DNA of 64,000 bases. It comes from Rhizobiaceae bacterium. GTDB lineage: Bacteria > Pseudomonadota > Alphaproteobacteria > Rhizobiales > Rhizobiaceae. The notes beneath the pieces are model-generated. The model was not told the DNA's origin. It ran no database searches and saw only the letters and a program-made list of their open reading frames with translations. Position numbers and translations under genes: made by a program. Below are positions 1-64,000 of this stretch, in pieces. The stretch lies in the NCBI GenBank assembly GCA_019635775.1, contig JAHBYU010000008.1, forward strand, positions 1 to 64,000. Direction: 5' to 3'. The first letter of the stretch is position 1, and each line of letters begins with the position of its first letter.

Positions 1-101
1 TCCTTAGCAAAGCTCATCGCGGGCGAATTGTTCCATTCCTCATGGCCGTAACCTGTCTGAGCTGGATATCCGCTGCGTGCACGGATACCTGATGGCCGCA
101 T
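1..101 (-). CDS. Possible 5' end of an unidentified protein (runs off left edge)
   Basis: Reading the minus strand from an ATG at 101, the frame stays open to the left edge and gives at least 33 residues. They include the protein-like string TGYGHEEWNNSPAMSF. I do not recognise the family, and no strong ribosome binding site precedes the ATG. It could be the N-terminus of a real gene lying left of the window, a fragment, or chance. Confidence 0.25.
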   Translation of the reverse strand, partial: MRPSGIRARSGYPAQTGYGHEEWNNSPAMSFAK

Positions 102-348
102 ATATTTGTTGGTATTCCAAAGGACAGGCTTGAGATTAATTGAACCATAGTTTTAGTCCCCCGCTACAAGATCGCGCATCATGGGGCACAGCGGGCGTTA
201 TAGTCTAGTTCCTTGCGGAAGCGTCTTCGGCCACACTATTGTGGCAACTCAACCCCGTTCGCATTCATGACACCACCTAGCCCTCGTGATGAGGAACCTT
301 ACGCGGCCCTTGACGCTTGCAGTAAGACGGAGGCGTCTTGATAGGCGA

Positions 349-582
349 CTAAGGACAACAATACCTCGCCCACTCCGCGAGCAGTTCCCGCCGCCGATCG
401 AGATAAGTCGTCCTGGCATACGCAGCGATGACCGCGTTGGACTGGATGTGAGCGAGCGCAGCCTCGATGATCTCATGGGCGTAGTCGGTCTGCTCACGCG
501 CCCAGGTCGAGAAGGCGGCACGGAAACGGTGCACGGTGGCGCCGTCATCCCGAACGTCGCAGACGCTGCGGCTTCGTAACAA
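349..582 (-). pseudogene. Truncated P4-type integrase, C-terminal remnant
   Basis: The frame encodes the last 70 or so residues of a P4-type tyrosine recombinase and matches the C-terminus of the complete integrase at 5339-6571 almost residue for residue. Shared strings are DDGATVH, RAAFSTWAREQTDYAHEI and YARTTYLDRRRELLAEW. The box II segment reads HRFR here and HGFR in the intact copy, and the Tyr nucleophile region is kept. Nothing N-terminal to the catalytic domain is present, so it is a broken relic. By eye the two copies are clearly diverged at nucleotide level, so this is an old related integrase and not a recent duplication. Both copies lie on the minus strand and flank the phosphonate transporter block. 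Confidence 0.75.
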
Positions 583-602
583 TTAGGATGCTTGGCGGCC
601 AA

Positions 603-1514
603 TTAGATGGATCGCGTGATCCAGTCCGGCCTAATTCCGCTTTGCCGCATCAACCCCTCGGCATCGGTTCCCTTAAGCACACCGTGGTCGGTGACTAGAA
701 CGGTACGCAGCCCAGCGGCAGCACCTCCCAGTATGTCTGTATGAAGCGTATCGCCCACCATTGCGACACGAGACCTGTCGATCGGTATGCCTAGGGTATT
801 GGCTGCTTGAATGGCAGCGTTGAAAGCATTGGCGTAAGGCTTGCCTAAGAAGCGTATGTCGGCTTCAACACTGTCGAGCAAATCGTGCGCGAAAAACCCC
901 GCTTCGATCGACAGGCCATATTCGCGCGGTGCGACGAGGTCCGGATTTCCGACGAGCACCGGGGCCGGCCGTGCTTTGAGCCGCTTGACCAACCGCTGTT
1001 GAAGCGCGGGGGTCCAGCCCTTACTGCTGAGAAATAGGTAGCCGCCAGCCTCCCAGAACGAGCGGGCGTTTGAAGCCTGGGTTACGATCCCGTCCGGTAG
1101 GTCCGCAATGCCTGCGGCAGCGGGCAGGATAGCAGCCCAGTTCCGCACGTGTGGAAATCGTTCAGCAGCAGCGACTGCAATCGAGCGGCTGCTCACGACC
1201 TCGCCGGCAGCGATCGGAAAGCCCAAGCCGGCATACTTGGCGAATTGCGCCTGTGGTTCCTTGGTTGCGGCGTTGGTGAGGATGCAGATTGACTTGCCGA
1301 CCCGCTTTAGCGCGTCGAGCGCTTCGACCGTGCCGGGGATAGGCGTGTCGCCCACAACAAGAACACCGAAGGCGTCGAACAGGAACACGTCGATTTCGGA
1401 GACAAGGTCGAGCAGGCTGCCCACCGGCCTCGTCATTGGCTCGGCTGGCATTTGGGGTAGGCGTTCGCGCAATTCTTCGTAGCGCCGGAAGACGCCGAGG
1501 GTAGTCAGTTCCAT
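603..1514 (-). CDS. HAD-superfamily class IIA hydrolase
   Basis: This is a 303-residue HAD hydrolase of the NagD-like class IIA (cap between motifs II and III). Motif I is FLFDAFGVL, with D47 as the expected nucleophile. Motif II is the ILTNAAT segment, and GKPYANAF plus MVGDTLHTD supply the motif III Lys and motif IV Asp. The residue two after the nucleophile is Phe, not the Asp used as general acid by most HAD phosphomonoesterases. That leaves the reaction open; it could be a phosphatase variant or a C-X bond hydrolase. A longer reading frame begins at 1598, but the ATG at 1514 sits 16 bases after the phnE stop and removes a non-conserved leader, so I use it. It is the last gene of the phn operon, which suggests action on the imported compound. 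Confidence 0.75.
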   Translation of the reverse strand: MELTTLGVFRRYEELRERLPQMPAEPMTRPVGSLLDLVSEIDVFLFDAFGVLVVGDTPIPGTVEALDALKRVGKSICILTNAATKEPQAQFAKYAGLGFPIAAGEVVSSRSIAVAAAERFPHVRNWAAILPAAAGIADLPDGIVTQASNARSFWEAGGYLFLSSKGWTPALQQRLVKRLKARPAPVLVGNPDLVAPREYGLSIEAGFFAHDLLDSVEADIRFLGKPYANAFNAAIQAANTLGIPIDRSRVAMVGDTLHTDILGGAAAGLRTVLVTDHGVLKGTDAEGLMRQSGIRPDWITRSI

Positions 1515-1530
1515 GTGGATTTCGGAGCGA

Positions 1531-2343
1531 TCAAGTAATCGCCCCACGCACTTTGGCCGAAACCCATTCGGACACCACAACGGTCGCAAGGATGACAACG
1601 AAGATAAGCGTCACCTGGGGCCAGGCCAGTGTGCTGAGCGAGGCCTGGAGTTGCAGGCCTATGCCGCCGGCCCCGACAAGGCCGAGAATCGTCGATTCGC
1701 GGATGTTGATATCCCACCGAAACACGGAGATGCCGAAGAAGGCGGGCAGGACTTGCGGTACGATCGCATAGTCGATGATCTGTGCGCTGGTGGCGCCCGT
1801 TGCGGTGATCGCCTCAACCTGTCCGTGGTCGATCTCTTCGATCGCTTCGTAGAGCAGTTTCGCGACGAAGCCTATGGAACGCAGCCCTATAGCAACGATG
1901 CCCGCAAGCAGCCCGGGCCCGATGATTGCCACCAGAAGCAGTGCCCAGATCAGCGAATTGATCGAGCGTGAGGCGACGATTACAAACAGAGCCACGGGCC
2001 TGACGAAATAGACGGACGGCGTGGTGTTTCGCGCTGCACAGAAGGCGATGGGCACTGCTATCAGGATGCCGAGGATCGTGCCAAGCGTGGCGATGTTGAG
2101 CGTGTCCCATAGCGGCCACCATAGCCTTTCCATATAGGACCATCGCGGCGGAAACATGCGAGCGCCGAGGTCGGCTGCCTGCTCTGGCGCATCCCAGACG
2201 AACGCCCAGATGGTGTTCTTTGTCATTTCCCGCCAGCACCAGGCGAAGAGCGCGGCGAGCGCGAGCCAGCCACCCCACAGCACCAAGTGCGCGGTAGTGG
2301 TACGCTTGCGCCATGTTGGCTGCACGGTTCGGAGCACAGGCAT
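1531..2343 (-). CDS. phnE: Phosphonate-type ABC transporter permease (PhnE family)
   Basis: A 270-residue inner-membrane permease of the PhnE family. It has an N-terminal hydrophobic segment, then several membrane helices and the binding-protein-dependent permease loop (EAITATGATSAQIIDYAIVPQVLP), which contacts the ATPase. The C-terminal part has the GLVGAGGIGLQLQ segment seen in PhnE and MetI-type permeases. The ATG at 2343 overlaps the stop of the second permease by one base (TGATG), so translation is probably coupled; a GTG twelve bases earlier is possible but less likely. Together with the neighbouring permease it should form a heterodimeric channel. Confidence 0.85.
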   Translation of the reverse strand: MPVLRTVQPTWRKRTTTAHLVLWGGWLALAALFAWCWREMTKNTIWAFVWDAPEQAADLGARMFPPRWSYMERLWWPLWDTLNIATLGTILGILIAVPIAFCAARNTTPSVYFVRPVALFVIVASRSINSLIWALLLVAIIGPGLLAGIVAIGLRSIGFVAKLLYEAIEEIDHGQVEAITATGATSAQIIDYAIVPQVLPAFFGISVFRWDINIRESTILGLVGAGGIGLQLQASLSTLAWPQVTLIFVVILATVVVSEWVSAKVRGAIT

Positions 2344-3152
2344 CACTGCACCCACTTGCGGACGAAGCCGGACGAATACTCGGCCACCATGACGATCGCG
2401 ATGATAATGAGAAGGATGGCGCCGGCCGAATCGTACTCATACCGGTCTATGGCTGTGTTGAGGGTGGCCCCGATGCCACCTGCGCCGACGATGCCAATGA
2501 CGGCGGATTCGCGGAAATTGATATCGAGGCGATAGAGCGAGAGGCCAATCAGGCGCGGCATGACTTGTGGCTGAACGGCATAGTTGACGAGTTGCAGCCA
2601 AGATGCTCCGGTTGCTCGGATCGCATCCGCCTGGCCTTCGTCGATTTCCTCGATGTCTTCGGCGAGCAGCTTCGATATGAAGCCGACCGTCGCGAAAGTG
2701 AGCGTCAGGAAACCCGCAAAAGGTCCGAACCCAAACATCGCGACGAACAGGATCGCGATGATAACCTCCTGCAGGCTGCGTGAAACCGCGACGATGGCAC
2801 GGCAAGCGAGATAGATTGGTACAGGCGCAAGATTGCGCGCCGCGCCAATACCGATCGGAATGGAGATGAGGACGCCGACCACGGTTGAGGTGAGCGTCAT
2901 CGTCAAGCTCTCCACCAGCCCAGTGCTGATGTCGCGCCAGCGCGAAGTGAAATCCGGTACTAGGAAACCCTGCAAGAAGCGCCAGCCACGATCCAGCCCC
3001 TCGTAAACACGTGTCCAGTTTACCTCGACGGTCGAAATCGCGAGGACAAGATATACGAGTGAGAAAAGGTAGATGCCCCAACGCCAGCGCCAGTCTTTGA
3101 TAAGGACAGGCGAGCGGCGCCATGTCCTACCGGTCTCGAAAACGCTTTGCAT
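2343..3152 (-). CDS. phnE: Phosphonate-type ABC transporter permease (PhnE family), second copy
   Basis: A 269-residue PhnE-family permease, related to but clearly different from the downstream copy. An N-terminal helix (WGIYLFSLVYLVLAIS) precedes the transport domain, which carries the ATPase-coupling loop (DAIRATGASWLQLVNYAVQPQVMP) and GIVGAGGIGATLN. Tandem phnE genes are common in rhizobial phosphonate and phosphite importers. The start ATG shares one base with the phnC stop, and the same TGATG arrangement recurs at its own stop, so phnC-phnE-phnE is a tightly coupled operon. The substrate cannot be read from the permease; phosphonates, phosphite or phosphate esters are all possible. Confidence 0.85.
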   Translation of the reverse strand: MQSVFETGRTWRRSPVLIKDWRWRWGIYLFSLVYLVLAISTVEVNWTRVYEGLDRGWRFLQGFLVPDFTSRWRDISTGLVESLTMTLTSTVVGVLISIPIGIGAARNLAPVPIYLACRAIVAVSRSLQEVIIAILFVAMFGFGPFAGFLTLTFATVGFISKLLAEDIEEIDEGQADAIRATGASWLQLVNYAVQPQVMPRLIGLSLYRLDINFRESAVIGIVGAGGIGATLNTAIDRYEYDSAGAILLIIIAIVMVAEYSSGFVRKWVQ

Positions 3153-3970
3153 CAGACCAGCCCGGCCATGCGCTCGGCGGCCTCCTGATTGTCGCGGCTG
3201 TCTTCCTCGGCTCCCCGGCGCATCGCGTTCCAGTCCTCTTCGCCATAGATGGTGGTCAGAACCTTATCCGTAAGTTGGTCTGGTTCGCCGTCGAACACGA
3301 CTTCGCCGGCGCGCAACCCGATGATACGCGCCGTGAAAGCTTGGGCCAGCACCACGTCGTGGATGTTGATAATTGCAGGAAGGTTGCGTTCAGCGCATAT
3401 CTCGCCGATCAGCCGCATGATCTGCCGGGATGTCTTAGGGTCGAGGCTCGCGGTCGGTTCGTCGACCAGTAGGAGTTCTGGGTCCTGCTCAAGCGCCCGC
3501 GCGATGCCGACACGCTGCCGTTGCCCGCCCGACAGAGCATCGGCGCGCTTGTCGGCCTGATCGGACAAGCCCACCCGCTCAAGCAGCGCGAAAGCCATAT
3601 CGATGTCGGTCTGCGGGAAGCGGCGGGTGAAGCTTCGCCAGAACGGCACGTATCCTAGCCGGCCCGAAAGCACGTTCTCCATCACCGTCAGCCGCTCGAC
3701 CAGTGCAAATTCCTGGAAGATCATGCCGATGCGCCGGCGCGCGGACCGAAGGGCAGCTCCGGAAAGCCGAGTGAGTTCCCTATCGTCGAGGCGAATCTTG
3801 CCGGAGGTTGGCTCGACCAGCCGATTGACGCAGCGGATCAGTGTGGATTTGCCGGCGCCCGACGGTCCGATCAGTCCGACGACCTGCCCAGCCTGGACCG
3901 TGAAGCTGACGTCTTTCAGCGCGCGGTCGCCAGTCTTGTAGATCTTCGTGAGATTTTCGACGGTTAGCAC
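3152..3970 (-). CDS. phnC: Phosphonate-type ABC transporter ATPase
   Basis: A 272-residue cytoplasmic ATPase that powers the PhnE channel. Walker A is GPSGAGKST at residues 35-43, the Q-loop lies in [10 protein letters not shown], the signature is LSGGQ at 146-150, and Walker B is LLLVDEP at 166-172, followed by the D-loop and the switch His (INIHDV). Length and motif order are standard for PhnC. The start is a GTG preceded very closely by GGAGGAAAA. It lies 78 bases downstream of phnD. Assignment to the phosphonate family rests on its neighbours: a PhnD-like binding protein and two PhnE permeases. Confidence 0.88.
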
Positions 3971-4048
3971 TTTTCCTCCGGGTATTCCAAGACAAGAGGC
4001 GGAAACATCTGGCGTCCGCCTCCTGTCAATGCCGTCGGGGCGGCGGAT

Positions 4049-4996
4049 CTACTGGCAGGTGTAGCTGACGCCGCTCGCCTCATCGATCTGCCTGATCACC
4101 GCCCAGTTGTCCTTGAAGGTTATGGGGATGAACTTGGCTTCGCCCGACTTGGAGAATTCCTCCTGAAGCTTCGAACCCTCCCACGGGAAGCTGAAGAACG
4201 CCTCCTTGATCTTTTCCTGGAGCTCGGGCGTGAGATTATGCGCGATGCCGTACCCAGTGGTTGGGAACGTCTGCGACTTGTAGATCGATATGATTTGTTC
4301 GGACTTGACCACGTCGCGCTCGATCATGCGGGCCATCACGGAGTTGGCGACAGCCGCCGCTGGATAGTCCTTGTTGGCGACACCGAGGACCGAGTTGTCG
4401 TGCTTGCCCGAGAACAGCGGCTCGTAGTCCGTTCCGGCGACCAGATTGTACTCCGCCTTAAGCAGCGCCGACGGCGCCTTGAAGCCGGAGTTCGAGGTCT
4501 CTGCCGTGAAAGCCAGTTTGTTTCCCTTGATGTCCTCGACCTTCTCGATGCCGGAGCCGGGATAAGTGATGATTTCCATCTCGTAGCCGAAGGAATCGTC
4601 TGCCGAAGCCATCATGGCGAACGGCCGCAAGCCTGCGCATGCAACTGCGAGTGGATTCGAACCGGTGTTGAAACCCGCCACATGAAGGCGCCCGGCGCGC
4701 ATAGCCTCGATCTGCGCGGCGTTGGACTGCACAGGGAAGAATTGGACCGATTTGCCGGTCTTTTCCTCCATATGCTTGAGAAAGCCCTCCCAGACTTCAG
4801 CATATACCGCGGGATCCTCGACGGGCGTGTATGCAAAGATGATGGTGTCCGGGTCAGCCAATTGGCCCGCATCGCTTGGTATGTCCGCAATCAGATCGCC
4901 ATCGGCGTCCTGATAACGGCTGTCGAGCTTGAACTCCGCCTGCGCCACGATCGTCCCGAACGCTAGCATAACCATTGCGGCAAACATCGTCTTCAT
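4049..4996 (-). CDS. phnD: Phosphonate-type ABC transporter periplasmic binding protein
   Basis: A 315-residue PhnD-family solute-binding protein. An N-terminal signal peptide (hydrophobic core AAMVMLAFGTIVAQA) directs export, and the mature part has the family string FTAETSNSGFKAPSALL, which forms the hinge and phosphonate oxyanion pocket in this family. The ATG at 4996 is preceded by a strong GGGAGGAAA, so I prefer it over a frame start 69 bases further upstream. It is the first gene of a minus-strand operon phnD-phnC-phnE-phnE-HAD hydrolase. No phosphonate-degrading genes (phnG-M, phnX or phnA type) are visible nearby, so the ligand remains unproven. Confidence 0.87.
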   Translation of the reverse strand: MKTMFAAMVMLAFGTIVAQAEFKLDSRYQDADGDLIADIPSDAGQLADPDTIIFAYTPVEDPAVYAEVWEGFLKHMEEKTGKSVQFFPVQSNAAQIEAMRAGRLHVAGFNTGSNPLAVACAGLRPFAMMASADDSFGYEMEIITYPGSGIEKVEDIKGNKLAFTAETSNSGFKAPSALLKAEYNLVAGTDYEPLFSGKHDNSVLGVANKDYPAAAVANSVMARMIERDVVKSEQIISIYKSQTFPTTGYGIAHNLTPELQEKIKEAFFSFPWEGSKLQEEFSKSGEAKFIPITFKDNWAVIRQIDEASGVSYTCQ

Positions 4997-5338
4997 TCGC
5001 TTTCCTCCCTTGTGCGGAGTACCACGTCTACGGGCACCTGTGAGACAGTGTTGTGTTAATCGCATCGAGAGTCTAGCCCTGACTCAAGGCTGTACTTACA
5101 CCTCCCCCGTCCGCCCCAGAAGTGATTGGCCGCCTCACCGTGGAAGAGAAGCCTACAGATCGTTCTCAAATGTCCGGCTTCGAATTCGGAAAGGCGACCC
5201 ACCCTGTGAGCAAACTGGTGCAAAAGGGTTGATAGAACCGGGTTGCTATTCTAGGGACCGGAGGACGCTCCCGAGAACGATACGACGCGGACTTGATACG
5301 CCTATATTCATCGGCTGCGACAACTGTGGCTGAGTAAC

Positions 5339-6571
5339 CTAATCACTGGCACCACCTGAGCAATACCGAACCCACTCCGCCAACAACTCCCTCCGCCGAT
5401 CCAGATAAGTCGTCCTGGCATACGCGGCGACGACCTGATTGGACTGAGTGTGGGCGAGCGCTGCCTCAACGATCTCGTGGGCGTAATCGGTCTGCTCGCG
5501 CGCCCAGGTCGAGAAGGCGGCACGGAAACCGTGCACAGTGGCGCCGTCATCGCGGAGGCCGCGGAGGCATTGGAGCATCGCCATATTGGAAAGCGTCTTT
5601 GCCCGTGCGCCGCGGAAGAGATGTGGATTGGTCGCGTCGCGCGGCAGTGAGCTCAGCAGAGCGACCACCTCATCAGCCAATGGCACCTGATGCTCGGCCG
5701 CAGCCTTCATGCGAGAGGCGGGAATCGTCCAGAGCTTTGTCTCCAGGTCGATCTCGTCCCAGGTTGCGCCAAGCGTCTCGCCGGTGCGACTTGCTGTCAG
5801 GATGGTGAAGAGCAGTGCCGTGGCGCTGGTCGAGCCAAGCTTCCGGAGTTCAGCCACCACCGCCGGCACTTCCTTGTATGGCACGGCAGCATGATGCTTC
5901 TTGTCCCGCTTCATCTTGCCGATCGACGGCAGCAGGTGCTGAAGCGGTCCGTCACGGGACGCCGGATTGTCACCGGAGCGATATCCCATGGCGGTGGCCC
6001 AACCCAAAATCTTGTCGATCCTGCCGCGGATGTTGCCGGCCGTCGGTGCCTTCGTCGTCCAGATGGGTTTCAGGATGGAGAGAATGTCTTCGATGCCGAC
6101 CTGATCGACCGGCTTCTTGCCAATGACCGGATAGACGTAGGCCTTCAGTGTCGATGGCCACTGGGCACGATGCTTGTCATTCGTCCATGAAGCTTCATGC
6201 GACCAAATGTACTCCCTGCCGCATTCCTCGAAGGTCGGAACCTTATCGGGGTGTGATCCGCCCCCTCCCCCCGCCGCCGCACGTTCGGCTTTGCGGGCGC
6301 TACGTCGGGCCTTCTTCTCTTGTGCGGGGTCAGCCCCGTCCCTGATCGCAACACGCAGGCGTTCGGCCTTGTCGCGGGCCTCTGCTAGCGTGATGTCCTT
6401 GGTAGCACCCAGCCCAATCACCTTGGGCTTCCCGTCGACCCAGTACCGGTAAAGCCAACTCCGTGTGCCCTGGTCCCGGATCTGGAGATAAAGATTGTCC
6501 GACACGCAGGTCATGCCCGGCGCCTTCAGCGCGTCGACTTCCCGCTGTGACATGGCGCGCTTGCGGGCCAC
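5339..6571 (-). CDS. P4-type tyrosine integrase
   Basis: A complete site-specific tyrosine recombinase of about 410 residues, of the type carried by genomic islands. The N-terminal DUF4102-like arm-binding domain contains LYLQIRDQGTRSWLYRYWVDGKPKVIGLG. A core-binding domain follows, and the catalytic domain has the box I Arg in TASRTGE, the HGFR box and the Tyr nucleophile in YARTTYLDRR. The best start is a GTG at 6571 with GGAGGG five bases upstream; an ATG at 6553 is an alternative, and the frame upstream of 6571 does not look conserved. A truncated relative lies at 349-582, also on the minus strand. No tRNA-derived attachment site was found beside either copy. Confidence 0.85.
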   Translation of the reverse strand: MARKRAMSQREVDALKAPGMTCVSDNLYLQIRDQGTRSWLYRYWVDGKPKVIGLGATKDITLAEARDKAERLRVAIRDGADPAQEKKARRSARKAERAAAGGGGGSHPDKVPTFEECGREYIWSHEASWTNDKHRAQWPSTLKAYVYPVIGKKPVDQVGIEDILSILKPIWTTKAPTAGNIRGRIDKILGWATAMGYRSGDNPASRDGPLQHLLPSIGKMKRDKKHHAAVPYKEVPAVVAELRKLGSTSATALLFTILTASRTGETLGATWDEIDLETKLWTIPASRMKAAAEHQVPLADEVVALLSSLPRDATNPHLFRGARAKTLSNMAMLQCLRGLRDDGATVHGFRAAFSTWAREQTDYAHEIVEAALAHTQSNQVVAAYARTTYLDRRRELLAEWVRYCSGGASD

Positions 6572-6677
6572 GTGTACCCTCCAGATTGGTTCCGCCGGGA
6601 GCATTGCGTGATGTCGTGGTTTAGTCCAGCCGAAGACCCGGCAATTGTAAGCGGTCAGACAACCGCCATCAAAAGTG

Positions 6678-7151
6678 CTATTTCGCCCTGCCTGCGTCCT
6701 GGACCGGAATGTCGAAATGCATGACGTCCTCCCGTGTGCCGAGCTTGGTGTAAAGGGCGATGGCAGGATCGTCACCATAGTCCGCCTGGACGTAGATGAT
6801 CCAGATACCACGCTCGGTGGCGAGCTCCCTCAAGTGTTTGATCAATGCGGTTGCGACACCGCGCCGCCGATGCTGCGCCTGGACTGCTAGGTCATAGATA
6901 TAAATCTCGCTTCTTACCCGCTCGAACTTGCGGAGCTCATAGCCAACTAACCCCCCAATGACCTCTTGGCCCTCAATCGCGACCAATGCATGGATGTGAT
7001 CTTGTGCAAGGAAGTCTGCCACATAGGACTCATCAGGCCGATCGGTGGTGTAGGTCTCGGGATCATCGAAGGCATCCCCAAACACCGTATTCATCTGTTG
7101 GAACAAGACACCATCGCCTGGCCCCAACCGGCGGATTCTGAATGACCGCAT
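6678..7151 (-). CDS. GNAT acetyltransferase of the AAC(3)-I aminoglycoside family
   Basis: A 157-residue GNAT N-acetyltransferase. Acetyl-CoA-binding motif A reads YIYDLAVQAQHRRRGVATAL, and further conserved strings are KFERVRSEIYIYDLAV, IYVQADYGDDPA, ALYTKLG and VMHFDIPVQ. From memory these match the class 1 integron gentamicin/fortimicin 3-N-acetyltransferases AAC(3)-I closely along most of their length, which is also about 155 residues. The family acetylates the 3-amino group of the aminoglycoside ring. The gene stands alone with no integron attC site or integrase adjacent, so it is likely a chromosomal homologue. Whether it confers resistance or modifies another amine cannot be read from sequence. 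Confidence 0.78.
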   Translation of the reverse strand: MRSFRIRRLGPGDGVLFQQMNTVFGDAFDDPETYTTDRPDESYVADFLAQDHIHALVAIEGQEVIGGLVGYELRKFERVRSEIYIYDLAVQAQHRRRGVATALIKHLRELATERGIWIIYVQADYGDDPAIALYTKLGTREDVMHFDIPVQDAGRAK

Positions 7152-7272
7152 CTATCCTTCTCCGTTTCGGCGGCGTCCCCGATAGATATCAAAGCACATG
7201 CGCGAGCGCAGCGCTTTTGCTTGCAGGTCGGGGCACAGGCAGTGGGGTGCGGCTAGTCTACAATAGTCCCGA

Positions 7273-7884
7273 TCATCCGGGAGTGGCGCGGCATGCAGCT
7301 ATTGCCTTGCGGCGCTCGTGATCTTCGGTCTCCACCGCCGCACTGACCCCTATGCGATAGCAGTAGTTGAAGTGGTCGCTGAACGTGGAAAACCAACGGG
7401 GTCCTGTATACTGACAGGGTACCCACGGGAATCCGTATTGGCCGGGCCACCAGCCCCTCAAATGGTATGCTACATCCTGCTGTCCGAGTGCCCGCCACGC
7501 GTACCACTCGCAATCAGCCCTGAGTTGAGCATTTGGCTGCAACGGAGCGGTGTGTCCGCCGCCATAAAATGCTCGCATGGTCTTTCTCCCAGCGTCACGC
7601 CTGCAATCCCGGATGCTTAACTCACGTTGGCGTGCAAGATTCTCGTTTCCGCGTGCTTGGGGGGTCACCGCGATGCACCAGTTGGAATGCTGCGAAGCCG
7701 ATGTAGTCCAACGCGGCCCAGTCCGGTTGCAGGCCATATCGATCTGGCCCATGGCCCTTGCCACATACTCTTTGCAATCGTGGATTGGCGTCTGCGCAAC
7801 GGTTGCGGCGGCGCTGAACAACAATGCAGCGATACTTGCGATCGATACAGCCGAACTCTTGCTGCGATAGCTGTTCCAGTCCAT
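7273..7884 (-). CDS. Secreted protein with two copies of a Cys-rich GPRW repeat
   Basis: A 203-residue protein of unknown function. The N-terminus has a signal-peptide-like hydrophobic stretch (AVSIASIAALLFSAAATVAQ). The mature part is an internal duplication. Unit 1 runs from CKEYVARAMGQIDMAC through TGPRW to HSNWC, and unit 2 from CEWYAWRALGQQDVAY through YTGPRW to HFNYC. Each unit keeps an A-x-GQ-D motif, a TGPRW motif and flanking Cys residues, which suggests disulfides and periplasmic or surface location. The spacer between the units is poorly conserved. I do not recognise the family. Neighbours (acetyltransferase, diguanylate cyclase) do not indicate a role. Confidence 0.6.
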   Translation of the reverse strand: MDWNSYRSKSSAVSIASIAALLFSAAATVAQTPIHDCKEYVARAMGQIDMACNRTGPRWTTSASQHSNWCIAVTPQARGNENLARQRELSIRDCRRDAGRKTMRAFYGGGHTAPLQPNAQLRADCEWYAWRALGQQDVAYHLRGWWPGQYGFPWVPCQYTGPRWFSTFSDHFNYCYRIGVSAAVETEDHERRKAIAACRATPG

Positions 7885-8103
7885 CGACTAGGCTACCTCT
7901 GCCGTTGAGGCAATAACCATATCATCGGAGCGGCTGGTTGACTACAAGAAGAAGTATTGTTGTCGGCCGCTAGCGACGCAAGCCATAGATCACCGGCTTC
8001 CTGACTCGGCTCGCCCCTCACGCAGAGACTCACCGTCATAACAAGTTCTTAATGATCGCAGCGGCATCGTGAATGCACCGTCGAGCAGGAGGGCTCGCAA
8101 GCG

Positions 8104-9351
8104 ATGACTAACCCCGTACCTGCATTCTGGCAGGAGGCCCCTGTAGCCGAGCCGCAGGAAGCGGATCGCCTGGCAGCGCTGGATCAATTGGATCTGCTCG
8201 ACACGCCCCGAGATGGCTCCTTCGATCGTATAGTTCGGCTGATTCAGAATATCTTCAATGTGCCGACCGGTTTGGTGTCACTGATGGACGGCCACCGACA
8301 GTGGCACCTGGCGTGTTCCAGCGGCATGGATGGCGAGGCGGAAAGAAAGGACACGTTCTGTCAGTATCCCGTCGTCACCGGCCGATCGCTCGTCGTACGG
8401 GATGCGACCCAGGATCCAGTGTTCGCGCTGAATCCTCATGTTCTGGCAGAAAACGGAATCCGCTTCTACGCCGGAGTTCCTCTCAAGACGCATGAAGGAC
8501 ACACCATCGGCACCGTATGCGCGGTTGGAACGGAGCCTCGCGAGTTTGACGCTCGTGAACTACAAATTCTCACCGATCTCGCCGACATGACCATGGGCGA
8601 GATCGAGCTACGCCAGCAGGCCGCCACGGATGTGCTGACCGGGCTGCTGTCCCGGCGCGAATTCAAAGATCGTGCAACTCACGCAGTGATGCTGGGGCTC
8701 CGCCATAAGTATCCCGTGTCATGCGCGGTGATCGATGTTGACCACTTCAAGCTGGTCAACGACACGCACGGCCACGCGATAGGCGATAAAGTCCTGCACC
8801 AGATCGCCGGGGCATGCCAAAACGAGCTGCGTTCCACGGATATTCTCGGGCGGCTAGGCGGCGAAGAGTTTGCTGCGATCTTGCCTCACACAACGCTCGC
8901 TCAAGCAGTGGACGTTGCCGAGAAGCTTCGCAAGGCCGTCAAGAGGATCCAGGTACAATCGGAGAACGTCATCATCAAGGTCACCGCCAGCATCGGGATC
9001 GCTGCGCTGGGCACCGAGGCCGGGGACCTGGACACATTGTTGGCTGAGGCCGACAAAGCACTTTACGAGGCAAAGGATCAGGGTCGCGATCGTTGCATAA
9101 GCGCTCGCACGGCAGTCATGGCCGGACGACGCCGACGGGTTCTCAAAGGCGGGCGTATAGTTTTCAACAACCGGTTTTCGGCGATCGACTGCACCATTCG
9201 GTCACTGGGGGACGAAGGCGCCGGAATTGACGTGTGGAATGCCCATGACATTCCCGAAAAGTTCACGCTCGTTATCGCCCCTGAGAATGTCGAGAGGCAA
9301 TGCCTTGTCGCAAGCCGAGCAGAGAAGCATCTTGAGGTTCAGTTCTGTTGA
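8104..9351 (+). CDS. GAF-GGDEF-PilZ diguanylate cyclase
   Basis: A 415-residue signalling protein without membrane segments. An N-terminal GAF-type sensor domain (about residues 30-165, with the C-x-Y-P and GVPLKT strings of this family) is followed by a GGDEF domain (about 170-330). The catalytic loop is GGEEF at 252-256, preceded by the RSTD product-inhibition site at 243-246. FDxxKxxND-type nucleotide-binding residues (DVDHFKLVND) are intact. It should therefore make cyclic di-GMP from two GTP with feedback control. A short C-terminal PilZ-like region begins with RRRRVLKGGR at about 342 but has a degenerate second motif, so c-di-GMP binding there is uncertain. The gene is monocistronic and a terminator follows at 9578. 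Confidence 0.9.
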   Translation: MTNPVPAFWQEAPVAEPQEADRLAALDQLDLLDTPRDGSFDRIVRLIQNIFNVPTGLVSLMDGHRQWHLACSSGMDGEAERKDTFCQYPVVTGRSLVVRDATQDPVFALNPHVLAENGIRFYAGVPLKTHEGHTIGTVCAVGTEPREFDARELQILTDLADMTMGEIELRQQAATDVLTGLLSRREFKDRATHAVMLGLRHKYPVSCAVIDVDHFKLVNDTHGHAIGDKVLHQIAGACQNELRSTDILGRLGGEEFAAILPHTTLAQAVDVAEKLRKAVKRIQVQSENVIIKVTASIGIAALGTEAGDLDTLLAEADKALYEAKDQGRDRCISARTAVMAGRRRRVLKGGRIVFNNRFSAIDCTIRSLGDEGAGIDVWNAHDIPEKFTLVIAPENVERQCLVASRAEKHLEVQFC

Positions 9352-9577
9352 CTGGCCCACTAGCGACCAACGCGCGAAAGTCTGAAGTCTGCTTCGACGT
9401 CGCATGACCGCAACGTCTATGTCAGGCTTCCCGGCGGTGAGCACCGACACAGGTTTCTGCTGACGACCACCTGCAGCTTCTGGCCGCAAGCCTCGCGCAA
9501 TCTATGACTGCTACATTGGAAGCAATCTCAGGCATGCACTGCCGCCGATCCCGCCCGAAAGGCGGCAAAGACTTAGA

Positions 9578-9608
9578 AGCCCGCCATGGTTCGCCTGGCG
9601 GGCTTTTT
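9578..9608 (+). terminator. Rho-independent terminator
   Basis: The perfect 9-base stem AGCCCGCCA / TGGCGGGCT (9578-9586 and 9596-9604) is followed by a short T run. It lies about 225 bases after the diguanylate cyclase stop and fits an intrinsic terminator on the plus strand. The stretch 9352-9577 before it has no convincing gene. Confidence 0.75.
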
Positions 9609-9679
9609 CGTGCCTTGCCACTGGATGCTTGGTGTCGCGGTCTGTGTAGCCGGCTGGCGGCGCCGGCACTTTTAACGCA

Positions 9680-9731
9680 AGGCAGCTGCTCGCTGGGAAA
9701 GAAGCCCCCGCCCTGTCCCAGCGAGCTGCCT
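9680..9731. repeat. Long imperfect hairpin in a non-coding stretch
   Basis: The arms AGGCAGCT-GCT-CGCTGGGA (9680-9698) and TCCCAGCGAGCTGCCT (9716-9731) pair over 16 bases with a single 3-base bulge. There is no T run, so it is not a standard terminator. It sits in the 9609-10128 gap, where I find no convincing gene. It could be an RNA structure, a REP-like palindrome or part of an untranslated region. Confidence 0.5.
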
Positions 9732-10128
9732 GCGGACCACAGGATTGACTGAGCAAACGATGTGCCAGGCTGTTCTGTCGCAAAAAGACACAGGAAGCAG
9801 CTTGTGGCGATGTCCTACTCGATCGGCCTGTAGCCGATTGGGGCAGCAGATCATTTCGGGCCGCTTGAAGAGCTGGCCCTCCCAATGATCTACCGCCGGT
9901 TTCCCCAAGCGCATAATCATCGTTGGAATAGGACACTCGCCGCCCCTCCAGACGCCTCCGGAACTTTTGACGCCGCAACAGAGTTCGGACGACTTGAGAG
10001 GAGTGGCGATGGCCTGGTGGCGTTGTTTATTCGCTGAGATTTTGCCGACCTGGCACGAGCGACGCCTCGTTGGCGGCCGCGAAACCCACAGCGACGACAC
10101 ACTCCATCGTTTCCGAAGGAGAATTGCT

Positions 10129-10416
10129 ATGAGTGACCAGAAGCAACCGGCGCGAGACGTTCGAGACGATCCGGCTCCGAATCCCGAAGGGCCGGCGCCG
10201 GGACAAAAGCCGCCGATAGAAATTCCGCCTGGCTCAGAACATGTCCCGGTAAGAACACCGGACAAAGATCCCGACCCGGTCGGAGTGGTACCCAAGACCG
10301 CGGGTGAGCCCCAACCCGGCCCGGATACATCCAACAGTCCGCTCGCAAACCGTGACATTGAAGGGCCAAGAAAGAGCGGCACAACCCCTCGGCCAACGGA
10401 CAAGCCGGCCCAATGA
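10129..10416 (+). CDS. Small proline-rich hypothetical protein
   Basis: A 95-residue hydrophilic protein rich in Pro, Asp, Glu and Lys, starting MSDQKQPARDVRDD. It has no signal peptide, membrane segment or recognisable fold and is probably disordered. The ATG at 10129 has a good GAAGGAGA site 8 bases upstream; the frame is open further upstream, but that part lacks a site and looks like non-coding sequence. It overlaps the next gene by four bases (ATGA), so the two are translationally coupled. Small disordered proteins like this are common and unannotated in rhizobia; I assign no function. Confidence 0.6.
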   Translation: MSDQKQPARDVRDDPAPNPEGPAPGQKPPIEIPPGSEHVPVRTPDKDPDPVGVVPKTAGEPQPGPDTSNSPLANRDIEGPRKSGTTPRPTDKPAQ

Positions 10417-10838
10417 CCATGGTCAGAACAGGAAGGTGTCAGTGCGGTGAAGTCCGCTTTGAAGTGTCTGGCGATCCGCTAAGGGTCGGACTGTGCCATT
10501 GCACCGACTGCCGCCAGACCAGCGGTTCCGCCTTCACCCTGTTCGCCGTCTGGCCTCGAAGTCAGTTCCGCACAGCCTCTCACGTTGCGACCTATCGCGG
10601 TCGCTCGTTCTGTCCGCGGTGCGGTAGCCGGGTGTTTTCGCTGCGGCCGGACGAAGCCGAGATCATGGTCGGCTCCCTCGACGACCCCCCTTCCAACCTG
10701 GTGCCTACTTACGAGATCTGGACACCTCGCCGCGAGAGCTGGCTTCATGGCATGCCTTGGGCAGATCAGTACGCGGGCGATCGAACTGACGAGTCGGGTA
10801 CTTGGCGCGAGTCTCACAAGGAGGGGGCTCGGCAGTAG
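10413..10838 (+). CDS. GFA/CENP-V family zinc protein
   Basis: A 141-residue protein of the glutathione-dependent formaldehyde-activating (GFA/CENP-V) family. Zinc-ligand motifs are all present: CQCGEV near the N-terminus, CHCTDCRQTSG in the middle, and CPRCGSRVF. The family binds two zinc ions; some members react with S-hydroxymethylglutathione, but most have no proven reaction, and I infer only the fold. It overlaps the preceding proline-rich gene by four bases and is the last gene of that pair. No formaldehyde-oxidation genes (adhC or fghA type) are adjacent, so a general role is as likely as formaldehyde detoxification. Confidence 0.8.
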   Translation: MTMVRTGRCQCGEVRFEVSGDPLRVGLCHCTDCRQTSGSAFTLFAVWPRSQFRTASHVATYRGRSFCPRCGSRVFSLRPDEAEIMVGSLDDPPSNLVPTYEIWTPRRESWLHGMPWADQYAGDRTDESGTWRESHKEGARQ

Positions 10839-11104
10839 TGATTGTCATTGCCAGGCACGACGACAGACTGTCGGACAGACGGTGCAGCGGAAACCCGTAA
10901 CCCGCAGCGTTCCGGGCTTTAGACAAACATCCGTCCGCCAACATCGCCTGAAAGCCGCCAAGTCTGTCCGCCAAACAGCCATGACACACGGTATTGTGCC
11001 GCGTTTACAATCACTTACCGACAGACTGCGTTTGGGAAGATGGCGGTGTGGTCAGTCTTGTGCGAACCGGTCTCGAGTGAAAATTCACTGTTGAACGGGA
11101 ATTT

Positions 11105-11233
11105 GCAGGGAATTTTGAGTAATCGAACGGTTTTTTGCGGTTGTTTCAGGTGTAAGCCGCTGAAATCAAGCCGATATCGCAGGGTTGGAAAGTCTGGATC
11201 GCAGGGAATTTTCTGCGACATGCAGGGAATTTT
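11105..11233. repeat. Three direct copies of GCAGGGAATTTT
   Basis: The 12-mer GCAGGGAATTTT occurs at 11105-11116, 11201-11212 and 11222-11233, with a shorter GCAGGG at 11179. The block lies in an otherwise gene-poor 10839-11250 stretch, just before the hypothetical gene at 11251. I have seen similar short-phrase repeats in rhizobial intergenic DNA, but this recollection was not checked. A regulatory role is possible but unsupported. Confidence 0.55.
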
Positions 11234-11250
11234 TTCGAGATTGCAGTGAA

Positions 11251-12093
11251 GTGAAACGCGCGGGAGCGTTGTGCGGATTGGCCTCCCGCGTATTGGCGGT
11301 CCACCAAGCTGCGGATTGCCGTTGGCAGTTGGAGCTGCGACACGCTATCAAAGCCGCCATTGAAACCCTCACTCAGGATTTTCACGGTCGGGCGATGTAC
11401 CAACTCAACCAGATGGAAGGCGCGCTGAACGCTCTTTTGAGCGGCAAGCCGAGTTCGGCCCGGAAGCGGCTTGGCTCCCCGATACCGAAGGCGCTGAAGA
11501 CGCAGATCAAACGGTTGCTCGAAATCGACCGGGAGCGCGCCCGTACCCGGAATGATGCGGGCGAAAACGACGGCGTCGCCTTTTTCGACGTGCTGCCCGA
11601 CGGCAAAGGCTCCGAAGCTCAATACGATGCGTTCGGCGCCACCTGCCTTGCCGTTGGCCTGCAGATGTTGCGGTTCGGTTTCAAGCAGCGTGAGGTGGTC
11701 GGCAAGATGGCCGCAGTTCGGCGTTCTCTTCGAGAGGTGCACGCGCGGCTGATGAAGGATGTGGCCGTGGAGGGGCCGACCTACGATATTCACAACGCGG
11801 CGAACCTGCCCCGAAAGCGAGGTGGTCGCAATCCGGACACGAATACTGCCGACGTCAGCTGGTTCCTGGTTGTCGATGCGGTGGAAGACGCTGACGGGGC
11901 TTCGCCGGAGGGGCATGGCGACCGCAGGCATAAAACGGCGACATGTCGGGGCTGGGAAGACCTGATGCGTTTTCTACAGCAGATCATTCCGCATGAGCGG
12001 CCAGGCGTCTTCGTCCTGGAGATATCCGAGCCTATGGTGCGCATGAGCGAGCTTCTGGACGCGCAGCCAGTCCGTCGGCGGGGCCGCAGTTGA
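11251..12093 (+). CDS. Hypothetical protein of an accessory block
   Basis: An approximately 280-residue, mostly helical, basic protein I do not recognise. The frame opens at an ATG at 11185, but its first 22 codons translate the GCAGGGAATTTT repeat block, so a start at the GTG at 11251 or later is more plausible. Visible features are a helical region with a QLNQMEGALNALL segment near residue 50, a basic KALKTQIKRLLEIDRERARTR stretch, and a Cys- and Trp-containing C-terminal part. There is no signal peptide or membrane helix. It lies 258 bases before the ParB-methyltransferase gene on the same strand and may belong to the same mobile module. Confidence 0.45.
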   Translation: MKRAGALCGLASRVLAVHQAADCRWQLELRHAIKAAIETLTQDFHGRAMYQLNQMEGALNALLSGKPSSARKRLGSPIPKALKTQIKRLLEIDRERARTRNDAGENDGVAFFDVLPDGKGSEAQYDAFGATCLAVGLQMLRFGFKQREVVGKMAAVRRSLREVHARLMKDVAVEGPTYDIHNAANLPRKRGGRNPDTNTADVSWFLVVDAVEDADGASPEGHGDRRHKTATCRGWEDLMRFLQQIIPHERPGVFVLEISEPMVRMSELLDAQPVRRRGRS

Positions 12094-12253
12094 GAGGTGA
12101 TTGGCGCTCTGTGGGTCAGCCCGAGAGCCTTTGACCCCGTCTCTATATACTGGCCACTCCTTATCGCAGGTTGCCGCTGCCGCCCTGCCCTGCTTCAGTC
12201 TTTGGTTCGATTGGCGCAAGTGACCCGCGTGCGATTGACGGCGCTTTTTGTAT

Positions 12254-12337
12254 CCCTTATATGGGTTTCCTTCTCCCCTGATGCGCCACTGTTTTGCAAC
12301 GGGGATTGTTAAAGTTGTTTTGTAACCCTTTATAGGG
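12254..12337. promoter_or_regulatory. Pair of CCC-N6-GGG dyads before the methyltransferase gene
   Basis: Two similar dyads, CCCTTATATGGG (12254-12265) and CCCTTTATAGGG (12326-12337), lie upstream of the ATG at 12352; the second ends 14 bases before it. Each is nearly self-complementary, and the longer flanks (ATCCC...GGGTT and AACCC...GGGAT) make them inverted copies of one another. This is the layout of a repressor operator pair, but no known motif is recognised. Confidence 0.4.
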
Positions 12338-12351
12338 ATTAGGTAAGTGTC

Positions 12352-13704
12352 ATGACCAAAGCAAAGCTTGGCGGTCTCAACCACGAACTGAAGATCGAGT
12401 ACCTCCCTATCGCGACGCTGAAGGCGGACGAGCGTAATGCGCGCACGCATTCACCAAAGCAGATCGCGCAGATTGCCGCCTCGATAGAGCAGTTCGGCTT
12501 CAACAACCCGGTGCTGATCGCTGCCGACAATCTGATCATTGCCGGACATGGGCGCGTGCAGGCTTTGAAGTTGCTCGGAGAAACGATGACGCCGATTCTA
12601 CGCCTTGAGCATCTGAACGAGGTGGAGAGGCGCGCTTATGCGCTGGCCGAGAACCGGCTTGCGGAATTGGCGGGGTGGGATCGGGACATCCTGCGTATAG
12701 AACTTCAGGCGCTTGCCGCGCTCGATATTCCATTCGATCTTGAGATCACCGGCTTCGAAACGAGTGAACTCGACAACCTGCTCGACGGCGGCATCGATGA
12801 ACAGGATCCCGCCGACCGGCAGTTTGAGCCGAAGCATGGCGCCGCCATCACCAATGTCGGCGACATATGGGTGCTGGGAGACCACCGGCTTTCGTGTGCG
12901 GATGCCTGTATTACGGGAAGCTATGCCGGGCTGATGCAGGGCGAGCGCGCCCGAATGGTATTTTGCGATCCGCCTTTCAATGTAAAGATTGACGGCCACG
13001 TCAGCGGGCTTGGAACCCGACGACACCGCGAGTTTGTGGCTGCCTCGGGCGAAATGAGCGACAGCGACTTCTGTCGCTTTCTGGCCGACAGCCTCGGCGC
13101 CATGGCCGGTAACGTCATGGACGGTGGCATCTGCTATGTCTGCATGGACTGGCGCCATGCCGGGCTGCTTGCCGATGTAGGCTCGACAACCTTCTCCGAG
13201 CTGAAAAACATCGTGGTCTGGAACAAGACCAATGCGGGAATGGGCTCCTTCTACCGTTCGAAGCACGAGTTCATCTTCGTCTTCAAGGTCGGGCGTGCGC
13301 GACACATCAACAATTTTGGCCTCGGCGAGAAGGGCCGCTACCGCACCAATGTGTGGGACTATCCGGGCGTGAACGCGTTCGGCAAGGGCCGCGATGATGC
13401 CCTTGGCATGCATCCCACCGTCAAGAACTGCGCCATGGTCTGTGATGCGATCAAGGATGTCAGCCGACGCGGCGAAATTGTTCTGGACGGCTTTGGCGGG
13501 TCGGGCACGACGTTGATCGCTGCCCAGAAGACCGGCAGACGGGCGCGGTTGCTGGAGCTTGACCCTCTTTACTGCGACGTGATCTGCCGGCGCTTTCTCA
13601 CCATGACCGGCATCCAGCCCGTTCATGCTGCCAGCGGCAGGACGTTCCGGGAGATGGAACGCAGCACCATCAACAACACACCCTTACAGCAACAGGAGGT
13701 CTAG
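12352..13704 (+). CDS. ParB-domain DNA methyltransferase
   Basis: A 450-residue fusion. Residues 15-110 form a ParB/sulfiredoxin-like domain (ERNARTHSPKQIAQIAASI and IIAGHGRVQALKLLG). The rest is a DNA adenine or N4-cytosine methyltransferase with the catalytic DPPF motif at 206-209 and the S-adenosylmethionine motif FGGSGTT at 381-387. This catalytic-before-SAM motif order is that of the beta class. Such ParB-methylase fusions are typical orphan methyltransferases of prophages and integrative elements, where they protect or mark the element's DNA. It is followed directly by two DUF5681 genes, the first starting at the base after its stop codon. The target sequence is unknown. Confidence 0.87.
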   Translation: MTKAKLGGLNHELKIEYLPIATLKADERNARTHSPKQIAQIAASIEQFGFNNPVLIAADNLIIAGHGRVQALKLLGETMTPILRLEHLNEVERRAYALAENRLAELAGWDRDILRIELQALAALDIPFDLEITGFETSELDNLLDGGIDEQDPADRQFEPKHGAAITNVGDIWVLGDHRLSCADACITGSYAGLMQGERARMVFCDPPFNVKIDGHVSGLGTRRHREFVAASGEMSDSDFCRFLADSLGAMAGNVMDGGICYVCMDWRHAGLLADVGSTTFSELKNIVVWNKTNAGMGSFYRSKHEFIFVFKVGRARHINNFGLGEKGRYRTNVWDYPGVNAFGKGRDDALGMHPTVKNCAMVCDAIKDVSRRGEIVLDGFGGSGTTLIAAQKTGRRARLLELDPLYCDVICRRFLTMTGIQPVHAASGRTFREMERSTINNTPLQQQEV

Positions 13705-14142
13705 ATGCCGAAGAACGACGATACATTCGACGATGTCGGCTATGGCCGGCCGCCGAAGGCAACACGCTTCACGAAGGGCAACAATTTTGGCCAGCGCAAG
13801 CGAAGGCGTCGGCGCAGTCATCGTTCAGCGTTCGATTCCTTCGAGGTGGTGCTCAACCATCGCATCCGACTGACCATCAATGGAGAGCCGCACCATATCA
13901 CGATCGGCGAGGCCATGTTGCTCAAGCTGCGAGAGCTCGCCCTGTCTGGAAACCGCCGGGCGATAGCCAAGGTCCAGAAGCTGCAGAACGCGCTGCCACC
14001 CTCGCCCGAAGACCATGCGGCCGAAATGGAAAAGTGGGAGCGCGCGAGATTGTCAGTCCGGCTTAAGTTCCAGCGATATGTTGAACGAATGAAGGCTGAG
14101 GACGCAGCGGCAAAGAAGGAGGCGGGCGGTGAAGGATCCTGA
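13705..14142 (+). CDS. DUF5681 domain protein (first copy)
   Basis: A 145-residue basic protein. The N-terminal DUF5681 signature is visible as VGYGRPPKATRFTKGNNFGQRKRRRRR, followed by a helical region with GEAMLLKLRELALSGNRRAIAKVQKLQ and a charged C-terminal tail. DUF5681 proteins are small, Lys/Arg/Gly-rich and common on alphaproteobacterial mobile elements; their function is unknown, and the arginine cluster hints at nucleic-acid binding. The ATG follows the methyltransferase stop without a gap, and a GGAGG site lies inside the end of that gene. It overlaps the next gene by 14 bases, so the three are one operon. Confidence 0.72.
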   Translation: MPKNDDTFDDVGYGRPPKATRFTKGNNFGQRKRRRRRSHRSAFDSFEVVLNHRIRLTINGEPHHITIGEAMLLKLRELALSGNRRAIAKVQKLQNALPPSPEDHAAEMEKWERARLSVRLKFQRYVERMKAEDAAAKKEAGGEGS

Positions 14143-14620
14143 TGATGACAGCATCGGCTACGGTCGCCCGCCGCGACACCATCAGTGGAAGAAGGGTCAA
14201 TCCGGAAATCCGACAGGGTCAAAGCGCGCAGGCCTGTTCGATCATGTGCGCGAAATCTTTGCTGAAGAGATGCCGGAGACTGCCGGCCTGAAGAAGCCGA
14301 ATGTACGTTCACTGATGTACTTCCGGCTCTGCATCGAAGGCATCAAGGGCAAGAACGCCTCGCTCTTCAAGGCGATCGACCTTGCCATCGACCATGAGGC
14401 GCAAGCCAGGGTACGGCGCGAGCCTCGCTATCTCGACATGGCAGCGATCCGGCGAGAGCTGGCCAGGAAGTTGGGCACCAAGGAGCGAACCGGGGATGGC
14501 GCCACCGCCCCGGTCAATCGACGTTCAGCAAAGGAGCGGCGGGCCGAAGACCGAAGCATCGAAAAGGAAGTCAATCGCATCATGCGCGATCGAAAGAAGG
14601 CAAAGCAGGCGAAATCTTAG
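14129..14620 (+). CDS. DUF5681 domain protein (second copy)
   Basis: A 163-residue protein starting at a GTG with AAGGAGG seven bases upstream, overlapping the previous gene by 14 bases. The DUF5681 signature IGYGRPPRHHQWKKGQSGNPTGS is at the N-terminus, and a helical middle and a very basic C-terminus (RIMRDRKKAKQAKS) follow. It is a diverged paralogue of the preceding gene and the last of the methyltransferase-DUF5681-DUF5681 operon. Function is unknown; its role is probably tied to the methyltransferase or to the mobile element that brought them. The following 278 bases contain nothing I can assign. Confidence 0.72.
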   Translation: MKDPDDDSIGYGRPPRHHQWKKGQSGNPTGSKRAGLFDHVREIFAEEMPETAGLKKPNVRSLMYFRLCIEGIKGKNASLFKAIDLAIDHEAQARVRREPRYLDMAAIRRELARKLGTKERTGDGATAPVNRRSAKERRAEDRSIEKEVNRIMRDRKKAKQAKS

Positions 14621-14898
14621 TCCAGGTCGCCGCAGGTCGACACGACAGCAAACTACGGCGCAGCTGGTCGCCCGGGTATATGAGCGGTTAGCATAACGCC
14701 CAACTGTCGATCCTACAGCAGTGCGGCTTGTGCAAGATACGACCCTGCGCAACGATCATCTGCCCGGTAAAACGACAAAGCACAAATTTACTGAGAAGTC
14801 TGCGGACACAATGTGTTCGCCTGGCACCGCTGCATCAGGCTGGAAGTGTATGTTCGGTTTGGCAAAGTGGAGGACGGGCGTCAGTACCGCCCCGATCT

Positions 14899-15861
14899 TC
14901 ATCGCGTCCGCTCAATCAGCCAGTCGAATAGCCCGACAAAAATTGCCTTGCCGGCGAGAATTTGATCCGTCCACAGATGCAGATGGCGATCGGCAGGCAG
15001 TTGAAGCTTGCCGCCGGCATCGTGGCACACGAAAAAGAACCGCTCGCAGCTTCCATCGCGGTCAAACCGGCCGCGATAATCATCAAGCTCGGCCTGGCTG
15101 GTGCCCGTCTTGACCTGAACCCAGGCCGTCTCCCCGGTAACCGGTTGCTCAAGGATGAGGTCGACATCGGGCATGTTTTTGCCGAGAACGCTCGTGCGTC
15201 GCCAGCCACCCCTGGTAAACACCAGATCGACCAGCGTCTCGAATTCCCGCCAGTCGAGATTGCGGATCATCGAAACGGCGATCTCCTGCATTCTGTCCTG
15301 CAGCTCGATCGCCCTTTCATGCAAGGGATCCTGTTCGCCACGGATACGGCGCAGGAGGTAGTCCACCTCCCCTACCTTGCAGATTGTCATCCGGTAGCTC
15401 GCCACCCGCGTCAGCGCCGAACTCAGGCTCCGCACGGTAAGCGCCTCGCCCGCAAGGCTTTGTCTGTGCCAGCCGTCCAGTGTTTTACGCATTCGCGCCG
15501 GGCGGTCCGGTCCAGCATCGGGCAACGCGACGACCTCCGGATCCGTGAGGCACCACCACAGATGTCCGTCGGCAAATGTGATCCATAGAGTATCGGCATC
15601 CAGTTCATAAAAGTCGCGAACTTCGCGAACGCCCTGACTTAGCCCCGACGGCGTCCGCCCCGTCTGTTCGAGCGCCGTCCGTGCTGCTTTCCAATCTCCC
15701 TGAACACACAGTTCATGTGCGATCTCGCGATACCCGAATGGGACAACTCCGTCGGCAATAGCATCCGATGCCCACGCGCCGCCGGGTCCAAGTTTGATGT
15801 AGCGAACATGCTTCGGTTCAAGGCGCACCATGGCAATCACCCTGCATACAATCAGTGACAT
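14899..15861 (-). CDS. Mrr-like restriction endonuclease domain protein
   Basis: A 320-residue protein whose C-terminal third is a PD-(D/E)xK nuclease of the Mrr type. Candidate catalytic residues are E208 in DWREFETLV, D234 in MPDVDLIL and Q249-V-K251 in WVQVKTG, in the correct order and spacing for the E-D-QxK arrangement. The N-terminal 180 residues are unrecognised and probably give target or partner specificity. The start may be this ATG at 15861 or the ATG at 15831 (MVRLEPKH), which would place the whole operator-like repeat upstream. It is divergent from an XRE regulator, which suggests a controlled restriction or type IV-like defence gene. No dedicated methyltransferase is immediately adjacent. 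Confidence 0.72.
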   Translation of the reverse strand: MSLIVCRVIAMVRLEPKHVRYIKLGPGGAWASDAIADGVVPFGYREIAHELCVQGDWKAARTALEQTGRTPSGLSQGVREVRDFYELDADTLWITFADGHLWWCLTDPEVVALPDAGPDRPARMRKTLDGWHRQSLAGEALTVRSLSSALTRVASYRMTICKVGEVDYLLRRIRGEQDPLHERAIELQDRMQEIAVSMIRNLDWREFETLVDLVFTRGGWRRTSVLGKNMPDVDLILEQPVTGETAWVQVKTGTSQAELDDYRGRFDRDGSCERFFFVCHDAGGKLQLPADRHLHLWTDQILAGKAIFVGLFDWLIERTR

Positions 15862-15916
15862 GCAACAGCGCTCTGGTTGAGCTTGAAGTCAAGCTCATTG
15901 TCACTGATCGTCTGTA
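15843..15916. promoter_or_regulatory. Operator-like inverted repeats between nuclease and XRE genes
   Basis: A 19-base element, TGTCACTGATCGTCTGTAG, at 15899-15917 recurs in inverted orientation at about 15842-15860 with three mismatches; the outer ten bases TGTCACTGAT are perfect in both. Between them lies a perfect 18-base palindrome, GAGCTTGA-AG-TCAAGCTC (15879-15896). The arrangement spans the start of the nuclease gene and the 5' side of the XRE gene. It fits autoregulatory control by a C-protein-like repressor or activator. Confidence 0.6.
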
Positions 15917-15950
15917 GACCGAATGACTACATCCCGCGAACCGTCGTTAT

Positions 15951-16154
15951 GTGGACATTCGCGCGCGCCTTGCACGGAATTTGCGGAAGCTGCGACAGGA
16001 GAAAGGCCTGTCGCAGGAGGAGTTCGCATTCGAGGCAAATATCCACCGCACCTATATTAGCGATCTCGAACGCGCCTCACGCAACCCCACCATCACGATC
16101 ATCGAGAAGCTCGCAAAGGCCTTGGATGTGAAGCCAGGAAAACTGCTGGATTGA
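15951..16154 (+). CDS. XRE-family regulator, C-protein-like
   Basis: A 67-residue single-domain Cro/C1-type helix-turn-helix protein. The DNA-binding region is LRQEKGLSQEEFAFEANIHRTYISDLERASRNPTI, with the second helix (IHRTYISDLE) as recognition helix. Size and sequence match restriction-modification controller (C) proteins and short XRE regulators of genomic islands. It is transcribed away from the Mrr-like nuclease gene, with paired inverted repeats in between, so it most likely times or represses nuclease expression and its own. The translation start at 15951 follows TGTGG without a strong ribosome binding site. Confidence 0.82.
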   Translation: MDIRARLARNLRKLRQEKGLSQEEFAFEANIHRTYISDLERASRNPTITIIEKLAKALDVKPGKLLD

Positions 16155-16317
16155 ACTTGGGCCTCAAGACCGTTGGTGAATTCGGAAGACATGACAGCTA
16201 TTGCTCCATCGGGCCACAGAATCGACATTACGAGTGATCTTGTGACCAGTCAGGGTGTTTGCGTCTATCAAATGACGACTACAAGCGGTGTCGCAAAGCT
16301 AGTGTCGGTATCCGCAA

Positions 16318-16651
16318 TTTTTGCGGATGGAGTATCGCTGGGGTGGCCGGTCACGGCGACTGGTTCGAAATACGCAGCCCAAGTCCTCGCGCTTGGCCGA
16401 GCGACATCGTCGTCATAGACAACCGCCCGCGCCACAAGAGCGTCGCGCGCCCCGAACCGATCGAGCGCCATCTATCGCCCTGCAAGCCCGAGATCAATCC
16501 GATCGAGAAGCCCTTCGGCCGGCTCACGACGATGCTGTGAAAGGCAGCCGCGCGCGAAGTTGTTTAGGCCTATGGCATCGCATGCCAACCCGTAGAAATT
16601 CTGGCCTAATGCATGCGCAATAACTTCAGCTCACGCGGCTACCACCCAGCA
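16318..16651 (+). pseudogene. IS630-family transposase remnant
   Basis: Translated in shifting plus-strand frames, this stretch gives recognisable C-terminal pieces of an IS630 transposase: GDWFE, then DIVVIDNRPRHKS with a catalytic Asp, then PEINPIEKPFGRL with the catalytic Glu region, and finally a RNNFSSRGYHPA end. Frame changes and an early stop after TTML show it is dead. The N-terminal half is missing. It marks the right side of the methyltransferase-nuclease block. The bases 16652-16882 after it contain no gene I can support. Confidence 0.65.
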
Positions 16652-16882
16652 TAATCGAAACCGCTTTTGGTTTGAGGATATGCCTGCGGCGTTTTTCGCA
16701 CTTGATGGGATATCGAGTCGCGTTGCTGAATACGATTTATTACTGGCGCTGAAGCCGGTGGAGTTCCCGCTTGACCCATCTTTAAACCAACTGCGCAGTT
16801 CCTCGGCGCGATTGTTCACAACGATAATTCAGGGTGGCAAGTCGCAAGGTTTTCTTACTTGAAATCCTGCTGCCCCGATTCT

Positions 16883-17998
16883 TCAGTCGGTGGTGATGCG
16901 ATCCAGCGTTCGGATGGCGTCCACGATACCACGGACAGTGATATCGCCAAAGGCGGTGCGCGTTGCTTCGCCGTCACGCAGGGCAGCAATGGCGACACGC
17001 TCCAACTCCTCGTCCGTGCAGTCGCCAAGGTTCAAATCGGAAAGCCGAGTCGGCAAGCCTACGGCGCGACAGAAGCGCAATGTCTCTTCGAATTCGGCCT
17101 GCGGCCTTCCCTCGAGAATCAGTAGGACAAGAACGCCAAAGGCAACCTTTTCGCCATGCATCAGGCTGTGCGTCTGATGCAGGACCGTCAAACCGTTGTG
17201 AATTCCGTGGGCGGCGGAGACCCCGCAATTTTCGAACCCCAGACCACTGAGAAGCGTATTGGCTTCTATGACGTTCTCGAGAGCTGGCGTAATCCGGCCG
17301 GCTTCGGCCGCAGCCTTGGCCTGAAGACCATCGCACATGAGAACATCGTGGCACTGCCGCGCTATTGCCAATGCGGCGAGTGGCGCGTGATAGCCTTCGC
17401 CAATGTAGTTCATGCTGCGCGTGTCCCTGTTGGAGCGCGCCTCGAACCACGTCGAAAGCGCGTCTCCCATACCCGCAATCAGGAACCGTGCCGGAGCCTG
17501 GACGATAAGCGAGGGATCGACAATCACCCGGTCTGGATGGCGGGGAAGACTGAAAATCCGGTCGACGGCGCCCGCCCGCGTGTAACGCACTGCAACCGCG
17601 CTGCATGGAGCGTCAGTTGAGGCGATGGTCGGAACAATCATCACCTTGGCCTTCAACTCGTTTGCGACCAGCTTGACGGTATCCGCTGTCTTGCCGCCAC
17701 CAAAAGCGATGACCACATCGATCCTGCCAGTGCAGCCGGCATCAACAAGCCGGTTGATCTCCTCGGCCGTGCATTCGCCACCGAAACGCTCGATCCGGAT
17801 CGGCGTTCCGGACGCTTCAAACGAAGAGCGGAACCGCGGGGCGTAGGTATGTTCAAGGAACCCGTCGATTACAATCAGCGCATTTTGACCGAGTTCCTGC
17901 GCATGCCGCTCAAGACGTTCGACCTCGCCGACACGCTGAACATACATTTCGGGTCCGCCAAACGCCCTGCCTGACATCGCCTCGCTCCTTTCAGTCAT
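16883..17998 (-). CDS. Glycerol-dehydrogenase-like metal-dependent alcohol dehydrogenase
   Basis: A 371-residue member of the iron/zinc alcohol dehydrogenase superfamily, GldA branch. The NAD-binding Gly-rich motif is FGGGKTADTVK near residue 100, and PTIASTDAPCSAVAVRY is the GldA signature. Metal ligands are D179 in AGMGDALS, a His in AAHGIHNG and a His in LMHGEKVAFG. GldA oxidises glycerol to dihydroxyacetone with NAD; related enzymes act on other vicinal diols or hydroxyketones. It is the last gene of a minus-strand series beginning with a CoA-transferase and a split transketolase, so it may produce or use a ketose-like compound for the transketolase. Its physiological substrate is unknown. 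Confidence 0.8.
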   Translation of the reverse strand: MTERSEAMSGRAFGGPEMYVQRVGEVERLERHAQELGQNALIVIDGFLEHTYAPRFRSSFEASGTPIRIERFGGECTAEEINRLVDAGCTGRIDVVIAFGGGKTADTVKLVANELKAKVMIVPTIASTDAPCSAVAVRYTRAGAVDRIFSLPRHPDRVIVDPSLIVQAPARFLIAGMGDALSTWFEARSNRDTRSMNYIGEGYHAPLAALAIARQCHDVLMCDGLQAKAAAEAGRITPALENVIEANTLLSGLGFENCGVSAAHGIHNGLTVLHQTHSLMHGEKVAFGVLVLLILEGRPQAEFEETLRFCRAVGLPTRLSDLNLGDCTDEELERVAIAALRDGEATRTAFGDITVRGIVDAIRTLDRITTD

Positions 17999-18019
17999 GG
18001 TGGTTCGTGTTTCGCGACT

Positions 18020-19006
18020 TCAGACGCGTGCCTCAACGAACGCATTCACGATATTGGCGGCCCTCAGCCCGTACTTATCGAACAAGAAGTTTGTTGTGCC
18101 GCCTTCGGCGAAGGTATCCGCTATACCAACGCGCCTGAAGCGACAGACGTTTCCCGTTTCGAGCAGGAGGTCGCCAACGGCGGAGCCAAGGCCGCCGATG
18201 ATGGTGTGGTTCTCGGCTGTTACGACCGTTCCCGTCTTGCGGACCATCCGCAGGATCAGTTCCTCGTCGAGTGGTTTGATGCTGGACATGTTGATGACGG
18301 CCACGTCGACGCCTTTCTCCACGAGCCTGTCGGCAGCTTCCAACGCCTCAGCGACCATCATACCTGTTGCTATAATAACGCCGTCCGTACCGTCGCGCAG
18401 GAGATAGCCCTTGCCTACCTCAAGGGGCTGTTCAACGATCTCCCGATGCGCGGCGCCGAACGAACTTGTCATGCGCAGATAGACCGGTCCGTCGACGCTC
18501 AGGGCAGCCTGTACCGCGCTGGCGAACTGTTCCGGCCCCGATGGCTCCAGCACGACCATGTTCGGCAGCGCACGCATGATCGCGACATCCTCGATGGCCT
18601 GATGCGTGACCCCGAGATATGTGCTCAGGCCTGGAATGAAGCCGATGATCTTGACGTTCTGGCGCGGATACGCCGCCTGCATCGATATCTGGTCGTAGCA
18701 GCGCTTCGTCGCAAACACGCAAAAGGAGTGCACGAACGCTATGTCGCCGGTCCGGGCCATACCAGCGGCCATTCCGATCATGTTCGCTTCCGCGATACCC
18801 ACCTGATAGAATCGTTCAGGCAGGTGATCGCGGAAATAGTCCGTTTCTGTGGGGGCCGCGAGATCCGCGCAAAGGCAGACGATGCGCTCGTCTTCCAGCG
18901 CGGCCTTGGTCAGGGCTTTTCCCCAGGGCTTCGGATGCTGACCCATGCCCGACACCCGGGTCATAAAATCGTGTACTTCGAGGTCGCTTCTCTTTCCGAC
19001 GGTCAT
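18020..19006 (-). CDS. Transketolase-like protein, C-terminal subunit
   Basis: A 328-residue protein covering the pyrimidine-binding and C-terminal domains of transketolase. Recognisable parts are YQVGIAEANMIGMAAGMA with the catalytic Glu that activates thiamine diphosphate, FCVFATKRCYDQI, and the C-terminal domain with TVVTAENHTIIGGLG. The ATG at 19006 overlaps the stop of the N-terminal subunit gene by four bases (ATGA), so both halves should be made in equal amounts. Split transketolases of this kind transfer or release two-carbon ketol units in special sugar or sulfo-sugar routes. Placement next to a GldA-like dehydrogenase suggests action on a hydroxyketone or short sugar. Confidence 0.85.
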   Translation of the reverse strand: MTVGKRSDLEVHDFMTRVSGMGQHPKPWGKALTKAALEDERIVCLCADLAAPTETDYFRDHLPERFYQVGIAEANMIGMAAGMARTGDIAFVHSFCVFATKRCYDQISMQAAYPRQNVKIIGFIPGLSTYLGVTHQAIEDVAIMRALPNMVVLEPSGPEQFASAVQAALSVDGPVYLRMTSSFGAAHREIVEQPLEVGKGYLLRDGTDGVIIATGMMVAEALEAADRLVEKGVDVAVINMSSIKPLDEELILRMVRKTGTVVTAENHTIIGGLGSAVGDLLLETGNVCRFRRVGIADTFAEGGTTNFLFDKYGLRAANIVNAFVEARV

Positions 19007-19869
19007 TGTGTTCTGTCTCCAAGCTCGGCAAGAACCTGTTCCGTGGTCTGCCGATCCAGCTTGATGTTGTGTGCGAGAATGCCCTCCAGCAGCGGCGAGC
19101 CCTTGCCGACAAGTGTCTTCGCCACGATGCATGTCGGCTCTCCGGCCGTTGCCCTTGCTTTTGCGAAGGCTGTGAGCAGTTCCTCATGATCGTTGCCGTC
19201 GCAGTTGATCGTGTGCCAGCCGAAGGCCGCCCACTTCTCACCCACCGGCTCCATCCGCATCACCTTGTCGGTATGCCCCTCCACCTGAATATTGTTGAGA
19301 TCGACGATCAGGCACAGATTATCCAGTTCAAAATGCGCAGCCGCCAGCGTTGCCTCCCAGACCTGCCCTTCCTGAATCTCACCGTCGCCAAGCACGACAT
19401 AAACACGAGCCGGCGACCCCTTGCGCTTTAAGGCGCAAGCCATTCCGACCGCGACGGACAGTCCCTGCCCGAGTGATCCGAAGCTGCCTTCGATCACTGG
19501 ACCCAGCCGTTCAGAGGTGTTGATCTCCAGCGGCGAGCCGTCCTTGCAGTAGCCTTCGATGAGCGCGGCATCGATCAGGCCCCGTTTCGCCAATGTCGCG
19601 TAGAAGATTCCGGAATTGTGGGCAGTCGACAGCACGAAACGGTCTCGATCCGGCCAGGCTGGATCGTCGGGATCAAGCCGCATTTCCGAGAAATAGAGGC
19701 TTGCGAACAGATCGGCGGCACCGAGGCCCTGCTGTACATAGCCCTGGCCGATCGGAGCGATCATCTTGATCAGATCGCGCCTCAGTTCTTGGGAAATGGT
19801 ATGGAGGACTTCAGGATCGCTTATCCTTGGTGCCGGCTGTCTTCCGGCGGCAGCATCGCTGCTGGGCAT
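19003..19869 (-). CDS. Transketolase-like protein, N-terminal subunit
   Basis: A 288-residue thiamine-diphosphate-binding subunit. The cofactor motif GDGE (161-164) followed by the NN pair at 192-193 (IVDLNNIQ) is intact, as are STAHNSGIFYATLAKRG and GSFGSLGQGLSVAVGMA, which line the cofactor pocket. It needs the downstream C-terminal subunit (four-base overlap) to form an active site at the dimer interface. It lacks the C-terminal domains of full-length TktA, as normal for split transketolases. It lies 24 bases downstream of a family III CoA-transferase gene on the same strand, which ties it to the acyl-CoA pathway encoded upstream. Confidence 0.86.
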   Translation of the reverse strand: MPSSDAAAGRQPAPRISDPEVLHTISQELRRDLIKMIAPIGQGYVQQGLGAADLFASLYFSEMRLDPDDPAWPDRDRFVLSTAHNSGIFYATLAKRGLIDAALIEGYCKDGSPLEINTSERLGPVIEGSFGSLGQGLSVAVGMACALKRKGSPARVYVVLGDGEIQEGQVWEATLAAAHFELDNLCLIVDLNNIQVEGHTDKVMRMEPVGEKWAAFGWHTINCDGNDHEELLTAFAKARATAGEPTCIVAKTLVGKGSPLLEGILAHNIKLDRQTTEQVLAELGDRTQ

Positions 19870-19893
19870 TGGGAATTTCCTTGCAGTTGAAGG

Positions 19894-21051
19894 TCAGGTT
19901 GCGCTGCCTGGGGCGAGCCCCAGTTCTTCAAGTATGGCTGTGGTATGTTCACCAAGCATAGGCGGGGGCGCGAGAGGTTGGTCGTCACGCGACCCATCGA
20001 CCCGCAAAGGGCGACGCACGGTCGTGAGGTCGCCTTTTGTGTGATGGCGGAAGCGCGTGAAGCTGCCAAGATGGACAACCTGCGGATCCTCCATCACCTC
20101 AGGTACGCTGTAGGTTGGCGCGGCGGGCACGTCACGCGCCTCAAGAATGTTGACCCATTCGTCGCGGCTACGGGTTGCCATGGTGGCGGCCAGATCGTGC
20201 CTCAGCGCCTCGAAATTCGCAACGCGCGCAGCGACCGTTTCGTAGTCAGGAATGCTGACGAGTTCCGGCCTACCAATCGCGGCAGCAAACTGCTGCCAGA
20301 ATTTTTGCTGCGAGGAGAGGTGGATCGAGAGCATCTTTCCGTCGCTGCACCTGAACACGAAAGCCTGCGAGTTCTTGATGCGCAAATAGGCGTCCGCGAC
20401 CTCGCCATTTTGCGTGTAATAGCCAAACGGTTCCGGCATGAATGCGATGCTGGCTTCCAGCATGTTCACATCGATGCGGCGTACCCTGCCGGTACGCTCC
20501 CGGTCTAAAAGCGCCGCGAGGATACCCTGCGCAGCGTAATGCGCCGTGACGTTGTCCGGAATGGTGATGCCGGAAAGACGCGGATCGTTGCCGTCGAGAA
20601 ACTGGCTGGACATGCCGCTGACCGCCTGCGCGATAGCGTCATAACTGGCTCGTTCGGCATAGGGGCCGTCTTGGCCGAAGCCGGTGATCGAACAGCGGAT
20701 CAGCCTGGGGTTAAGTTCATGGAGACGCTGTTGGCTGAAGCCGAGACGTTCGACAACGCCTGCACGAAAATTATCAAGAAAAACGTCCGCTCTGCGCACC
20801 AAGGCTTCGAGTGCCTCTCGCCCATCCGCAGTCTGGAGTGCAAGCGCTACACTGCGCTTGTTGCGGTTGTAGGAGCAGAACTGAGCGCTGTACTCACCGC
20901 CGCCATAGCTACGGAACGGGTCGCCTCCGTCGGGGCGCTCGACCTTGATGACGTCGGCCCCCATGTCTGCGAGCATCATGCCCGTCAGAGGGCCGGTGAT
21001 CATCGTGGAGAGTTCCACGACCCTTATTCCTGTGAGCATCGGCTGTGTCAT
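19894..21051 (-). CDS. Family III CoA-transferase (CaiB/BaiF type)
   Basis: A 385-residue CaiB/BaiF CoA-transferase. The N-terminus VVELSTMITGPLTGMMLADMGADVIKVERPDGGDPFRSYG is the family signature, and the region GPYAERASYDAIAQAVSGMSS contains D138, the likely catalytic aspartate that forms the acyl-enzyme anhydride. These enzymes move CoA between carboxylic acids without ATP. No CoA ligase is visible in the island, so this is the best candidate for activating the substrate acid for the crotonase encoded 69 bases upstream. The short, family-typical length and full motif set suggest an active enzyme; the acids used are unknown. Confidence 0.85.
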   Translation of the reverse strand: MTQPMLTGIRVVELSTMITGPLTGMMLADMGADVIKVERPDGGDPFRSYGGGEYSAQFCSYNRNKRSVALALQTADGREALEALVRRADVFLDNFRAGVVERLGFSQQRLHELNPRLIRCSITGFGQDGPYAERASYDAIAQAVSGMSSQFLDGNDPRLSGITIPDNVTAHYAAQGILAALLDRERTGRVRRIDVNMLEASIAFMPEPFGYYTQNGEVADAYLRIKNSQAFVFRCSDGKMLSIHLSSQQKFWQQFAAAIGRPELVSIPDYETVAARVANFEALRHDLAATMATRSRDEWVNILEARDVPAAPTYSVPEVMEDPQVVHLGSFTRFRHHTKGDLTTVRRPLRVDGSRDDQPLAPPPMLGEHTTAILEELGLAPGSAT

Positions 21052-21120
21052 AATGCGTTTCTGTCTTTCTAACGGGATGCAGCGTTCGGGACCTTGTTAC
21101 CCCGAACGCCGCGGAGCACT

Positions 21121-21945
21121 TCAATTCTGGCGCTTAAAGGCGCCGTAGACCGGCTTGTAGCTCTTGTCGTCCAGGAACTGGCTGATCCCGCTTTCGTAAG
21201 AATGATCTGGATCCTTCGCACGGATCGCGTTCTTCTTTTCCTGAAGGTAGTCCTCGGCCTGGGACATGCTCATCTGGCGAACCTGACGGATAGCCTGCTT
21301 TGTCGCACGAAGCGCAGCAGGGCTTTTCTCCATGAGGCGCATGGCCAGCTTGGCTGTTTCGTCCTTCAGGTCCGAGGCGGGAATCGCAAAGTTGGCAATG
21401 CCGATGCGTTGGGCCTCCTTGCCATCAAAGGGGTCGCCGAGGCACGCGTAATAGAGCGCATGACGATGCAGCACCGTGTCTACCAGGGCCTTGCTGACCA
21501 TGCCGCCCGGCAGGATGCCCCAGTTCACCTCGGATAGCGAGAACGTCGCGTCCTCGGCGGTCATTACGAAATCCGTCGCCAGGAGATGCGTGAAGGCGCC
21601 CCCGACGCAATAGCCGTGCACCATTGCGATTGTCGGCTTATTGAACATATAGAGGCGGTTCCACTGCCAGTTGTTGGCTGCCAGCCATATACGCTTACCT
21701 TCCGCTGGATCGCCATCCAGCGCGCGGAAATACTCTTTCAGATCCTGCCCTGCCGAAAAATTCCCGCCAGCTCCTGAAATGACGACAACCTTGGTTTCGT
21801 CATCGGCCTCAAGGTAATCGAGGGCCTGGTTCATCTCGATGTGAAGCTGCGGATTCATGGCGTTCCGCTTTTCAGGCCGGTTCAGGTAAGTCCAGGCTAT
21901 TCCGTCTTCCCTGACAATCTCCACGTGCTGAAATTTTGGTGCCAT
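21121..21945 (-). CDS. Crotonase resembling hydroxycinnamoyl-CoA hydratase-lyase
   Basis: A 274-residue crotonase-fold enzyme. It shares long strings with the Pseudomonas p-hydroxycinnamoyl-CoA hydratase-lyase as I remember it: LNRPEKRNAM, GQDLKEYFR, QWNRLYMFNKPTIAMVHGY, EATF-like DATFSLSEVNWGI, and a C-terminal FLDDKSYKPVYGAFKR. That enzyme converts feruloyl-CoA to vanillin and acetyl-CoA. E139 in SEVNWG and Y72 in LKEYF are in place. A second tyrosine of the DYLY segment reads Q235 here, and a serine in the GGGFS segment is Thr, so the substrate may differ. An aldehyde product would suit the aldehyde dehydrogenases encoded downstream in the island. Confidence 0.75.
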   Translation of the reverse strand: MAPKFQHVEIVREDGIAWTYLNRPEKRNAMNPQLHIEMNQALDYLEADDETKVVVISGAGGNFSAGQDLKEYFRALDGDPAEGKRIWLAANNWQWNRLYMFNKPTIAMVHGYCVGGAFTHLLATDFVMTAEDATFSLSEVNWGILPGGMVSKALVDTVLHRHALYYACLGDPFDGKEAQRIGIANFAIPASDLKDETAKLAMRLMEKSPAALRATKQAIRQVRQMSMSQAEDYLQEKKNAIRAKDPDHSYESGISQFLDDKSYKPVYGAFKRQN

Positions 21946-21985
21946 TTTATTCTCCTGTGAATTGACGATACCTGGCGGAGTGCAG

Positions 21986-22723
21986 CTATTTCCACCAGAC
22001 CAGACGACGATCGCACCAGACGAACACGCCGTAGATCACGAGACTGGCTAGGGACGCGACTGCGATGGCCGCCCATGTGCGCAGGAAATCGACCTGCTGC
22101 GTAGCCTCGTAGATGATCCTGCCCAACCCGTCATATGCTCCCAGCATCTCCGCGACGATAGCAACGATCATGGCCCGCACAATGGAGACCCGCAGGCCAC
22201 TCACGATGATGGGCATCGCGGCCGGCAAGGAAAACATCCAGATGATCCGCATCTGGCCAGCTCCGAACGACCGCAGCAGGTTTACGGCGGAAGGATCGAC
22301 TGATTTCAAGCCTTGGACGGCACTGAGAAAGACCGTGAAGCCGACCGTGAGGGCGACCATCGCGATTTTGGAGGCCGCGCCCAGCCCAAACGCCACGAAG
22401 CTGACAGGGACATAGGCCACGATGGGAACGGAATTGATCGCGATAAACAACGGCATGACGCTGCGCTCGGCCAGGGATGAAAGGCTAACCGCGATTGCAA
22501 GCAGCAGACCGATCGCTACGCCTATCACGTAGCCGGTCCCGGCTTCGTAGAGTGTGGCGGACAGTCCGGCGATCATCTCAGAACGGCCGGTCCATATTCG
22601 CTCCGCGATCTGACCCAGGGGGGGCAAAACGAATGGGGGTATGTCGAAGAAGCGTATCGAGCCTTCCCAGATCGCTGCGATGATCAACAGCCCGAGAAGA
22701 GGATAGGAAGCGCGCGCGATCAC
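21986..22723 (-). CDS. ABC transporter permease (SsuC/TauC type), second
   Basis: A 245-residue inner-membrane permease of the nitrate/sulfonate/taurine/thiamine-precursor importer group. Hydrophobic helices are separated by the coupling loop (NLLRSFGAGQMRIIWMFSLPAAMPIIVSGLR). A longer frame reaches 22891, but a GTG at 22723 overlaps the stop of the preceding permease by four bases (GTGA) and leads straight into the first helix, so I take it as the start. It ends 40 bases before the crotonase gene. With the adjacent permease it would form the heterodimeric channel of a complete importer. Confidence 0.85.
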   Translation of the reverse strand: MIARASYPLLGLLIIAAIWEGSIRFFDIPPFVLPPLGQIAERIWTGRSEMIAGLSATLYEAGTGYVIGVAIGLLLAIAVSLSSLAERSVMPLFIAINSVPIVAYVPVSFVAFGLGAASKIAMVALTVGFTVFLSAVQGLKSVDPSAVNLLRSFGAGQMRIIWMFSLPAAMPIIVSGLRVSIVRAMIVAIVAEMLGAYDGLGRIIYEATQQVDFLRTWAAIAVASLASLVIYGVFVWCDRRLVWWK

Positions 22724-23469
22724 GTCTCGTTCCCCCACCAGATCCAGCGCGTCTGCACGAAGCGCAACACTGCATAAAGGCCGACGCCTATCACTCCGCA
22801 GGCTACGATGATGGACCAAAGACGGACCATGTTCTCCACATACATCGCCTGTACGAGCATGATGCCCAGGCCTTTGGTGTCGCCGAACCACTCCCCCACG
22901 ATCGCGCCGACCAGGCTCAGACTGCTGCCGAGGATCAGGGACGTCATGATGGTAGGCAGCGCAAACGGAAGCCTCAATCTCCAGAAGAGCGTCCAGCGCG
23001 ATGCCGCGAAGCTGCGGAGCAGATCGATGCGTTGCTGCTCGACCGAGAGCAGGCCACGGTGCGTGTGAACCGTTACGGGGAAGAAGGTCAGATAAAACGC
23101 GATCACCACCTTGGATAACATTCCATTTCCGAACCAGATCACCACCAGCGCACCGAACGCCACGACAGGTATGGTCTGGGAAATGATGAAGACCGGGAAG
23201 AACATCCGTTCAAGGATACGCACTTCGGCGAACAGCACTCCCATGAGGAAACCGAAGGCGGCGCCGGCCGCGAAACCGACCATCGCTTCGGTCAGTGTGT
23301 GCAACATGGCCCTCAGAAGAAGCTGGTGGTTATGAATAATATCCATCGCAATCGCCGAGACGGGCGGCACGACCTTCACGCGCCCCATCGGCAAGTGGCC
23401 GAAAATCTCCCAGCAAACCAGGAAAAGCGCCGTGACCAAAAGGGGTGGAAGCCAAACGGACGGCTTCAT
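22720..23469 (-). CDS. ABC transporter permease (SsuC/TauC type), first
   Basis: A 249-residue permease with about six membrane helices and the coupling loop DLLRSFAASRWTLFWRLRLPFALPTIMTSL. It belongs to the same group as the following permease, and the two genes overlap by four bases. Its own start overlaps the end of the ATPase gene by four bases (ATGA). The chain binding protein, ATPase, permease, permease is a textbook importer operon. The family imports sulfonates, taurine, nitrate or pyrimidine/riboflavin-type precursors; NMT1/THI5-like binding proteins point to a small aromatic or heterocyclic compound, but this is inference. Confidence 0.85.
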   Translation of the reverse strand: MKPSVWLPPLLVTALFLVCWEIFGHLPMGRVKVVPPVSAIAMDIIHNHQLLLRAMLHTLTEAMVGFAAGAAFGFLMGVLFAEVRILERMFFPVFIISQTIPVVAFGALVVIWFGNGMLSKVVIAFYLTFFPVTVHTHRGLLSVEQQRIDLLRSFAASRWTLFWRLRLPFALPTIMTSLILGSSLSLVGAIVGEWFGDTKGLGIMLVQAMYVENMVRLWSIIVACGVIGVGLYAVLRFVQTRWIWWGNET

Positions 23470-24284
23470 GGGACTTGCTGGGCTATGCGGAAAGACTTCA
23501 TGCTCTCTTCTTCTACGGCGGCGAGCAGTTCCTTCTTGATCTCCAAGAATTCCCTGGAAGTAGTGATTTCGGCCCCTCGCGGACGGCCAAGGTCGATCTT
23601 GCGGTTGATCTTTATGGAACCCGGACGGGCAGTCATCACCACCACGCGGTCGCCCAGGAAGATCGCCTCGTCCACATCATGCGTAATGAACAGAATTGTA
23701 CGGTTGTGACGCTGCCATATATCGAGCAGCCAACGCTGCATCATCATCCGTGTCAAAGCGTCCAGCGCCCCGAAAGGCTCATCGAGAAGCATCAGGTCGC
23801 GCTTGAAAAGGAAGGTCCGCATCAGCGCAACACGCTGGCGCATGCCACCGGAAAGCTGATGCGGATAGTGGTTTTCGAAGCCGGCAAGGCCGAACTCGCC
23901 GAACAGTTCGTCTGCCATGGCACGCGCCTGCCGCCGCGACATGCCTTCCACCTGGAGGGGGAGAATCGCGTTGTCGATGACACGACGCCACGGCAGCAAC
24001 AGGTCCTTCTGCGGCATGAACGCGACCTTCCCAAGAAGGTCACAGCCATTATGCGGCTTTCCGCCGAAGCGTATTGATCCTTCGGCATCGAGCAGGCCCG
24101 CGACGATATTGAACAGCGTGCTCTTGCCGCATCCGCTCGGTCCGATCAGCGTGACGAACTCGCCGGGCTGAATGTCGAGATTGACATTTTCGATGGCCAC
24201 GACCGTTCGCTGGCCGTCTCCAAATGTCTTGGAGACATTGCTCAGCTCGATGATCGGCCGATCGGACGGACGCGATGCCATCAA
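23466..24284 (-). CDS. ABC transporter ATPase (SsuB/TauB type)
   Basis: A 272-residue ATPase. Walker A is GPSGCGKST at 48-56, the Q-loop is in VAFMPQKDLLLPW, the signature LSGGMRQ is at 144-150, Walker B LMLLDEP at 164-170, and the switch His is in FITHDVDEAI. The PQKDLLLPWR string is characteristic of ATPases that serve TauC/SsuC-type permeases. The gene begins eight bases after the binding-protein stop and overlaps the first permease by four bases. It powers uptake of the island's unknown substrate. Confidence 0.88.
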   Translation of the reverse strand: MMASRPSDRPIIELSNVSKTFGDGQRTVVAIENVNLDIQPGEFVTLIGPSGCGKSTLFNIVAGLLDAEGSIRFGGKPHNGCDLLGKVAFMPQKDLLLPWRRVIDNAILPLQVEGMSRRQARAMADELFGEFGLAGFENHYPHQLSGGMRQRVALMRTFLFKRDLMLLDEPFGALDALTRMMMQRWLLDIWQRHNRTILFITHDVDEAIFLGDRVVVMTARPGSIKINRKIDLGRPRGAEITTSREFLEIKKELLAAVEEESMKSFRIAQQVP

Positions 24285-24292
24285 TAACTTCC

Positions 24293-25318
24293 TTACTGCG
24301 GCTTGGTGAATTCGGAAGGCACAGCCTTCCAGAAGCCGGCGTTTACAGCGTCGTCAAGATCGACGTCCGGCTTTACCACGCCACGAGAAAGCAAAATGTC
24401 GCGAGCACGCTCGACACCTGCCATGTCCAGCACACCAAGGCCCGACGTGGTGCCTTCGCCAGCGGTCATCAACTTGCCATAGGCATCAAGCATGGCCCTC
24501 TGGTGCGGGGCCTCGAGCCCGGACGCTTCGTTCATGACGATTTCCACCGCCTCGTCGGGATGCGCAAGCGCATACTGCCATCCACGGATGGAGCCATTGA
24601 TGAAACCCTGCACCACGGCCGGCCGCTCGGCGATGGTCTTTTCGGTCGCTACGATAGCGTCGCTGGGCACGTTCACACCGTAGTCGGCAGGATTGATGAC
24701 GACGATACCCTCAAGCCCCTGCGCCTTGAGCACGTTCAACTCGTTGTAAACGGTCACCGAGGCGACATCGACCTGTCGATCCAGGAACGGAGCCATCGAT
24801 ACCGCCTGCGGCACGACCTTCACATCCTCCTGCGCCAGTCCGGCGTTCTCGATCATTGCATAGACGAGGTTTTGCGCGCCGGTGAAGAAGGTAGATACGG
24901 TCTTGCCCTTGAAATCCGCAGGCGTGCGAATCCCGGAGTCTTCGTGTGCGACGAGCGCCATCGGGTTCTGCTGCAACAGCATCGCCACCGCAACGAGGGG
25001 CAATCCCTTTTCGCGGCCGGCGAGCAGCGCATCGACGGTCCCTACGATCGCGAAGTCATCGGCTCCGGACGCCACGAGTGTTTCGCCGTTGATGTTTGGG
25101 CCACCGGGATTGACGGTCACTTCCAATCCCTCGCTTTCGTAAAAACCTTTTGCCTTGGCGACGTAGAAGCCGGCGAACTGAGCCTGCGCCAGCCAGGGCA
25201 AGCGAACGGATACTTGGTCGAGAGCGAATGCCGATGTGCTCCCCATAGCACCCAGGCAGATTGCTCCGACAGCGGACACCACCGTGCGTCGGGTGATCGT
25301 TTTCAATGCCGTCCTCAT
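24293..25318 (-). CDS. NMT1/THI5-type periplasmic binding protein
   Basis: A 341-residue solute-binding protein. The N-terminus has a twin-Arg-containing signal (TRRTVVSAVGAICLGAMG) that could be Tat- or Sec-dependent. The mature part has the NMT1/THI5 strings PWLAQAQFAGFYVAKAKGFYESEGLEV, NPGGPNINGETLVASGADDFAIV and GKTVSTFFTGAQN. Related proteins bind pyrimidine precursors, riboflavin or other ring compounds. It is the first gene of the minus-strand operon and is divergent from the aminotransferase gene across a region with GntR-like motifs. A close paralogue lies at 33966-34979; by eye about 60 percent of residues match. Confidence 0.86.
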   Translation of the reverse strand: MRTALKTITRRTVVSAVGAICLGAMGSTSAFALDQVSVRLPWLAQAQFAGFYVAKAKGFYESEGLEVTVNPGGPNINGETLVASGADDFAIVGTVDALLAGREKGLPLVAVAMLLQQNPMALVAHEDSGIRTPADFKGKTVSTFFTGAQNLVYAMIENAGLAQEDVKVVPQAVSMAPFLDRQVDVASVTVYNELNVLKAQGLEGIVVINPADYGVNVPSDAIVATEKTIAERPAVVQGFINGSIRGWQYALAHPDEAVEIVMNEASGLEAPHQRAMLDAYGKLMTAGEGTTSGLGVLDMAGVERARDILLSRGVVKPDVDLDDAVNAGFWKAVPSEFTKPQ

Positions 25319-25407
25319 TTGAATTGTACCCCTTCTTTTTCGTTAAGCGATTGAAGTTAATCGCAAGCATACGCGATTGGCAAATGAAAAATGCAAACTC
25401 GAAAAAT

Positions 25408-25645
25408 ATGCATACAAAAAGTCAAAATTTGCCAGAACTTCCGCAGATCATCTGCGCCTACCCTGCGCCTGTTTGTTGAAAAGGCATCTCGACCTACCTT
25501 CTGACAGCTCTCGCATAAGCAGCGAAAGCGGCATAAAGCCAAGCATTTGATGGCTAAAGCGATCGCTACCGAAACCATCGGAACAAAAATAGGCATTGCA
25601 CCCATCCTGAATATGTGCATTCAAATAATTACATTTTGTATGCAG
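25408..25645. promoter_or_regulatory. Divergent control region with TGTATGCA sites
   Basis: The AT-rich gap between the importer operon and the aminotransferase gene contains TTTTGTATGCAT in reverse orientation (about 25408-25419) and TTTTGTATGCAG in forward orientation (25634-25645). TGTGCAT at 25615 and GCATAC at 25368 are weaker variants. TTGTATGCAA-like dyads are typical of FCD-type GntR operators, and the same motif recurs at 33779 and 33871. Confidence 0.5.
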
Positions 25646-25663
25646 TTTTTCATGAGGATTCAG

Positions 25664-26800
25664 ATGGTCGCTCCATTTGCGGCGCGCAACGCGCATTTCG
25701 ACAGGCTGGTGAATTTGGAGGGCCTTCGCTGGTTGGGTCAGAACACCAATCATGCAACGCCTCACCCTGCCGTCCGGGAGGCCATCGAGAAGTGCTTGCA
25801 GGACGAAGAATTCCATATCTACGCCCCTCCGGCCGGGCTAGAGGAACTCCGCCACGGCATCGTTTCCGATGTCGGCCTCCCGGGTGCGGAGGCGCTCGTC
25901 TCCGACGGAGCTGTCGCCTCGCTCTACCATGTGTGTCATACCTTCCTCAGTCCCGGGGACGAATTCATCACGACGGACCCGACGTGGAATTGGCCAATGG
26001 TTTTTGCGCGGTCCGTAGGCGCAACGGTCAAGCAGATTCCGATCTATGGGCAGGAACATGGCTACCGACTGGCGCCGGAGCGCTTGGCCGCAGCGATCAC
26101 AGCGCGGACGAAGATGATCTACATCGTCGATCCCAACAATCCTCTTGGAACCACCTGCACACCCGAGGAGATCAAGGAAATCGCGGCCATTGCAGAGCGA
26201 GCGAACGCCTACCTGATACACGATTCGACCTATCGCGATTTCGCCTATAGTCACTCGCTGGCGGCGCATTACTATCCGCAGAGCACCATCACGATCTACA
26301 GTTTCTCCAAATGGCTGGGTCTGGCAGGCCTGCGCGTCGGCGCAGCGGTTGCGAGCGAAGATACCATCGGACGACTCGCATCCGCTCCCCCCAATAATCT
26401 GGGTTCTAACATCCTGTCACAAAGGGCGGCTATTGCGGGGTTGAAGCACAAGGGCGAGTGGTTTCCGGCAGTCCTCGAGAACCAGCGCGCAAATCAGACT
26501 CTCATTAATCAGGCGTGCGAACGCTCCGGCGGTCTGGCGGTCGCCGTATACCCCTCCAACGGAAACTTTGTTGTCATCGAGACGGGCGGGGCGGGCGTAA
26601 CCCCGGAAGCGCTGGTCGCGGCATATCAGGCCAGGAACATAATGATTCGCCAGGGGGCTTACCACACGCCGAATTTCGGCGACCGTTTCGTCAAGGTCAG
26701 CACCACCGTGCCGTCGGGATGGGTTCAGGAGTTTGTCGACCTCATGCCCGAAATGCTGGCTGAGGCCCGTAACGCACAAGGCGCGCCCCAGCTCTTTTGA
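25664..26800 (+). CDS. Class I/II PLP aminotransferase
   Basis: A 378-residue fold-type I aminotransferase. K216 in SFSKWLGLAGLRVG is the pyridoxal-phosphate lysine, NNPLGT at 158-163 binds cofactor and substrate carboxylate, and DPTWNWP is the usual aromatic-containing stretch before it. A much longer frame begins at 25547, but its first 39 residues are a low-complexity leader. The ATG at 25664 has GAGG six bases upstream and gives a normal N-terminus. The substrate is unknown; within the island it may remove or add the amino group of a degradation intermediate. It heads the plus-strand operon that continues with SDR, hydrolase, HyuC and aldehyde dehydrogenase genes. Confidence 0.85.
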   Translation: MVAPFAARNAHFDRLVNLEGLRWLGQNTNHATPHPAVREAIEKCLQDEEFHIYAPPAGLEELRHGIVSDVGLPGAEALVSDGAVASLYHVCHTFLSPGDEFITTDPTWNWPMVFARSVGATVKQIPIYGQEHGYRLAPERLAAAITARTKMIYIVDPNNPLGTTCTPEEIKEIAAIAERANAYLIHDSTYRDFAYSHSLAAHYYPQSTITIYSFSKWLGLAGLRVGAAVASEDTIGRLASAPPNNLGSNILSQRAAIAGLKHKGEWFPAVLENQRANQTLINQACERSGGLAVAVYPSNGNFVVIETGGAGVTPEALVAAYQARNIMIRQGAYHTPNFGDRFVKVSTTVPSGWVQEFVDLMPEMLAEARNAQGAPQLF

Positions 26801-26848
26801 GCGGATGACTGCTCACACGACCTACGAACTCAAATCGAGGAATTATTC

Positions 26849-27628
26849 ATGGACTTAGGGCTTTCGGGCAAAAAGGTGCTCATCACTGGCGCGTCGCAGG
26901 GAATAGGCGAGGGACTTGCCCGTGCCTTCGCGGAAGAAGGCTGCAATCTTCATCTCGTCGCAAGAAGCGGCGACAGGCTTGAGGCGATCCGCAGCGAGTT
27001 GCTCGGCGCTCATCCCGGTATCGAAATCGTCATCTACGCCATGGACCTGACCGAAACCGGCGCGATCGACAAGCTGGCGGCTCTGGATATCGATATTCTG
27101 GTCAACAATGCAGGGGTCATTCCAAGTGGCAGCCTGTGGGATGTCGACGAGGCCAAGTGGCGCGCCGGCTGGGAACTCAAGGTTCTGGGCTACATCAACC
27201 TGACGCGCGCAGTCTATCCGCACATGAAAGCGCGCGGCGGCGGCGTCATCATCAACAATATCGGCAATGGCGGTGAAGTTTTCGATCCGAAATACATTGC
27301 CGGTACTACCGGAAATGCCAGCCTCATGGCCTTTACGAAGGCGATGGGAGGACATTCTCTGGACGACAACATTCGTGTCGTCGGCGTCAATCCGGGACCG
27401 GTGGATACGGATCGCATCTACAACATGCTGAAGAAGCGAGCGGTCGATTGGCTGGGGGACGAAGATCGCTACAAGGAACTGCAGGAGCGTTATCCATTGA
27501 AGCGCCCGGCGCATATCTACGAGATCACCAGCACCATTGTCTTCCTGGCATCGTTCCAGTCAGGCTACACCTCGGGCTCCATCGTTACGGTGGACGGGGG
27601 CATCGCCTCCCGGCGTTCGGTCATCTGA
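26849..27628 (+). CDS. SDR-family protein with an unusual active site
   Basis: A 259-residue short-chain dehydrogenase/reductase fold. The dinucleotide-binding TGASQGIG (13-20) and NNAG (86-89) are canonical, so NAD(P) should bind. The catalytic YxxxK cannot be found at its expected place: the segment AGTTGNASLMAFTKA aligns with the usual YxxSKAAL region and puts Gly152 and Asn156 at the Tyr and Lys positions. The usual catalytic Ser region reads NNIGN. SDRs of this kind exist in soil bacteria, with few proven reactions. It follows the aminotransferase by 48 bases and precedes the alpha/beta hydrolase by 7 bases, in one operon. Confidence 0.8.
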   Translation: MDLGLSGKKVLITGASQGIGEGLARAFAEEGCNLHLVARSGDRLEAIRSELLGAHPGIEIVIYAMDLTETGAIDKLAALDIDILVNNAGVIPSGSLWDVDEAKWRAGWELKVLGYINLTRAVYPHMKARGGGVIINNIGNGGEVFDPKYIAGTTGNASLMAFTKAMGGHSLDDNIRVVGVNPGPVDTDRIYNMLKKRAVDWLGDEDRYKELQERYPLKRPAHIYEITSTIVFLASFQSGYTSGSIVTVDGGIASRRSVI

Positions 27629-27635
27629 GGTCGAC

Positions 27636-28517
27636 ATGAGCTTCGCGAAAACGCAGGATGGCGTGAACCTCTATTACGAGCAGGCAGGGGCCGGAACGGC
27701 GGTCCTGTTCGTGCACGAGTTCGGCGGCAACCACTGGAGCTGGGAGCCGCAGATGCGGCGCTTCTCCAGACGTCATCAATGCATTGCCTTTGCGGCGCGC
27801 GGCTTCCCGCCATCCGACGTTCCTGACGAATCTAGCCGGTATTCGCAGGAACTGGCAGCCAGTGATATCATTGCGGTCATGGACGCCGCGGAAGTCGAGC
27901 AGGCCCATCTGGTGGGCCTTTCGATGGGGGGCTTTGCCTGTCTCCACGCGGCCATACGCTATCCCGCGCGCGTTCTTTCGGTTGTCGCGGCAGGCACGGG
28001 CTACGGTGCGGAAAAGGCTCATGAAGATTACTTCCGCAGCATTTCCGAGGCAGTCGCGACGAATTTCGAAGCAAAGGGCGCTTCAGCCTTTGCGCCGACC
28101 TATGCGGAAGGTGCCTCGCGCGTCCAGTTTCAGAACAAGGATCCCAGAGGATGGCGTGAATTCGCCGAACGCCTGGGTCGCCACAACTCGCTTGGCGCTG
28201 CCAACACGATGCGCGGGGTCCAGATGTGCCGGCCCTCGCTCTATGATCTCGCATCGGAACTCGCTGCCCTCGAAGCTCCGCTTCTGGTCATGACTGGAGA
28301 TGAGGACGACCATTGCCTGCAGCCAGGTCTCTTCCTAAAGCGAACGGTTCCTCGCTCGGGTCTGGCGGTCTTCCCGAAGGCGGGCCACACCCTCAACCTG
28401 GAGGAACCCGAGCTTTTCAATCGGCATCTTTCGGAGTTCCTCTCTCAGGTCGAAGCCGGGTTCTGGGCGCGGCGTGACCCGCGCGCCGACTCTTCGCAGA
28501 TCATGAGAACCAATTGA
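27636..28517 (+). CDS. Alpha/beta hydrolase
   Basis: A 293-residue alpha/beta-fold hydrolase. The nucleophile elbow is GLSMGG with S96; the acid is probably the Asp in MTGDEDDH and the base the His in KAGHTLNLEEP, completing the triad. The oxyanion segment is HEFGGNHWSW. It could cleave an ester, lactone or carbon-carbon bond of the pathway intermediate; sequence alone cannot say. The true start is the ATG at 27636, seven bases after the SDR stop, with GAGGT upstream. Its stop overlaps the TTG start of the HyuC-type gene (TTGA), so the two are coupled. Confidence 0.83.
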   Translation: MSFAKTQDGVNLYYEQAGAGTAVLFVHEFGGNHWSWEPQMRRFSRRHQCIAFAARGFPPSDVPDESSRYSQELAASDIIAVMDAAEVEQAHLVGLSMGGFACLHAAIRYPARVLSVVAAGTGYGAEKAHEDYFRSISEAVATNFEAKGASAFAPTYAEGASRVQFQNKDPRGWREFAERLGRHNSLGAANTMRGVQMCRPSLYDLASELAALEAPLLVMTGDEDDHCLQPGLFLKRTVPRSGLAVFPKAGHTLNLEEPELFNRHLSEFLSQVEAGFWARRDPRADSSQIMRTN

Positions 28518-29770
28518 CCGCCGGAGCCTCAAGAGGTGCGCCCGTCGCATTCGTTGACGGGCAGCGATTGTGGCAGCGCCTCATGACGCTTGCGCAGTTC
28601 GGCGCCGTGGGAGAAGGAGGGGTTGACCGACCCGCTCTATCCGATACCGAGGCGAATGCCCGTGCGCGGATCGTAGCCTGGGCGCGCGCACTCGACATGC
28701 GACCCTATACCGACCGCGTCGCCAATCTGTTCCTGAGATTCGAGGGAACGGATCCCACATTGCCGCCGGTCCTAGTCGGTTCGCATATCGATTCGCAACC
28801 AACCGGCGGCCGCTTTGACGGCGTCTACGGTGTCCTCGCCGGATTGGAAGTAGTGCAGGCCATTCTGGTATCGGATAAACGGCCGAGGCGTGCGATCGAA
28901 GTTGTGGCGTGGACCAATGAGGAAGGATCGCGATTCGCGCCAGGCATGACCGGTTCCTATGTCTTCACCGAGCAAAAAAGCTTCGATGAGGTTGCTTCCA
29001 CCAGGGATGGGCAGGGGATCAAGCTCGAAGATGCCGCGGCCTGGATTTTACAGTCGGACCAGGACGTCGAACTTCGAGACTTCGGCCGCGAAGCATGCGC
29101 TTATGTCGAGGCGCATATCGAGCAGGGACCCCTCCTGCAAAGAGAAGGCGTTCCGGTCGGAATAGTCACCGGTATCCAGGGTACGCGCCGATACAGGGTG
29201 TCGGTCGATGGAGCGGCAGCGCATGCAGGCACAGCCTCGCGCGAAGATCGACGTGACGCGCTGATGACAGCGGTCCGCATTATCGCCGCGCTCGACGATG
29301 CCGCGGACATTGCGGGTCTGAAGTGCACGGTCGGCCTTTTCAACGTCGTGCCAAATGCTCCATCCGTCGTCCCCTCGAACGTGGTCTTCTCTGTCGACAT
29401 TCGCCACCCCGATAATGAGGTCGTGGACATGATTGATGGTTTTCTCAAAACCCTTGCTGTGGAGCATAGAGGACGTTGCACCGTCAGTGTCCGGCAGATC
29501 GCCCATGCGCCGTCCCTGACCTTCAGCCGGAACATTCAAAATGTGATCGCGGAGGCGGCCGCAAGCGCCGGAGTTCCCTGCATGAGCATCTATTCCTCCG
29601 CCGGCCATGACGCTCGGCAGTTGCATTATTTCTGTCCCACCGGGATGATCTTCATCCCCTGTCGCGACGGTGTGAGCCACAACCCCGAAGAATGGGCCGA
29701 ACCCGAGCATGTTACCGCCGGGGCCAAGGTCTTGTGCGAAACCGTCTGGAGACTTGCCAATGACGACTGA
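28514..29770 (+). CDS. M20-type amidohydrolase (HyuC/allantoate amidase family)
   Basis: A 418-residue zinc-dependent amidohydrolase of the N-carbamoyl-amino acid hydrolase / allantoate amidohydrolase family. Metal-site motifs are GSHIDSQPTGGRFDG, WTNEEGSRF, HIEQGP and the C-terminal YSSAGHDA and GVSHNPEEW. It hydrolyses N-carbamoyl or ureido groups, releasing CO2 and ammonia, as in hydantoin, uracil-type or purine breakdown. The start is a TTG overlapping the previous stop; this weak start implies translational coupling. It implies that the island's substrate yields a carbamoylated or amide-containing intermediate. Confidence 0.86.
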   Translation: MTAGASRGAPVAFVDGQRLWQRLMTLAQFGAVGEGGVDRPALSDTEANARARIVAWARALDMRPYTDRVANLFLRFEGTDPTLPPVLVGSHIDSQPTGGRFDGVYGVLAGLEVVQAILVSDKRPRRAIEVVAWTNEEGSRFAPGMTGSYVFTEQKSFDEVASTRDGQGIKLEDAAAWILQSDQDVELRDFGREACAYVEAHIEQGPLLQREGVPVGIVTGIQGTRRYRVSVDGAAAHAGTASREDRRDALMTAVRIIAALDDAADIAGLKCTVGLFNVVPNAPSVVPSNVVFSVDIRHPDNEVVDMIDGFLKTLAVEHRGRCTVSVRQIAHAPSLTFSRNIQNVIAEAAASAGVPCMSIYSSAGHDARQLHYFCPTGMIFIPCRDGVSHNPEEWAEPEHVTAGAKVLCETVWRLANDD

Positions 29771-31271
29771 GTCCGACACGATCCTGCATTTCGATCAGTT
29801 CATCGATGGTGAATACCGCCAGTCTACCCAGGACCGACGTCTCAAGATTCTTTCCCCGGCAACTGGAGAACTGATCGGCACCGCGCCGGACGGGACAGTC
29901 GACGACCTTGCAGTGGCGGTAGCTGCTGCCAGCCGCGCCGCGCGGTCCGACATATGGTCGGATATGGACGCTCTCGAAAGAGGACACATCCTGCGCAACA
30001 TCGCCGAGATGCTGAAATCGCGCCTGCACGAGTTTGCGCAACTCGACGCCCGGGTGACGGGGCGCCCTATCCGGGAGATGCGCGCGCAGCTGACACGACT
30101 GCCGGAGTGGTTTCACTATTTTGCAGGCATAGCACGCGGACTGGAGGGATCCGTTCCCCCATTCAAGGGCGATTACCTGAATTACACCCAAATAACGCCT
30201 CTTGGCGTCGTCGGGCTCATTACATCGTGGAACCATCCGCTGCTGATCATGCTCAAGAAGCTTTCGGTTGCGCTTGCCGCAGGCAATACCGTCGTCGTCA
30301 AGCCTTCAGAGCTTGCGCCGCTGTCGCCATTGCTATTTGCCGCCATGGCGACCGAAGCCGGACTGCCGAAAGGTGTTCTCAACGTGGTTTCCGGGCAGGG
30401 AGCTACTGTTGGCAAGGCGCTATGCGACGCCAGCGAAGTCGCAAAGATCGATCTGACGGGCGGCACGCAGACAGGCCGTGTCGTGGCGCGGCTCGTAGCC
30501 GAGCGACTCATTCCGACCACCATGGAATTGGGTGGCAAGGCTCCTGTCGTCATCTTTGACGATACTCCGCTCGATGAGGCCGTTGCCGGTGCGACATTTG
30601 CGAGCTTCATTGCCTCTGGCCAGACCTGTGTATCGGGTGCTCGGATTCTGGTGCAGGGATCCATCTACGACGCATTCCTAGAGCGCTTCGCGCAGCGGGC
30701 GAAGACACTGCGGCTGGGACATCCCATGGACGAGGCGACGCAGATGGGCGCGCTCATATCGCAGCGACAGATGGAGCGGTCGCTGGACTATGTCGCCTCC
30801 GCCGTAGAGGAAGGTGCTCGCATCGTCGCCGGAGGTCGCCGTGCAGCTCTTCCCGCCCCTCTGGATCGTGGCTTCTTCGTGGAGCCGACAGTCCTGGCGG
30901 ACACGACGCCTGACATGCGGGTCGTCCGCGAGGAGATATTCGGTCCCGTCGTCTGCGTCATGCGTTTCGAGGACGAGAAGCATGCTCTCGATCTCGCCAA
31001 CAACCATGAGTTCGGCCTCGGCGCATCGGTCTGGACACGCGACATCGGCAGGGCACACCGTTTCGTCCGCAAGCTGAACGCAGGCATCGTCTGGATCAAC
31101 GATCACCATAAGAACGACCCTGCGTCGATATGGGGAGGCTTCGGCTCCAGCGGCCACGGAAAAGAAAATGGCTGGCACGCGCTGCGCGCCTACGGCAAGG
31201 AGCAGAATGTAGTGGTTCGCCTGAGCGCGGGATTTGCCGACTGGTACGAAGACGGTGGCCGATACGGCTGA
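29760..31271 (+). CDS. NAD(P)-dependent aldehyde dehydrogenase
   Basis: A 503-residue aldehyde dehydrogenase. The oxyanion Asn is in VGLITSWNHPLL, the general base Glu in TMELGGKAP, and the nucleophile Cys in SGQTCVSGARI; ALDH-class FGPVVCVMRF and a normal C-terminus are present. The ATG at 29760 overlaps the HyuC stop by 11 bases. It should oxidise an aldehyde, possibly the one released by the crotonase, to an acid. It is the last gene of the plus-strand operon, and the convergent GntR gene begins on the next base after its stop. Confidence 0.87.
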   Translation: MTTESDTILHFDQFIDGEYRQSTQDRRLKILSPATGELIGTAPDGTVDDLAVAVAAASRAARSDIWSDMDALERGHILRNIAEMLKSRLHEFAQLDARVTGRPIREMRAQLTRLPEWFHYFAGIARGLEGSVPPFKGDYLNYTQITPLGVVGLITSWNHPLLIMLKKLSVALAAGNTVVVKPSELAPLSPLLFAAMATEAGLPKGVLNVVSGQGATVGKALCDASEVAKIDLTGGTQTGRVVARLVAERLIPTTMELGGKAPVVIFDDTPLDEAVAGATFASFIASGQTCVSGARILVQGSIYDAFLERFAQRAKTLRLGHPMDEATQMGALISQRQMERSLDYVASAVEEGARIVAGGRRAALPAPLDRGFFVEPTVLADTTPDMRVVREEIFGPVVCVMRFEDEKHALDLANNHEFGLGASVWTRDIGRAHRFVRKLNAGIVWINDHHKNDPASIWGGFGSSGHGKENGWHALRAYGKEQNVVVRLSAGFADWYEDGGRYG

Positions 31272-31949
31272 TTATCTGCCGATGGTTCCCTCGATCATGT
31301 CGGAGGGCAGGTGCGCGATAAGATCTGCAAGGCTGTCGCCAAGCAGGTTGACATGTCGGCGCATGGCAGTGGCGGCGGCATCGGAATCCCCGATGGACAT
31401 TGCATCGATGACGGCCTGATGTTCCGCTATGGTGGCTATCATCCTGCCCGGCTGCGCCGTCACATGCCGCCTGTAGGGTGAAACGCGATTTCTTAGATTG
31501 CGGGTCTGCTCCGCGAGGAATTCACTTGAAGCAGCCTCGTAGATCACCTCATGGAACTCCCGATTTACCTCGTAGAACCGCATCGGCTCATCGGTTTTCA
31601 GGGATTCCTTCAGGTCGTCCTGCGAGCGAAGCAACTGGCTTCGTTGCTGCGACGTGATCCGACGTGTTGCCAGCCTTGCACAAAGGCCTTCGAGTTCCGC
31701 CATGACCTCAAACATCTGGATCAGCTTCTGGACCGTAATGATTGCCACGATAGGGGTCTGGCGTGAACGCATGTCGACGAGTCCGCTGGACCCAAGCTGT
31801 CGAAGAGCTTCCCGCACCGGTGTCCGGGAAATGTTGAACTGATGGGCAAGACCCTGCTCGTCGAGACGCGTTCCGGGAAGAAGTTCTCCAGAAAGTATTT
31901 TCGTTTCAAGTGTCTGCTTGAGATCCTCTGCGCGTGTAATTGCCGCCAT
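31272..31949 (-). CDS. GntR-family regulator, FCD type
   Basis: A 225-residue transcription factor. The N-terminal winged helix-turn-helix has the GntR signature LLPGTRLDEQGLAHQFNISRTPVREALRQLGSSGLV, and the C-terminal FCD ligand domain carries the metal/ligand residues in REFHEVIYEA and AEHQAVIDAM. Such proteins usually repress catabolic operons and are released by a substrate or intermediate acid. It lies between the two divergent loci that share TGTATGCA motifs, the sort of site FCD regulators bind, so it is the likely local regulator. It is convergent with the aldehyde dehydrogenase operon. Confidence 0.88.
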   Translation of the reverse strand: MAAITRAEDLKQTLETKILSGELLPGTRLDEQGLAHQFNISRTPVREALRQLGSSGLVDMRSRQTPIVAIITVQKLIQMFEVMAELEGLCARLATRRITSQQRSQLLRSQDDLKESLKTDEPMRFYEVNREFHEVIYEAASSEFLAEQTRNLRNRVSPYRRHVTAQPGRMIATIAEHQAVIDAMSIGDSDAAATAMRRHVNLLGDSLADLIAHLPSDMIEGTIGR

Positions 31950-31992
31950 ATCTTAACCTATTGATAAAATTGATAATTTCCCAATGAGTGAC

Positions 31993-33765
31993 CTACACGC
32001 AAGCTAGGTCTCCGCTACCGAGCATTGCCCTCTTCGCCAGAAGCGATGCCTCGGGGAGGAGACGATCGGCGAAAAATCCCGCGGTTGAGACCTTACGCTG
32101 ATAGAAATCATGATCGTCGTGATCCTCCGCCATTGCCGTGCAAGCGGCATTTGCCATCGACAACCACATCCAGCCCATCGCCACCAAGCCGAGCAAATCA
32201 AGATAGTCACCGGCTCCGGCGGCATGATCCTCTGGATTTCGGCCTTCCGCGACCATCCATTGGGTCACCGTATCCAGTTCCTTAATGGCGGCTTGCATGC
32301 CCTGTTCAAGTACATCAGTTTCGCCGTTGCGGGTTCCCTTGTCGAGGCCGTTGCGGACCATCTCGATGAACTGATTGATTGCGGCGCCTCGATCCGCGAC
32401 CACCTTACGCCTTATGAGATCCAACGCCTGGATGCCGTTTGTGCCTTCATACAGGCGTGTCACCCTCACGTCCCGCAGGAATTGCTCTACGCCCATATCC
32501 CTGACATAGCCGTGACCGCCATGGCACTGGATGCAGAGGTCCGCTACCTTGAAGCCTTTGTCGGTGAAATAGGATTTGAGGACAGGAGTCATCAGCGCAG
32601 CTAGACTGGCTGCCCGTCTTCGCTCTTCATTATCAGGATGCTGCTTGGATATGTCGATTTGAAGTGCGGCCCACAACGCCAGCCCACGCCCTGCTTCCGT
32701 AAATGCCTGCATTTCTTTGAGCATCTTGCGTACATCCGGGTGCTCTATGATCGGGACCGCTACATCTGGTGCCGCCTTGGAATGTGAAGGTGGCCGGCCC
32801 TGCAGCCTCTCCCCGGTGTAGGCGAGCGCGTTCTGCATGGCCACCTCCGCGATCGCCAGGCCTTGTATGGCAACGCCGAGGCGAGCGTCGTTGACCATGA
32901 CGAACATCGGCTTCAGACCATCATGTTCATCGCCGACGAGATAGCCCGTCGCCCCATCGTAACTGTAGGTGCCGGTGGGAGCCGCCTTGAGGCCCATCTT
33001 TTGTTCCAGCGATATGCAACGCACGGCATTGCGCCTTGCCGGCGCGTCGCCGCCGGCGACGAGCAGCTTGGGGACAACAAAGAGGCTAAGCCCGCGACTC
33101 CCGAGGGGAGCGCCGGGCAAACGCGCCACGACAAGATTGACTATGTTGTCCGTGAGGTCGTGTTCGGCATTGGTAATGAATATCTTTTCCCCGAAAATGC
33201 GGTACGAACCGTCGGCTTGACGTTCCGCGCGCGTCCGGATCAGGCCGAGATCACTTCCCGCATGCGCCTCGGTGAGATGCATCGCGCCCGTCCATTCTCC
33301 TTCTGCGAGTTTTGGAAGGTACGTGTCTTTCAGTTCCTGGGAACCATGCGAGTAAATGGCGGTAAATACGGCCTCGCTGAGGTCGATAAAGCCGCTGAAT
33401 GCCATGTTGGCCGAGCAAAGCATCTCATAGAAGCACTCCGCGAGAATTCCCGGAAGGCCCTTCCCGCCATATTGTGTGTCAAACTGTAGCCCGATCCAGC
33501 CATTGCGCGCGAACTCGCGGTAAGCATTCGCAAAGCCGTTCGGCGTGGTCACCTCGCCGTCTTTCCACTTGCAGCCTTCGATGTCTCCACGCTGGTTGAG
33601 CGGCAATGCCTCTCCCTCGCAGATCGCGGCGGAGCCTTCGAGGAACGTCCGGATCGTTTCAGGCGAAAGCTCCGCATATGCCGGGAGCGTGGCATGCGTT
33701 TCGAGGCGCAGAACCTCGTCAAGAACGAAGCGGAATTCGCGTTGTGGCGCCGAATAGCTTGGCAT
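31993..33765 (-). CDS. Acyl-CoA dehydrogenase, long (DmdC-like) type
   Basis: A 590-residue FAD-dependent acyl-CoA dehydrogenase with the extra C-terminal domain of the roughly 600-residue group (3-methylmercaptopropionyl-CoA dehydrogenase DmdC and relatives). FAD and substrate motifs are GAMHLTEAHAGSDLGLIRT, IFITNAEHDL and CIQCHGGHGYVRDMGVEQ; the catalytic-base region is LYEGTNGIQALDL. It would introduce a 2,3-double bond in an acyl-CoA. A frame extends to 33948, but the ATG at 33765 gives the family N-terminus (MPSYSAPQREFRFVLDEVL), leaving an AT-rich control region upstream. It is divergent from the second binding protein and could generate the enoyl-CoA used by the crotonase. Confidence 0.88.
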   Translation of the reverse strand: MPSYSAPQREFRFVLDEVLRLETHATLPAYAELSPETIRTFLEGSAAICEGEALPLNQRGDIEGCKWKDGEVTTPNGFANAYREFARNGWIGLQFDTQYGGKGLPGILAECFYEMLCSANMAFSGFIDLSEAVFTAIYSHGSQELKDTYLPKLAEGEWTGAMHLTEAHAGSDLGLIRTRAERQADGSYRIFGEKIFITNAEHDLTDNIVNLVVARLPGAPLGSRGLSLFVVPKLLVAGGDAPARRNAVRCISLEQKMGLKAAPTGTYSYDGATGYLVGDEHDGLKPMFVMVNDARLGVAIQGLAIAEVAMQNALAYTGERLQGRPPSHSKAAPDVAVPIIEHPDVRKMLKEMQAFTEAGRGLALWAALQIDISKQHPDNEERRRAASLAALMTPVLKSYFTDKGFKVADLCIQCHGGHGYVRDMGVEQFLRDVRVTRLYEGTNGIQALDLIRRKVVADRGAAINQFIEMVRNGLDKGTRNGETDVLEQGMQAAIKELDTVTQWMVAEGRNPEDHAAGAGDYLDLLGLVAMGWMWLSMANAACTAMAEDHDDHDFYQRKVSTAGFFADRLLPEASLLAKRAMLGSGDLACV

Positions 33766-33778
33766 TTTGACCTCGATA

Positions 33779-33885
33779 TGTATGCTTTGTACGCTTAATT
33801 GCATAAATGCATCTGCTGGTCCAACGGATTTGGCTGCATTGAGGCAGCGAAGATCCTCGATAAGGCTTATTGTATGCAAAGTTTT
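33779..33885. promoter_or_regulatory. Divergent control region with TGTATGC sites
   Basis: The gap between the acyl-CoA dehydrogenase and second binding-protein genes contains TGTATGC at 33779, TTGTACGC at 33788 and TTGTATGCAAAGTTTT at 33870-33885. TGCATAAATGCAT at 33800-33812 is a further dyad. The TTGTATGCA core is shared with the control region at 25408-25645. This supports joint control by the GntR regulator encoded between them. Confidence 0.5.
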
Positions 33886-33965
33886 GATTTTTGGGCTTTT
33901 TAGTTTGCAAAATTTCGACCTGTCTGCTTCCATCAGAATACATAACAATGACGAGGGTGAACGAA

Positions 33966-34979
33966 ATGAAGATTTTTAACTGGAGTACGGCCGGGATAGC
34001 AGGCTTGGGAGTGGCGTTGTTTCTGGCATCTGCCGCAGCGGGCCATGCGCTTGAAACCGTCTCGGTGCGGTTGAAGTGGGTACCACAAGCCCAGTTCGCC
34101 GGGTTCTACGTTGCCAAGGAGAAAGGCTTCTATGAAGAAGCCGGGTTGGACGTGACAATAAATCCCGGCGGTCCGAACCTGAACGGGGAAACGCTGGTCG
34201 CAACAGGCGCGGACAATTTCGCGCTGGCGGGAAGTGTCGAGAGCCTTCTGTCCAGCAGCGACAAGGGACTGCCGATCGTTGGCGTGGGCATGCTGCTGCA
34301 GCATACGCCCTCGGCCTATGTCGCTCACGCCGATTCGGGCATTACCAGTCCGGCCGATTTTCGGGGCAAGACTGTGTCGACTTTCTTTACGGGCGCCCAG
34401 AACATGCTCTTTGCAGTCTTGGCGGCCGCCGGCGTTGATGAGAAGGATGTGAACGTGGTGCCCCAGGCTGTCTCGATGGCGCCTTTCATCGACCGCCAGG
34501 TCGATGTTGCCACGGTCATGCTCTACAATGAACTCAACGTGCTGCGGAAGCAGGGGCTGAACGATCTTGTCGTGTTGCATCCCGAAGACTACGGCGTCAG
34601 CTTCCCCAGCGATCCCATCATCACGAACCAGACGATGATCGCCGAGAAGCCGGAAGTCGTACAGGCGTTCGTCAACGCGACTCTCCGCGGCTGGGCATAT
34701 GCGATCGCAAACCAGCAGGAGGCAGTCGATATCGTCATGGCGGTTGCGCCGGGCTTGGAAAGTGAACACCAAAGCGCCATGCTTAAAGCCTATGCCGAGT
34801 TGATGCTGGCTGGTAACGGTCGCAAGTCGGGAATTGGCTTGCTCGACATGGATGCGCTTGAAAAGGCAAGGGAAATGCTGATCCAGCGCAATGCGGTAAA
34901 CCCGGATATTCAACTGACGGACGTAGTGGACAATCGCTTTTGGGAAGCGGCTCCGGCTGATGCCAAGATCGTCCCCTGA
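33966..34979 (+). CDS. NMT1/THI5-type periplasmic binding protein (orphan paralogue)
   Basis: A 337-residue binding protein with a signal peptide (MKIFNWSTAGIAGLGVALFLASAAAGHA). It is a close paralogue of the protein at 24293-25318, sharing QAQFAGFYVAK, NPGGPN, GKTVSTFFTGAQN, VVPQAVSMAPF, DRQVDVA and YNELNVL. No permease or ATPase genes accompany it, so it probably docks to the importer encoded at 21986-24284 and widens or shifts its ligand range. The ATG at 33966 is chosen over an upstream frame start because it begins the signal peptide. It is followed by SDR and aldehyde dehydrogenase genes on the same strand. Confidence 0.85.
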   Translation: MKIFNWSTAGIAGLGVALFLASAAAGHALETVSVRLKWVPQAQFAGFYVAKEKGFYEEAGLDVTINPGGPNLNGETLVATGADNFALAGSVESLLSSSDKGLPIVGVGMLLQHTPSAYVAHADSGITSPADFRGKTVSTFFTGAQNMLFAVLAAAGVDEKDVNVVPQAVSMAPFIDRQVDVATVMLYNELNVLRKQGLNDLVVLHPEDYGVSFPSDPIITNQTMIAEKPEVVQAFVNATLRGWAYAIANQQEAVDIVMAVAPGLESEHQSAMLKAYAELMLAGNGRKSGIGLLDMDALEKAREMLIQRNAVNPDIQLTDVVDNRFWEAAPADAKIVP

Positions 34980-35063
34980 CCGTATCGAGATAATATGTCA
35001 CGCGGTTCGGGTGGCCTCCTGAAGGCTGCCCGAACCGTCACAATGCCTTTGGAAGGAATATTG

Positions 35064-35840
35064 ATGTACGCCGAGAAGCTGCGCCTGGACGGGAAAGTCG
35101 CGGTCGTCACCGGAGCAGGACAGGGCATAGGAACAGCCTGTGCGCATGCGTTGGGCGAGGCTGGCGCGATTGTCGTCATTGCCGATATCGACTTAGCGAA
35201 GGCCCAGCGCGCGGCCAAAGAACTCTCCGGGCTCGGATTGATCATGCATGCCAGCCGGCTCGATGTCGGCAATTCGGCGTCAGTCAATGAAGCCGCAACG
35301 CAGATCGCGGAAACCTATGGAGAAACGGATATCCTCGTGAACAACGCCGGTATCTATCTCGGCGATGCCAAGGCCGAGGAGATCACCGATGAACATTGGC
35401 GTCGTCACATGGATATCAACGTCGATGGCGTGTTTTGGTGCTGTCGGGCGTTCGGTAGCCGCATGCTCGAACGGCGCAACGGTGCCATTGTCAACATCGG
35501 CTCAATGTCGGGACATATAGTAAACCGACCTCAGGCACAGTCCTTCTACAACACGACCAAGGCGGCGGTCCATCACCTGACACGTTCGCTTGCGGCCGAA
35601 TGGGCCGATCGTGGCGTGAGGGTCAACGCCGTGGCTCCCACTTATATCCAGACGGCGCTTACCGCTGACAGTATGACGAGCAATGCGGAGATGTACGCAG
35701 CCTGGCTTTCCGACACTCCCATGGGCAGGGTCGGCCAGGCCGACGAAATAGCCTCCGTTGTCCATTTCCTGTCCTCCGATGCGTCAAGCCTCATGACAGG
35801 AGCGATAGTAAACGCGGATGGCGGCTACACTTGCTGGTAG
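35064..35840 (+). CDS. Short-chain dehydrogenase/reductase, classical
   Basis: A 258-residue classical SDR. The cofactor motif TGAGQGIG, the NNAG motif, the catalytic Ser in VNIGSMSG and the YNTTK catalytic pair in SFYNTTKAAVHHL are all intact, unlike the SDR at 26849. A DIDLAKA-type acidic residue after the second strand favours NAD over NADP. The ATG at 35064 has GGAAGGAA upstream. It probably oxidises a secondary alcohol of the pathway. It sits between the second binding-protein gene and an aldehyde dehydrogenase gene, giving an alcohol-to-acid pair. Confidence 0.86.
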   Translation: MYAEKLRLDGKVAVVTGAGQGIGTACAHALGEAGAIVVIADIDLAKAQRAAKELSGLGLIMHASRLDVGNSASVNEAATQIAETYGETDILVNNAGIYLGDAKAEEITDEHWRRHMDINVDGVFWCCRAFGSRMLERRNGAIVNIGSMSGHIVNRPQAQSFYNTTKAAVHHLTRSLAAEWADRGVRVNAVAPTYIQTALTADSMTSNAEMYAAWLSDTPMGRVGQADEIASVVHFLSSDASSLMTGAIVNADGGYTCW

Positions 35841-35874
35841 CCGAATAAAGTCATCTGAAAAAAAGACGTTGGGG

Positions 35875-37332
35875 TTGACGTTGACCAACAAAGATTTTGC
35901 CTATCCTGACACCAAGCTTTATGTCGATGGGGTCTGGCGTGAGAGTTATGAAGGCGCGGCGATCGACGTCATCGACCCCGCTAGCGGACGAGCTATAGGG
36001 AAGGTCGCCCTGGCGAGCATCAATGACCTCGACGCCGCTCTCGAGTCCACCGAGCGCGGCTTTGCCGTGTGGAGCGATACTTCCGCCTTTGAGCGCTCCG
36101 GCCTAATGCGTCGCGCTGCAGACATCCTCCGCAGTCGAGTTGATGCCACCGCTCATATGCTTACCCGTGAACAGGGCAAGCCACTCCCGGAAGCCAAGGG
36201 AGAAATTCTCGCTGCCGCCGATGTCATCGACTGGTTCGCCGAGGAGGCTCGCCGAACGTACGGCCAACATATTCCATCACGTTCGTCAGGCGTGACTCAA
36301 ATGACCATCAAGATGCCGGTGGGGCCTGTCGCGGCATTTACTCCGTGGAATTTCCCCATAAACCAGGCCGTGCGGAAGCTCGCGGGCGCCTTGGCGGCAG
36401 GGTGCTCTATAATTCTGAAGGCTCCGGAGGAGACGCCCGCTTCACCTGCCGAACTCGTTCGCGCGTTCGTCGACGCAGGCCTGCCCTCAGGAGTCATAAA
36501 CCTTGTATTCGGCGAGCCGGCGCAAATCTCGACGCACCTCGTCACCCATCCCACGATCCAGAAGATCTCCTTCACCGGTTCCACCGCTGTCGGCAAGGAA
36601 CTAGCGGCGCTGGCGGGCCGGCACATGAAGCTGGCCACGATGGAGCTTGGTGGTCACGCTCCGGTAATCGTCTGCGCCGACGCAGATATCGCCAGCGCCG
36701 TGAAAGTGCTTGTCGCGTCGAAATACCTGAACGCCGGGCAGGTCTGTGTTTCGCCGACCCGGTTCCTTGTCCAAGACGATGTGTACGACGGGTTCGTCGA
36801 TGCCTTTGTAGATGCATCGCGATCGCGACATATCGGCAACGGGATGGAGCTAGGAACGCAAATGGGCCCATTGGCCAACGACCGGCGCATCGCTATGTTG
36901 GAAACATTGATCGAGGATGCCGTAGGGCATGGTGGCCATGTGCGAACGGGTGGACACCGGATCGGCAATGAAGGCTTCTTCTTCGAGCCAACGGTCCTTG
37001 GCGACGTGCAAACTGGCGCGCGGATCATGAACGAAGAGCCCTTCGGGCCCATTTGCGTGATCAATCGCTTTTCCACCCTGAACGAGGCGATCGAAGAGGC
37101 AAACCGCTTGCCATACGGCTTGGCCTCGTTCGGCTTTACGCAGTCCTCGCGTAACGCCCATGAGATCGCTATGCGGGTCAGGTCCGGTATGACGACGATC
37201 AACCACAATGGGCTAGCGTTGCCGGAAGTGCCATTTGGCGGGATCATGGAATCGGGACATGGTACGGAGGGGGGTTCCGTAGCTATCGAGGCCTACCTCT
37301 ACACCAAACTGATCACTAGTGCCGCGCATTAG
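35875..37332 (+). CDS. Aldehyde dehydrogenase (succinate-semialdehyde dehydrogenase-like)
   Basis: An approximately 485-residue aldehyde dehydrogenase of the GabD/AldA-like group. Key residues are the Asn in AAFTPWNFPINQ, the Glu in TMELGGHAP and the Cys in NAGQVCVSPTR. The PFGGIMESGHGTEGG end is typical of semialdehyde dehydrogenases. No ATG is well placed; TTG codons at 35869, 35875 and 35881 are the candidates and I use the middle one, so the start is uncertain by a few codons. It lies 34 bases after the SDR stop, and the pair would oxidise an alcohol to a carboxylic acid. It closes the island on the right. Confidence 0.84.
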   Translation: MTLTNKDFAYPDTKLYVDGVWRESYEGAAIDVIDPASGRAIGKVALASINDLDAALESTERGFAVWSDTSAFERSGLMRRAADILRSRVDATAHMLTREQGKPLPEAKGEILAAADVIDWFAEEARRTYGQHIPSRSSGVTQMTIKMPVGPVAAFTPWNFPINQAVRKLAGALAAGCSIILKAPEETPASPAELVRAFVDAGLPSGVINLVFGEPAQISTHLVTHPTIQKISFTGSTAVGKELAALAGRHMKLATMELGGHAPVIVCADADIASAVKVLVASKYLNAGQVCVSPTRFLVQDDVYDGFVDAFVDASRSRHIGNGMELGTQMGPLANDRRIAMLETLIEDAVGHGGHVRTGGHRIGNEGFFFEPTVLGDVQTGARIMNEEPFGPICVINRFSTLNEAIEEANRLPYGLASFGFTQSSRNAHEIAMRVRSGMTTINHNGLALPEVPFGGIMESGHGTEGGSVAIEAYLYTKLITSAAH

Positions 37333-37388
37333 ATTGCGTAGGCCGCGCCAACCCCCACCGGGTCGGCTCAACGCCTGAAGCCGGTTGG

Positions 37389-37949
37389 TTGCAATGGTGC
37401 CCCTATCCCGATAGACAGCCCCCGCCTATCCTTGGACTGCCCCTGGCAGCAGGCCACTCCGCTGGTCTAGCGCTCGATATCCTGCGCGCCGCCGAGCAGG
37501 CACATGCGCGCGAGCTTGCCGAAGATCTGGAGTTTTGGAGCATGTACAAAGAATTCTATACCCACCAGCTCGAACTGGCGCGAAGGGATGGCCAGCCGGA
37601 GCCGGCGATCTACCCCCATCCTGATGACATTGTCATCGACGCAGATAGCCCAAAGTTTCTCGGGCCCTGGGATGAAGAGCAGAACAAACGGGTCCAGCAT
37701 ACGGTCCAGACCTGCAAAGTGCTGCTCATGCAAGACGAACTGGATCGGCGCTGTGAAACACGTCTGGATGGCTCTCCTGTCAAAGAGCCTGGCGCCGCCC
37801 TGTTTATGTTCAACCAGTTGAACGAGACCCTTCCGCCTCGCCTCAGACTTTCCGACAGCAGGGTCAGTCGTCTTCAGATGCATTTCCACTGCATGGCCAA
37901 ACGTACTTTGCTCAAACAACTCCATGCAGACTGGCGCAAAATTGGACAG
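37389..37949 (+). pseudogene. 5' part of a gene split by the IS3-family element (DUF5681-like)
   Basis: A frame of about 187 residues that ends where the IS begins: its stop codon TGA is formed by the first three bases of the IS. The protein has helical, acidic character with EFWSMYKEFYTHQLELARRDGQPEPAIYPHPDDIVIDADSPKFLGP. The HPDDIVID-type string resembles the C-terminal half of DUF5681 proteins as I remember them, but this is weak. The frame remains open upstream of 37389, so the original start is unknown and the gene may have been 5'-truncated already. The reading frame continues at 39274 after removal of the IS and one copy of the CAG duplication. Confidence 0.7.
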
Positions 37950-37999
37950 TGAACCGCCCCGGGTTGATCGGAGGCTCCAACTCCTGAGAAGGTGGAGCC

Positions 38000-38329
38000 A
38001 TGACAATCAAGACGACCAACAAGTTCTCTCCCGAGGTCCGATCCCGTGCGGTGCGGCTGGTTCTGGATCACGAAGGCGAGCATGCCTCGCGATGGGCGGC
38101 GGTGTCGTCGATCGCCGCCAAGATCGGCTGCACGGCGCAGACGCTGCATGAGTGGGTGAAGAAGGCCGAGCGCGACAGTGGCGTGCGAGCCGGTGTGCCT
38201 ACGGATGTGGCGACGAAGCTCAAGGCTTTGGAACGCGAGAACCGCGAGCTTCGACAGGCTAACGAGATCTTGCGCAAGGCAAGCGCGTATTTTGCCCAGG
38301 CGGAGCTCGACCGCCGGTTCAGACCATGA
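38000..38329 (+). CDS. IS3-family transposase OrfA
   Basis: A 109-residue OrfA protein. An N-terminal helix-turn-helix region ([17 protein letters not shown] through [16 protein letters not shown]) binds the IS ends, and a C-terminal leucine-zipper-like helix ([33 protein letters not shown]) mediates dimerisation. Alone it usually regulates transposition; fused to OrfB by frameshifting it forms the active transposase. It overlaps orfB by four bases (ATGA), so coupling or frameshift near the end is expected. The gene is intact. Confidence 0.92.
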
Positions 38330-39231
38330 TCGCGTTCATCGGCGATCATCGTGGGGCGTATGGGGTCGAGCCGATCTGCAAGGTCCTGCCGATCGCCCCG
38401 TCGACCTACCACGACCATGTCGCCAAGCGCGTCGATCCCTCGCGGCTGTCGACTCGGGCAAGACGGGATGCAGCCTTGAAGGACGAGGTCCGACGTGTGT
38501 TCGAGGCGAACTTCCGCGTCTACGGCGTTCGCAAGGTCTGGCGGCAATTGCAACGCGAGGGCTTCGATGTGGCCCGCTGCACGGTTGCCCGCCTGATGAA
38601 GGCCATGGGCCTCGAAGGCATCATCCGCGGCAAGCCGATCCGCACCACGGTGAGTGACAAGGCCGCACCTTGCCCTCTCGATCACGTCAATCGCCAGTTC
38701 CATGCCCCGGCGCCGAACATGCTGTGGGTCTCCGACTTCACCTACGTCGCGACCTGGACGGGCTTCGTCTATGTCGCCTTCGTCATCGACACCTATGCCC
38801 GCCGGATCGTCGGCTGGCGGGTGAGCCGGACGGCGCATGCGAGCTTCGTGCTGGACGCACTGGAACAGGCGCTCCACGATCGGCGGCCCATCCATCGCGG
38901 CGGGCTCATCCATCACAGTGATAGAGGCAGCCAATACGTCAGCATTCGATACACTGAGCGCTTGGCGCAGGCCGGCGTCCAGCCTTCGGTGGGCAGTGTC
39001 GGCGACTCTTACGACAATGCTCTCGCCGAAACGATCAACGGCCTCTACAAGGCCGAGGTGATCCATCGACGCGGACCATGGCGCTCGTTCGAGGCCGTCG
39101 AGTTCGCGACGTTGGAATGGGTCGACTGGTTCAACAATCGCCGGCTGCTGGAGCCTATCGGCAACATCCCGCCGGCCGAAGCCGAGGAACGCTATTACGC
39201 CATGCTGCAAGAGCCAGCTATGGCCGCGTGA
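38326..39231 (+). CDS. IS3-family transposase OrfB (DDE integrase)
   Basis: A 301-residue catalytic subunit with an rve-type DDE domain. The catalytic residues are the Asp in [11 protein letters not shown], the Asp in [12 protein letters not shown] and the Glu in [12 protein letters not shown]. The N-terminal region has the HTH_21-type segment [28 protein letters not shown]. The C-terminal [27 protein letters not shown] is the IS3 family end. All motifs are intact and the frame is full length, so the element could be active. Confidence 0.93.
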
Positions 39232-39270
39232 CTCAAACGAAACGGCCTCCGGAAAACCCGGCGCGGTTCA

Positions 39271-39519
39271 CAGCCCAAACCCAGAGGCTTCGTCTTCCCT
39301 GACATGTCGGCCATCTTACCGGAATTCGCTGCTCATCAGGAGTTCGTCGCGAAAGCGGTATCCGGCAAGATAGACATCTCACAGTCTTCGTTGCACGAAA
39401 TCGTAGATCTCGTTCAAGCCTACGTCGCCGAGCGCATCCCCTATTTCAGACAAAAGCTCAGAGCGGCTCTGGCAAGGATTGCGGTCCAGAGATCGGCCGA
39501 ACTTATGAGGCGTTCTTAG
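39271..39519 (+). pseudogene. 3' part of the gene split by the IS3-family element
   Basis: Beginning with the second CAG of the target duplication, the frame runs PKPRGFVFPDMSAILPEFAAH to a stop at 39517-39519 and joins the frame of 37389-37949 exactly when the IS and one CAG are removed. It adds 82 residues, mostly helical, ending IAVQRSAELMRRS. An internal ATG at 39304 could give a separate 71-residue product, but the in-frame match across the IS shows it is the interrupted C-terminus. No family is recognised for this part. Confidence 0.75.
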
Positions 39520-39615
39520 GGTGGAACCGGCGCGCAGGTTAGCGCGAACAGACGCGCTGACCCTCGGAATTTGCACGTCGGAGTGGGCGCCAACACGGAC
39601 GTATTCGCTCGGCGC

Positions 39616-40170
39616 TTACGCATGAACCGCCAGGAGTTCTACAGTACAGGCATCCAAAGCAAGATCATCGAAATCAAAACCCCAGCCTGGTCGATCGGAT
39701 AGGATCAGATTGCCGTCACGGTATTCTAGCCGGCTTTCGGCTATCACGATGCTTTCGAAATTGTAGATGTAGTAGCCACCCGACGCGTAGGCTGGCACCG
39801 GACGGAGGCTACCGGCCAGCAGCACGGCAAGCGGCTGTCCGCGCTGTTTGGCCTTTAGATCCCACAGCGCCATGTCGATGGCGGATATGGCGCGCAGCAC
39901 GATCCCGCGCCGTCCTGTCAGAAGCGTTTCCTGATACATGCTGTCCCCAAAGAGCCCAGATGTCCCGCGCGTCGGCGTCCAAAAGAACCGGGCTGAGAAG
40001 GTCGTGGACAATGCGCGCCGCTGCTGAGTACCTATAAATCGACCACACGGACGATCTATATCGCGCCGCATTCTTCGTGCTGTCGCGAAACCTTTTGCAT
40101 GGCGACGCCCTGACAATGCGAGCGCACGACGGTAAGCCGATCATTTTCGCCGAGTGGGGCTCCCTCGGCA
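39616..40170 (-). pseudogene. Enolase-superfamily (mandelate racemase-like) pseudogene
   Basis: Minus-strand pieces of an enolase-superfamily enzyme are spread over two frames. VHDLLSPVLLDADARDIWALWG is in one frame and continues in another as MYQETLLTGRRGIVLRAISAIDMALWDLKAKQRGQPLAVLLAG with PAYASGGYY, so at least one frameshift separates them. After that the sequence jumps to SRLEYRDGNLILSDRPGWGFDFD, which resembles the C-terminal end. The central catalytic barrel with its metal ligands is missing. An internal deletion plus a frameshift makes it non-functional. Confidence 0.65.
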
Positions 40171-40349
40171 AGGGGAAGTTCCAGCGCCGGGATTTCCGAC
40201 TGGACTGACAGGTTCATCGGCTTTCAGCGCGGAGGGATCGCTTTTTGCCCATCTCGGCAAGTACGAGATTTTCACCCCAATCAAAACTTGTCCACGATGA
40301 CGGTGAGCGATCTTTCCGCCGGCCATGCCGGTATCACGAAGGAGGCCGA

Positions 40350-40655
40350 ATGAACACGCAAGGGATCTTTACCTTTGCGCGGCCGCAATCCCGATGTGCT
40401 GACCTGCATCGCGAATCTGTCAAACGACGAGGTGTTCACCCCGCCCGAGTTCGCAAACCGCATGTTGGATACATTGACCAACCCCTGGGCGGCCGACAAT
40501 GACGGCGCGAACATATGGGCCGACGAGACGGTGAAGTTTCTCGACCCGTTCACTAAGTCCGGCGTGTTCTTGCGCGAGATCACAAGCCGGCTAAACGAAG
40601 GGCTGGCTGCGAAAATCCCCGATATCCAAACTCGAGTCGATCACATCCTTAAGTA
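40350..40655 (+). pseudogene. N-terminal fragment of an adenine-specific restriction methylase
   Basis: Starting at an ATG with GGAGG upstream (40350), the frame gives MNTQGIFTFA, then shifts near 40380 to RGRNPDVLTCIANLSNDEVFTPPEFANRMLDTL, WADETVKFLDPFTKSGVFLREITSRL and RVDHILK before breaking off. These strings are familiar from the N-terminus of Eco57I/type III-like restriction methylases, including the DPFTKSGVFL cofactor motif. Only about 100 residues remain. The fragment ends against the GlpD-like gene, so a deletion or rearrangement joined them. Confidence 0.6.
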
Positions 40656-42206
40656 TCACAGTTCCACACGGTGGTTGCGCCATACATAGTCGGAAAAGCT
40701 GTCCACTTCCGCCTGCCGTCGCCGGTCGGACCAATGCAGGATGCTGCCCATCGCGTCGACGATCTTGTCCAGGAACTCGGGCGTCACGGCCATGTCCCAG
40801 AAGAGCGGCGTGCGGCGGCAAAGGATGTCGACGGCGCTCGTTGCGTGCTCGGACGTCAGAAAATGGCGAACAGCGTGCTCGATATCGGCGGCTGACGATG
40901 TCGCCGTCAGGACTGGTGCCTCGCGCGGAGTATAGTCGATCGTCTTGGCAGGACCGGCGGAGCCCAGGGCACCCTTGATCTTCTGCGTGACCCTTCGAGC
41001 GGTCTGACGGTGGTTGACGATGATGCCCCAGGTCACGGCCAACAGGTTGCGCGCGCCTTGGTCCACCATGTCGTGGAAGATGCTGAACGGCAGCCGCTTG
41101 CCCTTCGCGCGGTTGGGATCAAAGGTGATCGGGCGCGCGCCAGCCCATGCCATCTCGACCTTCGCGTCCTTGATCGGCAGGCCCGGAAGAAGGGCCTGTG
41201 CCTCGCGGATGATGAAATCGATGTCTTCGTCCAGGGGAGTCACTTCGTCGGGGTGCCCATCATAGAATGTCTCGGTCGGCCCCAAATAGTGGTACTCGCC
41301 CCATGGCAGGCAGAAGATGTGTTCGCCTTCTGAATTCTCACCGGCGATGCCATGGCCGCGGAATTCCTCGGGCAGGCGAATGAGCACATGGACGCCCTTC
41401 ATCGCGCGGACACGCGGTGGAATGTTGTCCAGGCCAGGGACCATACGGTTGGTGCGGTCGATCTCGATGCCGGCGAGGTTCATGACGTAGCGTGCGTCGA
41501 CCGATGCCTTGTGCTCGCTGTCGGCGAGCGTGAGCTTCCAGTTGGTCTTGCCGGATTTCTCCAGCTTCACCACCTCGGTGTAGTTACGGATAACCGCGCC
41601 CATGTCTTCCGCATTGAGACATGCGTCGAGCGCGATGCGCTCCGGCCACCTGAACTGCTGGTCGGTGAAGGCCACGACCGACCGAATGTCGCCCTGGTTG
41701 ACGAGGTGCTTGATGAAGGGATGCGGCGACGCCGCGCCTTTCCAGCGCCGATAGTTGATCGGGCTGCGCCCGCGGTTCATGAGCCCCACAAGGGCTGCGC
41801 CGATGTCGACATGCCAGCCGCTGTAGCCAGCATGCTTGTAGATCGGTAGCGCGATGTCCATCGGCCGCAGATAGGCGCGGATCGTGTTGTAGAGCTCGCC
41901 CTGCGCAACCGCCATCTCGCTTGCGGTGCGCAGCTTCATCAGAAGGGTTCCCGGCGCGAAAAGGAATTCCGAGACGGATTTCTTCGGTGCGAGGAATCGC
42001 AACCCGCAATGCAGGATGCGTCCAGAACGGCTTGTTGCACCGCTGGCGAAATCGCGCTTTTCCACCAGCAGCACCTTGTAGCCGGACGCCGCAAGATGTT
42101 GGGCGGCGGAGCATCCGTTGATGCCTCCGCCGATGATTGCCACGTCGAAGGTTTGCCCATCAAATTGCGTTAGGGCGGTGCGCAGGTTTTCCATCTCTGT
42201 TTCCAA
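40656..42206 (-). CDS. FAD-dependent oxidase, glycerol-3-phosphate dehydrogenase-like
   Basis: A 516-residue flavoprotein of the GlpD/DAO family. The N-terminal FAD motif is VAIIGGGINGCSAAQHLAASGYKVLLVEKRDFASGATSRSGRILHCGLRFL, typical of GlpD. The C-terminal domain with the RRRQAEVDSFSDYVWRN segment is also GlpD-like. GlpD oxidises sn-glycerol-3-phosphate to dihydroxyacetone phosphate and passes electrons to quinone. Here the gene follows a PotABCD-type importer by four bases, so it may oxidise the imported compound, possibly a hydroxylated or phosphorylated amine or polyol. The start may be this ATG or one 12 bases downstream. Confidence 0.82.
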   Translation of the reverse strand: METEMENLRTALTQFDGQTFDVAIIGGGINGCSAAQHLAASGYKVLLVEKRDFASGATSRSGRILHCGLRFLAPKKSVSEFLFAPGTLLMKLRTASEMAVAQGELYNTIRAYLRPMDIALPIYKHAGYSGWHVDIGAALVGLMNRGRSPINYRRWKGAASPHPFIKHLVNQGDIRSVVAFTDQQFRWPERIALDACLNAEDMGAVIRNYTEVVKLEKSGKTNWKLTLADSEHKASVDARYVMNLAGIEIDRTNRMVPGLDNIPPRVRAMKGVHVLIRLPEEFRGHGIAGENSEGEHIFCLPWGEYHYLGPTETFYDGHPDEVTPLDEDIDFIIREAQALLPGLPIKDAKVEMAWAGARPITFDPNRAKGKRLPFSIFHDMVDQGARNLLAVTWGIIVNHRQTARRVTQKIKGALGSAGPAKTIDYTPREAPVLTATSSAADIEHAVRHFLTSEHATSAVDILCRRTPLFWDMAVTPEFLDKIVDAMGSILHWSDRRRQAEVDSFSDYVWRNHRVEL

Positions 42207-42210
42207 TGTT

Positions 42211-43029
42211 TCAAGCCAGGCGGCTTGCTTTTCCCTTGTTCATGCGCAGCAGCACGAACATGACGATCACAATCATCACGATCTCAAGCACCGACACGGC
42301 GGCGATGGTGGGATCGATCTGCAGGCGGATGTTGTCGAACATCTTCTTGGGCAGGGTGCCGAAGGTGCTCGACAGGAACATCGCCACGACCAGTTCATCG
42401 AAGGATGTGATGAATGCGAGAAACGCGGCCGACAGCAGGCTCGAGCGTATCTGCGGAATAGTGATCCGCCTGATTGCCACCAGCCGGCTTGCGCCCAGTC
42501 CGATCGCGGCGGTTTCCTGGTCTATGTCGTATTCCTTCAGCCCGGCCGTCAGGATGATGATCACGAAAGGCAGGCAGAGCACGGTGTGGGCGAGTGCGAT
42601 ACCGTACCAGGTGCCTACCAGCCCGAGGTCGGAAAACAGCGAATACATGGACACCGAGTAGACGATGGACGGCACGATCATCGGAGCCAGCGCGACCTTC
42701 TCGAGCGTCCCGGACCAACTCCTCAATCCGCGTGTGATACCCAGCGCGAACAGGAAACCGAGGGCGACCGACAGGATCGTCGCCACCACCCCGACCAGTA
42801 TGCTCAATAGGGTTGCATCGATCCAGCTTTGCGAAGTGAAATAGGTCTCGTACCAGCGAACCGAATAGCTGTCCGGGGGAAAGCGCAGGTAGGATCCGCC
42901 GCTGAACGATATCGGCACGACGACCAGAAGCGGCGCGACGAGAAAGAGGAACACGAGCCAGGAGAATGCGCTGAGAAGCCCCCTGCTCAGCCACTCCGAC
43001 GCCTTCAGCCTGCTAAGTGGATGCGACAT
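42211..43029 (-). CDS. ABC transporter permease (PotC type)
   Basis: A 272-residue permease of the spermidine/putrescine (PotC) family, with six hydrophobic segments. The coupling loop is AAIGLGASRLVAIRRITIPQIRSSLLSAAFLAF, and ITSFDELVVAMFLSS is the PotC end signature. It overlaps the potB-type gene by 17 bases and stops four bases before the GlpD-like gene, so these are co-transcribed. Substrate class is inferred from the family only; Pot-type importers also take opines, amino alcohols and phosphate esters. Confidence 0.86.
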   Translation of the reverse strand: MSHPLSRLKASEWLSRGLLSAFSWLVFLFLVAPLLVVVPISFSGGSYLRFPPDSYSVRWYETYFTSQSWIDATLLSILVGVVATILSVALGFLFALGITRGLRSWSGTLEKVALAPMIVPSIVYSVSMYSLFSDLGLVGTWYGIALAHTVLCLPFVIIILTAGLKEYDIDQETAAIGLGASRLVAIRRITIPQIRSSLLSAAFLAFITSFDELVVAMFLSSTFGTLPKKMFDNIRLQIDPTIAAVSVLEIVMIVIVMFVLLRMNKGKASRLA

Positions 43030-43870
43030 CGATGCGCCCCCTGACGAACATCCGCGTGGCGAACTTGATGATCAAGAACGTGATCATGACGATGACCATC
43101 AGAATCGCTGAAAGCGTTCCGGCCATTGCCCAGTTGAGGAACGATCCGGCCTGCTGCTCGATGAGCAGCGCGATCACCGGGACCCGGCCGCCGCCCAGCA
43201 AGGCCGGCATGATGAACACGCCGAGCGAAAGCACGAGCACCAGGCTGACTCCCGCCAGGACGCCCTGGATGCTCAGCGGCACCAGAACCCGCGTGAAGGT
43301 CGAAAAGGCCCCCGCTCCCAGCCCCCGCGCGGCATCAAAGAGCGAATTATCGATCTTGGAGACGGAGTTGTAGATAGGCAGCAACATGTAAGGCAGCAGG
43401 ATGTGCGTCATGCCGGCGACGACCGCGAACTCGCTGTTCGCGAGTCTAATCGGGGCATCGATGACGCCGAGCCAAATCAACATGTTGTTGATCGGTCCCT
43501 GTCGTCCGAGGAGGACCATCCAAGCGTAGGTTCTGACTAACTGGCTCGTCCACAACGGAATGAGCACCAGAAAGAGCGCAATCGCCTTTCCGGCCGGCGA
43601 AAGCCGCGAAATGTAGATCGCGAGCGGATACGCAAGCACCAGGTCGACGACCGTGACGATGGCGGCGATGCGCAGCGTGTTCAGGAACACCTGCATGGAT
43701 GTTCCGCTGTTCACGACCTGCGCATAGTTGCCGATGTTCTCTCCTTCGAGCGTGGTGAAGAACAGCAGCAGGATCGGGTAGAAGAACAGGAGTCCGAGCA
43801 GCACGAGGGCCGGACTGACCAGAACCAGCGAGCTCGTTCTGGCCTTGGTCGCCTGGAAGCGCAGGTTCAT
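43013..43870 (-). CDS. ABC transporter permease (PotB type)
   Basis: A 285-residue PotB-type permease. N-terminal helix SLVLVSPALVLLGLLFFYPILLLFFTTL is followed by LAYPLAIYISR, TSQLVRTYAWMVLLGRQG and the coupling loop DAARGLGAGAFSTFTRVLVPLSIQGVLAGVS. A frame extends 39 bases upstream, but the ATG at 43870 overlaps the ATPase stop by four bases (ATGA) and gives the usual cytoplasmic N-terminus. It pairs with the PotC-type permease to form the channel. Confidence 0.87.
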   Translation of the reverse strand: MNLRFQATKARTSSLVLVSPALVLLGLLFFYPILLLFFTTLEGENIGNYAQVVNSGTSMQVFLNTLRIAAIVTVVDLVLAYPLAIYISRLSPAGKAIALFLVLIPLWTSQLVRTYAWMVLLGRQGPINNMLIWLGVIDAPIRLANSEFAVVAGMTHILLPYMLLPIYNSVSKIDNSLFDAARGLGAGAFSTFTRVLVPLSIQGVLAGVSLVLVLSLGVFIMPALLGGGRVPVIALLIEQQAGSFLNWAMAGTLSAILMVIVMITFLIIKFATRMFVRGRIDVAST

Positions 43871-44952
43871 GCCCCAGCATCCTTTGCATCCTGCGGCACA
43901 GGGCGGCAATCGGCCTCGCGAATGCTTAGATTGACCTCTTGGGAGGCCTCGAACATGCTTCCCTCGTCGGCGAGGCAGCGGACGGTCAGCGTATCGCCGC
44001 CATACACGTCCACCTGGTAGATGGTGAAGCCGCCAACGAAGGTCCGGCTGGCGATCTTGCCCTTGAATTGGTTCGTCGCTCCGCCTGTCGCAGGCTCGCG
44101 CGTGATCCTGATGGCTTCAGGGCGTACGAGGACACGGCCGCTAGTCGAAGGCGACGCCCGCCGTAGCAGCATGCCGGACGACGTGCGCAGGCCCTCGGGG
44201 GTCTCCGTTCCTTCCAGGATGTTCGACTCGCCGATGAATTGCGCGACCGTGATCGATCGGGGATGGTAGTAAATCTCGTTGGGCGTTCCGAGCTGCTGTA
44301 TCGTGCCACGGTCGATGACCGCGATGCGGTCGCTCATGACCAGGGCTTCTTCCTGGTCGTGCGTGATGAAGATAGTCGTCAGGTTGAGCGAGGCCTGCAA
44401 CTGCTTGACCTCCCTCTGCATGGATTCACGCAATCGCCTGTCGAGTGCGCTGAAGGGTTCGTCCAGCAGCAACAGCTTCGGCTCGAAGACCACCGCGCGG
44501 GCCAGTGCCACACGCTGCTGCTGGCCTCCCGAAAGTTGCTTCGGATAGCGATCTCCGAATGCGTCCAGGCGCACGGCTGCAAGAGCAGCCGACGCCTTGT
44601 CGGCTGCATCCCGCCGGGAATGCTTGCGCATCTCCAGCGGGAACATGACGTTTTCCAGGACTGTCAGATGCGGGAACAGCGCGTAGTGCTGGAAAACCAT
44701 CCCGATCTCACGCTTCCCGGCGGAAGCCATGGTCATGTCCTTGCCAAAGATGGCAAGGCGGCCCGAGTCCGGCGTCACGAACCCCGCTATCAGTCTCAGA
44801 AGAGTCGTCTTGCCCGATCCGCTCGGCCCGAGGATCGTGAGAAACTCGCCCGCGTTGACCTCCAGATTGATCGAGGTGAGGGCATCGACGCGGCCGAAGG
44901 TCTTCCTGATGCTCTCGAGCTTGAGTGCTGATGTGTTTCGAAGGTCGGGCAT
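43867..44952 (-). CDS. ABC transporter ATPase (PotA type)
   Basis: A 361-residue ATPase. Walker A is GPSGSGKTT at 42-50, the signature is QLSGGQQQRVALARA and Walker B is KLLLLDEPFSALDRR, with the switch His in FITHDQEEAL. A C-terminal TOBE regulatory domain of about 100 residues (LEGTETPEGL onward, with VLVRPEAIRI) is present, as normal for PotA. It lies 46 bases downstream of the binding-protein gene and overlaps the PotB-type gene. Confidence 0.9.
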   Translation of the reverse strand: MPDLRNTSALKLESIRKTFGRVDALTSINLEVNAGEFLTILGPSGSGKTTLLRLIAGFVTPDSGRLAIFGKDMTMASAGKREIGMVFQHYALFPHLTVLENVMFPLEMRKHSRRDAADKASAALAAVRLDAFGDRYPKQLSGGQQQRVALARAVVFEPKLLLLDEPFSALDRRLRESMQREVKQLQASLNLTTIFITHDQEEALVMSDRIAVIDRGTIQQLGTPNEIYYHPRSITVAQFIGESNILEGTETPEGLRTSSGMLLRRASPSTSGRVLVRPEAIRITREPATGGATNQFKGKIASRTFVGGFTIYQVDVYGGDTLTVRCLADEGSMFEASQEVNLSIREADCRPVPQDAKDAGA

Positions 44953-44998
44953 AGAACGTCCTGAAAAGTTGAACTGATAGAGGGCCTGCGCTTCTGTA

Positions 44999-46045
44999 TC
45001 AGTTGTGGCTCAGCATCCACTCGGTCCAGCGTTCGGTCACGGCCTGGCCGTTCTTCAGCCACCACTCCTGATCCATCCAAACCTGCTTCTTGAGGTTGTC
45101 GGGATGCAGCGGAAGCAACAGGCGAACGTCTTCCGGAACATATTTCACGTGATCCGGATCCGGACCGGAGAGGCCGAACGCCAGCGCGTATTTGCCTTGG
45201 TTCTCTGGCTTGGCCATCGTAGCGAAGAACTTCTGGCCCCATTCAGCATTGGGCGCGCCCCTCGGGATGGCGTAGGCCGCTGCCTTCAGGACACCGCCGC
45301 CGAACTCCATTTTGATGGGAGCGCCCTTGCGGATCGCTGCATAGAGACGCGAGTTCCAGCCGGTAGTCATCACGGCTTCGCCGTCGATCAGCTGCTGTGC
45401 CTGCTGCGCACCGGTCGTCCACCACACTGTGACATGCGGATAGATCTCGTCGAGCTTCGCGAAGGCGCGATCTAGGTCGAGCGGATACAGCTCCTCTGGA
45501 GCCACGCCGTCCGCAAGCAATGCGGCTTCGAGATTGTCGATCGGATGGTTGCGCATGGAACGGGGGCCGGGAAATGCTTTAACGTCCCAGAACTCCTTCC
45601 AGTTCGTCGGCCCACCGTCAGGGAACGCCTCGGTCGAGTATCCGATCACCGTCGAGTAGCTGGAAATAGGATAGAGATACGGGTTGAGCGTCTGCGGCGG
45701 GAATTTCGAGCGGTCGACGATCTTGTCGTCGATAGGCTCGAGCAGGTTCATCTCGATCGCGCGCCAGGCGTCCTCGGACTCCACCTCTGTGACCGTGTAT
45801 TCGACGTTGCCGCTCTCGACCATTGCGCGGAGGCGGCCGAAATCGGCCGGACTGGAATCGACGATCTTGACGCCGGTCGTGGCTTCGAAATCGTTGAAAT
45901 AGGCTTCCCGCAGCATCGGGCCGTTCTCGCCGCCAGACGTGTTGACGATGATGCTCTCCGGTTTTTCCTGCGACATCGACGGCGACGTTCCAAGCAAAAT
46001 GGCCGCAACGACGGCAACTGCACTTCTACGATATTTCATTTTCAT
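44999..46045 (-). CDS. ABC transporter binding protein (PotD type)
   Basis: A 348-residue extracellular solute-binding protein of the PotD/PotF-like family. The signal peptide is KYRRSAVAVVAAILLGTSPSMSQ. Mature features are IIVNTSGGENGPMLREAYFNDFEATTGVKIV, SSYSTVIGYSTEAFP and the late WWTTGAQQAQQLIDGEAVMTTGWNSR segment lining the cleft. It heads the minus-strand operon binding protein-ATPase-permease-permease-GlpD-like oxidase. Ligand is unknown; polyamine or a related cation is a family-based guess. The 150 bases upstream carry an operator-like inverted repeat. Confidence 0.86.
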   Translation of the reverse strand: MKMKYRRSAVAVVAAILLGTSPSMSQEKPESIIVNTSGGENGPMLREAYFNDFEATTGVKIVDSSPADFGRLRAMVESGNVEYTVTEVESEDAWRAIEMNLLEPIDDKIVDRSKFPPQTLNPYLYPISSYSTVIGYSTEAFPDGGPTNWKEFWDVKAFPGPRSMRNHPIDNLEAALLADGVAPEELYPLDLDRAFAKLDEIYPHVTVWWTTGAQQAQQLIDGEAVMTTGWNSRLYAAIRKGAPIKMEFGGGVLKAAAYAIPRGAPNAEWGQKFFATMAKPENQGKYALAFGLSGPDPDHVKYVPEDVRLLLPLHPDNLKKQVWMDQEWWLKNGQAVTERWTEWMLSHN

Positions 46046-46101
46046 ACTCCCATTCTAGGTTAATATTGCAGGCGCGGATATGAAATAAAACCGGCTCACA
46101 T

Positions 46102-46124
46102 AAATATGCTTGGTCTGCATATTT
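46102..46124. promoter_or_regulatory. Inverted repeat upstream of the PotD-type gene
   Basis: AAATATGC (46102-46109) and GCATATTT (46117-46124) form a perfect 8-base inverted repeat with a 7-base spacer, about 60 bases upstream of the binding-protein start. The ATATG core resembles the TCATATGA elements before the nearby GntR gene, so the same regulator could act here. This is inference. Confidence 0.4.
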
Positions 46125-46195
46125 TCTTCTTCTTGTTTCATAAGCCGTTCTGTTCTCCTGTTGCTCCCAATTGAATTCAAGGTCGGTCCGGCGCG

Positions 46196-47512
46196 CTAGA
46201 ACCTGTCGGCACGCAGAGGATGGAGGTCGATCGCCGGGGTCTGGCCGCTGATCAGGTCGCACACGAGCCGACCGGTGATTCCCGCGAGCGTCAGCCCTAT
46301 GTGGCCATGACCGAAGGCATAGGCGATCCTAGAGTCCTTTGGCGACCGCGATATCACGGGCAGCGAGTCCGGCATCGAAGGCCTGAAGCCGAGCCAAGTC
46401 CTTCCGGCCTCACCAAGCCCTGGCAGCAGTACACGGCTCATCTTTTCGATAACATCGGTTCGCTCGCGGCGTGCGGGCTTGCCCAACCCGCCGAGTTCCA
46501 CCGTGCCAGCCGATCGCATCCCCTCACCTAGCGGCGTCATGTAGAAGCCATGCTCTGGATAACAGGTCGGGGCACTGAGGAGATGCCCGTCGCGAGGAAA
46601 AAGGACGTGATATCCGCGCTCGGTATCAAGGCGTATCTTGTCACCGACGGTCAGTGCCAGTTGGCGCGACCATGCGCCTGCGCAGACGACAACGCGATCG
46701 GCCTCGATCGCGCTTCCATCCTGACACAGTACGGTGAGACCGCGGTCACGCGATTCGATCGCGCGTGCAATGCTGTGGACAAACTGGCCACCCTTGCTTT
46801 GAAGCAAGGAAGCCAGCGCCTGCGCGTATCGCAGCGCGTCGTCGATCCTGTACGCGTCGCTGAACAGGAGGCCATTGCTGTAGAGCGGAGCCAAATTCGG
46901 CTCGCGCTCCTTGACAGCCTTGCGATCGAGCATTTCCATGCGCACGCCTTCGCGCCGACGCAGGTCGATGTCGCGCTGCGCGCGCGCAAAACTGCGCTCC
47001 GACCGATAGAGGTAGAGGCATCCATCCGCGCGCTTCAGATGCGTCGCCCGCGCCTCCTCGAAAAGTGGGTTGTGGCCGGCTTCCGCCAGCCTCATCAACA
47101 TGCCAAGCACGCCGACGATGCGATGAAACTCGCGCTGGGTGGATGCCCGGACGAGATCGACCAGCCACGGCAGGAGTCGCGGCAGGTCGCCCCAGAAGAT
47201 CGACAGCGGGCTCGACCGCCGCAAGAGCATGCCGGGCACGTCGCCCAGGATGCCAGGTGTCCCCATGGGGATGCACGCCCCGAGCGCCACGGTGCAGGCG
47301 TTACCGAAACTTGCGGAATTCAGATAGCAGTTGCCGGGCAGCGGCGGCTCCGGATCGATCATGGTGACCGCATGCCCGGCCCTCTGCAGCCAGAGGGCCG
47401 AGGACAAGCCGACCACGCCCGCGCCGACGACAACCACCGAGACGCGCTCGGACTGCGGCAACGGCTTGATGGTTGTTAGTTCCGGGACACTTGGGTAGGT
47501 CGGCACAGGCAC
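46196..47512 (-). CDS. D-amino acid dehydrogenase-like FAD oxidase
   Basis: A 438-residue DadA-family flavoprotein. The FAD-binding motif is VSVVVVGAGVVGLSSALWLQRAGHAVTMID, followed by the family string NSASFGNACTVALGACIPMGTPG. Late motifs are WLGFRPSMPDSLPVISRSP and YAFGHGHIGLTLAGITGRLV. DadA deaminates D-amino acids and feeds electrons to the respiratory chain; relatives oxidise glycine, sarcosine or proline derivatives. The reading frame begins with a GTG at 47512; a start 6 bases downstream at the second GTG is also possible. It is divergent from a GntR gene over a strong palindrome and lies near the bhc genes, so glyoxylate or imino acid production is conceivable. Confidence 0.83.
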   Translation of the reverse strand: MPVPTYPSVPELTTIKPLPQSERVSVVVVGAGVVGLSSALWLQRAGHAVTMIDPEPPLPGNCYLNSASFGNACTVALGACIPMGTPGILGDVPGMLLRRSSPLSIFWGDLPRLLPWLVDLVRASTQREFHRIVGVLGMLMRLAEAGHNPLFEEARATHLKRADGCLYLYRSERSFARAQRDIDLRRREGVRMEMLDRKAVKEREPNLAPLYSNGLLFSDAYRIDDALRYAQALASLLQSKGGQFVHSIARAIESRDRGLTVLCQDGSAIEADRVVVCAGAWSRQLALTVGDKIRLDTERGYHVLFPRDGHLLSAPTCYPEHGFYMTPLGEGMRSAGTVELGGLGKPARRERTDVIEKMSRVLLPGLGEAGRTWLGFRPSMPDSLPVISRSPKDSRIAYAFGHGHIGLTLAGITGRLVCDLISGQTPAIDLHPLRADRF

Positions 47513-47531
47513 GCGGGACCGTCGCTCCTCT

Positions 47532-47564
47532 AATCATATGAGTAGCCGCATTACTCATATGATT
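47532..47564. promoter_or_regulatory. 13-base inverted repeat between dadA-like and GntR genes
   Basis: AATCATATGAGTA (47532-47544) and TACTCATATGATT (47552-47564) are perfect inverted copies with a 7-base spacer. Each arm also contains the 8-base palindrome TCATATGA. It sits just upstream of the DadA-like start and between the two divergent genes. It is a very strong operator candidate for the adjacent GntR regulator. Confidence 0.7.
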
Positions 47565-47630
47565 TGAGCTTGTGTCAACCGCAAATTTGATGTGTAGGAG
47601 ATTGTTCACGCAGCACGTCGGAGTCTCGAA

Positions 47631-48380
47631 ATGCCGGAGCTTGCCCGCAGGCCCTCCCTATTTTCACACACGCTCAACCAGCTCGGCCGACAGATCGTCA
47701 GCGGGCACTACGGCGAGAGCGGAATGATCCCGCCGGAGCCCAAACTGTGCGAGCAGCTCGGCGCGAGCCGGGGCGTCCTGCGCGAAGTCTTGCGCGTCCT
47801 CAGCCAGAAGGGCCTGATTTCGGCGCAACCGAAAGTCGGCATACGGGTCGAGCCCGAACGCAACTGGAATGTCATGGATTTAGACGTTCTCAACTGGCTC
47901 TGGGAATTCGGTCCCAGAACGAACTACATCCGCGAATTCTTGGAGTTCCGCTTGATTTTCGAGCCAGCGGCGGCAAGCGCTGCAGCCAAGAACGCGACGG
48001 ACGCCGATCGGGTACAGATACTCGAGCTTTACAGGATCCTGGCCGAGGAAAGCGACCGCATCTCGGACCGCAGTTCCGACGAGCGGGCGCAGGAAGCGGA
48101 TCTCCAGTTCCATTTGGCCGTCTTTCGCGCTTCTCGAAACAGGCTGCTCGTCTATACTGGCACCCTGATCGGCCACATCATGCGCCAGCAGATCGCCATG
48201 ACGACATCCACGCCGGGCGTATTCCGCGATGCCGTCCCGCTGCACAAGCAGATGGCCGAGGCCATCTCCAAGGGTGATCATAGTGAAGCGGAACGGGCCG
48301 CGCGCGACAACGTCATCTGGACGCAGAATGCACTCGACCGGCTCAATCGCGAAGACCAGGCCGCGGTGGCTGGCGAATAG
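47631..48380 (+). CDS. GntR-family regulator, FadR/FCD type
   Basis: A 249-residue regulator. The N-terminal winged helix has SGMIPPEPKLCEQLGASRGVLREVLRVLSQKGLISAQPKVG, a GntR signature with an REVLRVL recognition helix. The FCD domain follows with EFLEFRLIFEPAAASAAAKNAT and the His/Asp ligand set in LQFHLAVFRAS and PLHKQMAEAI. The family often senses sugar acids or amino-acid-derived acids. It is divergent from the DadA-like gene across the 13-base inverted repeat and convergent with bhcD, whose stop begins on the next base. It probably controls the DadA-like gene and perhaps the PotABCD operon. Confidence 0.88.
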   Translation: MPELARRPSLFSHTLNQLGRQIVSGHYGESGMIPPEPKLCEQLGASRGVLREVLRVLSQKGLISAQPKVGIRVEPERNWNVMDLDVLNWLWEFGPRTNYIREFLEFRLIFEPAAASAAAKNATDADRVQILELYRILAEESDRISDRSSDERAQEADLQFHLAVFRASRNRLLVYTGTLIGHIMRQQIAMTTSTPGVFRDAVPLHKQMAEAISKGDHSEAERAARDNVIWTQNALDRLNREDQAAVAGE

Positions 48381-49346
48381 CTAGGCGTCGACTTCAATGG
48401 CCGTGCCGCGAGCCAGCGCAAGCTCGACGGCGGCGGACGCCACGGCCAAGTCCTGAAGTCCCACGCCCGTGCCGTCGAACAGCGTTATCTCTTGGGGGTC
48501 GCGACGCCCAGGATGACCACCGGCGATGACGTCGCCGATCGGCACGATCGCCGCCGTGTCGATCATGCCCAGCCTGAATGCATGCTGGGCTTCGCCAATG
48601 GATGTCGACTGCTCTACCTCGTCCGTGAAGACCGTCGATGCCGCGACGATTTCCGCAGCGATCTCCTGTTTTCCCTTGGTATCGGTGCCCATGCAGGCCA
48701 AGTGCGTGCCGGGCCGTATCATCCCTTCCGCGAGCACAGGGCCAAACGAGGAGGTGATGGTGATGATGACATCGGCCTCCCCGCAAAGCTGCTCGAGGCT
48801 CACGGACTGGAACGGCAGGCCCTTCTCCCGCGCCACGCTTGCAAGGCGCTCCAGCTTTTCAGGTGTCTTGTTCCAGCCGAGCACCTTTTCGAACGGCCGC
48901 TGGTCGAGCGCCGCGCGCAGTTGGAACACCGACTGGTGGCCGGCGCCTACGATGCCGAGCACTTTGGAATCTGGTCGCGCCAAGTGCTCGATCGAGACGG
49001 CCGAAGCTGCAGCCGTCCGCAACGACGTCAGCAGATTGCCGCCGACGATGGCACGGCAGCGGCCGGTCTCGGCGTCGAACAGGAAGATCGTGGACTGATG
49101 GTTGGTCAGCCCCTTCTGCGCGTTGTGCGGCCAGTACCCGCCCGACTTCAGGCCGAGCGCCAGACTCTCGCGATCGAATCCAGACTTGAAGCCGTAGAGC
49201 GCATCGGCATGGCCGATTGCCTCGCGTATCACCGGGAAGTTGCGGGCCGACTTCCTGGCCATAGACTCAAACGTCTGTTCCACCGCCATGAAGCAATCAG
49301 CGGCAGACACAAGTCCTGCGATGTCGCGTTCGGGGATGATGATCAT
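48381..49346 (-). CDS. bhcD: Iminosuccinate reductase of the beta-hydroxyaspartate cycle
   Basis: A 321-residue member of the ornithine cyclodeaminase / mu-crystallin family. The NAD(P)-binding motif is VLGIVGAGHQSVFQLRAAL, and the substrate region has GLKSGGYWPHN and GGNLLTSLRTAAASA. As the last gene of the bhcABCD set it is best read as BhcD, which reduces iminosuccinate to L-aspartate with NAD(P)H and so regenerates the amino donor for BhcA. It follows bhcC by 45 bases. The identification relies on gene order as well as sequence, because the family also includes cyclodeaminases and other imine reductases. Confidence 0.85.
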   Translation of the reverse strand: MIIIPERDIAGLVSAADCFMAVEQTFESMARKSARNFPVIREAIGHADALYGFKSGFDRESLALGLKSGGYWPHNAQKGLTNHQSTIFLFDAETGRCRAIVGGNLLTSLRTAAASAVSIEHLARPDSKVLGIVGAGHQSVFQLRAALDQRPFEKVLGWNKTPEKLERLASVAREKGLPFQSVSLEQLCGEADVIITITSSFGPVLAEGMIRPGTHLACMGTDTKGKQEIAAEIVAASTVFTDEVEQSTSIGEAQHAFRLGMIDTAAIVPIGDVIAGGHPGRRDPQEITLFDGTGVGLQDLAVASAAVELALARGTAIEVDA

Positions 49347-49391
49347 GATATCTCTGCCGGTGAAGGTACCGGGGCCAGGCCCGGCATATAT

Positions 49392-50555
49392 TCAGTATGC
49401 CTTGCCGCGCGCCGAGACCGGCCAAAGCGTCTCGACCTTGCCGTTGCGGACGCCGACATACCAGTCGTGAACGTTGCAGGTCGGGTCGCAGTGGCCGGGA
49501 ACCAGACGGAGCTTCTCGTTGATTTTCAGCACTCCGCTCGTGTCCTCGATGACACCATGCTCGTCGCTGCACTTGATGTACTTCACATCCTCGCGGCCAT
49601 AGACGAAAGGCAGCCCGCTATCGACAGATTGCGCCTTGAGGCCGGCATCGCAGATCGCCTTGTCGGCCTTGGCGTGGCTCATCACCGACGTCAGGATGAA
49701 GAGCGCATTCTCCCACTCGCCCTGGTCGATGCGCTTGCCTTGGCTGTCGAGAATACGGCCATAGTCGGCATCCATGAAGGCATAGGAGCCGCATTGCAAT
49801 TCGTTGTAGACGCCTGACTCTGCCTCGAAATAATACGAGCCTGTCCCGCCGCCCGAAACCAGCTCGGGCTCAAGGCCCGCTGCCTTCAGGCCGGCGACGG
49901 CATCCTTCACCTGCAAGACGGCAGCGTCGAGCTTGGCCTTGCGATCCTCATAGCCATCGATGTGCTGCATGGCGCCTTGATAGGCCTGGATGCCGCTGAA
50001 CTTCAGGTTAGGCGCAGCAGCGATCGCCTTCGCGATCGTCACCACCTCGTCGGTCGTCTTCACGCCGCAGCGGCCGGCGCCGCAGTCGATCTCGACAAAG
50101 CATTCGAGCGTCGTGCCGTGGGCCTGCGCCGCAGCTGACAGGTCGGCGACGTTGGCAAGGTCGTCGACGCAGACGATGACGCTCGCGCCGAGTTTCGGCA
50201 TGCGGGCAAGCCGATCGATCTTCGCGGCGTCGCGCACCTGGTTCGAGACGAGGATGTCCTTGATGCCGGCGCGGGCAAAGACCTCCGCCTCGGAGACCTT
50301 CTGGCAGCAGACGCCGATGGCGCCGCCCAGTTCCATCTGCAGCTTCAGCACATCGACCGACTTGTGCATCTTGCCGTGCGCGCGGTGGCGCATGCCGTGC
50401 GCCTTGGCGTATTCGCCCATCTTCCTGATGTTGCGCTCCAGTGCGTCGAGATCGAGGATCAGGCAAGGCGTCTGGATATCGGCCTCGTCCATTCCGGGCA
50501 GCGCCGGGACATCGAAACCAACCTCGAAACTGGCAAAATTCGTCGGTGCGTTCAT
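49392..50555 (-). CDS. bhcC: Beta-hydroxyaspartate aldolase
   Basis: A 387-residue fold-type III PLP enzyme (alanine racemase-like barrel, D-threonine aldolase family). K62 in HRAHGKMHKSVDVLKLQ is the likely cofactor lysine. A C-terminal metal site is visible in PGHCDPTCNVHDWYVGVR. Length and sequence agree closely with Paracoccus BhcC as I remember it, including QAYQGAMQHID, GGGTGSYYFE, NELQCGSYAFMDADYGRI and ETLWPVSARGK. It condenses glycine and glyoxylate to (2R,3S)-beta-hydroxyaspartate. The ATG at 50555 has GAGGAAAA upstream; an earlier in-frame start at 50576 lies across the bhcB stop and is less likely. Confidence 0.92.
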   Translation of the reverse strand: MNAPTNFASFEVGFDVPALPGMDEADIQTPCLILDLDALERNIRKMGEYAKAHGMRHRAHGKMHKSVDVLKLQMELGGAIGVCCQKVSEAEVFARAGIKDILVSNQVRDAAKIDRLARMPKLGASVIVCVDDLANVADLSAAAQAHGTTLECFVEIDCGAGRCGVKTTDEVVTIAKAIAAAPNLKFSGIQAYQGAMQHIDGYEDRKAKLDAAVLQVKDAVAGLKAAGLEPELVSGGGTGSYYFEAESGVYNELQCGSYAFMDADYGRILDSQGKRIDQGEWENALFILTSVMSHAKADKAICDAGLKAQSVDSGLPFVYGREDVKYIKCSDEHGVIEDTSGVLKINEKLRLVPGHCDPTCNVHDWYVGVRNGKVETLWPVSARGKAY

Positions 50556-50566
50556 TGTTATTTTCC

Positions 50567-51514
50567 TCAGTTCCACGGCAGTTTGTCGAGATCGACATTG
50601 CCGCCGGTGACGATGACGCCGACGCGCTTGCCGGCGAAGATTTGCGGGTTCTTCAGGATCGTTGCCAGCGGCACCGCGCTGGACGGCTCCATGACGATCT
50701 TCAGGCGTTTCCAGATCAGCTTCATGGCCTCGACAATCTCGTTTTCGGAGGCCGTCAGGATGTCGGTCACTTGCTTCTGGACGAAGTGCCAGGTCAGTTT
50801 CTTAAGCGGCACCTTCAGCCCGTCGGCGACCGTGTTCGGTGCGTCGTCGGCGATGATGTGCCCGGCCTTGAAGCTGCGGAAGGCGTCGTCGGCCTGTTCC
50901 GGCTCGGCCGCGTAGATCTTCATCTGCGGCGCCACGCCGGAGAGCGTCAGGCAGATTCCCGACACCATGCCGCCGCCGCCGATCGGAGCGACGACAGCAT
51001 CGAGGCCCTCGACCTGCTCGATCAGTTCCGCGGAGCAAGTCGCCTGCCCCGCAATGACGCGGTGGTCGTTGTAAGGGTGGACGAATTCGGCCCCCGTCTC
51101 GGCGACGATCTCGGCGAAAACAGCCTCGCGGCTGGAGGTCGACGGCTCGCATTCCACCACGCGCCCGCCATATCCCATGACGGCGTCCTTCTTGGCCTGG
51201 GGCGCGGTGCGCGGCATGACGACCGTGCAGGGAATGCCGCGCTGCTTGGCCGCGTAAGACAGGCAGGTGCCGTGGTTGCCGCTGGAATGCGTCGCAACGC
51301 CTCTTGCTGCTTGTTCGTCCGATAGACCGAACACGGCATTGCTGGCCCCGCGCGCCTTGAAGGCGCCCGCCTTTTGAAAATTCTCGCATTTGAAGAACAG
51401 TTCCGCGCCGGAAAGCTCGTCCAGCATGCGCGAGGTCAGCACCGGAGTGACGTAGATATGGGGGGTGATGCGGGCACGCGCGGTGCGCATGTCTTCCAGC
51501 GTTGGAATATACAT
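50567..51514 (-). CDS. bhcB: Beta-hydroxyaspartate dehydratase
   Basis: A 315-residue fold-type II PLP dehydratase related to serine racemase and threonine dehydratase. K53 in KAGAFKARGASNA is the PLP lysine, SSGNHG binds the substrate carboxylate and the glycine loop GGGGMVSG binds phosphate. It removes water from beta-hydroxyaspartate to give iminosuccinate. Starts are possible at 51532 (ATGA overlap with bhcA), 51529 or 51514; I prefer 51514 because AAGGAAG precedes it and MYIPTLEDM is the family N-terminus. It lies 11 bases before bhcC. Confidence 0.9.
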   Translation of the reverse strand: MYIPTLEDMRTARARITPHIYVTPVLTSRMLDELSGAELFFKCENFQKAGAFKARGASNAVFGLSDEQAARGVATHSSGNHGTCLSYAAKQRGIPCTVVMPRTAPQAKKDAVMGYGGRVVECEPSTSSREAVFAEIVAETGAEFVHPYNDHRVIAGQATCSAELIEQVEGLDAVVAPIGGGGMVSGICLTLSGVAPQMKIYAAEPEQADDAFRSFKAGHIIADDAPNTVADGLKVPLKKLTWHFVQKQVTDILTASENEIVEAMKLIWKRLKIVMEPSSAVPLATILKNPQIFAGKRVGVIVTGGNVDLDKLPWN

Positions 51515-51528
51515 GGATGCTTCCTTCA

Positions 51529-52719
51529 TCATGCGGCCTTCTGCCGGGCATAGACTGCACCAAGACGATAGTGCTCCTGCGCGGCAGCAACACCGGAACC
51601 AAGCCTGACGGCCAAGCCGAGGTCGGCCATGGCCATCTCTGCGGTTGCTATGCCGGACAACGCCATCACCTCGGTCAGACTGCCGAGATGGCCAATGCGG
51701 AACACCTTGCCCGCCAGTTCCCCGAGGCCCGTGCCGAACGAAACGCCGTAGACGTTCAGCGCGTGCGCGACGATCCTGTTTGCATCGAAACCGTCGGGAA
51801 CGCGGATGGCGCTGACGGTGTCGGAATAAAGCTCCGGCCGCATCGCACAGAGGTGCAGATCCCAGGCATCGACCGCGCAACGGACACCTTCCGCTATACG
51901 ACGATGCCGGGCAAAGACGTTTTCGAGCCCCTCATCGAGCAGCATCTCGGTCGCGGTCTTCAAGCCGTTCAGCAGGCCGATCGGGGGCGTGTATGGAAAC
52001 CCTCCGGCGGAATAGTTGCTGATCATGTCGCGCACGTCGAAGAAGGTGCGCGGCAGCCTCGCGTCGGCAACCACATCCATCGCCTTCGGCGAAAAGCCGA
52101 CGATCGCCAGGCCGGGCGGGAGCATGAACCCCTTCTGCGAGCCTGTCACGGCGATATCGACGCCCCATTCGTCCATGCGAAAATCCATCGACCCGATCGA
52201 GCTCACGCCATCGACGAACAGCATGGCGGGATGTCCGGCGGCATCGAGCGCGCCGCGCACGGCGGCGATGTCGGAACGGACGCCGGTCGCCGTCTCGTTG
52301 TGCGTGGCGAGAACGGCCCTGATTTCATGTGACTTGTCGGCCGCGAGAATTTCCGCGAGGCTATCGGCCGGTATGCCATCTCCCCATCGCTGAGCCACGA
52401 CAACGACGTCGAGTCCGTACCGCTGACACATGTCGATCCAGCGGTGGCTGAACACTCCGTTGCGTGTCGCCAGCACCTTGTCGCCAGGCGACAGCGTGTT
52501 GGTGATCGCCGCCTCCCATCCACCCGTTCCGGTCGACGGAAAGACGATGATTTCCGCAAGTCCTGTCCTCAGGACCTTCTTCACCCCCTCCAGAGCGGGA
52601 TGCAGGATCCTGGCGAACAGCGGGCTGCGATGGTCGACCGTCGGCATGTCGACGGCCTTGCGCAGGATTTCCGGGATGTTTGTCGGGCCGGGAATGAAAA
52701 CAGGGTTTTGGCTGGTCAC
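51529..52719 (-). CDS. bhcA: L-aspartate:glyoxylate aminotransferase
   Basis: A 396-residue class V aminotransferase of the serine-glyoxylate aminotransferase family. The N-terminal GPTNIPEILRKAVDMPTVDHRSPLF is the family signature, and K196 in VTGSQKGFMLPPG is the PLP lysine. As the first gene of the bhc operon it should be BhcA, which transfers the amino group of aspartate to glyoxylate to give oxaloacetate and glycine. It is divergent from bhcR, and its stop overlaps possible bhcB starts. Without the cluster it would be annotated only as an alanine/serine-glyoxylate aminotransferase. Confidence 0.92.
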   Translation of the reverse strand: MTSQNPVFIPGPTNIPEILRKAVDMPTVDHRSPLFARILHPALEGVKKVLRTGLAEIIVFPSTGTGGWEAAITNTLSPGDKVLATRNGVFSHRWIDMCQRYGLDVVVVAQRWGDGIPADSLAEILAADKSHEIRAVLATHNETATGVRSDIAAVRGALDAAGHPAMLFVDGVSSIGSMDFRMDEWGVDIAVTGSQKGFMLPPGLAIVGFSPKAMDVVADARLPRTFFDVRDMISNYSAGGFPYTPPIGLLNGLKTATEMLLDEGLENVFARHRRIAEGVRCAVDAWDLHLCAMRPELYSDTVSAIRVPDGFDANRIVAHALNVYGVSFGTGLGELAGKVFRIGHLGSLTEVMALSGIATAEMAMADLGLAVRLGSGVAAAQEHYRLGAVYARQKAA

Positions 52720-52900
52720 GGCGACTGATCCTTGCTCGGTTAAAGCTGTAGCACGAAGCAGAATCCGGGTAAATTTTCTTGAAAAATTTTTTCACTTTCC
52801 ATTAAATCTCAAAAAAGCATATTTGAATCAGTGAATTAATTTTTTTCATTTTGAGACGAGTGATTTCCGGGATAAGAATCAGAAAAAATGGGATTGGGCG
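52720..52900. promoter_or_regulatory. bhcA-bhcR divergent promoter region
   Basis: A 181-base, strikingly AT-rich gap holds the divergent promoters. A near-palindrome AAATTTTC-TT-GAAAAATTT (52771-52789) and further A/T tracts around 52820-52850 are candidate BhcR sites. In Paracoccus, BhcR binds the equivalent region and glyoxylate weakens binding; transfer of that behaviour to this locus is inference. Confidence 0.55.
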
Positions 52901-53713
52901 ATGACAGAGCAGGCGGGCAGAAGGCGCGGACGCCCAAAGGGAACAAAACCGCCCTCCCCGGCCATGGGCATCCAGTCACTGAATCGAGGCATCGACGTGC
53001 TTGAGGCGCTGGCCGCCCATGACGGCGTCACCCTGACCGAACTGTCGGTGCATCTCGGCCAATCATCGGCCACAATGTACCGTGTGCTGGCGACGCTCGA
53101 GCAGCGCCGTTACGTCGAGATAAGCCCCGAGCGTCAGGAATGGTTCGTGGGGCCGGAAGCGTTCAGGCTCGGCTCGGCGTTCGTGCGCCGCACCAACATT
53201 GTCGAACGCAGCCGATCCGTGATGCGCGAGCTTATGTCCAGGACAGGCGAGACATCCAATCTCGGTATCGAACGCGAAGGCCATGTGCTGTTCGTAAGCC
53301 AAGTTGAATCGCACGAAACGATCCGCGCCTATTTTCCGCCCGGCGCCCGGTCGCCGCTGCACGCCTCCGGCATCGGCAAGGCGCTGCTGAGCGCCTTTGA
53401 CGAGGAGAGACTCGAAGCCTTCATCAAGGTGACGACTTTCACGCGTTTCACCGACAAGACTATTGCGACTGCCGGCGGACTGCGCGACGAAATTCAGGCT
53501 ACCCGCCAGCGGGGTTATTCGTTCGATGATGAGGAAAGGACGATCGGCATGCGCTGCGTCGCGGCGTGCATCCTCGACGGCTACTCCGAGGCTGTCGCCG
53601 GTATTTCGATTTCCGGCCCGACGCCGAGGATGCCGGATGCGCGCATCCGCGAGATGGGCCTGCTCGTCACAGAGGCGGCCCGAGAAATATCAAGACGGCT
53701 GGGCGCGAGCTGA
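52901..53713 (+). CDS. bhcR: IclR-family regulator of the bhc operon
   Basis: A 270-residue IclR regulator. An Arg/Lys-rich N-terminus (RRRGRPKGTKPP) precedes the winged helix (SLNRGIDVLEALAAHDGVTLTELSVHLGQSSATMYRVLATLEQRRYVE). The effector domain contains GETSNLGIEREGHVLFVSQVES, PLHASGIGKALLSAF and EERTIGMRCVAACILDGYSEAVAGISISGP. Its position divergent to bhcA is that of BhcR in Paracoccus, where it activates the cycle genes and senses glyoxylate. The start at 52901 follows a weak site. It is convergent with the alcohol dehydrogenase gene, and a hairpin lies between them. Confidence 0.9.
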   Translation: MTEQAGRRRGRPKGTKPPSPAMGIQSLNRGIDVLEALAAHDGVTLTELSVHLGQSSATMYRVLATLEQRRYVEISPERQEWFVGPEAFRLGSAFVRRTNIVERSRSVMRELMSRTGETSNLGIEREGHVLFVSQVESHETIRAYFPPGARSPLHASGIGKALLSAFDEERLEAFIKVTTFTRFTDKTIATAGGLRDEIQATRQRGYSFDDEERTIGMRCVAACILDGYSEAVAGISISGPTPRMPDARIREMGLLVTEAAREISRRLGAS

Positions 53714-53729
53714 CCCGCGCTGCACAAAA

Positions 53730-53770
53730 CAAGCACTTCCGTGAGAACTGCTGCTCACCGGAAGTGCTTG
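53730..53770. terminator. Hairpin between convergent genes
   Basis: CAAGCACTTCC (53730-53740) and GGAAGTGCTTG (53760-53770) form a perfect 11-base stem between the convergent ends of bhcR and the iron alcohol dehydrogenase gene. An A-rich stretch lies on one side but there is no strong T run on the other. It probably acts as a bidirectional or shared terminator. Confidence 0.55.
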
Positions 53771-53801
53771 GGTCGACCCTAGCTTGCGCCAGGATCAGCG
53801 T

Positions 53802-54947
53802 TCAGATGCACTCGGCGAACAACTTCTTCGCCGCGTCGAGCGTGAGCTCGACCGGGTTGCCGCCGGCGGTTGGATCGACGATCGCCATCGCCGCCATCTC
53901 GTCGATGCGGTCGGTGCCGACGCCAAGTGCTGCCAGCTTGTCCGGCACGCCGAGTTCTTCCCGCAGGCCGAGCACGAAATCGTAGAAACCGTCGAAGCCG
54001 CCGGCGATGCCGAGATAGGCGGCCGCCTGCGCGAGCTTGTCTTCCACGGTCGGCCGGTTGAAGCGCAGCACCGGCGGGATCACGACGGCGTTGGTCATGC
54101 CGTGATGCGTATTGTAGATCGCGCCTACCGGATGCGACAACGAGTGGATCGCGCCGAGGCCCTTCTGGAAGGCCACCGCGCCCATCGCCGCCGCTGACAT
54201 CATGTGCGAGCGCGCCTCGATGTCGGAGCCGTCCCTGGCCGCCTTCGGCAGGTTCTCCTTGACCAGCCGCATGCCCTCAAGCGCAATGCCCTGGCTCATC
54301 GGGTGATAGAAGGGCGACGAATACGCCTCCAGGCAGTGTGCGAAGGCGTCCATGCCGGTGCCGACCGTGATGACCTTCGGCATGCCGACCGTCAGCTCGG
54401 GATCGCAGATGGTCACCGCCGGCAGGAATTTCGGGTGGAAGATCACCTTCTTGGTGTGGGTGTCCGGGTTGGTGATGACCGAGGCGCGGCCGACTTCCGA
54501 GCCGGTGCCCGCCGTGGTCGGGACGGCGACGATCGGGGCGATGCCCTCCACCGAGGCGCGCGTCCACCAGTCGCCGATGTCCTCGAAGTCCCAGACCGGC
54601 CGTGTCTGGCCGGCCATGAAGGCGACCGCCTTGCCGAGGTCAAGGCCGGAACCGCCGCCGAAGGCGACGACACCATCATGACCGCCGTCCTTGAAAGCCT
54701 TCACGCCGGCCTCGAGGTTCTTCTCGTTCGGGTTCGGATCGACGTCGGCGAAGATGGCGCGGCCGAGGCCGGCGGCGTCGAGGATGTCCAGCGCGTTCTG
54801 GGTGATGGGCATCGGCGCGAGGCCTCGATCCGTCACCAGCAACGGCCGCTTCATGCCGACGGCCGTGCAGTGGTCGGCGAGTTCCTTGATCCGCCCGGCA
54901 CCGAACTTGACGGCTGTCGGATAGCTCCAATTTGCGGTGATGCTCAT
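53802..54947 (-). CDS. Iron-containing alcohol dehydrogenase
   Basis: A 381-residue group III (iron) alcohol dehydrogenase. NAD binding is by FGGGSGLDLGKAVAF, and PTTAGTGSEVGRASVI is the family signature. Metal ligands are in TVGTGMDAFAHCLEAY (Asp and His), AIHSLSHPVGAIYNTHHGMTNA (two His). It would oxidise a primary alcohol to the aldehyde. It overlaps the stop of the aldehyde dehydrogenase gene by four bases (ATGA) and is last in the operon amidohydrolase, ligase, aldehyde dehydrogenase, alcohol dehydrogenase. A substrate such as gamma-glutamyl-ethanolamide fits the set; ethylene glycol or other short alcohols are alternatives. Confidence 0.88.
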   Translation of the reverse strand: MSITANWSYPTAVKFGAGRIKELADHCTAVGMKRPLLVTDRGLAPMPITQNALDILDAAGLGRAIFADVDPNPNEKNLEAGVKAFKDGGHDGVVAFGGGSGLDLGKAVAFMAGQTRPVWDFEDIGDWWTRASVEGIAPIVAVPTTAGTGSEVGRASVITNPDTHTKKVIFHPKFLPAVTICDPELTVGMPKVITVGTGMDAFAHCLEAYSSPFYHPMSQGIALEGMRLVKENLPKAARDGSDIEARSHMMSAAAMGAVAFQKGLGAIHSLSHPVGAIYNTHHGMTNAVVIPPVLRFNRPTVEDKLAQAAAYLGIAGGFDGFYDFVLGLREELGVPDKLAALGVGTDRIDEMAAMAIVDPTAGGNPVELTLDAAKKLFAECI

Positions 54948-56329
54948 GCTGTGACCTTCTTGAGGTGATAGGATTTCGGGCGCGTCAGGTTCTGGAAGCC
55001 GATGACCGACAGGGAACCGCCGCGCCCGGTATTCTTGACGCCGGTCCAGACCAGCGCCGGATCGAGATAGTCAGCGCGGTTCATGAAGACGGTGCCGGTC
55101 TCGACCTGCGCGCCGACGCTTTTCGCGCGCTCGACGTCCTTCGTCCACAGCGACGCGGTGAGGCCGAACTCGCTGTCGTTCATCAGCGCCAGCGCCTCGT
55201 CGTCGCCCGACACCTTCATTATGCCGACAACGGGCCCGAAGGATTCGTCGCGCATGACGCGCATCGAATGGTCGACATTGGTGAGGATCTGCGGCGCGAG
55301 ATAGGCGCCGCTATCGTCCGACGGGAACTGCGACGCATCGACGACCGGCACGGCGCCGGCGGCGATCGCCTCGCCTATTTGCGCGCGCACTTCCGCCGCG
55401 AAGAGCTTGTTGGCCATCGGGCCGAGCGAGGTCTCGGGATCGAGCGGGTTGCCGAGCTTCAGATTTGCCACCCATGCGGCAGACTTCTCGACGAAGTCGT
55501 CATAGAGCGAAGAATGCACATAGATGCGCTCGATGCCGCAGCAGCACTGGCCGGAGTTGAACATCGCCCCGTCCATCAGCGTGTCGACAGCCGCGTCGAG
55601 GTCGGCATCCTCCATCACGTAGCCGGGGTCCTTGCCGCCGAGCTCCAGCCCGAGCCCGACGAAGGTGCCGGCGGCGGCGCGTTCGATCGAGCGGCCGCCC
55701 TCGACGGAACCGGTGAAGTTGATGAAGTCGAACTGCCTCGCCTTGATCAGGACCTCGGTCGTCTGGTGGTCGAGGAACAGGTTCTGGAACACGTCCGCAG
55801 GCACGCCTGCCTCGACTAAGGCGCGCACCATGCGCTCGCCGACCAGCAGGCTCTGCGTCGCATGCTTGATGACGACTGTGTTGCCGGCCATCAGCGCGGG
55901 CGCGACCGTGTTGATCGCCGTCATGTAGGGATAGTTCCATGGCGCGATGACCAGCACGACGCCGTGCGGCTCGCGCAGGATCTGGCGCGTAAAGGTCGCG
56001 CTGTCCTCGACTGTGATCGGCGCCAGTGCATCGGCGGCGATCGAGGCGACGTAGTTGGAGCGCTCGTTGAAGCCGCGGAATTCACCGCCGTATTTGACCG
56101 GACGGCCGATCATGTGGGCGAGCTCCGGTACCACCTCGTCGACCATCTTGTTCAGCCGCGCGACGCCTGCCATGACCAGCTTGACGCGCTTGTCGATCGG
56201 CTGCGCTGCCCAGTCCTCGCGGGCGGCGCGGGCTTTGGCGATCGCGGCGCTCGCCTCGCCGAACGATTGTGTCGGGCGCTCGGCATAGACCGATCCGTCA
56301 ATCGGCGAGATGCATTTCAGAATTGTCAC
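54944..56329 (-). CDS. Aldehyde dehydrogenase of the glutamyl-ligase operon
   Basis: A 461-residue aldehyde dehydrogenase. Motifs are VVLVIAPWNYPYMTAI with the oxyanion Asn, GLELGGKDPGYVMEDADLD with the base Glu, and FNSGQCCCGIERIYV with the nucleophile Cys beside two further Cys. The frame runs to 56665, but everything upstream of 56329 is antisense shadow; the GTG at 56329 has GGAGAAG upstream and gives the family N-terminus (MTILKCISPIDGSVYAERP). It is 20 bases downstream of the ligase gene and overlaps the alcohol dehydrogenase gene. It should convert the aldehyde made by that enzyme to the acid. Confidence 0.88.
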   Translation of the reverse strand: MTILKCISPIDGSVYAERPTQSFGEASAAIAKARAAREDWAAQPIDKRVKLVMAGVARLNKMVDEVVPELAHMIGRPVKYGGEFRGFNERSNYVASIAADALAPITVEDSATFTRQILREPHGVVLVIAPWNYPYMTAINTVAPALMAGNTVVIKHATQSLLVGERMVRALVEAGVPADVFQNLFLDHQTTEVLIKARQFDFINFTGSVEGGRSIERAAAGTFVGLGLELGGKDPGYVMEDADLDAAVDTLMDGAMFNSGQCCCGIERIYVHSSLYDDFVEKSAAWVANLKLGNPLDPETSLGPMANKLFAAEVRAQIGEAIAAGAVPVVDASQFPSDDSGAYLAPQILTNVDHSMRVMRDESFGPVVGIMKVSGDDEALALMNDSEFGLTASLWTKDVERAKSVGAQVETGTVFMNRADYLDPALVWTGVKNTGRGGSLSVIGFQNLTRPKSYHLKKVTA

Positions 56330-56349
56330 GGTGCTTCTCCTAAAACCTG

Positions 56350-57717
56350 TCAGCAGCCTTCGAAGCCGCGAGCGATTTCCCAGTCGGCAATCAGCTTGTC
56401 GGCAACTTCCTGCTCCCAGCGGGCAGCGCGGACATAGTGGTCGACTACCTCGTCGCCGAAGGCCGAGCGCAGCAGTCTGGACTCGTCCAGCGCCACAGTC
56501 GCGTCGCGCAGCGTGCGCGGAATTTCCTGCACCTCGGTCCCGCCATAGGCATCGCCAACGAACGGCGCTTCCAGCGGCAATTCGCGTTCGATACCGTCGA
56601 TACCTGCGGCGATCAGAGCCGCCATCGCCAGATAAGGGTTGAGATCGGAGCCGCCGACCCGGCATTCGATGCGGATGCCCTTGGTGCCTTCGCCGCAGAC
56701 GCGGTAGCCCGCCGTGCGGTTGTCCTTGCTCCAGACCGCCTTGGTCGGGGCGAAGGTTCCAGCGACGAAGCGCTTGTAGGAGTTGATGTAGGGGGCGAGG
56801 AAGACGGTTATCTCCGACGCGTGCGCGAGCAGACCGGCCACGTAGTGGCGCATCAGCGGCGACATGCCGAATTCGGCGTTCTCGTCCAAAAATTTAGGCG
56901 TCTTGCCGTCGGCGCTCCACAGCGACTGGTGGATGTGCGACGAGCTGCCGGCCGCCCTGGCGTTCCACTTTGCCAGGAAGGTGATCGACTTGCCGCGCGA
57001 CCAGGCAATCTCCTTGCAGGCGTTCTTGATGATCACATGGCGATCGGCCATGGTCAGCGCGTCGGCATAGCGGACGTTGACCTCGCCTTGCCCCGCCGAC
57101 GCCTCGCCCTTGGTGTTCTCAACCGGGATGCCGGCACCCTGCAGGCCGTTGCGAATAGCGCGCATCACATCTTCTTCCTTGGTGGTCTGGAAGATGTGAT
57201 AGTCCTCGTTGTAGCCGCCCACCGTGCGCAGGTCGCGATAGCCCTGCTCCCGCGCCTCCTCGTAGCTCTGGTCGAACAGGAAGAATTCCAGCTCGGTGGC
57301 CATGAACGCCTTCAGGCCCATGGCCTCCAACCGTGCGACCTGCTTCTTCAAAACGGCGCGCGGCGAGTGCGGCACCGCTTCATGGGTGTGATGGTCGAGC
57401 ACGTCGCAGAGCACCATGGCCGTCGCCTCCAGCCAGGGCACGCGCCGCAGCGTCGAAAGGTCCGGCTTCATCACATAGTCGCCGTAACCCGCTTCCCAGC
57501 TGGTGGCCTTATAGCCGGGCACGGTCTCCATCTCGAAATCGGTCGCCAGCAGATAGTTGCAACTGTGCGTCTCCTCGTAGGCGCCGTCGACGAAGAACTG
57601 CGCATGGAAGCGCTTGCCCATCAGCCTTCCCTGCATGTCGACCTGGCAGACGATGACGGTGTCGATCCTCCCCGCCAGCACATCGGCCTTCAGCTCGTTG
57701 AATGAATATCCGGACAT
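56350..57717 (-). CDS. Glutamine-synthetase-family gamma-glutamyl ligase
   Basis: A 455-residue glutamine-synthetase-fold ligase, close to the gamma-glutamylpolyamine/ethanolamide synthetase group rather than to GlnA. ATP and metal-site strings are MATELEFFLFD (catalytic Glu), GEASAGQGEVNVRYADAL, KWNARAAGSSSHIHQSLWS and RIECRVGGSDLNPYLAMAALIAAG. It lacks the C-terminal adenylylation site of GlnA as far as I can see. It would attach glutamate through its gamma-carboxyl to an amine with ATP. It lies between the amidohydrolase and aldehyde dehydrogenase genes, which suggests a glutamylated intermediate. The amine is not identified; ethanolamine is the hypothesis explored in the findings. Confidence 0.84.
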   Translation of the reverse strand: MSGYSFNELKADVLAGRIDTVIVCQVDMQGRLMGKRFHAQFFVDGAYEETHSCNYLLATDFEMETVPGYKATSWEAGYGDYVMKPDLSTLRRVPWLEATAMVLCDVLDHHTHEAVPHSPRAVLKKQVARLEAMGLKAFMATELEFFLFDQSYEEAREQGYRDLRTVGGYNEDYHIFQTTKEEDVMRAIRNGLQGAGIPVENTKGEASAGQGEVNVRYADALTMADRHVIIKNACKEIAWSRGKSITFLAKWNARAAGSSSHIHQSLWSADGKTPKFLDENAEFGMSPLMRHYVAGLLAHASEITVFLAPYINSYKRFVAGTFAPTKAVWSKDNRTAGYRVCGEGTKGIRIECRVGGSDLNPYLAMAALIAAGIDGIERELPLEAPFVGDAYGGTEVQEIPRTLRDATVALDESRLLRSAFGDEVVDHYVRAARWEQEVADKLIADWEIARGFEGC

Positions 57718-57763
57718 TTTTCTTCCTTGCTAAGGTGCTCGATCCACGCTGAATCGCTCTGAC

Positions 57764-58555
57764 TCAGGCGACTTCTTCAGGCCCCAGAGATTCGACTATG
57801 GCCCGCAGCAGATGCTGCTCGACCCGCTGTCTCGATGTCTCGTCAGCGAGCAGGTCGTTGCGGACCTCGACCATCACGTTCTGCAATCCGTTGCGCACGC
57901 CGTGTTCGACCAGCGTGTGGGTGACACCGTCCTCCGGGCCATAGGGATCGTTTCGCCGCACGACCAAACCCGAGCCGCGATCGAGCGAGGAGATCACCCT
58001 GTCGGCGAGGCGTGCGTCGCTGTCGTGCAGAATGCCGATCTCGGTGTCGCGCCGCACGCCCTTGAACACCGGCGTGAAGCTATGGAGCGTAACCAGCACC
58101 GTCGGCCGGCCGGACGCCTTGCGGCGCGCGATCTCCTGAGCGACCGCCCCCTGGAAAGGGCGGTAGATGCCGTCGACACGCGCCTGCTTCTCTTCGGCAG
58201 AGGCCGATATGTTGCCCGGTATCTCGAAGATCTCGCTCCGCTTCGGAATGGCGCTGTCGGCCTCCGGCGGGCGGTTGCAGTCATAGGCAAGCCGCGAGAA
58301 ACGCTGATGGATAAGGCAGGCGTCGAGCTCGTTAGACAGAAACAGCGACACGTCGAGCGCGCCCGGATCCCAGGCGATGTGGCTGGAGCGCAGCTCTTCC
58401 GACAGACCGAGGTCGCCGAGGCTGCGCGGGATCATCTTCGAGGCGTGCTCGCAAATCAGGAGGACGGGCGACCGGCCTTCCGGACGCTCCACAGCGACCG
58501 GCTTCCTCTCATCTGCGGCAAGGATCGTGTTCAACAGTTCCACCGAAGCCTCCAA
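57764..58555 (-). CDS. N-formylglutamate amidohydrolase family protein
   Basis: A 263-residue member of the HutG-type N-formylglutamate amidohydrolase family. Recognisable motifs are LLICEHASKMIP, HIAWDPGALDVS, RLAYDCNRPPEA, VTLHSFTPVF and NVMVEVRNDLLAD; His, Asp and Glu residues in these supply the metal site. The family cleaves amide bonds at glutamate derivatives. No hut genes are nearby, so in this operon it may instead release glutamate from a gamma-glutamyl product. It is the first gene of the operon and divergent from the RpiR regulator. Confidence 0.84.
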   Translation of the reverse strand: MEASVELLNTILAADERKPVAVERPEGRSPVLLICEHASKMIPRSLGDLGLSEELRSSHIAWDPGALDVSLFLSNELDACLIHQRFSRLAYDCNRPPEADSAIPKRSEIFEIPGNISASAEEKQARVDGIYRPFQGAVAQEIARRKASGRPTVLVTLHSFTPVFKGVRRDTEIGILHDSDARLADRVISSLDRGSGLVVRRNDPYGPEDGVTHTLVEHGVRNGLQNVMVEVRNDLLADETSRQRVEQHLLRAIVESLGPEEVA

Positions 58556-58557
58556 GC

Positions 58558-58608
58558 TCTGAAAATAATCGTTCAGAAAGCCTCATCTGTCAAACCCGTT
58601 TTGAAAAC
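58558..58608. promoter_or_regulatory. Inverted repeats in the amidohydrolase-rpiR divergent region
   Basis: TCTGAAAATAATCGTTCAGA (58558-58577) has 6-base inverted ends, and GTTTTGAAAAC (58598-58608) is a near-perfect palindrome. Both lie in the 130-base gap between divergent genes. They are plausible RpiR operators, given the GAA/TTC character, but unproven. Confidence 0.42.
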
Positions 58609-58685
58609 TTTGCTTCACTCATTCATTTCCATGCGTGGCGCTAGACGCGGTTGGTGCTAAGGTGGCGGCTAATTGCGGGAGGACG

Positions 58686-59564
58686 ATGCGTTTGAAAACT
58701 GACACGACAGTCCAAGACATCATACGCTCCAGCTTTGGCCGCCTGACCCGGTCTGAGCGGCAGCTAGCGAATGCGCTCACCTCCCACTATCCGATGTCGG
58801 CATTGGGATCGATCACGACCATTGCGGAACAAGCCGGCGTATCCACCCCGACTGTCGTACGGATGGTGCGCAAGCTCGGCTTCAAGGGTTTTCCAGACTT
58901 CCAGACGCACATCCACGAAGAACTCGAGACAACCCTGTCCAACCCGATCGCCAAGCACGATCGTTGGGCGAACGACGCGCCGGACACTCATATCCTGAAC
59001 CGCTTCGCCGACGCGACGATCGTCAACCTCCGCGAAACGCTGTCGGGGATCAGAACGAGCGATTTCGACCGCGCGCGCGACCTGCTCAGAGACCCGCGCA
59101 ACCAGATTTATATCGTCGGCGGGCGCATCACGAAGTCGCTCGCCGAATATCTTTTCACCCACTGCCAGGTGATACGCCCGAACGTCACGCTGATCGCGCC
59201 GACTCCCAGCAGCTGGCCCCACTACGCGCTCAACATGAAGGCGGGCGACGTACTGGTTATCTTCGACATTCGGCGCTACGAGCGCGAAATCGAGACGTTA
59301 AACCGTATCGCGGCCGAACGAGGCGTGCGTACGCTGCTCTTCACCGACAGTTGGAAGTCCCCGATCGCCAAGACTGCAACGGTTGTTTTTCGCGTCAAGA
59401 CCGAAGTCCCTTCCGCATGGGATTCGTCGGTCGTCACGATGTTCGTCGTCGAGGCGCTTATCGAGGCCCTCCAGAGTTCGGCGTGGAAGACCACTCGCGA
59501 CCGAATGAAAGATCTCGAAGGGCTGCTGGAAACAAGCCAGTTGTTTCGCAAGCCGCGCATATAA
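58686..59564 (+). CDS. RpiR/MurR-family regulator
   Basis: A 292-residue regulator. The N-terminal HTH_6 domain contains SSFGRLTRSERQLANALTSHYPMSALGSITTIAEQAGVSTPTVVRMVRKLGFKGFPDFQTHI, and a C-terminal SIS domain begins about residue 130 (IYIVGGRITKSLAEYLFTHC). SIS domains usually bind phosphosugars, though amino-acid-linked effectors are also known in the family. The ATG at 58686 with GGGAGGAC upstream is preferred over a frame start at 58635. It is divergent from the four-gene operon and is the obvious candidate regulator. Confidence 0.88.
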   Translation: MRLKTDTTVQDIIRSSFGRLTRSERQLANALTSHYPMSALGSITTIAEQAGVSTPTVVRMVRKLGFKGFPDFQTHIHEELETTLSNPIAKHDRWANDAPDTHILNRFADATIVNLRETLSGIRTSDFDRARDLLRDPRNQIYIVGGRITKSLAEYLFTHCQVIRPNVTLIAPTPSSWPHYALNMKAGDVLVIFDIRRYEREIETLNRIAAERGVRTLLFTDSWKSPIAKTATVVFRVKTEVPSAWDSSVVTMFVVEALIEALQSSAWKTTRDRMKDLEGLLETSQLFRKPRI

Positions 59565-59603
59565 CCTCAAATGGCGCTCACCCTCGCCCAATTCGATGAC
59601 TAG

Positions 59604-59762
59604 CAACACATATACTGAAGCAGACGGGCTCATACGAACAAGCCAGCTACGCGATCCAGGATACTCCGGCGATGGTTGCGCAGCGCTACGGTCGCTTCCT
59701 GCCACAAGACAAAGCTGCTCTTGCGGCTCGTATTCTAAATCAGGTTTGGGAGGCCGCTTAGC
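59604..59762 (+). pseudogene. Integrase C-terminal remnant
   Basis: A short plus-strand frame reads YAIQDTPAMVAQRYGRFLPQDKAALAARILNQVW followed by a stop. DTPAMVxxRYGRFLP is familiar as the C-terminal end of phage-type integrases, here without any catalytic residues. It is a left-over piece at the junction between the ligase operon and the IS91-type unit. The region 59763-59941 has no further gene. Confidence 0.5.
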
Positions 59763-59941
59763 TTCGTATCTATATACGCGTGCACCATCGTCTTGCGGAG
59801 GATCGAACCGCAGGCCGACATATGGTCGACGTCTGCTTTGCGCCCCCTTGCACGAACCCGCTTCGCGGGAGGGGCGCCACGACTTGAGATGGCGTAGTAT
59901 TCGCAGCCTTTGAGCAGGCGGCGGCGAGCGAGCCGAGCATG

Positions 59942-59966
59942 GAGTTCCCTTCAACGAGAGGAACTC
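59942..59966 (+). promoter_or_regulatory. Hairpin over the ribosome binding site of the recombinase gene
   Basis: GAGTTCC (59942-59948) pairs perfectly with GGAACTC (59960-59966), ending three bases before the ATG at 59970 and covering the AGAGGA ribosome binding site. Such a structure would lower translation of the recombinase, a common feature of transposition genes. Confidence 0.45.
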
Positions 59967-59969
59967 GCC

Positions 59970-60875
59970 ATGGCTACCTCGTCGACCGATGCACCCGTTT
60001 CGCCGCTCCGCCAGCGCATGCAGCACGACATGCTCATGCGTGGCCTCGGCACCCACACACGGCAGGACTACGTTCGTCACGTCCGGTGCTTCGCCGCGTT
60101 CCTGGGGCGCTCGCCCGAGACCGCGACGCCGGACGATATCCGCCGCTTCCAGCTCGATCAGCATGAGAAGGGCGTCGGACCTGCGACCATCAATGGCACG
60201 GTCTCGGCGCTGCGGTTCCTGTTCCTGGTGACACTGCAGCGGCGGGATCTGTCGCGCGCCCTGGTGATCACGCGCTATCACCGCAAGCTGCCGGATGTGC
60301 TCAGCGTCGAGGAAGCGGGACGGCTGCTCGAAGCCGCACCGGGCCTCAAGTACAAGGCCGCGCTCGGCGTGGCCTATGGCGCGGGCCTGCGCGTGTCCGA
60401 GGTTGCGCACCTCAAGGTCGACGACGTCGACTCGGGACGCATGCTCCTTCGTGTCGAGCAGGGCAAGGGCCGCAAGGATCGCAACGCAATGCTCTCGCCG
60501 CAGCTCCTGGAGCTGCTTCGACTGTGGTGGCGTGAAGGCAGGCGGCGCGGGATCATGCTTCCGCATGGCTGGCTGTTCCCAGGTCGCAGCCGCACCGATC
60601 CGATCTCGCCGCGGCAACTGCATCGCGCCGTCCAGGAGGCCGCCGAGGTCGCCGGCATCCGCAAGCGCGTCAGCCCGCACACGCTGCGTCACAGCTTCGC
60701 CACCCACCTGCTCGAACAGGATGTCGACATCCGCGTCATCCAGGTGCTGCTTGGGCACAGCAAGCTTGAGACGACCGCTCTCTACGCCAAGGTCTCGACC
60801 CGGACGATCCACGCGGTCACCGGGCCGCTCGACCGCCTGATGGCGCTGATGGAGGGCAAGACGCCGCCCGGCTGA
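59970..60875 (+). CDS. Tyrosine recombinase of an IS91-type unit
   Basis: A 301-residue XerC/D-like recombinase. The N-terminal SAM-like domain (QHDMLMRGLGTHTRQDYVRHVRCFAAFL) precedes the catalytic domain with box I Arg in YGAGLRVSEVAHL, the lysine strand in GKGRKDRNAML, HTLRHSFATHLLEQ, GHSK and the Tyr nucleophile in TTALYAKVS. The ATG at 59970 has AGAGGA upstream inside a hairpin. Recombinases of this type regularly precede IS91-family transposases in alphaproteobacteria, here with a 3-base gap, so the pair acts as a unit. Confidence 0.87.
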   Translation: MATSSTDAPVSPLRQRMQHDMLMRGLGTHTRQDYVRHVRCFAAFLGRSPETATPDDIRRFQLDQHEKGVGPATINGTVSALRFLFLVTLQRRDLSRALVITRYHRKLPDVLSVEEAGRLLEAAPGLKYKAALGVAYGAGLRVSEVAHLKVDDVDSGRMLLRVEQGKGRKDRNAMLSPQLLELLRLWWREGRRRGIMLPHGWLFPGRSRTDPISPRQLHRAVQEAAEVAGIRKRVSPHTLRHSFATHLLEQDVDIRVIQVLLGHSKLETTALYAKVSTRTIHAVTGPLDRLMALMEGKTPPG

Positions 60876-60878
60876 GCC

Positions 60879-62072
60879 GTGCGCGCCTCGATCGAGGTCG
60901 CCGACGTCTTCCGCGCAGCAGGGCCTGCCTACCGGGCCGTGCATTCCGGGCGCTTAAGCCCCGCCCAGCTCAAGGTCATGTCGGCAATCGAGAACTGCCG
61001 CACCGCAGCGCTCGGCGGTCACGTCGAAGCCTGCGAGGACTGCGGCCAGTGGCGCATCGCCTACAACTCCTGCCGCAACCGGCACTGCCCGAAGTGCCAG
61101 GGCGCGGCGGCACGGACGTGGCTTGCCGAGCGCGAGGCCGACCTGCTGCCGGTCGGCTACTTCCACGTCGTGTTCACGCTGCCGGCCGAGGTCGCCGACA
61201 TCGCCTTCCAGAATAAGGCGCTCGTCTACGATCTGCTGTTCAAGGCGGCGGCGGAGACGATGCTGACGATCGCGGCAGATCGCAAGCATCTCGGCGCGCG
61301 CATCGGCATCACCGCTGTGCTCCACACCTGGGGATCAGCAATGACCCACCATCCGCACGTGCACATGATCGTGCCGGGCGGTGGCATCGCGCCCGATGGA
61401 AGCCGGTGGATCGCGTCGCGGCCGGCCTTCCTGCTTCCGGTGCGCGTGCTGGGCAAGCTGTTCCGGCGGCTCTTCATCACCCGGCTGGTCGCGCTCCACG
61501 ACGCCGGGCGGCTCGGCTTCTTCGGGACCATGGCACACCTCATCGAGCCCCGCGCGTTCCTACGCCGCCTTGCTCCCGTTCGCGGGAAGCGATGGGTGGT
61601 CTACGCCAAGGCGCCGTTCGCCGGACCGGAGGCGGTCCTCGCCTATCTGTCCCGCTACACCCACCGGGTTGCGATCTCGAACAGCCGCCTGATCGCCTTC
61701 GACCAGGACGGTGTCACCTTCCGCCACAAGGACTATCGCCGCGACGGCGTTGATCGGCAGCAGGTCATGACGCTTGCGGCCGACGAGTTCATCCGCCGCT
61801 TCCTGATCCATGTCCTGCCGCGAGGCTTCCATCGCATCCGGCACTACGGCCTGCTTGCCGGCTCCGCCCGCAAGGCCAGCCTCGCGCTCGCCCGCGAACT
61901 CCTGGATGTCGCCGCGCCCCCTGACCCACGCGACGCCGACGAACCGGAGGACTTCCGTCCGCCATGCCGGTGCTGCGGTGGACGCATGATCGTCATCGAG
62001 GTGTTCGAACGCTGGGGGCAGCCGCGAGGACCCCCGCACGCTTCAGCGACGAACCGGGAGACCGCGCCATGA
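60879..62072 (+). CDS. IS91-family HUH transposase
   Basis: A 397-residue transposase. An N-terminal zinc-binding domain is visible as CEDCGQWRIAYNSCRNRHCPKCQG. The HUH metal site is HHPHVHMIVPGGG, and a catalytic Tyr lies in YLSRYTHRVAISNSRL. A C-terminal basic region and CRCCGG follow. IS91 enzymes nick one strand and transpose by rolling circle. The start is a GTG three bases after the recombinase stop. The gene is full length and looks intact. A short frame after its end (62069-62299) is not convincing as a gene. Confidence 0.9.
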   Translation: MRASIEVADVFRAAGPAYRAVHSGRLSPAQLKVMSAIENCRTAALGGHVEACEDCGQWRIAYNSCRNRHCPKCQGAAARTWLAEREADLLPVGYFHVVFTLPAEVADIAFQNKALVYDLLFKAAAETMLTIAADRKHLGARIGITAVLHTWGSAMTHHPHVHMIVPGGGIAPDGSRWIASRPAFLLPVRVLGKLFRRLFITRLVALHDAGRLGFFGTMAHLIEPRAFLRRLAPVRGKRWVVYAKAPFAGPEAVLAYLSRYTHRVAISNSRLIAFDQDGVTFRHKDYRRDGVDRQQVMTLAADEFIRRFLIHVLPRGFHRIRHYGLLAGSARKASLALARELLDVAAPPDPRDADEPEDFRPPCRCCGGRMIVIEVFERWGQPRGPPHASATNRETAP

Positions 62073-62592
62073 CCCGGCATAGTCTGGTCATGGCATCAGC
62101 CGCTGGCGCTTCGCCTCCGGCAAAGGACCCGCGCGCGCCCGTGGCGACCGGTGCCATCAACAGGGTCGCGACGAGCTTGGAGCAGGATCGGCTCGACCGC
62201 GCAGAGGCACAACGAAGCGGCCTCGTTGCTTCCATCCCCGCGCTTCCCAGCGGCGGCAACACCATCGCTGACATCGGCCGCAGTTCGAAATCCCCATAGC
62301 CATCGACTGTGGCCCGCGGGTTCCTGCATGAGAGGCTTTCGTACGCCTGCCGGCACCCGAAACCCTTCACCATTTCGGCCGTTCGCGCATGCTTTGCCGT
62401 TGCCAAGAAGCGGACGTTCCGGCTAGAGGCCGCTCTGCCGAATGAGTAGCTGCAAAACCATTGCTCGGTCGCGAGAAGCTAGCAACATTTTGCGAACTTC
62501 CGGACTTTTCGAGGCCGTCAGTCGTTCCGACGGCGCGGCCCAATCGACCCCTCAGACAGCCGAGCTTTCAGGCGAGGTCGCGATGCGCACTG

Positions 62593-63312
62593 CTACTTCG
62601 CGAGCCAGCGTGCGTAGGCGTCAATGTCGATCATCGGCACCGTTCCGCTAAACTGAAGTTTCGAGATCAGTTTGAACAGAAATGCCGTCGCGGGCTTATT
62701 TTCGTTCACGAACGTGTAGTCGCCCGACTGCTCGCGGCAAAAATGGCCATGAGAGGCCACGCAGCCCAGATCGAGCTGCCGATCGCCGGTGCCGGCCATC
62801 AGCGCTTTCTCGAAAGACGATCCCAGCGGCGGACTCCATTCGCTTTCAAAGGTGAGGAGTCCACCGAAGATCGGGGTAAGCGGCTTCGCCGGATAAACGC
62901 CTCCTGCGTGCGGGATCGGCAAACTGGTTCGGTGCAGACGGCGCACCGACGCAACCTTGTCCTGCGCGTAGCCGACCAGCGCGGCATTCACAGTCTGCTT
63001 CGCCTCAAAAACGGCGTACACACTTTCTGCCGGAATGATGGTCTGCTTCTCATAGGTGAAGATGAAAGGCGAATACTGGCGGTCAAAGACGACAACATCG
63101 ATCTGATCGCTGAATGCCCCGGCGCTGTCTACGACATGTGCCTTGGCCGCCTGGTAGCGCTTAGGAAGGTACGTCTCCAACAGGCTGATCCAGACATTCT
63201 CGCTGGCATCGCCGGTCGTGCCAGGGTGAGGGAAGCTCTTCCGCGCGATCGACAGCCGCTGCTGAATATCTTCGTGAAGGTTCGCGAGAAGTTGAGACAA
63301 GGTAACTGCCAT
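62593..63312 (-). CDS. DUF6602 nuclease-like protein paired with a CD-NTase
   Basis: A 239-residue protein that I match to DUF6602. The core SDQIDVVVFD (D72) followed about 30 residues later by ESVYAVFEAKQ (E103-A-K105) is the D-ExK layout of PD-(D/E)xK nucleases. The N-terminus is helical (LSQLLANLHEDIQQRL) and the C-terminus ends with a helix likely for oligomerisation. There is no SAVED, membrane or signal region. It starts 15 bases after the nucleotidyltransferase stop on the same strand, so the two are an operon. By analogy with CBASS the nuclease would be the effector, but DUF6602 has not, to my knowledge, been shown to act this way. Confidence 0.7.
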   Translation of the reverse strand: MAVTLSQLLANLHEDIQQRLSIARKSFPHPGTTGDASENVWISLLETYLPKRYQAAKAHVVDSAGAFSDQIDVVVFDRQYSPFIFTYEKQTIIPAESVYAVFEAKQTVNAALVGYAQDKVASVRRLHRTSLPIPHAGGVYPAKPLTPIFGGLLTFESEWSPPLGSSFEKALMAGTGDRQLDLGCVASHGHFCREQSGDYTFVNENKPATAFLFKLISKLQFSGTVPMIDIDAYARWLAK

Positions 63313-63327
63313 GACGCACCGCCTAGT

Positions 63328-64000
63328 TTATGACAAAGGGAACTTCGGGCCGAACAACTGCCGCCACGCCTTCAGTGCGTCGCCATTGCGCCCCTGGCGG
63401 GCAAGGTTGATCGCTTCACTCGCCTCCCGACTAGCGGCCATGAGAAGATCGCGGGCGCGCTGTTTGCGGGCGAGATCCATGGCGTCGCTGATCGGCGGGC
63501 CGAGGCCGGCCGGATCATTCCAGATGTCGAAAATCCGATCCGCAAGGGTCGAGAACAACGCTTGTAGTTCATAGTCGAAGCGGCCCTGCCAGCCGCCGTA
63601 AAGGCATTCAAGCGCCATCACCTCGATCAGGAAGGACGGCTTGATCGGCTTGTCGGTGCCGTGCCGCTTGTTGTTGTTCCAGTACTTGACCATGCGCACC
63701 AGCCCCTTCCACTCGCTGGAAAAGGCCTGATGCGCGGTAACCGCTTTCTCGGCGTGAATCTTGGGATTCGTCTTGATCCACTTGCCGGCATCGGTGTCGG
63801 GAATCTCGTAGTTGTCGCCGCCGGTGAAAGCGGGGACTACATCCACGCTCAGGATGCGGTAGTCGGTATTGTCCTCGGCATCGACGACCACGCCGAAATC
63901 GACATTCACCGAACGGCTCTGCTGACGCACCGCATCCTTGCCGTACTTTTCCACAAGGGCCTCGTTGAAATCCCCGATGACGACCGACGGCGCTTTGCCG
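63328..64000 (-). CDS. CD-NTase-like nucleotidyltransferase (partial, runs off right edge)
   Basis: The frame is open from 63328 to the window edge, giving at least 223 C-terminal residues; the N-terminus with the GS and first DxD motif is outside. The string [10 protein letters not shown] fits the third catalytic Asp strand of cGAS/DncV-like nucleotidyltransferases. It is followed by helices with [31 protein letters not shown] and [11 protein letters not shown], typical of the SMODS/OAS-like C-terminal domain. Such enzymes make cyclic oligonucleotides on phage infection. An internal GTG at 63954 is not the real start. It precedes the DUF6602 gene by 15 bases. Confidence 0.72.

Follow-up and report, generated by a model that had tools for sequence, protein, structure and literature searches.

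Genes at the locus and their surroundings

The window analysed here, which covers bases 1-64,000 of a contig of 215,514 bp (C35), ends within an operon on the minus strand. The last gene of this operon (62593..63312) encodes a protein of 239 aa that is identified by PDB, PADLOC and Pfam (there under the name DUF6602) as the PD-(D/E)xK endonuclease effector NucC. It is preceded by a CD-NTase gene of the CdnD type, of which the C-terminal three quarters lie in the window (63328..64000; PDB, NCBIfam and Pfam SMODS). Reading this ORF past the window edge gives a complete gene of 300 aa (63328 to contig position 64230). Directly upstream of the CD-NTase and on the same strand lie genes for a HORMA protein of 165 aa (contig 64230-64727; Pfam bacHORMA_2, PDB 6p8r), a second HORMA protein of 159 aa (contig 64724-65203; PADLOC HORMA, PDB 6p8p) and a TRIP13-like ATPase of 309 aa (contig 65200-66129; PADLOC, Pch2/TRIP13 structures). 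For the first HORMA gene, the ATG at 64727 was preferred as the start over a longer ORF beginning with TTG. Neighbouring genes in this array of five overlap by 1 to 4 bases, the exception being the gap of 15 bases before NucC. Divergently from the array, on the plus strand, lie the genes for CapH, an HTH protein (contig 66294-66614; PADLOC capH), and CapP, a metallopeptidase (contig 66611-67504, counted from its ATG; PADLOC capP, PDB 7t5t). The ORFs of all seven genes are open. The initial annotation had suggested a search for Cap2/Cap3-like genes to the right of position 64000; the HORMA and TRIP13-like genes are found there instead, and the PADLOC matches of the ten contig ORFs that were scanned include no Cap2 (E1/E2-like) or Cap3 (JAB-like) model.

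The CBASS locus lies between two IS91-type units of opposite orientation. The left one (window 59910-62072, plus strand), recognised by its domain matches, comprises an integrase of the tyrosine recombinase type (59910-60875) and a transposase with Zn_Tnp_IS91 and Y2_Tnp domains (60879-62072), and the right one (contig about 68249-70251, minus strand), likewise made up of an integrase and a transposase, has a broken transposase frame. In the coordinates of L002, the segment of the contig from 58001 to 78000, the right unit lies at 10249-12251. Since the two units, in a gapped alignment, agree at 71% and 87% over two stretches, they are not the product of one recent duplication. Also to the right of the CBASS locus are an IS110-type transposase (L002:12675-13718), a DUF2924 gene (L002:14846-15415) and a large serine recombinase with Resolvase and Recombinase domains (L002:15372-17093). 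The mobile neighbours named in the initial annotation are thus borne out for the IS91-type unit, but its "integrase remnant" is an ORF of 321 aa with a nearly complete Phage_integrase match and not obviously a remnant. To find an empty site, the left flank was compared with two genomes of the same genus and one of the same family; two of the three had a short and weak match, and the third had none.

NucC, its cyclase and the name DUF6602

In the window, the initial annotation had described a CD-NTase-like nucleotidyltransferase with a VDVVPA strand, followed 15 bases later by a DUF6602 protein, and both ORFs are as described, the latter matching Pfam DUF6602 with an E-value (1.9e-30) far beyond chance. 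The same annotation held DUF6602 to be distinct from NucC and the pair to be undescribed, and here it went astray, as the window protein matches NucC at E 1e-113 to 1e-123. Its residues 4-239 of 239 align with the solved structure 6q1h (E 1.3e-123), and residues 4-238 align with 6p7o, the NucC of E. coli MS115-1 (E 1.7e-113). Together with 6p7p (E. coli MS115-1 NucC, E 8.7e-113), 6uxf (Vibrio metoecus NucC, E 4e-74) and 7zgv (Serratia NucC, E 1.6e-44), five distinct solved sequences are matched. The PADLOC model of the NucC effector recognises the protein as well (E 2e-111); an NCBIfam search with it gave no match. The structure 6q1h was deposited as 'ORF C62', and we take it to be the NucC of P. 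aeruginosa.

When the aligned stretches of two solved NucC proteins were in turn put into Pfam, both returned DUF6602, 6p7o with E 4.9e-30 (residues 20-123 of the stretch) and 6q1h with E 3.1e-29 (residues 21-123). Because solved NucC matches the family in this way, DUF6602 is the name under which Pfam lists the N-terminal nuclease region of NucC, covering the N-terminal half of this protein. The window protein is, by the same comparisons, NucC, the CBASS endonuclease that is activated by cyclic triadenylate. The PD-(D/E)xK layout noted earlier (D72...E103-x-K105) is present, with D72, E103 and K105 as the catalytic Asp, Glu and Lys, and 63 of the 64 relatives keep each of the three, the exception (L065) being a C-terminal fragment. 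The name DUF6602 was not found in the literature that we searched, and its absence may explain how the identity with NucC gets missed. This corrects a trap set by a domain name: a pair annotated as "CD-NTase + DUF6602" of the present kind amounts to a NucC CBASS and not to a new system.

As a side observation, 6q1h carries an Asn at the position that corresponds to D72 (QINVVVF as compared to QIDVVVF in the window protein), which probably reflects an inactivated variant made for crystallisation.

The part of the CD-NTase that lies in the window matches Pfam SMODS far beyond chance (E 2.4e-8) as well as the structures 6p8u, 6p8j and 6p82 (E 2.1e-108), covering residues 78-300 of 6p8u, and this partial protein passes the NCBIfam model CBASS_cyclase_b (NF041117) with 222.5 bits at a cut-off of 200. 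The complete protein has the GS...DxD motif, in the form TGSY...DID, which the initial annotation had expected to the right of position 64000, and the third Asp in SVDVVP. The GS motif is found in 53 of 55 related CD-NTase ORFs, the other two having gaps at this place. The enzyme can hence be assigned to the CdnD type with complete active-site motifs. According to a recent article (PMC13424991, 2026), P. aeruginosa CdnD (6P8J) has a TGSY motif and makes cA3, and by analogy the window enzyme would yield the same product.

As for the accessory genes, the HORMA protein of 165 aa matches Pfam bacHORMA_2 (E 8.7e-80) and PDB 6p8r (E 4.1e-70), and the one of 159 aa matches the PADLOC HORMA model (E 1.5e-74) and PDB 6p8p (E 9.8e-64), with no match in Pfam. 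The solved relatives of the shorter protein are 6p8p, which is unnamed, and chain C of 6p8s, which its depositors labelled HORMA1; in PMC10419184, HORMA1-type complexes are described to require long dsDNA, a requirement that is absent from operons with HORMA2 and HORMA3. The TRIP13-like ATPase is recognised by PADLOC (E 1.5e-144), and the structures closest to it are those of Pch2/TRIP13 homologues (E 6.4e-28). Because HORMA and TRIP13 genes are the markers of type III, the gene set is classified, from its sequence, as a complete type III CBASS.

The closest known counterpart is the type III CBASS of P. aeruginosa (CdnD, two HORMAs, TRIP13, NucC). The alignment of the window NucC with 6q1h runs from end to end, the cyclase matches 6p8u over the range given above, and 6p8r and 6p8p are the best solved relatives of the two HORMA proteins; 6q1h, 6p8p and 6p8r presumably all come from the same locus of P. 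aeruginosa strain ATCC 27853. The proteins of the two systems show ordinary sequence divergence only, and the window locus has the divergent CapH-CapP pair upstream. The CBASS of E. coli MS115-1 likewise has a NucC effector (6p7o) and, as we assume, shares the HORMA/TRIP13 logic of the window operon; we also take it to be the E. coli system with a CdnC cyclase and an SGSL motif, and to have a single HORMA. The E. coli cyclase is of the CdnC type with SGSL (PMC13424991), whereas the window operon has a CdnD-type enzyme with TGSY and two HORMAs.

A type III CBASS operon, its relatives and the alternatives

In our reading, the locus is almost certainly an anti-phage operon of type III CBASS in complete form, in which a TRIP13-like ATPase and two HORMA proteins are encoded together with a CdnD-type cyclase and the nuclease NucC, next to a divergent CapH-CapP pair. 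The gene identities, their order, the catalytic motifs and the recurrence of the arrangement were observed directly, and the pair noted at the outset is real but ordinary, as it belongs to an already described kind of anti-phage system. For every biochemical step, the characterised homologues serve as the guide. By this analogy, a HORMA protein would bind the CD-NTase and activate it, and the TRIP13-like ATPase would dismantle the active HORMA/CD-NTase complex. The activated CD-NTase would produce cyclic tri-AMP, and NucC trimers that bind it would pair into hexamers cutting double-stranded DNA, including the host chromosome, such that the infected cell would die before phage release. The operon would be repressed by CapH until CapH is cleaved by CapP, itself activated by single-stranded DNA. 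In PMC10419184 and PMC9704534, HORMA binding to the CD-NTase, disassembly of the active complex by TRIP13 and the cA3-driven conversion of NucC trimers to dsDNA-cutting hexamers that destroy the host chromosome are described, and PMC13373217 reports that CapP is activated by ssDNA and then cleaves CapH. It might be that this host does not express the operon, though all seven ORFs are open.

A scan for NucC in one genome per species yielded 64 loci, a number that includes several near-duplicates counted separately. The five-gene order (TRIP13-like, two HORMAs, CD-NTase, NucC) was found by tblastn in 19 of them, and iterated HMMs detected a CD-NTase-family ORF in 52, counting two loci with the CD-NTase at the opposite side of NucC (L060 and L063) and one weak partial match without the motif (L051). 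With the pairing recurrent and the GS...DxD motif in place, the initial proposal that cyclase and nuclease form a CBASS has held up. Among the 12 loci without a CD-NTase ORF, nine were checked by a scan of one or two ORFs next to NucC, and NucC stands beside type III CRISPR genes in five of these (Cas10 in L041, L047, L054 and L055; Cmr6 in L062), while L057, L059, L064 and L065 had no match. As for the remaining three, L029 has a TRIP13-like gene and its NucC is less than 1.7 kb from the end of the locus, L037 has NucC at the locus end, and in L044 nothing was found. Both the CBASS and the CRISPR use of NucC are known, and NucC has been reported in 31 type III CRISPR loci (PMC9704534). Since five of the nine checked loci sit with type III CRISPR, NucC alone is no proof of CBASS; at the window locus, this proof comes from the adjacent CD-NTase.

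In the host's bacterial family, NucC matches were obtained in 5 of 199 sampled genomes, including the window's own and one with a match only at E 6.7e-4; the two other genomes of the same genus that were listed gave none. NucC hence looks rare in this family, and its patchy distribution is as expected of mobile defence genes. With the window locus, this family has a further full set of type III CBASS genes.

The same data bear on other ways to read the locus. One might suppose an undescribed class of CBASS with a DUF6602 nuclease other than NucC as its effector, in line with the fact that Pfam still labels the family a "domain of unknown function" and that the literature searched does not use the name. 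However, the alignment of the window protein with solved NucC over nearly its whole length and the DUF6602 match of solved NucC itself refute this idea, to which we give next to no credence. NucC could also work for type III CRISPR instead of the cyclase, as suggested by the relatives with Cas10 upstream or with Cmr6 and by the published CRISPR loci. The CRISPR-associated NucC proteins from Serratia (7zgv) and Vibrio metoecus (6uxf, which we take to be CRISPR-linked) do belong to the same nuclease family, but the window NucC has a CD-NTase and not Cas10 beside it: it follows a complete CD-NTase gene after 15 bases in a five-gene array on one strand, and the ten contig ORFs scanned against PADLOC include no Cas protein. 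Given the adjacent CD-NTase, we reject a CRISPR link at this locus, its probability being minimal.

A decayed, non-functional CBASS left behind by the surrounding mobile elements is likewise improbable, if to a lesser degree. The position between two inverted IS91-type units, one of them with a broken transposase frame, would be compatible with decay, but all ORFs of the operon and its regulators are open, and the motifs that we looked at are kept.

CapH, CapP and palindromes in the divergent promoter region

The regulators adjoining the operon are a pair of HTH repressor and M78-like metallopeptidase. CapH is recognised by the PADLOC capH model (E 8.7e-30), and CapP by capP (E 1.9e-60) and by the solved CapP 7t5t (E 1.3e-51), with the motif HELGH (HExxH) of an M78-type peptidase. 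In these respects the pair resembles the CapH-CapP pairs of CBASS and Bub operons, and no difference was found. A promoter and terminator scan of the region between CapH and the TRIP13-like gene found none.

By sequence symmetry, two palindromes, GTTCGGTCTATATCGAAC and GTGCGATATATATCGAAC, were recognised in this divergent region, 48 bp apart (L002:8189-8206 and 8237-8254, i.e. contig C35 66189-66254, to the right of the window). A symmetrical pattern built from both, with up to three mismatches, had no match in 200 shuffles of L002. We further examined the 300 bp upstream of CapH in nine loci, namely the window's and eight with a CapH detectable at the tblastn level. The form GTTCG-N6..8-CGAAC is present in six of them (L002, L003, L004, L007, L016 and L020) and was not found in L034, L036 and L066, the background being 3 occurrences in 957,817 bases. 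This motif was defined after five of the six positive loci had been seen, such that only L007 counts as an independent match. The second palindrome of the window departs from the strict form, and strict sites are absent from the loci in which CapH or a CapH-CapP-like regulator was found by HMM only. The palindromes of the pair are spaced by 50 bp in L003 and L004.

On balance, we lean towards the view that the divergent CapH/TRIP13 promoter carries a candidate CapH operator pair, with GTTCG-N6..8-CGAAC or a sequence near to it, 48-50 bp apart where paired, that is common to the CapH-CapP-associated NucC operons of Rhizobium, Roseococcus, Pseudomonas, Photorhabdus and the window's organism. CapH would then bind at the palindromes. 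If this is the case, the operator pair would provide one sequence rule for finding CBASS operons under the control of DNA damage.

A different arrangement of the regulator is seen in L005 (3938-5017), where the divergent gene is a single ORF that matches both the CapH and the CapP profiles, much like a fusion of repressor and peptidase. A single ORF of this kind likewise occupies the corresponding place in L006, L008, L011, L013, L014, L015, L019 and L053, and also in L045. For the ORF of L005, the one locus of this group that was scanned, the best name in PADLOC is RmrA.
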